This document shows positions 1 through 37,353 of a stretch of DNA of 37,353 nt, one piece after another; the stretch's first letter is position 1; each line of letters opens with the position of its first letter. A model generated the notes under the pieces. The model was not told the origin of the DNA. It did no database searches and saw only the letters and a list, made by a program, of their open reading frames with translations. A program made the position numbers and the translations under genes. This DNA is from Planctomycetota bacterium (GTDB lineage Bacteria > Planctomycetota > Phycisphaerae > Phycisphaerales > SM1A02). The stretch lies in contig QWPT01000027.1 of the NCBI GenBank assembly GCA_003671075.1, forward strand, positions 1 through 37,353. The letters run 5' to 3'.

Positions 1-2816
1 AAGCCATTGTTCAGGTACGCCAGCGCCTGATTGGGCGAAACGCTTTGATTGCGCTTGTCGACGCGCTGCGATGGATCGGCGCAATCGAGCGTGGTCATGA
101 ACGGCTGCATCTGCGATCGAACGATGAAGCGATAAACCGAGCGGCGAAAGGTCGCGCCATCGTTGGGATCGGCGAGGTCGTAGCGATAGTGGGGCGAATG
201 CTCGGGCTGCTCGATCACGAAGTCGTGGAAGCCAGGGCCGCCCATCGCGAGGTCGAGCGATCCAGTGGTCGTGAGCACGGCGTCGCGGACGGCCTCCGCC
301 TCGAGTTTGCGGGTGTTTGCCCGCCAAAGGAGCGTGTTTGCGCTGTCGATCGATTCGGCGGCGGCGCTGGCGGCGGCAGACGGCGCATCACGGCTGACAT
401 CGGAGCGCTGCCGATACGCCGCGCTGGTGACGATCAGCCGATGCAGCGACTTGAGCGATCCCTGCATGTCGTCGCGGAAGGTCGCGGCAAGCCAGTCGAG
501 CAACTCGGGATGCGTGGGCGTTGCGCCCATGCGGCCGAAATCGTTGGGGGTATCGCTGATGCCGTGGCCGAAGTGGTAGTGCCAAACACGATTGGCCATC
601 GTGCGCCAGATGAGCGGATTGCGCGAGTCCACCAGCCATTTCGCCAGTGCAGCGCGGCGTTCACCTTCGCCGCTCGACTCGGTGAGACCGAAGCTCGATG
701 GCAGCAGCGGGTTGAGCGCCGACAGCGCGGCAGGCTCGACGACCTTGCCGGGCTGCGTGACCTGGCCTCGGGAAAGAACGCGGATTTCCCGCGGTTTCCC
801 GCCCTTTGCGCCCGTTCCAGCGAACGAGCCCGTGCCAGTGTGGATGGTGGCCGCGTAGACCGTCATCGGCGCAGGCAGCGCGGCGAGCGACTCATCGGCG
901 CGTGCGATGTCGGTTTCGATCTCGGCTCTTCGCGCAGTGACCGCGTCGGTCTCGAGTTGTTGACGCAGCTCATCGCGTTGGGCGCGCAGTTGTGCGGCGC
1001 GCTCAGGCGATGTGACCAGCGCGGGATAAATGCCGTCGGTCAGGTTCACTCGCCGCCAACGATCGGCCAGTTCGATGCTGTCAAAACTGGTGACGGCGGC
1101 GCCTTGCGCGATGTTGCGTCCAGCGGCATCGATGACCTGCAATTCAGCGAGCGCAAAGATGAAATCACCCTTGCGGTGCGCGAGCGTGGTTGCGCGAACG
1201 CGCACATAGCGCGTCATCACGCCTTGCGCGTCGAACGGCACCAGCGCGGTGGAGTTCGCGCCGCGGGGGTCGCGAGTTGCCGCCGCGATCAACTGCACTT
1301 GCGACTTAAACTCGGGATCGTCCGACGCCTCGACGCGAAACTCTTCGGGAAAACCGAATCCAGCGCCGATTCCGTTGAAGGAGTCGCTGCAGGGCGCGAG
1401 CACGATCTGATTGAACGCGCGCGACGCACCGAGATCGACCTGCACCCACTTCTCCGCGCGCGGATCGAGGGAAATCTCGCTGTGATATCCGTACTCGGGC
1501 GCGTCTTGCTCGGGCGCATCTTGCTCGGTCGCCGCGCCTGGCACAGCAGTTGCCAGTTTCGGCGTTGCCGCGGCAATCTCGCGATCGAGCTGCACCAACG
1601 CGTTGCCGGCGGCGTTGGCAAATGCAGCATCGATCGCCTTCAGTTCATCGCGCAGCCACGTGCGCTGCGTCGCAAATTCGTCGCGTTTGCGCGCGATTTC
1701 GGGAGTCGCGTCATAACGCTTGTCCGCGCGATCAACCGCGGCGAACACCGCCTGCAGCGCGTAGTAGTCTTCTTGCGAAACCGGATCGAACTTGTGGTTG
1801 TGGCATTGCGCGCACTGCACGGTGACGCTCGCAAAGGTGCCGATGGCGTTGCCCACCATGTCGTCGCGATCGAAGTGGCGCGCGAACTTTCCGTCGATCT
1901 TCGCTTCGCTGACTTCCTCGTGCCCGATGAAGTCCCATGGTCCAGCCGCGATGAAGCCCAGCGCTTCGACGCCATCGCGCGTGCCAGGAAACAGCGCGTC
2001 GCCCGCGATTTGCTCCTCGACGAACCGCGAGTAGGGCTTGTCCTCGTTGAGCGCGCGGATCACATAGTCGCGGTACGGCCACGCGTGCTCGCGCGGCTTG
2101 TCTTTGTCGTAGCCGTGGGTGTCGGCGTAGTGGACAACATCGAGCCAGTGGCGCGCCCATCGCTCACCGTAGCGCGGCGACGCGAGCAGTCGATCGACGA
2201 GGCGCTCGTACTTGTCGCTGGTGGCGTCGGCTGTGGCGTCGGCGGCGTACGCGTCAATCTCCTCCGGCGTCGGCGGCAGACCGATGAGGTCGAAATACAC
2301 GCGCCGACACAGCGTGCGCGCATCGGCCTCCTTCGCCATCGCTAGACCATCCTGTGCAAGTCGCGCCGCGATGAACGCATCGATCGGATTGCTGGTTTGC
2401 GCGGGCGGCTGCGGCTTGACCAACGCCCTCAGACTCCACCAATCGAGGGGGTTTGCCGTTTGGACGCTGGCGGTCTCGGGCCACTGCGCGCCTTCGTTGA
2501 TCCAGCGGCGAACGAGCGCGACCTCGGCATCGGTCATGCGCTCGCCTTTGGGCGGCATGACCATGTCTTTGTCGAGCCCCGCGATGTAGCGCGCCATCGG
2601 GCTTGCGTTGGCATCGCCGGGATGGACATTGGGCGCCGACGAATCGCCGCCAAGCAGCGCGATCGTGCGTACATCGAGCCGATAGCCGCTCTTCTGTTTT
2701 TCGGGCCCGTGGCAAGGCAAGCATTTGGCGGCAAAGATCGGCGCGATCTCGCGCTCGAAGTCCACCGCAGGCGCTTGCGCGGTGCAGAGGACTGTGATCG
2801 CGAGCGCTTCCAGCAT
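1..2816 (-). CDS. PSCyt1-DUF1549-discoidin-DUF1553 planctomycete cytochrome protein, 3' end cut by window
   Basis: About 938 codons are visible and the frame stays open to the window edge, so the C-terminus is missing. A heme-binding CLPCH motif at residues 32-36 lies in the PSCyt1 domain. It is followed by the DUF1549 (PSCyt2) block, with the typical FDLIGLPPTPEE segment and a second CxxCH (CAQCH, followed by NHKFDP). A discoidin/F5-8C-like segment follows (KWVQVDLG, about residues 440-500), and then DUF1553 (PSD1), recognisable by NPLIWRTMANRVWHYHFG and HPELLDWLA. The family is expanded in Planctomycetes and is usually paired with a DUF1501 gene, which would lie to the left of the window. 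Its exact role is unknown; polysaccharide-linked redox chemistry has been suggested. The start ATG at 2816 gives a short hydrophobic N-terminus and lacks a Shine-Dalgarno; a TAGATT box lies 6 nt upstream. A 15-bp in-frame duplication (1498-1527) encodes a repeated EQDAP. Confidence 0.9.
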   Translation of the reverse strand, partial: MLEALAITVLCTAQAPAVDFEREIAPIFAAKCLPCHGPEKQKSGYRLDVRTIALLGGDSSAPNVHPGDANASPMARYIAGLDKDMVMPPKGERMTDAEVALVRRWINEGAQWPETASVQTANPLDWWSLRALVKPQPPAQTSNPIDAFIAARLAQDGLAMAKEADARTLCRRVYFDLIGLPPTPEEIDAYAADATADATSDKYERLVDRLLASPRYGERWARHWLDVVHYADTHGYDKDKPREHAWPYRDYVIRALNEDKPYSRFVEEQIAGDALFPGTRDGVEALGFIAAGPWDFIGHEEVSEAKIDGKFARHFDRDDMVGNAIGTFASVTVQCAQCHNHKFDPVSQEDYYALQAVFAAVDRADKRYDATPEIARKRDEFATQRTWLRDELKAIDAAFANAAGNALVQLDREIAAATPKLATAVPGAATEQDAPEQDAPEYGYHSEISLDPRAEKWVQVDLGASRAFNQIVLAPCSDSFNGIGAGFGFPEEFRVEASDDPEFKSQVQLIAAATRDPRGANSTALVPFDAQGVMTRYVRVRATTLAHRKGDFIFALAELQVIDAAGRNIAQGAAVTSFDSIELADRWRRVNLTDGIYPALVTSPERAAQLRAQRDELRQQLETDAVTARRAEIETDIARADESLAALPAPMTVYAATIHTGTGSFAGTGAKGGKPREIRVLSRGQVTQPGKVVEPAALSALNPLLPSSFGLTESSGEGERRAALAKWLVDSRNPLIWRTMANRVWHYHFGHGISDTPNDFGRMGATPTHPELLDWLAATFRDDMQGSLKSLHRLIVTSAAYRQRSDVSRDAPSAAASAAAESIDSANTLLWRANTRKLEAEAVRDAVLTTTGSLDLAMGGPGFHDFVIEQPEHSPHYRYDLADPNDGATFRRSVYRFIVRSQMQPFMTTLDCADPSQRVDKRNQSVSPNQALAYLNNG

Positions 2817-2822
2817 CGCCGC

Positions 2823-2828
2823 AATCTA
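2823..2828 (-). promoter_or_regulatory. TAGATT -10-like box directly before a start codon
   Basis: On the minus strand TAGATT is followed by 6 nt and then the ATG at 2816. There is no Shine-Dalgarno, so a leaderless or near-leaderless transcript is plausible. The call rests on recurrence of the same arrangement at other genes in the window. Confidence 0.4.
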
Positions 2829-2865
2829 TCCGCTGCACGGTGATTGGCCGTGGGTTTTTCCCATT

Positions 2866-2907
2866 AAAAACACCAACGCCCACGACGGCTGCGTCGTGGG
2901 CGTTGGT
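2866..2907 (-). terminator. Rho-independent terminator of tRNA-Leu
   Basis: A perfect inverted repeat (2872-2887 pairing with 2892-2907, 16 bp, GCTG loop) starts 4 nt after the tRNA discriminator base. On the minus strand it is followed by a run of five T (2870-2866). The stem is unusually long and flawless for an intrinsic terminator. Confidence 0.9.
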
Positions 2908-2910
2908 TCA

Positions 2911-2995
2911 TGCCGGTGACAGGAATCGAACCTGCAAGCCTTTAGAGGGCGGCGGATTTTGAATCCGCTGCGTCTGCCAGTTCCGCCACACCGGC
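2911..2995 (-). tRNA. tRNA-Leu (anticodon CAA)
   Basis: The minus strand folds as a class II tRNA. The acceptor stem is GCCGGTG/CACCGGC and the D-arm begins TGGCGGAACTGG. The anticodon stem GCGGA/TCCGC closes the loop TTCAAAA, giving anticodon CAA, which reads UUG. A long variable arm and the T-arm GCAGG-TTCGATT-CCTGT follow. The discriminator base is A, as expected for leucine. The CCA end is not encoded. Confidence 0.96.
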
Positions 2996-3007
2996 GTGGG
3001 GGCGGGA

Positions 3008-3013
3008 AGTGTA
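3008..3013 (-). promoter_or_regulatory. Possible -10 box (TACACT) of the tRNA-Leu gene
   Basis: TACACT lies 12 nt upstream of the tRNA 5' end on the minus strand. The same hexamer occurs upstream of imuA and of the homogentisate dioxygenase gene. I see no convincing -35 element. Confidence 0.35.
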
Positions 3014-3139
3014 GCGCTCCGTCGGAAAGTGCGCGATTCCCGCATTTGTGCTGAGAGAACGCCCGCGGACGCGCGGAAGCGGTCGACGGCGATCCGCTGT
3101 CCCCCGTACCCGTTCACCACGCCACAAACTGAGAATCCC

Positions 3140-5704
3140 ATGAAAAATCGAATCCTGACATCTCTTGTCGCCCCGCTCGTCGCCCCTCTTGTCGCCCCTC
3201 TTGTCGCCATGCTTGCGGGCATCGGCTCCAACGCCGCCTTTGCCACCGACCAATGCTCCTCGCCCACACCGATCGCTGGTTCGGTGGTCGTTCCTTTTGA
3301 CATGTCTGGTAGCGCGCTCGATGCGAATGGCATCAACAGCTGCAGCAATAGTCCCGTCGCTCCCTTCTCCAGCGACTACTGGTATTGCTGGACTAGCGAT
3401 GTTGACGGCATGGTCACGATCAGCACTTGTGGCCTCACGAACCTCGATACTGGTGTTGCGATCTATCCCGAATCGATCAGCTGCGGGTGCCCCGGCGACA
3501 TGCTTCCGCTCTGCTGTAACGATGATGCTGGCGGAAATTGTGGCAAGCAGTCGTCGGTCACCTGCGAGGTCAGGTGCGGTCGACGCTACATGATTCAGGT
3601 TGCGGCGCGCCCGTCTGGGATTGCACCCGTCGGCCAAGTGCGCATCGACACCGTCGGAAATCCGTGTGCAGGGAACAACCCCCATGAGGCAATCGTCTGC
3701 GCGCCCTGTTGCGGCGGACGGCCGGAGATCGTCGATTCCTCCGCAGTTTCCTTCAATTCTGGTGCCGTTGCCGCCGGAACTTACAGCCCGAGCAGTGGGA
3801 GTTCACCCGTCGTCGTACTCTTTGATCTGGGCAATCAGGGCACCGCGCCCATCGGCCTGGTGCAGAGTTGGAACAATGGTCGCTATTCGAATTCGTCGTG
3901 GTCGCTCAATAAACTCGGCAGTGTGTTTGGCGTGGTGATCGATGATGTTGGTGACATCGTCGTCACGCAGACCATCGTCTACAACTTCGACATGCTCGGC
4001 ACTCTTGGCGGCGCGGGCAGCGTGTATCGCCTCAATGGCGCCACTGGCGTCGCAACTGAATTGATCCGACTTCCCAACACGGTCGACGCCGCAAATCCTG
4101 CTGGCGCTGGCCTGGGACAGGTGGACTTTAGCTGTCGCAACAGTCTTTACTATGTTTCGAACTTCGAAGATGGACGCATCTACGCGATCGACCAGTCGGG
4201 CGCCGTCAAGGGAACTTTCGATCACGCGAGCGGTGTTGTCACCGGCGCGCTTCCCGCAGGTGGCCTCGCTGAACCTGGCGACGCGCCCGGTGCAGTTCCT
4301 CCAGGCGAGCGTGTCTGGGCGGTCAAGGCCGTGGACGGACGCCTGGTGTACTCGCTCTGGGTTGAGGACGGCTTGATCATCGATGCAACGCGCAACAACG
4401 AGATTTGGTCGGTCAAGCTCGATGTGAACGGCCTGTTCGTGGCCAACACCGCGCAACTCGAACTCTCGATGCCGAGCGCGGGCACCGTGACCTATCCGGT
4501 TGCTGACATTGCCTTCGACTCCAACTGCTGCATGTACACCGCCGAGCGCGGAATGGTGGGTGTTTCAAGTACCACGCCCCATGTCGGTCGTCTGCTGAAG
4601 TTCTGCGCCTCTGCCACCGGCGCCTGGTCGCCTGCGACCGAGACATTCTCCATCGGCACCGCGGGCTCGACCAATTCCGTTGGCGGCGTCGACATCGAAG
4701 GTCTTCCCAACGATCGCGTCTGGTCGATCGGCGACGGCCTGAACATCGGCTATCCCAACATCTACGGCCTCATCGGATTCCCCGCGGCCGGCGGCGATCG
4801 CGACAACTCGATCCTCATCGACTTCGACAACGACTTCAATTCTCAGCTCAAGACGCAGTACGGCTCCATCGACATCACCTGCATCGAGCAGAAAGCCTGC
4901 GAGTTTAAGACAGAGGACATCAGCTGCAAGCCGAACTCCGATGCAACTATGGGCTTCCTCTGGACGGTGCAGATCACCAACAACTCGTCGATTCCCGCGA
5001 ATCTGCTCATTCTTCCCGACAGCGCGTTCTCGCCCAACAATGTGATCACCATCAGCCCAGCCCTTGCTCCCAACGCATCGACAACGCTCTACATCCCCAT
5101 CAGCATCGGCGTCCCTGGATCGCAGTTCTGCTTCAGCGCAACGCTCGCTGGAAGCACGGGCGACGCTTGCTGCACCGAGGAAATCTGCGTCGAACTCCCT
5201 GACTGCACCTGCATGGAAACGGATGTTTCGATGCATGATGTGGCGGGCATCAACAACTTCGAGTTCACCTTGAACTTGACGAATCTCACAGCACTTCCTG
5301 GCCCTGCCTTCGCGGGTGAATGGGTCAGCCTTGCGGTTGCTCCTGGCTATGCGGCCACCATCAATCCGACGCTGGTGAACATTCCAACGCTGCCTGTGTT
5401 CAACTCGGCCATCGTCGGCCCGATCACGGTCAACAGCGCGCTTCCCGCGGGCTCGACCATCATCGTGATCGTCGGCTTGCACTCGGAGCTCTTCCACCCG
5501 TGCTGCTTCCGCGAAATCACTCTGACGGTTCCCGCGGCAAACGCGAGTTCAACACCGGGCGATGCGACGGGTGACGGGGCGGTCAATGGCAAGGATCTCG
5601 GCGCGGTCCTGTCGAGTTGGGGCCTCGCGGGCTCGACCGACTTCAATGCCGATGGCACGACCAATGGACAGGATCTCGCGATCTTGCTGGCCAACTGGGG
5701 CTGA
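3140..5704 (+). CDS. Secreted Cys-rich protein with C-terminal EF-hand (dockerin-like) pair
   Basis: This is an 854-residue exported protein of unknown function. The start ATG at 3140 gives a clean signal peptide (MKNR, then repeated VAPL units, ending near NAAFA); the frame is open further upstream but has no signal there. Residues of about 36-190 resemble the Cys-rich domain often seen in planctomycete secreted proteins (DYWYCWTSDVDG, LCCNDDAGG, CGRRYMIQV). The middle part looks like a beta-propeller or NHL-like region. Around residues 590-790 come Cys-rich beta-sandwich repeats (CEFKTEDISC). The end carries two 12-residue calcium loops, D808-D819 and D834-D845, with the LSSWG/LANWG spacing typical of planctomycete dockerin-like tails. 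It is probably surface-attached or secreted. No Shine-Dalgarno is obvious. Its own terminator follows at 5757. Confidence 0.85.
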   Translation: MKNRILTSLVAPLVAPLVAPLVAMLAGIGSNAAFATDQCSSPTPIAGSVVVPFDMSGSALDANGINSCSNSPVAPFSSDYWYCWTSDVDGMVTISTCGLTNLDTGVAIYPESISCGCPGDMLPLCCNDDAGGNCGKQSSVTCEVRCGRRYMIQVAARPSGIAPVGQVRIDTVGNPCAGNNPHEAIVCAPCCGGRPEIVDSSAVSFNSGAVAAGTYSPSSGSSPVVVLFDLGNQGTAPIGLVQSWNNGRYSNSSWSLNKLGSVFGVVIDDVGDIVVTQTIVYNFDMLGTLGGAGSVYRLNGATGVATELIRLPNTVDAANPAGAGLGQVDFSCRNSLYYVSNFEDGRIYAIDQSGAVKGTFDHASGVVTGALPAGGLAEPGDAPGAVPPGERVWAVKAVDGRLVYSLWVEDGLIIDATRNNEIWSVKLDVNGLFVANTAQLELSMPSAGTVTYPVADIAFDSNCCMYTAERGMVGVSSTTPHVGRLLKFCASATGAWSPATETFSIGTAGSTNSVGGVDIEGLPNDRVWSIGDGLNIGYPNIYGLIGFPAAGGDRDNSILIDFDNDFNSQLKTQYGSIDITCIEQKACEFKTEDISCKPNSDATMGFLWTVQITNNSSIPANLLILPDSAFSPNNVITISPALAPNASTTLYIPISIGVPGSQFCFSATLAGSTGDACCTEEICVELPDCTCMETDVSMHDVAGINNFEFTLNLTNLTALPGPAFAGEWVSLAVAPGYAATINPTLVNIPTLPVFNSAIVGPITVNSALPAGSTIIVIVGLHSELFHPCCFREITLTVPAANASSTPGDATGDGAVNGKDLGAVLSSWGLAGSTDFNADGTTNGQDLAILLANWG
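3164..3208 (+). repeat. 12-bp tandem repeat inside a signal peptide
   Basis: There are three full copies and one partial copy of CTTGTCGCCCCT, encoding VAPL units that lengthen the hydrophobic core of the signal peptide. The unit length is a multiple of three, so the frame is kept. Confidence 0.85.
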
Positions 5705-5756
5705 TTGGCGGGACGACCGTGGTGCAAACCACGGGGCCAATGCTCCACTCCTCACG

Positions 5757-5796
5757 CGGTCCGCGGGACTCCTCCCCGCGGACCGTGTTTGTTTTT
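5757..5796 (+). terminator. Rho-independent terminator after the EF-hand protein gene
   Basis: The 11-bp stem CGGTCCGCGGG/CCCGCGGACCG with a 7-nt loop is followed by TGTTTGTTTTT. It lies 53 nt after the stop codon at 5704 and before the histidine kinase gene, so it separates the two transcription units. Confidence 0.85.
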
Positions 5797-5819
5797 CTAC
5801 TGCACACTTCGTAGTTGGG

Positions 5820-5825
5820 TAGCAT
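5820..5825 (+). promoter_or_regulatory. TAGCAT -10-like box before the histidine kinase start
   Basis: TAGCAT is followed by 7 nt and the ATG at 5833, with no Shine-Dalgarno in between. This is the same arrangement as at several other genes here and suggests a leaderless mRNA. Confidence 0.4.
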
Positions 5826-5832
5826 CCGTGCC

Positions 5833-7728
5833 ATGGACGAAGCATTCCTCGGCTCGTTGGTCTCGTCGCTTCCTGATGCGGTTATCTCGATCAACCGAGC
5901 GAGCGTGATCGTGCATGCCAATGAGGCGGCCTTCCAACTTTTCGGCTTCGCGCGCGAGAATTTCATCGGTCAATCGCTTGCCGATACCATCATCCCCCGC
6001 GACCTCGGCCCGCAGCACATGCGCGGCATGGCGAATTTTGCGGCGACTGGATACGGCCCGGTCATCGGTCGTCGCATCGACATCAATGCCTGCGATTACA
6101 CGGGCAGGCGCTTTCCCATCGAGCTCTGCGTCTTTCTCGACCGCGACCGTCCCGGCGAGATTTTTCACGCAACGATTCGCGAAACCACCGAACGCACTGT
6201 GCGCGATGCAGTGGTGAGCGCCGAGCGCGAGCGGCTTCGCCAGACCCTCGACGCGACGGCCGATGCGTGGTGGGATTGCACGGTGGGCGGCACGACGCGT
6301 TTCAGCGAATCGACGGCGCAGGTGCTCGGTTGCCCGCAGACCGAGCTTCCTTCTTGCGCGCCGTCGATCCTGCCATCGATTCATTCCGACGACATTCGCC
6401 GCGTCGACGAGGCGTGGCGCGCGCATCTCGACGGCAGCGTTGGACGCTACGAGTGCACCCATCGTTTGGTTGGCGTCGACGGCGTCATGCGCTGGGTTCG
6501 TCAGCGCGGGCGCGCCGTCGAGTTCAGCGACGGCAGACCGACGCGCATTGTCGGAACCATCGCCGATGTCACCGAGCAGCAGGGTGCCGAAGAACGGCTG
6601 CGCAACGCCCAGCGTTTTGAGATGATTGGCCTTCTCGCTGGTGGTTTTGCCCACGACCTCAACAACTTTCTCGCCGCGATCCGCGGTCATGCCGCGCTTG
6701 CTGCATCCGAACCGGGAGTTGTGCCGGCGGTGCTCGAGTCGCTCGCGTCGGTCCAACTTGCCACTACCAAGGCCAAGATGTTGACTACCAACATGCTGTC
6801 GCTCGGCAAGCCGTCCGTCGAGTCGATCGCATTGTTTTCACTCCGCCATTCGATCGAGGAAACCATCGATCTCGTGCGGCCGGGGTTGCCCAAGTCCGTT
6901 CGTATCGCGGTGGAGTTGGCGCAGGTCGATGATGTCGATATCGAGCTCGATCCCAGTGCTTTCCAGCAGGTGATGGCGAATCTGATCATTAACGCCCGCG
7001 ACGCGATGCCCGGCGGCGGCCGGCTACGCGTTGAGGCCACACCGATGCAATCGACTGGCGCCGGCGTTGGCGCGAGAGTCATCGACTCGGTGCGTATCGT
7101 GATCGAGGACACTGGTGTGGGCATTCCAAGCGATGTTCTGCAGCGGATCTTCGATCCATTCTTCACCACCAAACCACAAGGAATGGGCACAGGCCTCGGG
7201 CTCGCGGTGGTCCAACGCGTCATCAACGGCGCGGGCGGTTCGGTCGTTGTTGAAAGCGATGTGGATCGCGGAACCCGCTTCATACTGCTGCTGCCTGCGC
7301 GTCGTCGGGTCATGGCGGCGGTGGTGAATCCCGTGCAGCATTTGCCGCAGGTGGTGCTTCTTGTTGAGTCGCATGCGGTGCTGCGACCCATGCTTGGTGA
7401 AGCGCTGCGTGCGGCTGGTCACGCGGTGGTGGAGACCGATGGCGCCGCGCAGGCGTTGCGTACGGTGCTTGAGCGCGCGCATGGGCGCGTGGGTGAACGG
7501 ATTTCCATGATCGTGATCGAGAGCGCCTCGACCGGTCTGTCCGGCATCCAAGTGCACGCACAGATCGAGTCTGCGATCGGCGAGCGGATTCCCGTGGTGT
7601 TCATGTCACAGGACGCCAGTCTGGTGCTGGCAAAGGGAGACCGCGCCGACATGCTTCTGCTGCAGAAGCCGTTTGACATCAGTGAACTCGTCGGCGCGAT
7701 CGAGCTCGTCTCCGCCACGGACCATTGA
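5833..7728 (+). CDS. Hybrid sensor histidine kinase (PAS-PAS-HisKA-HATPase-pseudoreceiver)
   Basis: This 631-residue protein has no transmembrane segment or signal peptide, so it is a cytoplasmic sensor. PAS 1 spans about residues 5-115 and PAS 2 (PAS_3-like, with HRLVGVDGVMRWV) about 135-255. The H-box GGFAHDLNN places the phosphorylated His at 274. The N-box NLIINARDAM (N387), DTGVGI, FDPFFTTK and GTGLGLAVV motifs are complete, so the kinase should be active. The C-terminal receiver fold (about 505-625) keeps Lys612 in the QKPF motif. However, the usual acidic pair is Glu512-Ser513 and the phosphoacceptor position is Glu563 (IVIES) instead of Asp. No response regulator gene is adjacent. The start ATG at 5833 is preferred over an in-frame TTG at 5815. 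Confidence 0.92.
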   Translation: MDEAFLGSLVSSLPDAVISINRASVIVHANEAAFQLFGFARENFIGQSLADTIIPRDLGPQHMRGMANFAATGYGPVIGRRIDINACDYTGRRFPIELCVFLDRDRPGEIFHATIRETTERTVRDAVVSAERERLRQTLDATADAWWDCTVGGTTRFSESTAQVLGCPQTELPSCAPSILPSIHSDDIRRVDEAWRAHLDGSVGRYECTHRLVGVDGVMRWVRQRGRAVEFSDGRPTRIVGTIADVTEQQGAEERLRNAQRFEMIGLLAGGFAHDLNNFLAAIRGHAALAASEPGVVPAVLESLASVQLATTKAKMLTTNMLSLGKPSVESIALFSLRHSIEETIDLVRPGLPKSVRIAVELAQVDDVDIELDPSAFQQVMANLIINARDAMPGGGRLRVEATPMQSTGAGVGARVIDSVRIVIEDTGVGIPSDVLQRIFDPFFTTKPQGMGTGLGLAVVQRVINGAGGSVVVESDVDRGTRFILLLPARRRVMAAVVNPVQHLPQVVLLVESHAVLRPMLGEALRAAGHAVVETDGAAQALRTVLERAHGRVGERISMIVIESASTGLSGIQVHAQIESAIGERIPVVFMSQDASLVLAKGDRADMLLLQKPFDISELVGAIELVSATDH

Positions 7729-7769
7729 CCCCAACCGTTTCGATGCGTTGATGTTGCGACAAGAAGCAT

Positions 7770-7792
7770 GCCGCGATGGCGCGGTCATTTTT
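7770..7792 (+). terminator. Probable terminator after the histidine kinase gene
   Basis: A short GC-rich hairpin (CCGCG, ATGG loop, CGCGG) is followed by TCATTTTT, about 40 nt after the kinase stop codon. The stem is only 5-6 bp, so it may be leaky. Confidence 0.55.
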
Positions 7793-7812
7793 GAAATTTT
7801 TCAGCAAAGCCC

Positions 7813-7841
7813 TTGGGCAAAGGCCGGGGCGGCAGTACACT
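7813..7841 (+). promoter_or_regulatory. Candidate promoter of imuA-imuB-dnaE2
   Basis: TTGGGC (7813-7818), a 17-bp spacer and TACACT (7836-7841) form a plausible sigma-70-type promoter. It would start transcription near 7848, directly at the LexA-like palindrome. Confidence 0.55.
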
Positions 7842-7849
7842 AACAAACA

Positions 7850-7865
7850 CCGAACATCGGTTCGG
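7850..7865 (+). promoter_or_regulatory. LexA-type SOS box before imuA
   Basis: The palindrome CCGAAC-ATCG-GTTCGG contains CGAAC-N4-GTTCG, matching the core of the LexA operator known from Firmicutes and Actinobacteria. It sits just downstream of the candidate -10 box, where a bound repressor would block initiation. It lies ahead of the gene set most often under SOS control. LexA itself is not in the window, and the operator used by this lineage is inferred. Confidence 0.75.
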
Positions 7866-7931
7866 CCCAACTTGGTTGCGAATGGAAAGCGGGCAAAAGA
7901 GCACGCGGTTGGCGAAAGCCAGGCGCGTGTG

Positions 7932-7986
7932 GTGACGCGCATGTGACGTGCATGTGACGTGCATGTGACGCGCATGTGACGTGCAG
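7932..7986 (+). repeat. Five 11-bp tandem repeats in the imuA leader
   Basis: There are five head-to-tail copies of GTGACG(T/C)GCAT, the last ending in CAG. They lie between the SOS box and the imuA Shine-Dalgarno. The period is about one helical turn and is not a multiple of three. Confidence 0.9.
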
Positions 7987-8015
7987 CAGTAAGCCTGAAT
8001 GAAGGGAGATCGGTC

Positions 8016-9464
8016 ATGTCGGTTCAAGAATGCTCATGCGAAAAATCATGCGGGGATCCGTCAGCACGCCCCGTTCAAAAAGCACGCGTTCAGCGTGCGC
8101 AACTCGTGATGCGTGAGGCGGAGTCGCGCGCGTCGGCTGTCGTTTCCATGCCCGATTTCACGCGCGTCTCGAAGCATGAGTTTCGAAAAACGGCCACGCG
8201 TGCTGATCGCATGGCGGTCACGGCGAAATCCATCCGCGCGCAACTGCAGGCGGCAGATTGCCAGAGCTCGCAGCTCGCGGGAGAGCGCGTGCATGATCCT
8301 TCGCACGATGTGATGCACGAGCCTTCGCATGACGTGATGCCTGCGCCGCAGCCCGCGCCGCCGATCACGCCCGTGGATGGATTGCGCGTACCGCTTGGCG
8401 ACGCTGATTCTGGCGGCGTGTCGGGCGGATTGCTGTGTGGTGTTCTGCACGAGATCTGCGGAATTTGTATGCCGGTTCGTCGGCGAGACGGCGCGCAAGA
8501 TGGCGCGCAAGACGGCGCGCAAGACGGCGCGCAAGATGGCCCGCAAGTCCGTGGCGATGAGTGGATTGTTCCGTTTGGATGTTTGCTGCACATTTTGCAA
8601 TGCATCAGAAGCGGTGGCTTTGTGCATCGGAGCAACCGCAAGATCGACGGTCCAATCGGGCGTATGAAGACAAGCGTGCAGCAGGGCACGCGAAATCTTT
8701 CTGTGCTACTTGAGCGTGGTATTGCCTGGATTGGTGACAAGGTGCATCCGCATCCCAATGCGTTGCGCGACGATCCTGGTCAAGGATTTTTCGAGGGAGA
8801 ACCCGACGCTCTTTTGACGCAGTCGGTCTTCATTGGCGATGCGTCTGACTCGCGCGCTGCCTGCGGTCAACGGCCGTCGCGTTCGGGTGTTCGTAGTGGT
8901 CGCGACGATGCTTTGTATGCGCGCGTTTGCAATCGAGTGTGGTGCGTCGAGCAGGCGCTTCGTCTTGGCGGCGCAGGGGTGGTGATCGTGGACGGTTCGG
9001 GCTTCGATTCAATGGCATGGCGCCGGCTGCAGCTGGCCATATTGGAGTCGTCGAAGGATTCGTCGTTGTGGCCATGTTCTGGTGGGGCATGCTCGCAATG
9101 GGGAGCCAAGCCGCTCGTGCTCGTGGTCACTGCGCCTTGCGCAGCGGGGGGATTGCGTGCCCGTGGCTGCTCGGCCAGCACGCGATGGAGCGTGCATCCG
9201 GCGCGGGGAGGTGATTTTTGTTGGCGTATGACACTCAAAGCGATGCGGGGAAACGCGTTTCGTGTCCATGACGATGACCGCGAGCGCGCGTGCGCGGACG
9301 CGCGGTCGCTTCTCGAGTCTGGCGCGCTGTGCATCGATATCGCTCGACCACGGGCGAGTCGATTTGCCCAAGTGTGGGCTGATCTGTCCGATCGAATGGC
9401 GGAGGCAATCCACGATGAATCTATTCATGAAGGGCCCGCACAGTGCGGCACGCTGGCCGCATGA
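8016..9464 (+). CDS. imuA: ImuA-like mutasome protein (RecA-related, no Walker A)
   Basis: ImuA proteins are RecA/SulA-like partners of ImuB and DnaE2 in SOS-induced error-prone lesion bypass. Family features seen here are the LCGVLHEICG block (about residues 137-150), AWIGDKVHPHP (about 236-246), VWCVEQALRLGGAGVVIVDG, RRLQLAILE, and a late TRWSVHPA segment. I find no Walker A motif, as is usual for ImuA. At 482 residues it is far longer than typical ImuA (roughly 200-300). The extra length is a long N-terminal region with a duplicated PSHDVM unit, plus five DGAQ-type repeats at residues 158-177 right after the HEICG block. The start at 8016 has a good Shine-Dalgarno (AAGGGAG, 7 nt spacer). 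The stop overlaps the imuB start as ATGA. Confidence 0.85.
   Translation: MSVQECSCEKSCGDPSARPVQKARVQRAQLVMREAESRASAVVSMPDFTRVSKHEFRKTATRADRMAVTAKSIRAQLQAADCQSSQLAGERVHDPSHDVMHEPSHDVMPAPQPAPPITPVDGLRVPLGDADSGGVSGGLLCGVLHEICGICMPVRRRDGAQDGAQDGAQDGAQDGPQVRGDEWIVPFGCLLHILQCIRSGGFVHRSNRKIDGPIGRMKTSVQQGTRNLSVLLERGIAWIGDKVHPHPNALRDDPGQGFFEGEPDALLTQSVFIGDASDSRAACGQRPSRSGVRSGRDDALYARVCNRVWCVEQALRLGGAGVVIVDGSGFDSMAWRRLQLAILESSKDSSLWPCSGGACSQWGAKPLVLVVTAPCAAGGLRARGCSASTRWSVHPARGGDFCWRMTLKAMRGNAFRVHDDDRERACADARSLLESGALCIDIARPRASRFAQVWADLSDRMAEAIHDESIHEGPAQCGTLAA
8487..8546 (+). repeat. Five 12-bp in-frame repeats in imuA
   Basis: Five copies of GA(C/T)GGCGCGCAA encode consecutive DGAQ units (the last is DGPQ). 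The repeat interrupts the conserved part of the protein, between the HEICG block and the WIVPFG segment. Confidence 0.92.
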
Positions 9465-11797
9465 CCAGATCGAATCCATCATCAGCCACGGGGATCTCGA
9501 CGCCGTCGCCTGATCGACAGTCACGGTTTCTGGCCGTGTGTTTTCCACATTGGATCGTCGATCTTGAGCGTGCATTGTTGCGGCGTGCGTTCGTGCATCT
9601 TGGTGAGCCTCTCGATGGAGCGCTGGCGATTCCCTTCCTCGTTGTCGAGGAGCGCAATCGGGTGCATCATGTACTTGGATGTTGTGAACTCGCGCAGGCC
9701 GTGGGCGTGTACGCGGGCATGACGACAAGTCAGGCGCAAGCAATATGTCCGCAGCAACAAACACCCGAAGCAGTGCGCGCCGGCGTGCTGTTGGAGCGTC
9801 TGCGTGGACAGCAGGGGCGGTACGGACGGATCGTTTCTTGCAGCGACCGGATGTTGGCCGTTCATTGGGATGCGCCGATGGCGGCACGCGCATTGAAACG
9901 CCTGGCCTTGTGCCTTGAACGCTGGATTCCCGTGGTGTCCATTGATGCGGCGGCCTGCGGGTCGGACGATCAGTCCAGCGGCGGATCCACGCTTATTCTT
10001 GGTGATTTCACTGGGTGTGCGCAGCTGTTTCGTGGCAAACACGCAACAGAGCGGGGTTTGATGCGCAGGGTCGCGGCATCGTTTGCGCGCAGGGGATTTC
10101 GCACCCAGATCGCAACGGCGTCCACAGTTGGTGGCGCAGCGGCAATGGCTCGATGGATGGCGCGATGGATGATGGGATCGATGGCGCGCGGAACGGCGCG
10201 CGTGCCGCAACCACCGACGCTGCATTGCTCGTCGTCGGACTGTTGCGTCGCTATCCCGCGAGGAAGCGAGCTGCAATATCTCGAGTCGCTTCCGATCGAG
10301 GCGTTGCGTATCTCGGCAGCGTCTGCCGCAGCGCTTCGAAGTGTCGAGGTCGAACGCGTCGGTCAATTCGCGAAGCTTGGTCGCCAAGGTGCTGCGGCGC
10401 GCCTTTCTGGACGCGACGAACATGCAGGAGGCGCGTCGACGCCCGCGCTCGTGCCCATGCCCGCGCTCACGCCGCGCCGACGCGCGCGTTCACGCGATGA
10501 AACGCCGTCGCTTTTCGACATCGAACCGCATGAAGTTGACGCGCGGCCTCGACGCTCTGTGTCGCGATCGACCGAGGATGTATTGCTCAGGCTCGATCAG
10601 GCGCTCGGCGTTGTCGACGAGACGCTGGTCGCGCTTCGCACGCGTGAGCCTGTCATTTTTTCGCGTGTGTTCGACGGGCCGTGCAGCCGAATGGAAACGC
10701 TGTTTGCTGCGTGCGGTGAACTCATCGAGCGGATGGCGGCCATGCTGCAGGCGCGTCGCGAAGGTTTGCGCTACGCGGTGTGGATCTTCAGGCATGCGCA
10801 GTTGCCGGCGGATCTGTCGACCGATCAAACGGATTCGGCGGATCTATCGGCACAGACGCGCGAGTCACGCATCGACCTTCGACTCGCCAGACCAAGTGCC
10901 CGTCGCGTCCACCTCTGGACCGTTCTTCGCACGCGGCTCGAAAATTTGCCGCTCGACCACGGTGTCGAGTCGATCGAATGTAGGGTCGAGCAGGCGGTGC
11001 GGCTGCGATTTCGGCAAGCGCAACTTTTGGCTGGCCACAACGGCGTATCGGCGTCTACCGCAAATTCGCGCCGAGCAGAGTGGATCGATCTTGTGACATC
11101 TCGCCTTGGTTCTTCCGTCCTTGGTTCGTCCGTCCTTGGTTCTTCCGTCCGTGGTTTGTCCGTCCGTGGTTTGTCCGTCCTTGGTTCGTCCTGCTCCGCA
11201 TCCGCAATCGAACTCCACTCGACTGTCGTCGACGGTGGATCGCGGCAGCCTCATGCGTACTTTTCGCGGGGCGAACGCGCGCGCATCGTTGGTGGAACCG
11301 TGGATGATCCCGTGCGTGGAACCGTGGTTAACCCCGTGGCTGATCCCGTGGCTGATCCCGGGGCTGATCCCGTGCGAAACTCCATGCGCGAATGCTCTGC
11401 CGCGGAAAAAATTTCCGAGCAAGTCGCAGAGGCAATCGCCACGCGTACCCGTTGGACATCTCATGGCTCCTGCACCGTGGCTTGGCTTGATTGGCGAGGG
11501 ACGCGCTGGCCGCTGCGCGCCGTCGATGGGTGGGAGCGGATGTCGGTTGCTTGGTGGTCGGACAACGCTCACCGAGAATCAGACGAACCTGCGTCTGGCC
11601 GCGTCTACTCGCGCCTGCAGATTGGCGATGGCCTCTGGCTGTTCGTGCAATGGCCAGCGCATCTGGGCAAGCGGCAGGTAGATCGAGCTTGTCAGCCGCG
11701 ATCGGATCTTGTCCTCGAGGCGAGCGATTGGATTGCCGACGCAGCCGCGGTCATCGAACAAGGTGTCGAGCTGACGGTGCTTGGGGCGTGGGGGTGA
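9461..11797 (+). CDS. imuB: ImuB, catalytically dead Y-family polymerase-like protein
   Basis: ImuB bridges DnaE2 to the sliding clamp and ImuA; known ImuB proteins lack polymerase activity. Here the first catalytic motif is changed (Cys27 and Pro29 where polymerases have Asp) and the SIDE motif reads S-I-D162-A163, so catalytic Glu is lost. Family features include DFTGCAQLFRGK, LPIEALRIS, and a C-terminal part with WERMSVAWW and LWLFVQWP. At 778 residues it is much longer than usual ImuB (around 500). Inserts lie at about residues 325-375 (with the clamp-motif-like TPSLFD, 348-353), 549-577 (LGSSV repeats) and 611-640 (DPVA-type repeats). The start ATG at 9461 overlaps the imuA stop (ATGA), implying coupling; a GTG at 9443 is in frame but less likely. 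Confidence 0.88.
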   Translation: MTRSNPSSATGISTPSPDRQSRFLAVCFPHWIVDLERALLRRAFVHLGEPLDGALAIPFLVVEERNRVHHVLGCCELAQAVGVYAGMTTSQAQAICPQQQTPEAVRAGVLLERLRGQQGRYGRIVSCSDRMLAVHWDAPMAARALKRLALCLERWIPVVSIDAAACGSDDQSSGGSTLILGDFTGCAQLFRGKHATERGLMRRVAASFARRGFRTQIATASTVGGAAAMARWMARWMMGSMARGTARVPQPPTLHCSSSDCCVAIPRGSELQYLESLPIEALRISAASAAALRSVEVERVGQFAKLGRQGAAARLSGRDEHAGGASTPALVPMPALTPRRRARSRDETPSLFDIEPHEVDARPRRSVSRSTEDVLLRLDQALGVVDETLVALRTREPVIFSRVFDGPCSRMETLFAACGELIERMAAMLQARREGLRYAVWIFRHAQLPADLSTDQTDSADLSAQTRESRIDLRLARPSARRVHLWTVLRTRLENLPLDHGVESIECRVEQAVRLRFRQAQLLAGHNGVSASTANSRRAEWIDLVTSRLGSSVLGSSVLGSSVRGLSVRGLSVLGSSCSASAIELHSTVVDGGSRQPHAYFSRGERARIVGGTVDDPVRGTVVNPVADPVADPGADPVRNSMRECSAAEKISEQVAEAIATRTRWTSHGSCTVAWLDWRGTRWPLRAVDGWERMSVAWWSDNAHRESDEPASGRVYSRLQIGDGLWLFVQWPAHLGKRQVDRACQPRSDLVLEASDWIADAAAVIEQGVELTVLGAWG
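11105..11191 (+). repeat. 15-bp in-frame tandem repeat in imuB
   Basis: Nearly six copies of CTTGGTTCTTCCGTC (variants CGTGGTTTGTCCGTC) encode LGSSV/RGLSV units in the C-terminal half of ImuB. Confidence 0.92.
11291..11376 (+). repeat. 12-bp in-frame repeat region in imuB
   Basis: Degenerate copies of GTGGCTGATCCC and related GTG(C/G)NTGGAACC units encode a DPV/TVV/ADPVADP low-complexity stretch. Confidence 0.75.
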
Positions 11798-11802
11798 GGA
11801 CG

Positions 11803-14800
11803 ATGGACGAGACTACCCACTCCAACTCTGCTGCACACTCCGGCCTTCATCAGGCCTCGGCGAACTTGGCCGCAAACGGTTCGAGCTCGTCGGCGCGATC
11901 GTCGGCGCGTGCGTGGGGCGAACTCATTGTTCAAAGTAATCACACCTTTCTCGGGGGCGCGAGTCATCCCGAGGAACTGGTGAAAGAGGCGGCGCGCCTC
12001 GGTCACGCCGGCATTGCGCTGACCGATGTTCAGACGGTTGGCGGCGCGGTGCGTGCACATGTTGCCGCGCGCGCCAGCCCTGGAATCCGTCTAGCGCAAG
12101 GCGCGCGCATCAGCCTGGACATCGTGCAGGGGCATGATCCGTCGCATGATTCACCGCATGATTCGTCGCATGCACCACCGCAGATCGAGCTCGCGCTTTA
12201 CGCCAGTGACCGCGACTCGTGGGGCGCGCTTTGCCGTTTGTTGAGTCATCGGCTGCCCGATGGCGGAGGTGTCGAGCGTCGTCCGCGTGCGCGGCTTGTG
12301 CATGATCTTGTGGCGATGCTGAGCGACCATCCTGGGGGAAAGGGCCTGCTTGCCGTGTTGATTGCGCCGCGGGTTCCGTCGCAGTCGTTTCTCGAGGCGG
12401 CTGAGGGGTTGTCGCGGATCATGCCCGATCGCATGGCCGTTGCCATGCGGCGCGTTGATGAGCCGGAAGGTGTTGTCGATGCGGAGCGCGCACACACGCT
12501 TGCTCGAGCGCTCGGATTGCCTGTCGCCGCAACGAGCGATGTCCGCATGCACCATGCGTCGCGCAGGGAGTTGCTCGATACCGTCACTTGCATCGGTGCC
12601 GGCGTGGCGATTCAGCGGGCGGGGCGGCTGGTCGCGCCCAACGCTGAGCGGCGGTTGCGGCGGCCCGAGGAGATCTTTCGTCGTTACCGCGATTGCCCCG
12701 AGGCGCTCGACACCGCGTGGCGCTTCATCGACCGCGCAGCGCAGTTCTCGCTGGCCGAGTTGCGCTACCAATATCCCGACGAGGTCGTGCCTCTCGATCG
12801 GCGGGAGCAGGGGTGGACCGCGATGACGCATCTCAAGGAGGTCACATGGAAGGGCGCGCGCGAACGCTATCCGCGCGGCGTGCCCGAGAAGGTCGTGCGG
12901 CAGTTCGAGCATGAGTTCGCCATCATTGCCGATCTCGGCTATGCGCCGTACTTTCTCACTGTTCACGAGATCGTCGCTTTCGCGCGCGCGCGCGGCATTC
13001 TTTGCCAAGGTCGCGGCGCCGCGGCCAATAGCGCGGTCTGCTTCGCACTCGGCGTGACGGCGGTCGATCCCGAGCGCGTCGACATGCTCTTCGAGCGTTT
13101 CGTGAGCCGCGAGCGCAATGAGCCGCCCGACATCGATATCGATTTCGAGCATGAGCGCCGCGAGGAGGTCATCCAGCACATCTATGCGAAGTACGGCCGC
13201 GAGCGGGCGGCGCTGGTGTGCGAAGTCATTTGCTACCGAGGTCGCAGCGCGGTTCGCGATGTCGGCAAGGCTCTCGGCATCGCGCCCGATGCGGTCGAGC
13301 GTCTTGCGGCGGAGGTCGACCGCTGGGGAGGCGGCGGGCTCGGTACCCGCGACGACATTACAGAGGAGCGCGCCGACGATGGGCCGCGCCCCTCTAACGC
13401 CGCCCTTCCCTTACGCGCGGCCCTTTCCTTACGCGCGGCGGGGCGCATGCGCTCCGCCGGCCTCGATCCTTCTGCGCCCATGGTCATCCGCTACGCGCAG
13501 CTCGTCGACGAGATTCTCGGCTTTCCCCGCCATCGCTCGCAACATGTCGGCGGATTCGTCATCTCGCGCGGGCCGCTGGTGGAGACCGTTCCCATCGAGA
13601 ACGCCGCGATGCACGACCGCACCATGATCGAGTGGGACAAGGACGACATCGACGCTTTGGGCATGCTCAAGATTGATGTGCTCTCGCTGGGCATGCTCAC
13701 CGCGATTCGCAAGACGATCGATCTGGTGAACGGTGACCGAGCCGCGATTGCAGCAGGCGCCTCTGCGTTTCGGTCGCCCGACGCGCCGCCAGTGCGCGCG
13801 GATCTGCGGACGGTGAGTCCGCCGGCGGTCGCAGCGAGCGCTGCTCAGTCGTTGGTTGCTCCTGCGCTCACGCCCACTCCTGCGCTCACGCCGCTGCGCT
13901 TTCACGCGATTCCCGCCGAGGATCCGGCGACCTACGACATGATCTGTCAGGCCGACACCATTGGCGTGTTTCAGATCGAGTCGCGCGCGCAGATGTCGAT
14001 GCTGCCCCGGCTGCGTCCGCGCTGTTTCTACGACCTTGTCATCGAGGTCGCGCTCGTCCGCCCCGGGCCAATTCAGGGAGACATGGTCCATCCGTATCTG
14101 CGCCGACGCAACGGCGAAGAGCCGATTCACTATCCCGACGAAGCCATTGGCAAGGTGCTCAGAAAGACGCTCGGCGTGCCGCTCTTTCAGGAGCAGGCGA
14201 TGGCGCTCGCGATTGTTGCGGCAGGCTTTACCCCCGGCCAGGCCGACGAACTGCGCCGAGCGATCGCCGCGTGGAAGCGTCAGGGAAATCGCATCGCTCA
14301 ATTTGGCGACGCACTCAAGAGCGGCATGGCGGCGCGCGGCTACACGAGTAAATTCGCTTCACAGGTCTTCGAGCAGATCAAGGGATTCTCCGGCTACGGC
14401 TTTCCCGAGTCGCACGCGGCGAGCTTCGCGCTGTTGGTCTATGCGAGCGCGTGGCTCAAACGCCACCATCCCGCAGCGTTCGCCGCCGCGCTGCTCAACA
14501 GTCAACCGTTGGGTTTCTACGCGCCCGCGCAGATCCTTCGTGATGCAGCCGATCACGGCGTCGCGGTGCGCGCGATCGATGTGCACTGCTCAAGATGGGA
14601 TGCGACACTTGAACGGGGAATTGATCTTGCGCGTGATCTTGCGCGTGATCCCGCCGCCCATCATGCCATCCCAGCATCCACGGTTGCGCGATCCTCCTCG
14701 AGTTCCTGTCGTCGTAGTCAGCTCCAGATCGACGAGGAATCTCTTCGTCTGCATGCCCGCCATCCGCATGTCCGTCACGGCGCGGGCGTCATTGAGGCAT

Positions 14801-15870
14801 GGGATGCGTGTCGGGATGCGTGTCGGGACGCGCGTCGGGACGCGCGTCAGGATGCGCGTTGGATTGTGCTTGGCGGCGTGGACAGGCGGGGGATAGACCG
14901 TCCAGACGCGTCCATTCCCGCGTCAATCTCTACTGCAATCCCCGGCGTGTTTGGACGGTTGCATGCTCGTGGGCGCAGTGTGGCCGACGCCGCTGCGCCT
15001 GCATCGAATCCCGAGCAACAGCCACTTTGTGCGCCCTCGTCCTCGCGGTCCCCATCGCCATCGCATGACGCCGCGGTGGACGATGTGCATGTTCCTTCAC
15101 AGCCGGCGATCCGCCTCGGCCTGCGCATGATTCGAGGTCTTGATGTCGAGGAGGCGCATCGCATCGTCGACGCGGTTGCTCGTCATGGTGCGTTCCGGCG
15201 GATGAGCGACCTTCAACAGGCGGCAAGCGTGAGCGTGGCATCGCTGCGTCGCCTTGCCGGCGCCGATGCATTCACCTCGATGGGCCTTGATCGCCAGCAA
15301 GCCTCCTGGCAGATTCTCGCCTTGCGCGATCGCGAGCGTCCGCTCTGGTCCTTCTCCGCCACCAGTTGCGATATCGCCGCATCTCCCGCGCCCGACGCGC
15401 CCGAAATCGAGCAGCACCTTCCGGCCGTCGCGGAACTTGCCGACATTGCCAAGGATTTCGACGCGACCGGCGTCACGCTCAAACGCCATCCGATTGCCTG
15501 TATCCGCGAACGCCTTGATCGCGCGCGCGCCGTGGCGTGCTCTTGGCTGCGCGATGAGGCGCGATGTCCTACGGGGAGCATCGTTCTGGTTGCGGGTCTT
15601 GTGCTCGTGCGTCAGCGGCCGTCAACGGCGAAGGGCGTCGTCTTTATGACCATCGAGGACGAGAGTGCGATCGCTAATCTCATCTTCCGTCCAAAGGTCT
15701 ATGAGCGTTTGCGCACGCAGGTCCGGCGGGCGATGGTGGTGTGTGTGCGCGGGCAAGTCGAGCGTCGCGATGGCGTCGTTCATCTGCTGGTGACGAACGC
15801 GAAGGATGTGACCAAGGCGCTTGCGTCCGCGCAGATCCATGCAGTCAGTAAGCCTCGCGACTTTCGCTGA
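11803..15870 (+). CDS. dnaE2: DnaE2, error-prone C-family DNA polymerase
   Basis: DnaE2 is the catalytic polymerase of the ImuA-ImuB-DnaE2 mutasome. The N-terminal PHP domain (SNHTFLGGASHPEEL) carries the DnaE2-type variant of the histidine motif. The catalytic carboxylates are present: Asp443 and Asp445 in PPDIDIDFE, and Asp625 in LKIDVLSLGML. Other hallmarks are GRGAAANS, HRSQHVGGFV, GVFQIESRAQM, VRPGPIQGDM and GYGFPESHAASFA. A C-terminal HhH region (LGLRMIRGL) and an OB fold (about residues 1259-1340) follow. At 1355 residues it exceeds the usual 1030-1100, because of inserts near 111-126, 508-545, 642-695 and a very large one at about 935-1100. The start ATG at 11803 is 5 nt after the imuB stop; an in-frame GTG at 11794 would overlap that stop as GTGA and cannot be excluded. 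Confidence 0.93.
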   Translation: MDETTHSNSAAHSGLHQASANLAANGSSSSARSSARAWGELIVQSNHTFLGGASHPEELVKEAARLGHAGIALTDVQTVGGAVRAHVAARASPGIRLAQGARISLDIVQGHDPSHDSPHDSSHAPPQIELALYASDRDSWGALCRLLSHRLPDGGGVERRPRARLVHDLVAMLSDHPGGKGLLAVLIAPRVPSQSFLEAAEGLSRIMPDRMAVAMRRVDEPEGVVDAERAHTLARALGLPVAATSDVRMHHASRRELLDTVTCIGAGVAIQRAGRLVAPNAERRLRRPEEIFRRYRDCPEALDTAWRFIDRAAQFSLAELRYQYPDEVVPLDRREQGWTAMTHLKEVTWKGARERYPRGVPEKVVRQFEHEFAIIADLGYAPYFLTVHEIVAFARARGILCQGRGAAANSAVCFALGVTAVDPERVDMLFERFVSRERNEPPDIDIDFEHERREEVIQHIYAKYGRERAALVCEVICYRGRSAVRDVGKALGIAPDAVERLAAEVDRWGGGGLGTRDDITEERADDGPRPSNAALPLRAALSLRAAGRMRSAGLDPSAPMVIRYAQLVDEILGFPRHRSQHVGGFVISRGPLVETVPIENAAMHDRTMIEWDKDDIDALGMLKIDVLSLGMLTAIRKTIDLVNGDRAAIAAGASAFRSPDAPPVRADLRTVSPPAVAASAAQSLVAPALTPTPALTPLRFHAIPAEDPATYDMICQADTIGVFQIESRAQMSMLPRLRPRCFYDLVIEVALVRPGPIQGDMVHPYLRRRNGEEPIHYPDEAIGKVLRKTLGVPLFQEQAMALAIVAAGFTPGQADELRRAIAAWKRQGNRIAQFGDALKSGMAARGYTSKFASQVFEQIKGFSGYGFPESHAASFALLVYASAWLKRHHPAAFAAALLNSQPLGFYAPAQILRDAADHGVAVRAIDVHCSRWDATLERGIDLARDLARDPAAHHAIPASTVARSSSSSCRRSQLQIDEESLRLHARHPHVRHGAGVIEAWDACRDACRDARRDARQDARWIVLGGVDRRGIDRPDASIPASISTAIPGVFGRLHARGRSVADAAAPASNPEQQPLCAPSSSRSPSPSHDAAVDDVHVPSQPAIRLGLRMIRGLDVEEAHRIVDAVARHGAFRRMSDLQQAASVSVASLRRLAGADAFTSMGLDRQQASWQILALRDRERPLWSFSATSCDIAASPAPDAPEIEQHLPAVAELADIAKDFDATGVTLKRHPIACIRERLDRARAVACSWLRDEARCPTGSIVLVAGLVLVRQRPSTAKGVVFMTIEDESAIANLIFRPKVYERLRTQVRRAMVVCVRGQVERRDGVVHLLVTNAKDVTKALASAQIHAVSKPRDFR
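12133..12180 (+). repeat. Four 12-bp in-frame repeats in the PHP domain of dnaE2
   Basis: Four copies of CATGAT(T/C)C(A/G)(C/T)CG-type units encode HDPS-HDSP-HDSS-HAPP. The GCATGATCC core is shared with the intergenic array at 25955-26040 and with a duplicated segment in imuA. Confidence 0.88.
14803..14862 (+). repeat. Five 12-bp in-frame repeats in dnaE2
   Basis: Five copies of GA(T/C)GCG(T/C)GTCGG encode DACR-DACR-DARR-DARQ-DARW within the large insert before the HhH region. A separate GATCTTGCGCGT repeat lies nearby at 14623-14652. Confidence 0.9.
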
Positions 15871-15928
15871 AGGTGTCGGCGAACTCACACAGGCGGCTTT
15901 CGCCAAACTTTCGCCAAAGCTAGCCATC

Positions 15929-15965
15929 AAAAAAAGGCAATGGCCGCAGCGGAAAGTGCGGCCAT
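15929..15965 (-). terminator. Rho-independent terminator for the small PEP-CTERM-like gene
   Basis: On the minus strand a 9-bp stem (ATGGCCGCA/TGCGGCCAT, 8-nt loop) is followed by GCC and a run of seven T (15935-15929). It lies about 70 nt after the stop codon at 16038. It also bounds the 3' end of dnaE2, which has no clear terminator of its own. Confidence 0.8.
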
Positions 15966-15987
15966 CGTCTTGGCAAACATTCAAAGT

Positions 15988-16026
15988 TCAGAAGCGGGGG
16001 TCAGAATCGGGGGTCAGAAGCGGGGA
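15988..16026 (+). repeat. Three 13-bp tandem repeats
   Basis: Three adjacent copies of TCAGAA(G/T)CGGGGG lie in the intergenic stretch between dnaE2 and the next gene. They resemble GGGGTCAGA-type sequences that I associate with REP-like elements, but no palindrome or transposase is present, so their nature is open. Confidence 0.6.
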
Positions 16027-16037
16027 GGTCGAAGCCG

Positions 16038-16478
16038 TCAGCGGCGTCGAACGAGCGCAACGCATCCCGCGAGCGCGAGAAGTGCGATCGATCCCGAGCC
16101 AGGAGGGGTGAGGGTGAAGGTTCCACTGCTAGCGAGCATGCTGGTTGTCTGCGCGCCAGTATTAGAAAGGGGCGCGGAAGTAACCCGAGTTGCGGCGAGG
16201 TCGCGTGTGTTCGTTACGAAACTGCCGGATTCGGTGGCGCGCGACTCGTAGTTTTTCGAAGTCGATCGTTGGCGAACTGGTTGGATCGTCGCGAGGGAAC
16301 TGCTGAAGGAACTCACAGGCGGCAAACTGGTGCGGAACTCCGCGGTCGCTTCGCCACTGCTCAAAGCAGGGGCAAAACGGTCGGCGGTGAGATCAAGAAA
16401 GCCAGCAGTGACATGCGACGACGCCAGAAGCGCAGCGACAGTGCCGAGCAGGCAAATGTTGAAAGCGAAATCCTTCAC
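16038..16478 (-). CDS. Small exported protein with PEP-CTERM-like tail
   Basis: This 146-residue protein has an N-terminal signal peptide (hydrophobic LLGTVAALLASS, ending near VTA). Its C-terminus is GTFTLTPPGSGS, a hydrophobic stretch LALAGCVALV and RRR, the three-part arrangement of PEP-CTERM-like sorting signals that lead to removal by an exosortase. The middle is Ser/Thr-rich and not recognised. The start codon is GTG at 16478, chosen because a near-perfect Shine-Dalgarno (GAGGAGG) lies 7 nt upstream. It may share regulation with the next gene to the right, whose tail is similar, but 270 nt separate the two. Confidence 0.75.
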   Translation of the reverse strand: MKDFAFNICLLGTVAALLASSHVTAGFLDLTADRFAPALSSGEATAEFRTSLPPVSSFSSSLATIQPVRQRSTSKNYESRATESGSFVTNTRDLAATRVTSAPLSNTGAQTTSMLASSGTFTLTPPGSGSIALLALAGCVALVRRR

Positions 16479-16748
16479 GGGTCGTCCTCCTCAAGCCACT
16501 TCAAAAACCGTCGGCCCCAATGCCGCGCACACGAGTGCAGGTCTTCGAATTGTTTCCACGATGCATCGATGATTCGTCCACGATGCGTTACAGACGAGAA
16601 GAGAGGGAAAACCCAGCCTCTCTGCGCCTGTTGTGGTCATTTTGTAAAACTCGCGCGGAGTCACAATTGGCGTGTCCGCGCAAGTCCCTTCTCTCAAGTC
16701 GCTTGCATTGCCGCGGCGTCGCGGGTGAAATTTGAAGAATTGAACGCG

Positions 16749-17486
16749 TCAGCGTCGGCGGCGAGCGAAAAGCCCACCGAGGGCGAGCAGCGCCACTGGT
16801 CCCGGGCCAGGGACGGTCCCGAGGGTGAACGATCCGCTGACGACCTGGTAGTCATCACTCAGCGAGTATTCGTTGCCGTATTTGATGCAGATGGTGAACG
16901 CTCGGGCATACTCGCCTTCACTCAGAACGAACTGCGCCAGGCGCACATCGGTGGTCGGCACACCGGCCGAATTGCCGACCGTGCCTTGTCCGTTGTCGCT
17001 GTCACTGTTGGTCCAACCGATCATCCCGTTGGCAGGCAGGTCTGGGCGTGACCAACCGCGGGTTTCCGGATTACCGCCGTCGAACCATTGCGAGTTAGCT
17101 CGGGTGGTGTTGGCGGGGCGTGCGATGCCGCCGATGGTCAGGTACGAGTCGAACGGCCGATTCGCCGTTGCAGAGCCCGTGGTGGTCGGATCCCAAGTGC
17201 CGTAGCGCTGGGAGAGAATGCCGTTGGTCGCGGGGTCGCCGTGATTGTCCTTGTGCCAGAAGCCGGTGAGCGCGTTTGGATCCTCACTGGCCAAATCGAA
17301 CGCACTAAACACCGTGTCGTAGGGACCGTTGAATCGTGCGGTGAGGGTGTAGACCACCAAAGCGTGGCCCCCGGAACTCGTGTTGTACGAGCTCACGAAG
17401 TAGCCAACGAAGCTTGCCGACGAAGTCGCCGACGCGCTGACAGCAGCGATTGCGGCCAAGGCAGGACCCAGATTCAAAATCTTCAT
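16749..17486 (-). CDS. Exported protein with PEP-CTERM-like tail
   Basis: This 245-residue protein starts at ATG 17486 with an AAGGAG Shine-Dalgarno about 6 nt upstream. It has a signal peptide (about residues 1-24, Ala/Ser-rich) and a C-terminus of GTVPGPGPVALLALGGLFA followed by RRRR, a PEP-CTERM-like anchor. The body is a beta-rich sequence with Asn, Gly, Ser and Thr abundant and no family I can name. The last 28 residues resemble those of the neighbouring 146-residue protein (GSFTL versus GTFTL, then Pro-Gly and ALLAL), which suggests the same sorting machinery. A weak hairpin at 16600-16624 may end its transcript. Confidence 0.82.
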   Translation of the reverse strand: MKILNLGPALAAIAAVSASATSSASFVGYFVSSYNTSSGGHALVVYTLTARFNGPYDTVFSAFDLASEDPNALTGFWHKDNHGDPATNGILSQRYGTWDPTTTGSATANRPFDSYLTIGGIARPANTTRANSQWFDGGNPETRGWSRPDLPANGMIGWTNSDSDNGQGTVGNSAGVPTTDVRLAQFVLSEGEYARAFTICIKYGNEYSLSDDYQVVSGSFTLGTVPGPGPVALLALGGLFARRRR

Positions 17487-17795
17487 TTTCGCTCCTTCGA
17501 GCCGCCAAAGGCGACAACGAAACTACCTTCAAGATCGTCAGGCGCAGTGACAACAACTGCGCATTGGTCGTGACGACCAAGACGATCAAGCCAACGCAAA
17601 CGCGTTGGATTTATCTATCAACAGTGATGAGAACGGTGGCGGTAACAACTCCAGCCATATGCGAATAGAGATGGGTCCGAAATCTCTGCGCGGGACACGA
17701 CCGAATTGGGAGAAATCGATAACTCCGCTTACGCACAAGCCCGCAGGACGACGGCGCTGGTGAACGCGCATTCCACAGAAACCCGCGTGCGCGCC
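17487..17795. other. Intergenic region with two hairpins and an AT-rich segment
   Basis: I see no gene in this stretch. It holds two perfect small hairpins: TTGGTCG/CGACCAA (17564-17580) and CCAACGC/GCGTTGG (17591-17608). An AT-rich segment (17608-17624) next to them is the best place for a minus-strand promoter of the 17486 gene. In that case both hairpins would lie in its 5' leader. Neither has a T-run, so they are not obvious terminators. Confidence 0.4.
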
Positions 17796-19157
17796 TCAGC
17801 CCTCGGTGCCGAGACCGCGGTGCTCCTCTTCCTCAACCTCCGCGCGCCGCACATCGAGCTTGGTCTCCTGCAGGCGCTTCATTTGCCGAAGCGCGGGGAA
17901 CGCCAAGGCAACGAAGCCGACGACCGCGAGCGTGCCCACGCCGCCGCTGGCCACCGACGCCACCGGGCCGAGCCATTCGGCAACCAGGCCCGACTCGAGC
18001 GCGCCAATTTCGTTGGAACACTCGATGAACACGGAGTTCACCGCCGTCGTCCGCCCGCGCAGTTCGTCGGGCGTACGCGTTTGCACCAATACATGGCGGA
18101 TCACAACCGAGATGTTGTCAACGGCTCCGCTGACGGCGAGGGCTGCGATCGAGACCCAGAATGAAGTGCTGAAGCCGAAAACGATCATGCAGAGCCCAAA
18201 GATGGCGACGCTCCAGAGCAGCGCGCGACCCGCGTGGCCGAAGGTCGGTCGCGCGGCCAGCCAGATCGCCATGGCGAACGCGCCGACGAATGGCGCCGCC
18301 CGAAGCGCACCGAGTCCGACCGGGCCACAGTGGAGGATTTCCTTGGCGTAAACGGGCAGCAGCGCCGTTGCGCCGCCGAACAGCACCGCCAACAGGTCGA
18401 GCGTGAGTGCGCCGAGGACCGTCTTCTCGCGGAAGATGTGCTCCGCGCCGCGGAACATGTCGACGAGCCTCGGCGGAGCGGATGTGCGTATCACTGGACG
18501 CGGCTTCAGGAAGAGGGCGGCGACTCCGGCGCCGGCGCAGAGGCAGGCCGTGATCGTATAAACCACCCAGGCGTGGCCGGTGGCGGCGATGATTGCGCCG
18601 GCGAGAAGCGGCCCAGCAACGGCGGCAAACTGGAAGAAGCCCGACTGCCAAGCGATGGCGTTTTCAAACCGTTCGGGGGTGAGCAGCGAAGGAAGCAGCG
18701 CCCCTCGTGACGGCGCGTTGAAACTGCGTACGCAGCCCGACGCGATCAGCAGCGCAAAGTAGACCCAGATGGGCGCCACGGCAAAGCTCGCACACGCCAA
18801 CGCAACCGCGACCAATCCGAAACCGATCTGGGTGATGGAGAGAATCTTCTTCCGGTCGCCCCGATCGACGAGCGTGCCAGCGGCCAGAGTCAGCGCGATC
18901 ACCGGCAGCGCCCGCGCGAGCCCCATCAGCCCGAGCATGAGCGCGGCGCCTGTGCGCTCGTACATCTCCCAGGCGATCGCGGTCGAGAGCATTTGCAGGC
19001 CCATGCTCGAGGCGACGAATGCAAAGGCGAAGAATCGATAGTTCGGCTCGCGCATGGCGGCGAACGCATCGTGGCGTGCGGGCGCCCCAAGTTTGGTGGC
19101 GTCGCGTGCAGGAGGGGGGGTTCTGGAGGAACCGGGGGGCGAGGGCTCAGTCGTCAA
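17796..19157 (-). CDS. MFS transporter, EntS-like (MFS_3) family
   Basis: This 453-residue inner-membrane protein has about 11-12 hydrophobic segments. It carries the family's loop motif GTLVDRGDRKKIL after the second helix and the RSFNAPSRGALLPSLL segment typical of the MFS_3 (EntS-like) exporters. The C-terminal half includes RHVLVQTRTPDELRGRTTAVN, which is also characteristic. The family includes siderophore and drug exporters; the substrate here is unknown. The C-terminus is a charged tail with a run of Glu. The proposed start is TTG at 19157, preceded 6 nt upstream by TAGACT and without a Shine-Dalgarno; an ATG at 19055 (before REPNYRFF) is the alternative and would remove a 34-residue Pro-rich leader. 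It is divergent from the 19218 lipoprotein gene. Confidence 0.88.
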   Translation of the reverse strand: MTTEPSPPGSSRTPPPARDATKLGAPARHDAFAAMREPNYRFFAFAFVASSMGLQMLSTAIAWEMYERTGAALMLGLMGLARALPVIALTLAAGTLVDRGDRKKILSITQIGFGLVAVALACASFAVAPIWVYFALLIASGCVRSFNAPSRGALLPSLLTPERFENAIAWQSGFFQFAAVAGPLLAGAIIAATGHAWVVYTITACLCAGAGVAALFLKPRPVIRTSAPPRLVDMFRGAEHIFREKTVLGALTLDLLAVLFGGATALLPVYAKEILHCGPVGLGALRAAPFVGAFAMAIWLAARPTFGHAGRALLWSVAIFGLCMIVFGFSTSFWVSIAALAVSGAVDNISVVIRHVLVQTRTPDELRGRTTAVNSVFIECSNEIGALESGLVAEWLGPVASVASGGVGTLAVVGFVALAFPALRQMKRLQETKLDVRRAEVEEEEHRGLGTEG

Positions 19158-19163
19158 GGGCGC

Positions 19164-19169
19164 AGTCTA
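19164..19169 (-). promoter_or_regulatory. TAGACT -10-like box before the MFS gene
   Basis: TAGACT lies 6 nt before the proposed TTG start at 19157 on the minus strand. It is the left member of a pair of divergent boxes in a 60-bp intergenic gap. Confidence 0.35.
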
Positions 19170-19204
19170 CGCAGTTGCGCGATGGGAATCGGTCGGCCGC
19201 GCAG

Positions 19205-19210
19205 TAGTAT
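19205..19210 (+). promoter_or_regulatory. TAGTAT -10-like box before the lipoprotein gene
   Basis: TAGTAT lies 7 nt before the ATG at 19218. An upstream in-frame ATG at 19209 overlaps this box, which is one reason to prefer 19218 as the start. Confidence 0.4.
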
Positions 19211-19217
19211 GGTTGCG

Positions 19218-20765
19218 ATGCCGCACCTTCGCCATGCTCCCTCTCGTCGCCCGGTGCTTGCCACGGGCGTCGCCGCGATTGCCTGCTTGTGCGCCATCGT
19301 TGGTTGTCAGGACCGAAAGCTCAAGGTTGAAATCGCCGCGGCTGGCGACAGCACTGGACGCACCTTCAGAACCAATCAGACCGATCGCGCGAGCCTCGAG
19401 CAGGCGGCGGCGGCATACGGGTCGGAGGGCGAGGCCGAAGCTGAGCTTGGCCGCAAGTTCATCGGAACTTTCACCGAAGGCGCGCTTCCGAGCGAGATCG
19501 GCAACCGCGGAGGGATTGGCCGTCTCGACAGTTCCCTCGGCAGCGCGCGCGCTTACTACGAGCAGTTCGCCGATCGACGCAGCGAATGGACGGCGATGCG
19601 CGACCGCGTTGAGGGCGGCATTCTCTGGATGCAACTCTTCGGCCGTTTCATCGAACGGCGTAAGTTGAAGGTCGAAGCCGAGCGCGTGGCCTTCAGCACT
19701 TGGTGGAACGGCGAAATGATTCCGCTGGTCGCCGATGTCTACCTGATGTATTCGGGGATGCAGGCCGCGGTGCAGGCGCAGCGTATCGGCGCCATGCCCC
19801 GTCGCGCTGAGGACTTTGGCGCGCGCACTGCCGACGAGACTTTCAGAATCTCCGTGTTCCAACCGATCGCGGTGCTTCTGGCCGAGCGCGGCTGGCTCAA
19901 CGCCAACGAATTCGCCGCCGCGCAGATGATCGGGCTCAATGGCAATGTCTCCAATCGCGAGCGCGCATGGGCCAGCGAGAAGATCTTCATGCCCGCCATC
20001 AGTCGGATCGTGACCCGCTTCGATCCGTCGCGCAAAGACATGAAGTTGAAGGACTTCGCCCCGCTCGGTCTTGAGTTTGTGCTTTGGCTCAAGCTTTCGC
20101 GCGAGTACCGCGAAATCGTGCTCGAGTCCGACGCCATCAGTCCGATGGTGAAGGAGGCGATCCGCGCCGGCAAGTGGGACTTCGAACTTCCGCCGCCGTT
20201 TGGCTTTCGAGTCATGGAGCGGCCGAAGGTCACTGACGCCGAGGTGGTGCTTGACACGGGCGCCAAGCCCTTCTTTACCAATGGGGTTTGGAACGAGTCC
20301 ACTGGGCGCGTCGAGTTTAAGGGCGGCTTCTACGAAGGCAAGTATCGGTATGCGCCGTACAACGCGCCGTACTACGCGCTGTGGGCGCTGCCCTCGCAGC
20401 GGCAGGAATCCTGCTTCGAAAGCACGATTCTGGTCGGCGAGTCGCTGGCTGAGTATTGCGCGTGGGAAGCCGCGCTCGACGAGCCGCTGCGCGCGCGCTG
20501 GATCAAGGGACTCGACGCGTTGGCTGCATCGAAAGACGCAGCGCCTTGTTTCGCGGCGATGGTCGAACTTGCCGACGACCATCCCGTTCCTGTGCCGCTG
20601 GCGACCTGGCTCGCCGAGCGCGTAGGCAAGCCGCTGCCGGAGCAGTTCAAGCCGAAGGCGCCGTCTGAAAAAGCTGGGGAGAAGAATGGCGATAAGAACG
20701 GCGAGAAGCGAAATGCTCCTGTGAACAACGCACCCGCGGCGAAGGTCGCCGCGGGTGCGCGTTGA
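19218..20765 (+). CDS. Large predicted lipoprotein of unknown function
   Basis: I do not recognise a family for this 515-residue protein. The N-terminus is a lipoprotein signal with hydrophobic core LATGVAAIACLCA and lipobox IVGC (Cys30), so it should be membrane-anchored outside the cytoplasm. The body is mixed alpha/beta with many aromatic residues (RYAPYNAPYYALWALP). It ends in a Lys/Asn/Glu-rich low-complexity tail (EKAGEKNGDKNGEK) and an Ala-rich end. The start at 19218 is preferred over 19209 because of the TAGTAT box; the frame extends further upstream but only into the divergent MFS gene. The last codons form a strong hairpin. Confidence 0.75.
   Translation: MPHLRHAPSRRPVLATGVAAIACLCAIVGCQDRKLKVEIAAAGDSTGRTFRTNQTDRASLEQAAAAYGSEGEAEAELGRKFIGTFTEGALPSEIGNRGGIGRLDSSLGSARAYYEQFADRRSEWTAMRDRVEGGILWMQLFGRFIERRKLKVEAERVAFSTWWNGEMIPLVADVYLMYSGMQAAVQAQRIGAMPRRAEDFGARTADETFRISVFQPIAVLLAERGWLNANEFAAAQMIGLNGNVSNRERAWASEKIFMPAISRIVTRFDPSRKDMKLKDFAPLGLEFVLWLKLSREYREIVLESDAISPMVKEAIRAGKWDFELPPPFGFRVMERPKVTDAEVVLDTGAKPFFTNGVWNESTGRVEFKGGFYEGKYRYAPYNAPYYALWALPSQRQESCFESTILVGESLAEYCAWEAALDEPLRARWIKGLDALAASKDAAPCFAAMVELADDHPVPVPLATWLAERVGKPLPEQFKPKAPSEKAGEKNGDKNGEKRNAPVNNAPAAKVAAGAR
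20729..20759 (+). terminator. Strong hairpin over the 3' end of the lipoprotein gene
   Basis: A 14-bp perfect stem (20729-20742 with 20746-20759, AGG loop) lies in the last coding codons, just before the stop at 20763-20765. A GU-rich stretch follows, but there is no T-run. It sits between convergent genes and may act as a terminator or 3'-end stabiliser. Confidence 0.45.
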
Positions 20766-20807
20766 TGTTGGTGTTGGGCAGTGGTTGGCGTGAAGTCACG
20801 CGGCCAC

Positions 20808-21428
20808 TCAGAAGCCGATGCTCGCGCGCTCGCCTTGCTTGACGACTTGGGCCTCGCCTTCCCAAACCGCCCGGCCGGTCGCGGTGTTGGTCAGGCTCAT
20901 CTGCAGGACATAAGCGACTTGGCGGGTATTGCCAGCACGCGCGCGGTCCTCGATCAGCTTGGCGGTGATGGTCACATCAGGAACATTCTTGTTGGACGCA
21001 TCGGTGTCGACGCCAGCGGCGCGATCCTTGCGGCGTTGCGCCTCGCGAGCGATGCGATCCTCGGCGCCGCCGAACAGGTCGTCGGCCATGATCACCTCGA
21101 CGCGGCCAGTGTTGAGAAGCGCGATGCGAATCTTCTTCATGATCGCGTCGGTGTCGAACTGCTGCGTGGTGGTGTTGATCACCGGATTGAGCAGCAAACC
21201 AGCGGGCTGATTGGGCAGACGCGCGAGCGTTCCCGAACTCACCATCGATTGAATGGTTTGATCGGCGAGCATGCTCCAGTCTTGGATGTTCATGCGGTCA
21301 ACGCTGACGATGAGTTCGTTGCCCTTTGGATCGACATACTGAGCTTTCTGGCAGCCGGCGAGAACGACGGTGGCGGCGAGGGCGCAGGAAGCGACGGCGG
21401 AGAAGGCGTTGGAAACGGTGGTGCGCAT
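20808..21428 (-). CDS. lpoB: LpoB-like lipoprotein (putative penicillin-binding protein activator)
   Basis: In Escherichia coli, LpoB is an outer-membrane lipoprotein that activates the peptidoglycan synthase PBP1b. This 206-residue protein has a lipoprotein signal with lipobox LAGC (Cys26). It shows the LpoB-type core: a VDPKGNELIVSVDRMNIQDW start, DAIMKKIRIALLNTGRVEVI, PDVTITAKLIED, YVLQMSLTNTATGRAVWEGE and a final basic segment. The start at 21428 is chosen for the signal peptide; an upstream in-frame extension lacks one. It follows a YcfL-like gene by 90 nt, the same pairing as ycfL-ycfM (lpoB) in enterobacteria. No penicillin-binding protein gene is in the window, so its partner is unknown. 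Confidence 0.82.
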   Translation of the reverse strand: MRTTVSNAFSAVASCALAATVVLAGCQKAQYVDPKGNELIVSVDRMNIQDWSMLADQTIQSMVSSGTLARLPNQPAGLLLNPVINTTTQQFDTDAIMKKIRIALLNTGRVEVIMADDLFGGAEDRIAREAQRRKDRAAGVDTDASNKNVPDVTITAKLIEDRARAGNTRQVAYVLQMSLTNTATGRAVWEGEAQVVKQGERASIGF

Positions 21429-21518
21429 GGGAGTCGTGCTGTTGGTGCTGCGAGGAACGATGGGTTTGATCGGACGATGTATTGAAATGCAGGAAGCGAT
21501 GGCAGGGGAATTCATGGG

Positions 21519-22007
21519 TCAGCGCTGCTGATGATCGAGGAAGGTCAACCGCCATTGCGTCGCGGTGGCCGAGGTGGCAACCGAGCTCAGCGTGATTGTT
21601 TCCTTGGGATGGATGGAAACGCTGATGAGCGATCCGGTGGGATTGACCACGGGCATGCCGCTGGCATCGAACCATTCGAACTTGTAGCTGAAGCGCTGCA
21701 GCGCCGACTGGTCGCTGTAGACATCGACGGCAACGCGCTTGAGGTTGTCGGTGACGGTGCCTTCGCGGACGCCGACGATGTTGGCTTTGTAGTTGAGCCA
21801 GCCATTGGTGATGATCTGCTCGTACTCGACATTGGAGCCGAGGCCCTTGGGGGTCTCGCTGCCCGAACGGGAACCAGAGCCTGCGGTGGTGGTGTTGGCG
21901 GTGTTGCAGGCAGGAAGCAGGGCGAGCGCGACGGTGCAAATGAGCATCGCGTCGCGGGTCAGGATCGCGTTGCGGGCAGCATTGAACATGGTTGCATTCT
22001 TCAGCAT
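21519..22007 (-). CDS. ycfL: YcfL-like lipoprotein (DUF1425)
   Basis: This 162-residue predicted lipoprotein has lipobox LPAC (Cys34). The mature part matches the DUF1425/YcfL pattern: an early NGWLNYKANIVGV segment, then a central VDVYSDQSALQRFSYKFEWFD and a C-terminal HPKETITLSSVA with TQWRLTFL. YcfL is a periplasmic lipoprotein of unknown function encoded next to lpoB in many Gram-negatives. Here it lies 21 nt after the COG3014-like gene and 90 nt before the LpoB-like gene, on the same strand. Start codons at ATG 22007 or 21989 are both possible; the longer one is given. Confidence 0.78.
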   Translation of the reverse strand: MLKNATMFNAARNAILTRDAMLICTVALALLPACNTANTTTAGSGSRSGSETPKGLGSNVEYEQIITNGWLNYKANIVGVREGTVTDNLKRVAVDVYSDQSALQRFSYKFEWFDASGMPVVNPTGSLISVSIHPKETITLSSVATSATATQWRLTFLDHQQR

Positions 22008-22028
22008 GGCGAGCTTTCGAGAGTGGAA

Positions 22029-23516
22029 CTAGTGGACGGGAAATCGCATGGTACGCAGCGCGGGCGTGGCTCCGCTGCTGGGCACGCGGATATGGACGAC
22101 GGTCGAGCCGTTGGATTCCACTGCGATCGGACCGATTCGCTGCCCGTCGCCGAGATCAAGCGAGATCATTCCATCGGCGGGCGCAGGGAATCTTGCGTAC
22201 AGAACTTCCTTGGGGAGCGTGAGCCAGATGCGCAGGTCGGCGCTGTTGGTCGCGACTTGGTAAATCGCGCCGGCAATCGACACCAGCCACGCCGTTTCCT
22301 TGTTGCGGTTGAGCGCCGCCTCTTGCAAGAAGTATGTTCCGACTGCCTTCGACGCGCTCGAGATCAAAGTGAGCGCGATGATCGCGGGAAGCCTGCGGTT
22401 GAAATCGCCAGCAATGACCGCGTCCATGTCGGTCAGTTGCGTTGAGGCGTAACTCGCACTGCCTGCCCGCGCGGTGAATCCGCTCGGACCGCCAGGCTTG
22501 AACTTAAGCACGGGAAAACTGGCGCCGACATAGGGCACTTGGCGGATGAACAGCGGAATGCTGATCTTGAATTCCTCGAGTGCCGGCCCCATTCCGCTTT
22601 CAACGAGGATGTAGACCATCGGCGGCGGCCGCTTGCCGATCGAAGCGTCTTCGCCCGCGCGTGCGTCCTCGAGAACATAGGTTCGATCCGATTCGCGCAG
22701 CATGCCCGCGACCTTGCGGAAACCCACGGTCGCCTGCGCGGCGTCGTCGCTGCGGCCGGTCAACATCTGTTGGAGCGACTGCAGGTAGGTTGAGTAGGGC
22801 ACGGCAAACTCGGCGTAGCCGGTCATGTCGCGGATGGCGCCGTAGGCCGAATCGAGCCCGGATTTGGTGCGCGGGTCGTTCATCGCCGCTTTGGCGTCGT
22901 AATTCTTCTCGCGGGCCGCCTCGTCGGCCTTAGCCTCGAGACCCTCGATTTCCTTTGCGTTTTTCGCGACGGCATCGCGTTGCCACTCGTAGGCCCGACG
23001 CAGCGAAACCCCCGCCGAGGCGAGGTCGCCACGGTCGAGGTGGTTGAGCGCCTGATAGGTCGAGCACATGATGCGGTCGTAGGTGGTCGCGCGATAGGTG
23101 ATGACCGTCTGGTTGGTCAGGATCGCCGCGGCCTGCTCAGAAATGCGGATGTCCGGTTCGGAGTCGAGGTACTGCCAAGTCTCCTCGTCGGCGAAGCCAA
23201 ACGCCGCCATGGACTGCGCGTCAACCTCGGGCGAATGCGCCTCGGCTCCCAGCGCGCGATCGATCGAGCCCGCCTCGAGTTCGTAGAGCAGGCGGTCCTT
23301 GTTGCTCTTGCGCCGCTCCTTGAGGAGCGGCTCGTAGGTGCTCGCGGCCTTCGCGTAGGCGCCGCGCGAGTAAGCCTCGATCGTCGGCCGCATGCGGTCG
23401 GCATGCGAACACCCCGTCGCCCCGCACACGCTGACCGCACCGCACACGCTGATAGCGCGAAGCGCCGCAAGCAGGCGCAGCGCGCAGGAGGGGAGATGGG
23501 AGGGATATTGGCGCAT
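22029..23516 (-). CDS. COG3014-like lipoprotein, first gene of the LpoB operon
   Basis: This 495-residue protein has a signal peptide ending in a lipobox-like GATGC (Cys36). The N-terminal half is helical and TPR-like (SRGAYAKAASTYEPLLKER, ICSTYQALNHLDRGDLASA, VSLRRAYEWQRDAVAK). It is followed by a Glu/Lys/Ala-rich coiled-coil stretch. The C-terminal half contains YILVESGMGPALEEFKI, as in COG3014 proteins, which are often encoded with ycfL and lpoB. The function is unknown; a role as outer-membrane partner of the LpoB system is inferred from neighbourhood. The start ATG at 23516 is taken because it begins the signal peptide; the open frame extends upstream without one. An 18-bp duplication (about 23428-23463) in the signal-peptide region encodes SVCGA(V). 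Confidence 0.75.
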   Translation of the reverse strand: MRQYPSHLPSCALRLLAALRAISVCGAVSVCGATGCSHADRMRPTIEAYSRGAYAKAASTYEPLLKERRKSNKDRLLYELEAGSIDRALGAEAHSPEVDAQSMAAFGFADEETWQYLDSEPDIRISEQAAAILTNQTVITYRATTYDRIMCSTYQALNHLDRGDLASAGVSLRRAYEWQRDAVAKNAKEIEGLEAKADEAAREKNYDAKAAMNDPRTKSGLDSAYGAIRDMTGYAEFAVPYSTYLQSLQQMLTGRSDDAAQATVGFRKVAGMLRESDRTYVLEDARAGEDASIGKRPPPMVYILVESGMGPALEEFKISIPLFIRQVPYVGASFPVLKFKPGGPSGFTARAGSASYASTQLTDMDAVIAGDFNRRLPAIIALTLISSASKAVGTYFLQEAALNRNKETAWLVSIAGAIYQVATNSADLRIWLTLPKEVLYARFPAPADGMISLDLGDGQRIGPIAVESNGSTVVHIRVPSSGATPALRTMRFPVH

Positions 23517-23648
23517 GGTTCGGATCTGGCGGTCGATTCGGGGAGGCAACCGACAGGCTGCGCACTTTAGCGCGTCTCCGATGGGCTTCTGAAACCACAG
23601 CAGTTTTGCGTGTACTTCTTTCTCCGTCCACGGGTCCGCAGGATCGGG

Positions 23649-23654
23649 CATAAT
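23649..23654 (+). promoter_or_regulatory. CATAAT -10-like box before the fahA operon
   Basis: CATAAT matches five of six -10 consensus bases and lies 43 nt upstream of the ATG at 23698. No good -35 is visible. Confidence 0.4.
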
Positions 23655-23697
23655 CGACGACTCGCGCGGGAGCTCATTCCCGCCCCTCGGAGCAAAC

Positions 23698-24645
23698 ATG
23701 CACTCGGCCCGTCTTCTTCTCGATTCGATTCTCGACTATGCGGGTCTGTTCCCGCCCGCGCAGCTCGGCATGCAGCCGACGGTGGAAAACTTTTCGCGCT
23801 ACCGCAAGGGCCCAGACAGTTGGATGCTTGGTCGCTTGGTTGTTCCCGTAGCTCGCTTTCCCGAGTTCGTCGCCAAGGCCGATCTGCTGCTGCCCAAGAC
23901 CGCTGATGCCGAGGGTGACTCGCCCTGGCCGCTTTCGGTGCTGGTTGCGTCGGCGTCGGACGAGCAGATCGTCGCTGACCTCGAGCGCATCGAGCGCTTC
24001 AACGAGCGCATGGAAGACCGCGACTTCAGCCGCGCCCACGGCCGCGCCATGATCGACACCATCGAGGCCAAGGCCACCTCGCCTCACGAGATCGACCGCG
24101 CGCTTGAGTATGTGCCCGACGAGATTTTCGCCTACTTCGAGGTTCCCGTCGACGCTGACCCACGCGGACTCATCGCCACCATGGCTTCGCTCGATGCGGG
24201 CGCCAAGATCCGCATGGGCGGTGTCACCGTCGACTCCCATCCGACTCCCGAGCAGGTCGCGCGATTCCTCAAGGTTTGCCGCGCCGCCGAGGTTCCCTTC
24301 AAGGCGACCGCTGGCCTGCACCATCCCTGTCGGCGCATGTCCACCGAAATCGGTTGCATGCAATTCGGCTTCCTCAATGTGTTCGTCGCCGGCTGTCTGC
24401 TTTGGAATTACGACGCGATGACGGAACGCGAAATCGAGGAAATCCTGGTTGAGGAGAACGCGCGGGTGTTCGAGTTCGGACCGACGGGTCTGACTTGGAA
24501 AAAGCGCGTCCTGCGCTTCGACCAGATCGCGACCGCGCGCGAGCGCTTCGCCCACAGCTTCGGCTCGTGTTCATTCGACGAACCACTGGCAGATATGCGC
24601 GCGCTCGGGCTGCTTCCCGCGGCCGAAGAGGAGGTCGCGTTATGA
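23698..24645 (+). CDS. Conserved hypothetical protein translationally coupled to fahA
   Basis: This 315-residue soluble protein has no signal or membrane segment. I recall similar unnamed proteins encoded beside fumarylacetoacetase genes in other bacteria, but no function. Motifs include LDYAGLFPPAQL at the N-terminus, GVTVDSHPTPEQVARFL, a striking VPFKATAGLHHPCR and MQFGFLNVFVAGCLL. The pattern of beta strands alternating with helices suggests a TIM-barrel-like enzyme. The start ATG at 23698 has a GGAG Shine-Dalgarno 5 nt upstream. The stop overlaps the fahA start as ATGA, so the two are expressed together. A role in aromatic or tyrosine catabolism is inferred from this coupling only. Confidence 0.85.
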   Translation: MHSARLLLDSILDYAGLFPPAQLGMQPTVENFSRYRKGPDSWMLGRLVVPVARFPEFVAKADLLLPKTADAEGDSPWPLSVLVASASDEQIVADLERIERFNERMEDRDFSRAHGRAMIDTIEAKATSPHEIDRALEYVPDEIFAYFEVPVDADPRGLIATMASLDAGAKIRMGGVTVDSHPTPEQVARFLKVCRAAEVPFKATAGLHHPCRRMSTEIGCMQFGFLNVFVAGCLLWNYDAMTEREIEEILVEENARVFEFGPTGLTWKKRVLRFDQIATARERFAHSFGSCSFDEPLADMRALGLLPAAEEEVAL

Positions 24646-25958
24646 GCGGCAATGTCCTTGTTGACTCGAATGATCCCAATTTGCGCTCGTGGGTTGAGAG
24701 CGCGAACGACCCGCTCGGCGACTTTCCGATTCAGAACCTGCCCTATGGCACTCTCGACGGAAGCCCCGCGGTTCGCATCGGCGACCGCGCGCTTTGTCTG
24801 CGTGACGCGCTCGATGCCGGACTCTTCGTGAAGAAACTTTCCTCGAACGAGGAGTTTCAGATGGCGCTCGATGTTGCGTGGCTCAACGGAATCGCCGAGC
24901 TCGAGCCCGAGCAGCAGACGATGCTTCGGCAGAACATCGCGTACATGTTTGCGGCCGGTTCGCCCGCGCGCTCCAAGGTCGAGCGCCTCCTGTGCGCCGC
25001 GGAGTTGCTCCCCGATGAAATGGCGCAAGACACGCCGTTTGTCGTCGGCGACTACACCGATTTCTACGCGTCGCTGCACCACGCCACCAATGTCGGCTCG
25101 ATGTTTCGTCCGAACAACGCGTTGCTGCCCAACTGGAAGCATGTTCCCATCGGCTACCACGGTCGCGCGAGTTCGATCGTTCCTGATGGAACCGGCATCG
25201 TGCGTCCGAAGGGTCAAACCGTTGCCAACGATGACGGCCCGCCGGTGTTTGGCACGTCGAAGTTGATGGACTACGAACTTGAGGTCGGGTTCTTCGTCGG
25301 CAAGGGCAACGAAATCGGCAGCACGATTCCCGTCACGCAGGCGTGGAATCACATCTTCGGCTTCGTGCTGGTCAACGACTGGTCCGCGCGCGACATCCAG
25401 AAGTGGGAGTACCAACCGCTCGGCCCGTTCCTCGCGAAGAACTTTGCGACGACGGTTTCGCCGTGGGTCGTGACCCGCGAGGCGCTCGAGCCGTTCCGAG
25501 TGCCGGGCCCCGCGCGTTCGGCCGACGATCCGCGTCCGTTGCCTTACCTCGACGATCCAAACGGCTGCAACCTCGACATCACGCTCGAGGTCTTCATCTC
25601 CAGCGCTCGGATGCGTCAGCAAAGCATGGCGCGCACGCTGGTTTCACGCGGCTCGTTCAAGGACATGTTCTGGACGCCGGCGCAGTTGCTGGCCCATCAC
25701 GCGTCCAACGGCTGCAACATGCAGATCGGTGACCTGCTTGCTTCGGGAACGGTGTCGGGACCGACCAAGGAATCGCGCGGATGCCTACTCGAGCGCACTT
25801 GGCGCGGCGCCGAGCCGATCATGCTCGGCGATGGCACCGAGCGAAAGTTCCTGCAGGATGGCGACGAGGTGGTGATGCGCGGCTACTGCGAGAAGCCAGG
25901 TCATCCGCGCATCGGCTTCGGCGAATGCCGAGGAATCGTGCTGCCGGCGCGCCCGTGA
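24642..25958 (+). CDS. fahA: Fumarylacetoacetase
   Basis: FahA hydrolyses fumarylacetoacetate to fumarate and acetoacetate, the last step of tyrosine/homogentisate breakdown. The 438-residue length fits the family (about 420). The N-terminal domain contains SWVESANDPLGDFPIQNLPYG. The catalytic domain has Asp140 (YTDFY), His147 (HHATNVG), Glu212 and Glu214 (YELEVGFFVG) and Asp246 (VNDWSARDIQKWEY), matching the metal and catalytic residues of the mammalian enzyme. SGTVSGPTKESRGCLLE is also conserved. ATG 24642 overlaps the preceding stop and has a GAGGAGG Shine-Dalgarno 8 nt upstream. Maleylacetoacetate isomerase is not in the window. Confidence 0.96.
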   Translation: MSGNVLVDSNDPNLRSWVESANDPLGDFPIQNLPYGTLDGSPAVRIGDRALCLRDALDAGLFVKKLSSNEEFQMALDVAWLNGIAELEPEQQTMLRQNIAYMFAAGSPARSKVERLLCAAELLPDEMAQDTPFVVGDYTDFYASLHHATNVGSMFRPNNALLPNWKHVPIGYHGRASSIVPDGTGIVRPKGQTVANDDGPPVFGTSKLMDYELEVGFFVGKGNEIGSTIPVTQAWNHIFGFVLVNDWSARDIQKWEYQPLGPFLAKNFATTVSPWVVTREALEPFRVPGPARSADDPRPLPYLDDPNGCNLDITLEVFISSARMRQQSMARTLVSRGSFKDMFWTPAQLLAHHASNGCNMQIGDLLASGTVSGPTKESRGCLLERTWRGAEPIMLGDGTERKFLQDGDEVVMRGYCEKPGHPRIGFGECRGIVLPARP

Positions 25959-26040
25959 TTCTCGCGCGATTCTCGCGTGATCCTCGCGTGATCCTCGCAT
26001 GATCCTCGCATGATCCTCGCATGATCCTCGCATGATCCTT
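25955..26040 (+). repeat. 11-bp tandem array between convergent genes
   Basis: Seven full units and one partial unit of 11 bp (GTGATTCTCGC changing to GTGATCCTCGC and then ATGATCCTCGC) fill the whole gap between the fahA stop and the DUF192 stop. The last four units are nearly identical, while the first are diverged, suggesting growth from the right side. Confidence 0.93.
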
Positions 26041-26590
26041 ATTTGGCGCGCTTGTCGAGCGCAGCCCAGTCGATGTCGACCTTCTGCCCGAGTGCCGGCT
26101 TCGCCTTGGCGATCGATCCGGCGGGTAGCTCGATCACATACTTCGCGCGACGATTGGAACCATAGCGCGTCAGGCCCATTTCGTAGACGGTGAGCGATTG
26201 CGACTTCAGTCGCAGCGGCTGCTTCTTCGCTTCGTAGGTAGCCGAAATCTTGCCACTTTCATCGACAAACACCATGTCCATGTCCACCAAGCAGTCCTTC
26301 ATCCAGAACGACAGCAAGGACGAAGTTGGATGCACGAAGATCATCGCGGTGCCCGCAGGAAACTCCTCGCGTGCGCCCAGGCCAGTCCTGCGCGATGTGT
26401 CGTTGAGGCAAAGTTCGCAGTCCCACTCTTGATCGAAGAACTTGAACTTCTCGCGGGGAAGATTGGTTTGCGCCTTGCAGTGCAAGACGGTTTCAGCTTT
26501 GGGCGCAGGAGTCGGAGCTACCGGCGGATCGCCCGCAGCGAAGGTGAAGGCAGCGCAAGCGAGGAGGATGAGGCGAGGGATGGTCACCAT
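26039..26590 (-). CDS. Exported DUF192 protein
   Basis: DUF192 proteins are small, usually exported proteins of unknown function. This one has 183 residues with a signal peptide (MVTIPRLILLACAAFTFAAG). The domain core is seen in FPAGTAMIFVHPTSSLLSFWMKDCLVDMDMVFVD, with the hallmark WMK-x(2-3)-(L/V)-x-(L/M)-D pattern. It also has GLTRYGSNRRAKYVIELPAGS near the end. Two Cys residues (DCELC) may bind metal or form a disulfide. The start ATG at 26590 overlaps the end of the homogentisate dioxygenase gene by 7 nt, so the two are coupled. A functional link to homogentisate breakdown is not otherwise supported. Confidence 0.85.
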   Translation of the reverse strand: MVTIPRLILLACAAFTFAAGDPPVAPTPAPKAETVLHCKAQTNLPREKFKFFDQEWDCELCLNDTSRRTGLGAREEFPAGTAMIFVHPTSSLLSFWMKDCLVDMDMVFVDESGKISATYEAKKQPLRLKSQSLTVYEMGLTRYGSNRRAKYVIELPAGSIAKAKPALGQKVDIDWAALDKRAK

Positions 26591-27927
26591 GTGTTTGCCG
26601 ACTTTTTCGCAGGCGATTTCGTTGAGGCGGCCTTCTTGACGGCGGCGCCCGTCTTTGCGCCCGTCTTTGCGCCGATCTTCTTCGCGCCGATCTTCTTCGC
26701 ATCCGCAGGCGCGGGCGCCGCATCGCTCGAATCCCAGCCTGATTCCCAACTGCGTGGATAGCTGAGATCGTCCAACCCTAGCGCCGCTTGCGTTGGATAC
26801 AGCGGAGCGAAGGTGTCGCACATCACCGCGAGCTCGTTGGTGTGCGTTGCACCGATGGTGGCCTCGGGTGTGCCCGGGTGTGGACCGTGGGGAATGCCCT
26901 GCGGATGCAGCGAAAGCGAACCGACTTCGATTCCCTTGCGCGCCTTGTAGTTGCCCTCGACATAGTAGAGGACCTCGTCGGAATCGAGGTTGGAGTGGTT
27001 GTAGGGAACCACGATCGCCAGCGGATGAAAATCGAGCGGGCGCGGGCAGAACGAACAGATGACGAAGTTGTGCGCCTCGAAGGTCTGATGCGTTGGCGGC
27101 GGCATGTGGTGCTTGCCAACGATTGGGCTGAAATCGTCGATGTTGAAGCAGTACGGGTAGTAGCAACCGTCCCAGCCGACAACATCAAGCGGGTGGTAGT
27201 TGTACATGTACGAGTGCACCTGATCGCGGCTCTTGATGCGCACTTCGAACGAGCCCTTCTTGTCGAAAGTCATCGGCATTTCAGGCAATCGCAGGTCGCG
27301 CTCGCAGTAGGGTGCGTGCTCGAGGAACTGCGCGGTCTTCTTCGACATGTAGCGCGGCGGCGGCAGGATGTGCGATCCGTTCACGCTCTCTATGAGGAGG
27401 AAGCGTGGCTGCTGCTCAGGTTCTTTGCTTCCCTTTGCGGGCTTGTCGAACACGAACTGGTAGATCGTGCCCTTCGGGATCACGATGTAATCCTTGGGCC
27501 CGAACTTCAGCGCGCCGAACATGGTGAACACCGTGCCCGAACCAAAATGAATGAAGAAACACTCGTCAGCGCAAGCGTTTTTGAAGTGATACTTCATCGG
27601 CTCCGCAGGAACGCACACGCTGATCTCAACATCGTTGTTGCCGAACAGCACGGTGCGCCCAGTGACTGGATCGCCCTTGGCCGGCATGGGCAAACTCTTT
27701 ACATGGCGCATGCGCATCGTCTCGCGCTCGACATACTCAACCTTGGTCGGGTAGAGCGACTTCCAACCGATGACCTGGGTTGGCGGATTGATGTGGTAGA
27801 GCGTCGAGGTGGGACCAGTGAAGCCCTCGGTGCCGAAGACCTCTTCCGCATACAACTTTCCGTCGGGTCGACGAAACTGAATGTGGCGCTTGGAGGGGAT
27901 GTTGCCGAGCTTGGTGTAGTAGGGCAT
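26584..27927 (-). CDS. hmgA: Homogentisate 1,2-dioxygenase
   Basis: HGD opens the ring of homogentisate to maleylacetoacetate using Fe(II). The 447-residue protein has the cupin-type core with VVGKHHMPPPTHQTFEAHNFVICSF and the metal ligands inferred as His311 (VPYNHSN), Glu318 and His347 (GIPHGP). It ends unusually: after the conserved part (to about residue 400) comes a 44-residue Lys/Ala tail (KKIGAKKIGAKTGAKTG and a KKAA/AKKS end) made of repeated 12- and 15-bp units. The start ATG at 27927 has AGGA 8 nt upstream and a TACACT box at 27954-27949. It is first of a two-gene operon with the DUF192 gene and convergent with fahA. Confidence 0.95.
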   Translation of the reverse strand: MPYYTKLGNIPSKRHIQFRRPDGKLYAEEVFGTEGFTGPTSTLYHINPPTQVIGWKSLYPTKVEYVERETMRMRHVKSLPMPAKGDPVTGRTVLFGNNDVEISVCVPAEPMKYHFKNACADECFFIHFGSGTVFTMFGALKFGPKDYIVIPKGTIYQFVFDKPAKGSKEPEQQPRFLLIESVNGSHILPPPRYMSKKTAQFLEHAPYCERDLRLPEMPMTFDKKGSFEVRIKSRDQVHSYMYNYHPLDVVGWDGCYYPYCFNIDDFSPIVGKHHMPPPTHQTFEAHNFVICSFCPRPLDFHPLAIVVPYNHSNLDSDEVLYYVEGNYKARKGIEVGSLSLHPQGIPHGPHPGTPEATIGATHTNELAVMCDTFAPLYPTQAALGLDDLSYPRSWESGWDSSDAAPAPADAKKIGAKKIGAKTGAKTGAAVKKAASTKSPAKKSANTW

Positions 27928-27948
27928 TGGTGGAATCCTGAGTCGCCG

Positions 27949-27954
27949 AGTGTA
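27949..27954 (-). promoter_or_regulatory. TACACT -10-like box before hmgA
   Basis: On the minus strand TACACT lies 21 nt upstream of the ATG and is preceded by AG, as in the imuA promoter (AGTACACT). The -35 region is not convincing. Confidence 0.4.
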
Positions 27955-27990
27955 CTGCGCTCGACCGCTGAAATCACGCGGGTAACGCCT

Positions 27991-30900
27991 CTACTTCACC
28001 GCCTTGCGCGGAGCGGCGGGAACGGGCGGAACTTCGGACGGTTCGGCTTTGATACGTTCCTGCAGGTGCGCGATTGCGGCTTCGAGTTGTGCGTCTTCGC
28101 CCTGAAAAGTCGCGTAGGGAAGATTGTCGACAACGATGTCGGGTTCAACGCCGTGGCCTTCAATCAGCCAGGCGCCGCTGGCGTCGAACACGCCGTTTTC
28201 ACCCGCGGTCGCGATGCCGCCATCGGCAAGAGTGTTGCTCGAACTCAGCCAGATTTCGCCGCCCCAGGTTCGGGTGCCGATGATCATTCCCAATCCAAGT
28301 CGGCGAAATCCATCACTAAACGCTTCGCCATCGGAAGCGGTGTCCGCGTCGCACAGCACCACCATGTGTCCACGAAACGCGTATTGCATGTTCCAACTTG
28401 GCGAACGCCCAACCGGTTGACTCCAGTACATCCACGCCTTGCGCATGAGTCGACTGAGAATCCAACTGTCGATGTTGCCGCCCCTGTTGTTGCGAACATC
28501 GATGATGAGCGCCTTGCGATTGAAGACTGGGTAGAAATCGCGGGCAAAGTCGCTGAAGTCGCTGTTCACCATCGAGCGCAGGTGGAGGTAGCCGATGTCG
28601 TTCGCGCTTGCGGTTTCAACGCGGGCGCGGCGCGCAATCTCCCAACTTCGGTAGCGCAGCGTTGCATCGGCGCGTGCGGAAAGCGGTCGCGCGATCACAT
28701 CGCGAGCAACGGATCCGCCCTTTGCCATCACGCTCAGCAGCGTTTGCCTCTGCGCTTTGTTGCGCAGCAGCATGGACGGATGCGCCACCGAAAGCGTCGG
28801 CGTGCCGTCGATGGCGCGAATGACATCGCCAACCTCCACACGCACCGTCGGCTCCGTCAGCGGCGAACGCATGGTCGGCTCGTCGGGATCGCTTGCAGGA
28901 ATCGCCGAAACTCGCCAACCACCAGCGGCTTCGTCGCGAACGAGATCGGCGCCGAGAGTTGCGATTGCAATCTTGTCGGTGCCATCACGCAGATCGCCGC
29001 CGTAGACAAAGTGGTGAAGCGCCGAGAGCTCGCCAGTCATTTCCTGAAAGACATCGGAGAGCTCTTCGCGACTGCGCACGCGGTCGATCCACGGTCCGTA
29101 CTTCGTGCGCACCGCGGCCCAATCGGCGCCGTGCATATTGCGGTCGTAGAAGTAATCGCGCAGCAAGCGCCACGCGTCAACCATCATCTCGCGCCACTCC
29201 TCGCGCGGAGTGATCGCTAGCGCAATGGCGCTCATATCGAGGGGCTTATCGAGCTCGGCTTTTTCCGGCTTCGCATCGACGATGTGCCAGCTCGCGGGAG
29301 ATTCGCCTGCCTTCGCCGGCGGCTTCTGTAGAAGCAAATGCTTGCGATCGGCTGACATGCCTGCGATTCGAACGCCCGTTGCGATTTCCTTCGGCTCTGG
29401 TTTTTCGCTGCCAATCGCTAACGCGAGAACCGTGCCCGCTTTGGCCGAATCGTCGTCGTCATCGGTCGGCGTGATCGCGTCGAAGCTCGACCAGAAGATC
29501 GCGCTCTCGGTGACCAACAGCGGGCCGTCGCCGAAGTTGGTGGCCTTGATGGGAAGTTGCTCGATGCGCGCGCTGAGGCCGTCGATGTCGATGACGACCT
29601 TGCTTGCGGGCGCGACTTGAACACCAGCTTTTTCAGTGGTTTGTGTCGCGCTCTCTTCTGTCGCCTTCTCTTTCTCCGCTGCTTTCACACTCGGGTGCAA
29701 TTCGTCTTGCGGTTGAAACGGCGATCGGGCATCGGCCTTCAGCGCGAGTTGGTAGATGCGGCCAGTTTCGGCGAAGAATGGCTCGGGCGCGCGCGGGCCC
29801 CACGGGCTGCTCGTCGAGGATTCGAAGGTGCGGTCGGAGAGGAAGTAGAGAAACTTTCCGTCGACGCTCCACTGCGGTTTGTAGCTGTCGTAACGATCGG
29901 TCGAAGCCGCGATGGGTGCGCCGCCGGTGATCGGCCACAGCCGCACCACCTGGTTCATATTGGCTGCGGGCGAGCTGTACGCGAGCCACTTGCTGTCGTG
30001 CGACCAGGCGAGACCGGTCGGCTGTTCGACGGTGTTTTCCTCGACCAGCGTGTTCACGCCCGTTGCCAGTTCGAGTACCCAAACCCGCAGTCGTTTGTCG
30101 GTGTGCGCGATGCGAGTGCCATCGGGCGACGCCACCGCCAACCAACGCACCGTCTGGCCATCGTTGGTCTTGCGCTCGGCCGCGCCCACGCCGTTGGCGG
30201 GAAGAGTCGCGATTTCGAGTTCGCCGGATTCATCGGAAATCACAGCGATTTTTGCGCCATCGGGCATGAAATCCGCCGAGCGGTAGCGGATGCCGCTGCG
30301 CCGATCGGCGTCGACGGTGCGACCTTGCTTGGCGGGCACAACAAACACGCGACCACGAATGGTGAAGACCACGCGGTCGCCGTCGGGCGAGATCGCCGCC
30401 GAACTCACTTGCGCAGCGGGATCGCTGATCCAACGCTCGCGCATCTGATCGAAATCGGATGCGAGATGGATGTCGATTTTGCTGTCGGTTGCGCGGAGTA
30501 GATCGTGGATCCACAGATCGGGCCCGAGCTGATAGACAACGCGGTCGCCGTCGATGGACGCGTTGGCGATGTCGAAGTCACGGTGATGAGTGTGCTGCTT
30601 GAGGTCGGTCGCGTCGCGGTTCATCGACCACAGATTCATGCGGCCGCTGCGATCACTGATGAACGCAACGCGGTCGTGCCAAGCAAGTGGCCGACGACTC
30701 GTGCCGGCGTAATCGGCGGTGAGCGGCTTGGCCTCAAGAGTCTGCGCGTCAGGAATCGGCAGCGTAAAACTCCACAACTGCTGCGCAGTACCGCCGGTGT
30801 AACGATCGGTGTGGCTGCCTTGAAAGGCAAGCCGAGTGAAGACGATGGATGATTCACCGAAGAACGCAGCCTCGGCACACTGCGCGAGCGGAATCGGACC

Positions 30901-31353
30901 GCGCGCGTCAGTCTTGAGATCGTGACGCCAGAGTCGAGTGGAGGGAAGGTCCGTGCCCGCTTTGGTCGCGTAGAGAAGAATGCCCGAAGGAGTCCAGCCC
31001 GTCGTGCCAACGCGCGCGGCGTCCCAGGTGCGGCGCACGGGAAGGCCGCCGTCGATGGGCATGGTGTAGACCTCGCGCGGGCCTTCGTAGGAAGCGGTAA
31101 ACGCAAGCGTCGTGCCATCGGGCGAGATCGAAGGGTCGCGCTCCTCGCCGGCGTGAGTCGTGATGCGCGCAGCCAATCCGCCCTTGGCATCAACGCGCCA
31201 AAGATCGCCTTCCGCGACAAAGACCACACTGTCGCCATGCAGCGCGGGCATGCGGTAGTAACCAAGCGTCGAGTCGCTGGCGCAGGCGAGCGCGGCACAA
31301 GCGAGTGGACAGGCGCTCACAATACGTGCGATAAAGAGGCTTCTGGCGATCAT
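27991..31353 (-). CDS. Tricorn-like protease (beta-propellers, PDZ, S41 peptidase), exported
   Basis: This 1120-residue protein starts with a signal peptide (MIARSLFIARIVSACPLACAALACA), so it acts outside the cytoplasm, unlike archaeal tricorn. TolB/WD40-like repeats (DPSISPDGTTLAFTAS and similar) form an N-terminal propeller and a second one. Next come the tricorn C1 core (about 745-820), a PDZ domain (VGDVIRAIDGTPT) and the S41 catalytic part (LIIDVRNNRGGNIDSW). The nucleophile should be Ser1007 (TASDGEAFSDGF). The usual Ser-His of tricorn reads His780-His781 (LHHFVYGG), with His781 as likely catalytic His. IEGHGVEPDI near the end holds the Glu region. The start 31353 is taken for the signal peptide; TACGCT lies 6 nt upstream. 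It is divergent from the pseudouridine synthase gene. Confidence 0.92.
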   Translation of the reverse strand: MIARSLFIARIVSACPLACAALACASDSTLGYYRMPALHGDSVVFVAEGDLWRVDAKGGLAARITTHAGEERDPSISPDGTTLAFTASYEGPREVYTMPIDGGLPVRRTWDAARVGTTGWTPSGILLYATKAGTDLPSTRLWRHDLKTDARGPIPLAQCAEAAFFGESSIVFTRLAFQGSHTDRYTGGTAQQLWSFTLPIPDAQTLEAKPLTADYAGTSRRPLAWHDRVAFISDRSGRMNLWSMNRDATDLKQHTHHRDFDIANASIDGDRVVYQLGPDLWIHDLLRATDSKIDIHLASDFDQMRERWISDPAAQVSSAAISPDGDRVVFTIRGRVFVVPAKQGRTVDADRRSGIRYRSADFMPDGAKIAVISDESGELEIATLPANGVGAAERKTNDGQTVRWLAVASPDGTRIAHTDKRLRVWVLELATGVNTLVEENTVEQPTGLAWSHDSKWLAYSSPAANMNQVVRLWPITGGAPIAASTDRYDSYKPQWSVDGKFLYFLSDRTFESSTSSPWGPRAPEPFFAETGRIYQLALKADARSPFQPQDELHPSVKAAEKEKATEESATQTTEKAGVQVAPASKVVIDIDGLSARIEQLPIKATNFGDGPLLVTESAIFWSSFDAITPTDDDDDSAKAGTVLALAIGSEKPEPKEIATGVRIAGMSADRKHLLLQKPPAKAGESPASWHIVDAKPEKAELDKPLDMSAIALAITPREEWREMMVDAWRLLRDYFYDRNMHGADWAAVRTKYGPWIDRVRSREELSDVFQEMTGELSALHHFVYGGDLRDGTDKIAIATLGADLVRDEAAGGWRVSAIPASDPDEPTMRSPLTEPTVRVEVGDVIRAIDGTPTLSVAHPSMLLRNKAQRQTLLSVMAKGGSVARDVIARPLSARADATLRYRSWEIARRARVETASANDIGYLHLRSMVNSDFSDFARDFYPVFNRKALIIDVRNNRGGNIDSWILSRLMRKAWMYWSQPVGRSPSWNMQYAFRGHMVVLCDADTASDGEAFSDGFRRLGLGMIIGTRTWGGEIWLSSSNTLADGGIATAGENGVFDASGAWLIEGHGVEPDIVVDNLPYATFQGEDAQLEAAIAHLQERIKAEPSEVPPVPAAPRKAVK

Positions 31354-31359
31354 CGACGC

Positions 31360-31365
31360 AGCGTA
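31360..31365 (-). promoter_or_regulatory. TACGCT -10-like box before the tricorn-like protease gene
   Basis: TACGCT lies 6 nt before the ATG at 31353 on the minus strand, without a Shine-Dalgarno. The 11-bp repeat array begins 4 nt farther upstream, so the array would cover the -35 region. Confidence 0.4.
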
Positions 31366-31369
31366 CTGC

Positions 31370-31413
31370 GGCGGGCATGCGGCGGGCATGCGACGGGCAC
31401 GCGACGGGCATCT
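31370..31413 (+). repeat. Four 11-bp tandem repeats in a divergent promoter region
   Basis: Four units, GGCGGGCATGC twice and then GACGGGCACGC and GACGGGCATCT, lie between the divergent protease and pseudouridine synthase genes. They occupy the place where regulatory elements for both would be expected. Confidence 0.88.
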
Positions 31414-31435
31414 CAACTGAATCCGCCATGTCGGG

Positions 31436-31441
31436 TACAGT
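31436..31441 (+). promoter_or_regulatory. TACAGT -10-like box before the pseudouridine synthase gene
   Basis: TACAGT is 12 nt upstream of the ATG at 31454. No Shine-Dalgarno is visible, so the leader would be only a few nucleotides long. Confidence 0.35.
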
Positions 31442-31453
31442 CGCCCATCCACC

Positions 31454-32113
31454 ATGAACACCCAAGACCCGACCACAGCGATCACCATTCTGCACGAAGC
31501 CGCGACCTGGTTCGTGTTGGCCAAGCCGGCTGGGATTCACTCGGTTCGTCAAGATGGAAGCGACGGTCCGTCGGTTGAGGCGTGGCTTGCCCAATCGCGT
31601 CCCGAGCTGGCAAATCTCGATGAATGCGGTCTTGCTCATCGAATCGACTTTGACACCAGCGGCTGCCTGATCATCGCCAAGGACGCCGCCACCCGCGAGC
31701 GGTTGCGCGATGCGTTTACGGGCCATCGCGGAGAGATTCGCAAGACTTATCTGGCCCGCGTCGAGGGCCTCTACGACAATCGGGTGATGGCGGGAACCTT
31801 CACCCTTAGCTTCGCCAGTCGGCACAAGGGCAGCGCGAAGGCCTCGGTTCACACTCGCGGCGAGCCTGAGACCATCGGTCGTTGCCGTTGGCGCGTGCGT
31901 TCGGTGCGCGACGACACCACGCTGATCGAGGTCGACCTGCTCGGCCCGGGCCGGCGCCATCAGATCCGCGCTGGATTTGCCTACGAAGGCCACCCTCTCG
32001 TCGGCGACACGCTTTACGGCGCGCAGGAAGCGGCCTCCGGACTCGGGCTCCATGCCTGGCGGGTCGAGATCGATGGCGTGGTGGTCGAGTGCCCGATCCC
32101 GGCGTGGGCGTGA
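31454..32113 (+). CDS. RluA-family pseudouridine synthase
   Basis: The enzyme isomerises specific uridines in rRNA or tRNA. The 219-residue protein carries the family signature LAHRIDFDTSGCLIIAKDA, with Asp65 as the catalytic residue. It also has VLAKPAGIHSV near the start, IRKTYLARVEG, and RRHQIRAGFAYEGHPLVGDTLYG, which are all conserved RluA-family blocks. There is no N-terminal S4 RNA-binding domain, so it is the short form. The target base cannot be told from sequence. Confidence 0.92.
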   Translation: MNTQDPTTAITILHEAATWFVLAKPAGIHSVRQDGSDGPSVEAWLAQSRPELANLDECGLAHRIDFDTSGCLIIAKDAATRERLRDAFTGHRGEIRKTYLARVEGLYDNRVMAGTFTLSFASRHKGSAKASVHTRGEPETIGRCRWRVRSVRDDTTLIEVDLLGPGRRHQIRAGFAYEGHPLVGDTLYGAQEAASGLGLHAWRVEIDGVVVECPIPAWA

Positions 32114-32173
32114 TGAGATGGGCCTCACGCGAGTATTTTTCACGGGTAAGGCGTGCGATCGCGCGGTTCAGAG

Positions 32174-32201
32174 TTGTAAATGGGCTCAATGGTCGTAGGC
32201 T
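32174..32201 (+). promoter_or_regulatory. Candidate promoter of the FG-GAP protein gene
   Basis: TTGTAA (32174-32179), a 16-bp spacer and TAGGCT (32196-32201) precede the gene. A Shine-Dalgarno AGGAG (32210-32214) lies 6 nt before the ATG. Confidence 0.4.
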
Positions 32202-32220
32202 GACTCGTCAGGAGAATGCG

Positions 32221-34017
32221 ATGGCCTTATCCGCGCGCGGCGCGATGGAGTTCATGGTTGGCGCAATCACCGCATGCGCAGCGGCCGATGTGCCGTTTTT
32301 CTATGACGAGGCGTTGAAGCGCGGGATTTCGTATGTGGTGATCGACGGCGCGTTTGGCGGCAACAGTCAGTACGGTTGCGGGGTGGCGCTCTGCGACCTC
32401 GACCAAGACGGCGACGACGACATCGTTGCCATGGGCGCGTCCACCAACCAACTTACGCTGTTCGAGAACAACGGCGCGGGCCACTTCGTCGATCGCACCG
32501 TGGGCTCGGGCCTTCCGGTGGCGGCGCGCGCGTCGGGCATCGTCGCGGGCGATTACGACGGCGACGGCGACCTCGACCTCTTCGTCACGCGCTGGTTGCA
32601 GCCGGCGATGTTGTTGCGCAACGAAGGCGCGCTGCACTTCGTCAACGCCACGGCGCAGGCGCTGCTCACCGGCATCAGTGGGCCGGGCTCGGGTTGCGCG
32701 TTTGGCGACTATGACGCCGATGGCGACATTGATCTCGCGGTTGGAATGCGCACCGGCTCGGTGTCAAACTTCATGCGCAATCGTCTGTATCGCAACAACG
32801 GCAACGGCACTTTCACCGATGTTGCTGCCGCGCTTGGAGTCGACGATTCGTTCCCGAGCTTTCAATGTCTGCTGCAGGACTTTGATCGCGACGGCGATAG
32901 CGATCTCTATGTTTCGACCGACAAGGGATTCCCCGGCATCGCGTGGAACCGCTTCTTTCGCAATCAAGGCGGCGTGTTCACCGAGGACCCCGACTCGGGC
33001 TCGGAACTCACGATTGATTCGATGGGCGTTTGCGCGGGCGATCTCGACATGAACGGCCATATCGACATCTATTGCACCAACCTTCCGACCGGCAACGCGC
33101 TGCTCGCGTCCGATGATTCGCTGCACTACACGCGCAGAGACGGCGATGCGGGAGTGCGTGGCTCGAGCACGGGTTGGGCGCCGCTGATCTTCGATGCCGA
33201 CAACGATGTCGATCAGGATCTCTTCGCCTGTTCCATGACTGGCGCACCCGACTATCTCTGGCTCACTGAGCAAGGATTTCCGCTGATTGAAAGCCAAGCG
33301 GCTTGCGGAATAGGCGATCCCGATGATTCGTATTGCCTCGGCGCCAGCGACATTGACAGCGACGGCGATGTGGATTTGCTCATGCAGAGCCGCGGAGTAA
33401 ATCTGCGAATGTATGTGAACACGACTCCGCTGGGCAACCATGGTTTAACGCTGCGCATCATCGGCGTGGGTAAAAACACCTACGCGGTGGGGGCGCTGGC
33501 CGACATTGAGGTGAACGGGAAGAAGGTGCTGCGCGAGGTGATCGCTGGATCGAGTTACAAGAGTCAGAGTTCGTATCTGCTCCACAGCGGACTGGGCTTG
33601 AACACGACCGCCGAGCGCGTGACCGTGCGTTGGCCGCGGGTGGGGTCGGTGCGCGAAGAGCGGGTGTTGACCAATGTTCCCAGTGGGTTGGTGGTGGCGG
33701 TGTATCCGCCGTCGCGCATCGGCGACGCGCTCGGCGACGGACGAGTTGATCCCGCTGATCTCGTTGCGTGCACTGCATGCGTGGGCGGTGCGTTCAGCGC
33801 TGCTTGCGCGGTGTTTGATGTGGATGGCGACTGCGATATCGACGCGGCTGATCGCGCGCAGATCGAGCTGCGCATGATCGATCTCGATCGCGACGGCGTC
33901 ATCGGCGCGCGTGATCTTGCGCTGCTGCTCGACGGCTGGTCGCGCCCGGCCCGCGACATCACCGGCGACGCGACGGTTGACGCGGCGGATGTGGCGCGAA
34001 TGATGGGCGCGTGGTAA
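32221..34017 (+). CDS. FG-GAP/VCBS and ASPIC-UnbV repeat protein with C-terminal EF hands
   Basis: This 598-residue exported protein is built from calcium-binding beta-propeller repeats: DLDQDGDDDIV, DYDGDGDLDLFV, DYDADGDIDLAV, DFDRDGDSDLYV, DLDMNGHIDIY and DIDSDGDVDLLM. An ASPIC/UnbV domain follows (LTLRIIGVGKNTYAVGALADIEV through VTVRWP), as in CRTAC1-like proteins. The C-terminus has four EF-hand-type loops (DALGDGRVDPAD, DVDGDCDIDAAD, DLDRDGVIGARD, DITGDATVDAAD), a dockerin-like tail. A weak N-terminal hydrophobic segment (about residues 9-22) probably acts as signal peptide. The start ATG at 32221 follows the AGGAG Shine-Dalgarno; the open frame upstream overlaps the previous gene. The function is unknown; adhesion or surface display is likely. 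Confidence 0.88.
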   Translation: MALSARGAMEFMVGAITACAAADVPFFYDEALKRGISYVVIDGAFGGNSQYGCGVALCDLDQDGDDDIVAMGASTNQLTLFENNGAGHFVDRTVGSGLPVAARASGIVAGDYDGDGDLDLFVTRWLQPAMLLRNEGALHFVNATAQALLTGISGPGSGCAFGDYDADGDIDLAVGMRTGSVSNFMRNRLYRNNGNGTFTDVAAALGVDDSFPSFQCLLQDFDRDGDSDLYVSTDKGFPGIAWNRFFRNQGGVFTEDPDSGSELTIDSMGVCAGDLDMNGHIDIYCTNLPTGNALLASDDSLHYTRRDGDAGVRGSSTGWAPLIFDADNDVDQDLFACSMTGAPDYLWLTEQGFPLIESQAACGIGDPDDSYCLGASDIDSDGDVDLLMQSRGVNLRMYVNTTPLGNHGLTLRIIGVGKNTYAVGALADIEVNGKKVLREVIAGSSYKSQSSYLLHSGLGLNTTAERVTVRWPRVGSVREERVLTNVPSGLVVAVYPPSRIGDALGDGRVDPADLVACTACVGGAFSAACAVFDVDGDCDIDAADRAQIELRMIDLDRDGVIGARDLALLLDGWSRPARDITGDATVDAADVARMMGAW

Positions 34018-34018
34018 G

Positions 34019-34042
34019 TCGCGCGGACTTTCGTCCGCGCGA
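34019..34042. terminator. GC-rich hairpin between convergent genes
   Basis: A perfect 10-bp stem TCGCGCGGAC/GTCCGCGCGA with loop TTTC starts 2 nt after the stop at 34017 and ends 4 nt before the stop of the convergent exonuclease gene. It has no T-run on either side, so a bidirectional terminator or transcript-end barrier is possible but unproven. Confidence 0.5.
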
Positions 34043-34046
34043 TACA

Positions 34047-34751
34047 TCACTGCGCGTCGCGCATCCATGCGGTGAATTTCGATTCCGCCATCGGCTCGGT
34101 CATCCACGACTGATCGGGCATCGGATCGCCCAGGCACTCTTCGACCGATCGCATGCGCGCCAACCCGACGCGTGAAGTCGTGCCGCGCTGCGTGATCCAC
34201 GCGATCTGTTTCGCACGATCAATCGCCGCGACCACATCAGCCGTCAGCCGCACATCGCCAATCACATAATCGCACACCGCCTGGTGATTTCCCGCGAGCC
34301 ACTGCTTGGGTGCATCGGCGCCGGCCATGAGTTTGACCGCCTGAACACCCATTCCTTCGCCAACCTTTCCGAGTCCGACCGGAAAGCCCTTCAGCTTGAA
34401 GAACTGAAACATCGGGTCGTGGAGTTTGAGCGCCACGCGCCGCGCCGTCGCCATGTCGCCCGCGGCGTGACCGATCCAACGCAGATCAAACGCGAGACCG
34501 TTCCACGCGACGAGTGTGTGGCCGTCGCGCTGCTTTTCGTCGAGATAGTGCAGGAGTTCGTGAGCCTTTTCGCGCGTGATGTTGTTGAGCGGAGTGCCGT
34601 CGGCCGAAGTCGACAACCAGAGCCGCTCCTCGCCGCCGACGATGTGCGTCGCCGCAACCGAAATGTCGAACGGGCCGTATCGATCGAGATCTTCGCCGGG
34701 AGCGAGGTCGAAGATGTTGGAGATTTCGATGTCGAAGGTGAGGAGAGGCAT
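34047..34751 (-). CDS. DEDDy-type 3'-5' exonuclease-like protein
   Basis: This 234-residue protein has the RNase H-like fold of DnaQ-type exonucleases. Motif I is Asp7-x-Glu9 (TFDIEIS), motif II is Asp89 (WNGLAFDLRWI), and motif III is Tyr162-x3-Asp166 (DYVIGDVRLT), so it is of the DEDDy class and should be able to bind two metal ions. It stands alone without polymerase domains. The substrate (DNA or RNA) is unknown. It follows the membrane-protein gene by 24 nt and is probably co-transcribed with it. Confidence 0.82.
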   Translation of the reverse strand: MPLLTFDIEISNIFDLAPGEDLDRYGPFDISVAATHIVGGEERLWLSTSADGTPLNNITREKAHELLHYLDEKQRDGHTLVAWNGLAFDLRWIGHAAGDMATARRVALKLHDPMFQFFKLKGFPVGLGKVGEGMGVQAVKLMAGADAPKQWLAGNHQAVCDYVIGDVRLTADVVAAIDRAKQIAWITQRGTTSRVGLARMRSVEECLGDPMPDQSWMTEPMAESKFTAWMRDAQ

Positions 34752-34775
34752 GATGGAGGCGCTCGGTGCGGGCGG

Positions 34776-35690
34776 TTATTTTTTCTTGGCGGCGAACGCT
34801 GCGTGCATGGCCGCAGTGTCGAATCCGTTGGGGACTACGCCGTCGGTGGCGAAGCGGTAGAGCGCGACTTGCACGATCGAGCGCAGCGTGGAGGCAACGA
34901 TCATCCACGCGATCAGCGCGAGCACGCCGATGCCGCCGATGATCACGCCGATCGCAATCGATTGCGTCACTACGCCTGCGATCACGCCGACGATGATCAA
35001 GCCGATTGTCAGGAGCGATACCAGGATGCCGGCGATGCCGAAGCCAGTTGCGAGCACGAGGCCTTCGCCCCAAGTTTGTTTGATCACGCTCGCCGAACGC
35101 TTGAGTGCGGCAACAGGGCCGAGGCCGTCGATGACGAGCGCGGGCAGCACGAAGTAGCTCGCGATCGCCCACGCCACTCCGACGAGCGCGATGACGATTC
35201 TGCCGAGTAGGCCGACGCGTTCCTCGAGCGCGCGCAGGATCGTTCCGATCACCGCGCTCACGAGCGTCCAGCCGAGGATCTGCGGAAGGCGCGTCATTGC
35301 AACAGCGATGCCGTCGCGCACGCCGCCCGATTCGCCGCGGAACTTGCGGTCGGCCGCGCCGAGGAGCGCCGCGTTGAAGAAGATGGTGACGAAGCTCGTT
35401 GCGAAGTAGAACGCGAACATGATCGCAACGGCCGTGAGTTGCGCGCCGCCGGACGAGGTTGCTTCGGCGGCCTCTTCGCCATGGCGGCTCGCGCGGCTCG
35501 ACTCGCTGAGGTCGCTGAACGCGGCGCGCAAATCGTCGCTGAGAAGAACGGGCACCGCGAAACTCGCGACAACCGCTAGCGTTGCGGCGATGCTGAGAAT
35601 CGGAAACAGCATGAGCGCGGGATCGCTCTTGAGCACGACCCAGGCTTGCTTGAAGAGTTCGGACGAACGCTTGATTTTTCCGAAGGCCAT
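34776..35690 (-). CDS. DUF6159-like integral membrane protein
   Basis: This 304-residue protein has about six transmembrane segments with a charged Ser/Glu-rich loop (about residues 59-80, RASRHGEEAAEATSSGG) between the first and second. The start MAFGKIKRSSELFKQAWVVLKSDPALMLFPILS and the glycine/isoleucine-rich later helices match a family of bacterial membrane proteins I associate with DUF6159. No function is known. The C-terminus is short and basic (AAFAAKKK). It is upstream of the exonuclease gene in an apparent two-gene operon. Confidence 0.75.
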   Translation of the reverse strand: MAFGKIKRSSELFKQAWVVLKSDPALMLFPILSIAATLAVVASFAVPVLLSDDLRAAFSDLSESSRASRHGEEAAEATSSGGAQLTAVAIMFAFYFATSFVTIFFNAALLGAADRKFRGESGGVRDGIAVAMTRLPQILGWTLVSAVIGTILRALEERVGLLGRIVIALVGVAWAIASYFVLPALVIDGLGPVAALKRSASVIKQTWGEGLVLATGFGIAGILVSLLTIGLIIVGVIAGVVTQSIAIGVIIGGIGVLALIAWMIVASTLRSIVQVALYRFATDGVVPNGFDTAAMHAAFAAKKK

Positions 35691-36023
35691 GTGTGTTCGA
35701 CAGTCCTTTCCGCGGCAAGAGCCGCGAGGTGCGAGTGCGGGAAGGCTACCGCGTGGCGGGGTGGCGATGCGCGCGTGTGCCCTTTGCGCGGGAATTCTGT
35801 GTTGCTGATGGTCGGGAGGAAGCCTTCAAACCGGGCTCCTCCGATGATTTCACGCGGCCTCGGCGGGCCGACGGTGCCGTTCTTCGTCGACCGCGCGGAT
35901 GGCAGATGGCACTCAAGGTCATCATGCGCACCACACGACATGCGGTCGTTGTGATTTCAATCGACCGCCGCTACTCAGCGTTGCGCGTCCACCTTCGCCT
36001 CACTCCGTTACATTGACCTCACG
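35691..36023. other. Intergenic region with no recognised gene
   Basis: Short open frames exist on both strands, but none has a good start site or a protein I recognise. The region separates divergent genes, so it should hold their promoters. For the + gene a TACATT box at 36009-36014 is the best candidate. I cannot assign a promoter to the membrane-protein gene. Confidence 0.4.
36009..36014 (+). promoter_or_regulatory. TACATT -10-like box before the BNR protein gene
   Basis: TACATT is followed by 9 nt and the ATG at 36024; no Shine-Dalgarno is seen. It fits the TANNNT-before-start pattern found at several other genes. Confidence 0.4.
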
Positions 36024-37353
36024 ATGTGTGTTCTCAACCTCCGCGCCATCTCCACTCTCGCGCTCCTCGTTTCCTCGCTTCTCAATTCTTGCGCGCTCGC
36101 ATCGCCACCGCCATTCGTCTCATCCGTCCCCACCGAAATCACCTCGCCCGCGTCTGGCGATTCTTTCGCGCCTCGCATCGTTGCCGATGGCGATGGGCTG
36201 ATTCTCTCGTGGATCGAAGCGATTGCGCCATCGAGCGCGAGCGACGTCCCCGCGACCCATGCTCCCGCATCGGCTCCGCCATCAGCTCCCGCCGCAGTTC
36301 CTGCAAAGACCCATCGCCTCTGCCTCGCGCGCTTCTCCGCTGGTGCGTGGTCGGCAGTTTCCGTCATAGCTTCTGGCAACGATCTCTTTGCAAACTGGGC
36401 TGATACGCCGACGGTCGTGCGATCCACCGACGGCAGCCTTCTTGTGACTTGGCTTCGACAAGGCGCGGCGGGCGGCTATGTCTACGACGCGGTCGTTTCG
36501 CGGTCGGATGATGATGGTGCGTCGTGGAAGTTGCTCGGTCCGTTGCATGATGACGCGAAGGCTGCGGAACATGGGTTTGTGAGCGCGGACTCTGCCAACG
36601 GCGCGACGGCGTTCTGTTGGCTTGATGGGCGCGCGATGGCAACTTCCGATGCGCACGCAGATGATCACGATCATGGCGGCGGCGGTGACATGACTTTGCG
36701 CGCGGCGCGTGTCGCACCCAACAGCGCGCGGGTTTCGCCGCCTTCGGAAATCCTCGATGAGCGCACATGTGAGTGTTGTCCCACCGATTTGGCGATCGGA
36801 AAAAATGGACCGATCATCGTCTATCGCGATCGGCGCGAGGATGGCACGCGCGATATCTCCCTGGTGCGTTGGCTTGGCGAAGGTTGGTCGCAGCCACAAT
36901 CGATCGGCAACGATCGCTGGATGTTGAACGGGTGTCCCGTGAACGGCCCCAGCATTTCTGCCGCGCAAAATACGGTCGTCGTCGCATGGTGGACGGGCGA
37001 ACCGGACGAAGGCGCGGTGCGCGCGGTGCGTTCGACCGATGGCGGCGCGACCTTCTCGCCCGTCATCGACATCGACACCAATGGTTCGATCGGACGCGTT
37101 GAAACACTGCTGCTTCCTTCAGGCGATGCGATCATTCTCTGGTACGACCTCGTGGGCAAAGACGGCATCATCGCGATGAAGCGACTCGCGCCCGATGGCA
37201 CGCTGGGCGCATTGCATACGCTCGCGAAAGTTTCGGTCGAACGATCAAGCGGATTCCCCCGCGCGGCGTTGGTCGGCTCGGATGTCTGGTTCACTTGCAC
37301 CGCGCGCGGCAACGGATCGATACGCAGCGTCAAGGTTTTTTGTGTATCGGTTG
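36024..37353 (+). CDS. Exported BNR/sialidase-like protein, 3' end cut by window
   Basis: 443 codons are visible and the frame is open to the window edge. The N-terminus is a signal peptide or lipoprotein signal (ISTLALLVSSLLNSCALAS; the Cys follows LNS, a poor lipobox). The body resembles the six-bladed propeller of sialidase-like proteins: repeated Asp-box-like segments such as SRSDDDGASWKLLG and RSTDGGATFSPV. A characteristic Cys cluster, RTCECCPTDLAI, lies before YRDRREDGTRDIS. A His/Asp-rich loop (DAHADDHDHGGGGD) could bind metal. Whether it cleaves sialic acid cannot be judged; many such proteins are not sialidases. Confidence 0.82.
   Translation, partial: MCVLNLRAISTLALLVSSLLNSCALASPPPFVSSVPTEITSPASGDSFAPRIVADGDGLILSWIEAIAPSSASDVPATHAPASAPPSAPAAVPAKTHRLCLARFSAGAWSAVSVIASGNDLFANWADTPTVVRSTDGSLLVTWLRQGAAGGYVYDAVVSRSDDDGASWKLLGPLHDDAKAAEHGFVSADSANGATAFCWLDGRAMATSDAHADDHDHGGGGDMTLRAARVAPNSARVSPPSEILDERTCECCPTDLAIGKNGPIIVYRDRREDGTRDISLVRWLGEGWSQPQSIGNDRWMLNGCPVNGPSISAAQNTVVVAWWTGEPDEGAVRAVRSTDGGATFSPVIDIDTNGSIGRVETLLLPSGDAIILWYDLVGKDGIIAMKRLAPDGTLGALHTLAKVSVERSSGFPRAALVGSDVWFTCTARGNGSIRSVKVFCVSV

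Follow-up and report, generated by a model that had tools for sequence, protein, structure and literature searches.

The LexA operator of Alphaproteobacteria is the direct repeat GTTC-N7-GTTC (PMC3323433, PMC8565304), that of Gram-positive bacteria is GAAC-N4-GTTC (PMC3323433), and that of Balneolaeota is again a direct repeat, TTACACATATTTTWTACATA, regarded by its authors as independently evolved (PMC7739468). The imuA-imuB-dnaE2 cassette is described as LexA-regulated (PMC6511836), and planctomycete LexA is reported not to recognise operators of the E. coli type (PMC3108266). In the open-licence literature that we searched, most subscription papers lying outside the search, we found no motif for planctomycete LexA and no paper joining LexA, Phycisphaerae and the SOS response.

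The locus considered here comes from a planctomycete of the order Phycisphaerales (assembly GCA_003671075.1). It resembles the known cassette (PMC6511836) in its three genes, their order, the coupled starts and an operator in front, and differs from it in the divergence of ImuA and ImuB, the short tandem repeats in the genes and the type of the operator. The operator proposed here, GAAC-N7-GAAC, is compared below with the operators cited above. It shares an identical 11-bp period with the alphaproteobacterial operator, whose reverse complement, GAAC-N7-GAAC, is the lexA/recA consensus of the genus studied; however, the phylum is another one and the conserved frame, CGAACATNNMCCGAACA, is longer. 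This likeness is one of operator sequence and does not establish common descent. With the Balneolaeota motif the proposed operator shares the direct-repeat arrangement and differs from it in half-site and spacing. With the Gram-positive operator it shares the GAAC half-site, and a palindrome in the imuA promoter fits that operator, whether fortuitously or because it supplies an additional half-site; yet the Gram-positive half-sites are inverted, whereas those found here are direct, and no exact CGAAC-N4-GTTCG precedes lexA, recA or radA of the genus.

Cassette genes and imuA promoter

The window, i.e., the whole 37,353-nt stretch of DNA that was analysed, equals contig C34 of the draft genome G000 (3.35 Mb). 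Its nearest named relatives, as judged by LexA, are metagenome-assembled genomes, mostly planctomycete (Phycisphaerales, Phycisphaera, Planctomycetaceae, Planctomycetota), with a few bearing other names or none. All elements of the imuA-imuB-dnaE2 cassette described in the earlier note are in place (Table 1): imuA and imuB share an ATGA overlap (9461–9464), imuB is coupled to dnaE2 either by a GTGA overlap (GTG start) or by a 5-nt gap (ATG start), and the promoter TTGGGC-17-TACACT is present at 7813–7841.

Table 1. Features of the cassette region and of related loci (positions are those of the window unless a locus or contig is named).
Feature	Position	Strand	Remark
-35 hexamer TTGGGC (plausible)	7813..7818	+	17 nt before -10
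-10 hexamer TACACT	7836..7841	+	
Direct-repeat operator CTAACA-N5-CGAACA (putative LexA site)	7840..7856	+	overlaps last two -10 bases
Palindrome CCGAACATCGGTTCGG	7850..7865	.	left arm = right half of direct repeat; right arm poorly conserved
11-nt tandem repeat, 4.9 copies, imuA leader	7932..7985	+	
imuA	8016..9464	+	NF033429 ImuA, weak match
imuB, divergent Y-family protein	9461..11797	+	PF00817 IMS and place between imuA and dnaE2
dnaE2, error-prone polymerase	11803..15870 (ATG 11803 or GTG 11794)	+	NF004225
radA direct-repeat site	L025 1501-1517 = G000 contig C48:26871-26887		just upstream of radA
Inverted half-site TGTTCGG	L015 about 2810-2816		read on recA strand
Sister-clade lexA loci with CCGAACAAAAGTTCGG	L209, L210, L216, L217 (= G032 contig), L220, L223, L227, L232		

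DnaE2 scores 1228.5 bits with NF004225, against a cut-off of 939 bits, and contains PHP and polymerase III alpha domains. The match of the window's ImuA to NF033429 (E 2.8e-4, 20.8 bits) is far below the 150-bit cut-off, and its identity is accepted because of the kinship of the aligned set: each of the six ImuA proteins in the alignment, among them that of the window, matches this model at E <= 0.1, the best of them at 8.7e-15. ImuB matches PF00817 (IMS) with E 1.7e-4 and 22 bits, slightly under the 23.2-bit cut-off, and a PDB sequence search with it returned no match at E <= 1. ImuA and ImuB are divergent, both being under curated cut-offs.

The dnaE2 frame is long, 1355 codons from the ATG compared to the 1047-position model, and long DnaE2 open frames are also seen in several genus members. 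Tandem repeats with units of 11, 12, 15 and 24 nt are scattered over the leader, imuA, imuB and dnaE2 (7932–7985, 8290–8340, 8486–8547, 11104–11374, 12132–12186, 14801–14859). Directly upstream of the cassette, a gene encoding a PAS-histidine kinase with a weak receiver domain occupies 5815–7728 of the window, and ORF ends resembling, by eye, that of this gene precede imuA in some genus members.

As for the promoter, TACACT, TATACT or TACCCT stands at the place equivalent to the -10 hexamer in ten imuA promoters, which had been chosen with a pattern that includes the -10 bases. In six of the ten aligned imuA promoters from other genera, TTGAC(N) is found 16 nt before TACCCT; the spacing of 17 in the window is one base off, and hence TTGGGC is a plausible -35 box, yet not exactly the conserved one. 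The imuA promoter of the window fails a strict scan for the sigma-70 consensus.

Palindrome and direct repeat in the genome

The palindrome CCGAACATCGGTTCGG is the sole exact CGAAC-N4-GTTCG in the window, and at the density of this pattern in the genome (13 sites in 3.35 Mb) one exact copy in one promoter is unlikely. The earlier note took it for a LexA operator of the Gram-positive type, and gave a search for more such sites, above all before lexA and recA, as the test. Neither gene has any of the 13 genomic sites in its vicinity, and no exact site occurs within 13 kb of the sole lexA match (contig C2) or of recA (contig C81); as the control pattern, read backward, yields 22 sites, the palindrome class is not enriched. 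Throughout the genus, with 1200 nt upstream considered or less where contigs end, the exact pattern precedes lexA in 0/14, recA in 0/13 and radA in 0/15 cases. In imuA itself it is exact only in G000 and G012, i.e., in two out of six readable genus promoters and in none of ten from other genera; the arms are at other spacing or degenerate in G001 and G008, and the right arm is missing from G004 and G005.

Similar palindromes are nevertheless encountered in relatives. In a sister clade within the family, CCGAACAAAAGTTCGG, a CGAAC-N4-GTTCG, is found before lexA in G032 and seven further named loci, where it stands beside a weak or degenerate direct repeat; recA of G032 is also preceded by a palindrome, ACCGAACACGTGTTCGGT, and one CGAAC-N4-GTTCG occurs before recA of G020. 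In other planctomycete families, represented by 30 lexA loci that are the best 30 of a 98-genome sample and not a random draw, the region up to 600 nt before lexA contains GAAC-N4-GTTC in four loci and GAAC-N7-GAAC in one, the reversed controls giving 0. These palindromes, together with the two exact imuA copies, speak for CGAAC-N4-GTTCG itself being the LexA operator; however, given its absence before all genus lexA, recA and radA genes, the decay of its arms in imuA and the lack of enrichment in the genome, we consider such an operator very unlikely. It was rejected because no exact site precedes lexA or recA in the genome or the genus, and in this respect the earlier note was not borne out, the shared element being a direct repeat.

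The palindrome might, alternatively, act not as a protein site but as a 5' hairpin stabilising the imuA mRNA, for which its presumed location near the transcript start and the 6-bp stem with a 4-nt loop would be suitable. On the other hand, the region's folding does not surpass that of shuffled sequences (z -0.15), for which reason the leader hairpin was rejected, and the stem is exact in just those two genus promoters; this role is hardly credible.

The element common to lexA, recA and radA is the direct repeat GAAC-N7-GAAC with an 11-bp period (consensus CGAACATNNMCCGAACA), a variant of which is present in register in imuA. Upstream of lexA it reads TGTTCGGTCAATGTTCG, and upstream of recA, TGTTCGGTGTATGTTCG; the opposite strands, CGAACATTGACCGAACA and CGAACATACACCGAACA, respectively, carry two GAAC copies that point the same way, with 7 nt between them. 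In register with the lexA and recA sites, imuA has CTAACAAACACCGAACA in its promoter; the palindrome's left arm forms the second half of this repeat, and the first half begins within the -10 box. It is this direct repeat, at 7840–7856, that is clearly beyond chance in the imuA promoter.

The pattern CGAACATNNACCGAACA has only two exact matches in the 3.35-Mb genome, those of lexA and recA, although their exactness is circular, as the pattern was drawn from these two sites. With two mismatches allowed, the shared pattern retrieves ten places, compared to five for the control, and these include lexA, recA, imuA and radA, the radA site being CGAACTTTTACCAAACA, a few tens of bases upstream of this DNA-repair gene. 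A looser pattern yields 14 places against eight for the control, with four exact ones, namely, lexA, recA, imuA and a place at C1:135727, inside ORFs and away from any recognised SOS gene. Many of the weaker matches, besides those of the four genes, are covered by long ORFs, as judged by eye. Overall, genome scans with the direct-repeat patterns are enriched only mildly.

Some 330–1200 nt separate the putative lexA operator from the start of lexA, and a further ORF lies in between. About 110 bp from this operator, an ORF judged by eye to be aminotransferase-like (L014 2934–3659) starts divergently; the operator may hence serve both directions.

Conservation of the direct repeat in relatives

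To describe the repeat in relatives, the lexA, recA and imuA sites of the genus, 28 in total, were compiled into a 17-position weight matrix, with radA outside the training set. Matches were counted if they scored >= 9 within 1200 nt of the gene and on its strand, reversed sequences serving as controls; the best score of a region was taken on the gene's strand in the genus, family and order counts, and on either strand in the matrix-building and half-site survey and in the palindrome survey of named loci. For lexA, matched in 77 genomes, the upstream counts cover 71, and for recA, 50 out of 76; for radA, 31 out of 35 genomes over the cut-off were read and one was excluded, having 90 nt upstream only. 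Promoters of imuA were readable in six out of 16 genus genomes, the other ten being at contig ends, lacking a DnaE2 match or not fetched.

Since the matrix was trained on the genus lexA, recA and imuA sites, its genus counts for these genes are not independent: it matches 13/13 recA and 13/14 lexA regions (controls 0 in both), the fourteenth lexA having 614 nt upstream before the contig end. The strict GAAC-N7-GAAC is found in 13/13 recA regions (reversed control 2/13) and 10/14 lexA regions (control 0). For radA, the matrix matches 13/15 regions (control 0) and the strict pattern 5/15; each of the 13 genomes carrying the site has it at -53 to -55 relative to the RadA match, and in the two remaining ones, G008 and G014, there is a matrix match on the other strand. 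The repeat is also present in all six readable imuA promoters, the first half being TAAC in each of them, and hence not strict.

In the other genera of the family, the matrix recognises 18/31 lexA and 21/22 recA regions (control 1 in each case), and in the other families of the order, 15/26 lexA (control 0) and 8/15 recA regions (control 1), so that 13/31 and 11/26 lexA regions, respectively, are below the threshold. The radA site is seen in 0/15 regions outside the genus (family 0/6, order 0/9). The strict pattern is rare there (4/57 for lexA, 0/37 for recA): TAAC, TATC or a related sequence makes up the first half, while CCGAACA is mostly kept, and the first half could partly be a -10 box. 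Both halves are fixed, and the two bases separating them vary. Named lexA loci show the same element, 59 out of 80 passing the matrix on the gene's strand, as do 40 out of the 48 left when loci with a lexA identical to that of a genome already used are excluded (control 0 in both cases). Five further lexA regions, scanned without control, scored 14.6, 10.6, 10.4, 14.5 and -3.6, and lexA of one member of another family of the class, also without control, scored 5.1. The imuA element TANNCTAACAAANRCCGAACA occurs within three mismatches in 10/26 loci outside the genus, some of these loci being very short; in 20 of the outside-genus loci, reversed controls have at least six mismatches, and the real opposite strand has four in G054 and G076.

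One feature of recA does not fit a pure direct repeat, which would leave the inverted arm of this promoter unexplained: in all 13 genus members, an inverted TGTTCGG follows the direct repeat within 40 nt on the recA strand. Together with the palindromes of the G032 clade and G020, it suggests that inverted half-sites may be of importance in part of the promoters. The operator might then be composite, LexA binding the direct repeat, as in the reading we prefer and which is contained in this one, with an extra inverted half-site strengthening or extending the binding in some promoters. The constancy of TGTTCGG near the recA repeat agrees with this, and so does the coincidence of the palindrome's left arm with the second half of the direct repeat, both in imuA (G000, G012) and before lexA in the G032 clade. 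However, the place of the inverted arm is not constant from gene to gene, only the two genus promoters of imuA named above have the exact palindrome, and CGAAC-N4-GTTCG, the spacing counted here, precedes neither lexA nor radA in the genus. We regard such an extension as possible but doubtful; recA might have a composite operator or a second site.

LexA, the proposed switch and the ORF overlapping lexA

The direct repeat stands before lexA itself, recA, imuA and radA, as an autoregulated SOS regulon predicts, and this distribution points to LexA. In 27 aligned LexA proteins, A101-G102, S143 and K181 are invariant; we take these to be the cleavage site and the catalytic dyad. The LexA family profile matches solved LexA proteins across the whole length, and the helix region reads SPTMQELADELGVSKVTVFEHV. 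The support for LexA being DNA conservation, the shared repeat might instead be bound by a different damage-responsive regulator. The presence of the element before lexA, expected under autoregulation, and before recA argues against this, as does the single LexA match in the genome with its cleavage residues kept, and we find another regulator very unlikely.

Taking all this into account, we consider it probable that imuA-imuB-dnaE2 belongs to a LexA-controlled SOS regulon with lexA, recA and radA, and that the core operator is the direct repeat GAAC-N7-GAAC, not the palindrome. Points against this reading are the distance between operator and gene in lexA, the rarity of the strict repeat and the lack of the radA site outside the genus, the lexA regions below the matrix threshold, the mild enrichment in genome scans and the inverted arm of recA. 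The claim of the earlier note that the cassette is LexA-controlled is thus upheld in part: with an SOS-type element in front of the cassette that is conserved and also precedes lexA and recA, LexA control is well supported, presumably via an operator other than the proposed one. LexA binding, repression and induction we infer from this conserved DNA element.

An operator over the -10 box and the start region is a classic repressing position. LexA would bind two half-sites that face the same way and are spaced by one turn of the helix; in imuA it would cover the -10 box and the start region and block RNA polymerase; upon DNA damage, RecA would be activated, LexA would undergo self-cleavage, and the mutasome would be made. 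GAAC is replaced by TAAC in the first half of the imuA repeat; the probable reason is that the -10 box ends on the initial bases of this half.

In the 30 lexA loci of other planctomycete families, the LexA helix-turn-helix differs, e.g., SPNGVMCHLKALEKKGL. It is likely that the operator changed within the phylum along with this helix, which rests on few sites; the G032 clade, a member of the same family that keeps the lexA palindrome, argues against a clean operator switch.

Between the putative operator and lexA, there is a conserved ORF in another frame, denoted gX, that stops about 200 nt inside lexA (L014, contig C2 of G000) and overlaps its DNA-binding domain. The gX frame is open to that point in 70 out of 71 genomes, compared to 12.5 expected when lexA codons are resampled, a comparison that does not amount to a probability because the genomes are related. 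The translation ends in a [QE]QG[ST]LF-like motif in 67/71 genomes (in LL in three), and the lexA leucine at the gX ending is encoded by TTG or TTA in 70/71 genomes, compared to 10% of leucines elsewhere in those genes. For 80 named loci, which partly come from genomes already counted, the frame is open in all 80; 76 retain an N-terminal GPG motif and 71 the LF ending, while the leucine codon is TTR in 72/72 loci where it could be located. Three gX proteins searched had no Pfam match, and a PDB sequence search gave two weak matches (E 0.18 and 0.58). The ending [QE]QG[ST]LF is a candidate for a sliding-clamp-binding motif, which it resembles.

Jointly, these observations allow for a tentative scenario, to which we assign slightly less than even weight. 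Within the planctomycetes, Phycisphaerales may have altered the helix-turn-helix of LexA and also exchanged a Gram-positive-like palindromic operator for a direct repeat with alphaproteobacterial geometry; the operator-headed lexA operon would begin with an SOS gene, gX, whose last ~65 codons lie in the second frame of the lexA DNA-binding domain and whose clamp-binding-like end makes it a candidate damage-induced regulator of replication or division, tied to lexA by the overlap.

The case of the imuA promoter is also a warning that one perfect palindrome in one promoter is insufficient for calling an operator. The direct repeat, in turn, is another likely case of LexA turning to this type of site. 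It is proposed here as the LexA operator for a large, mostly uncultured planctomycete lineage, and should help to predict the SOS regulon of this lineage from sequence.
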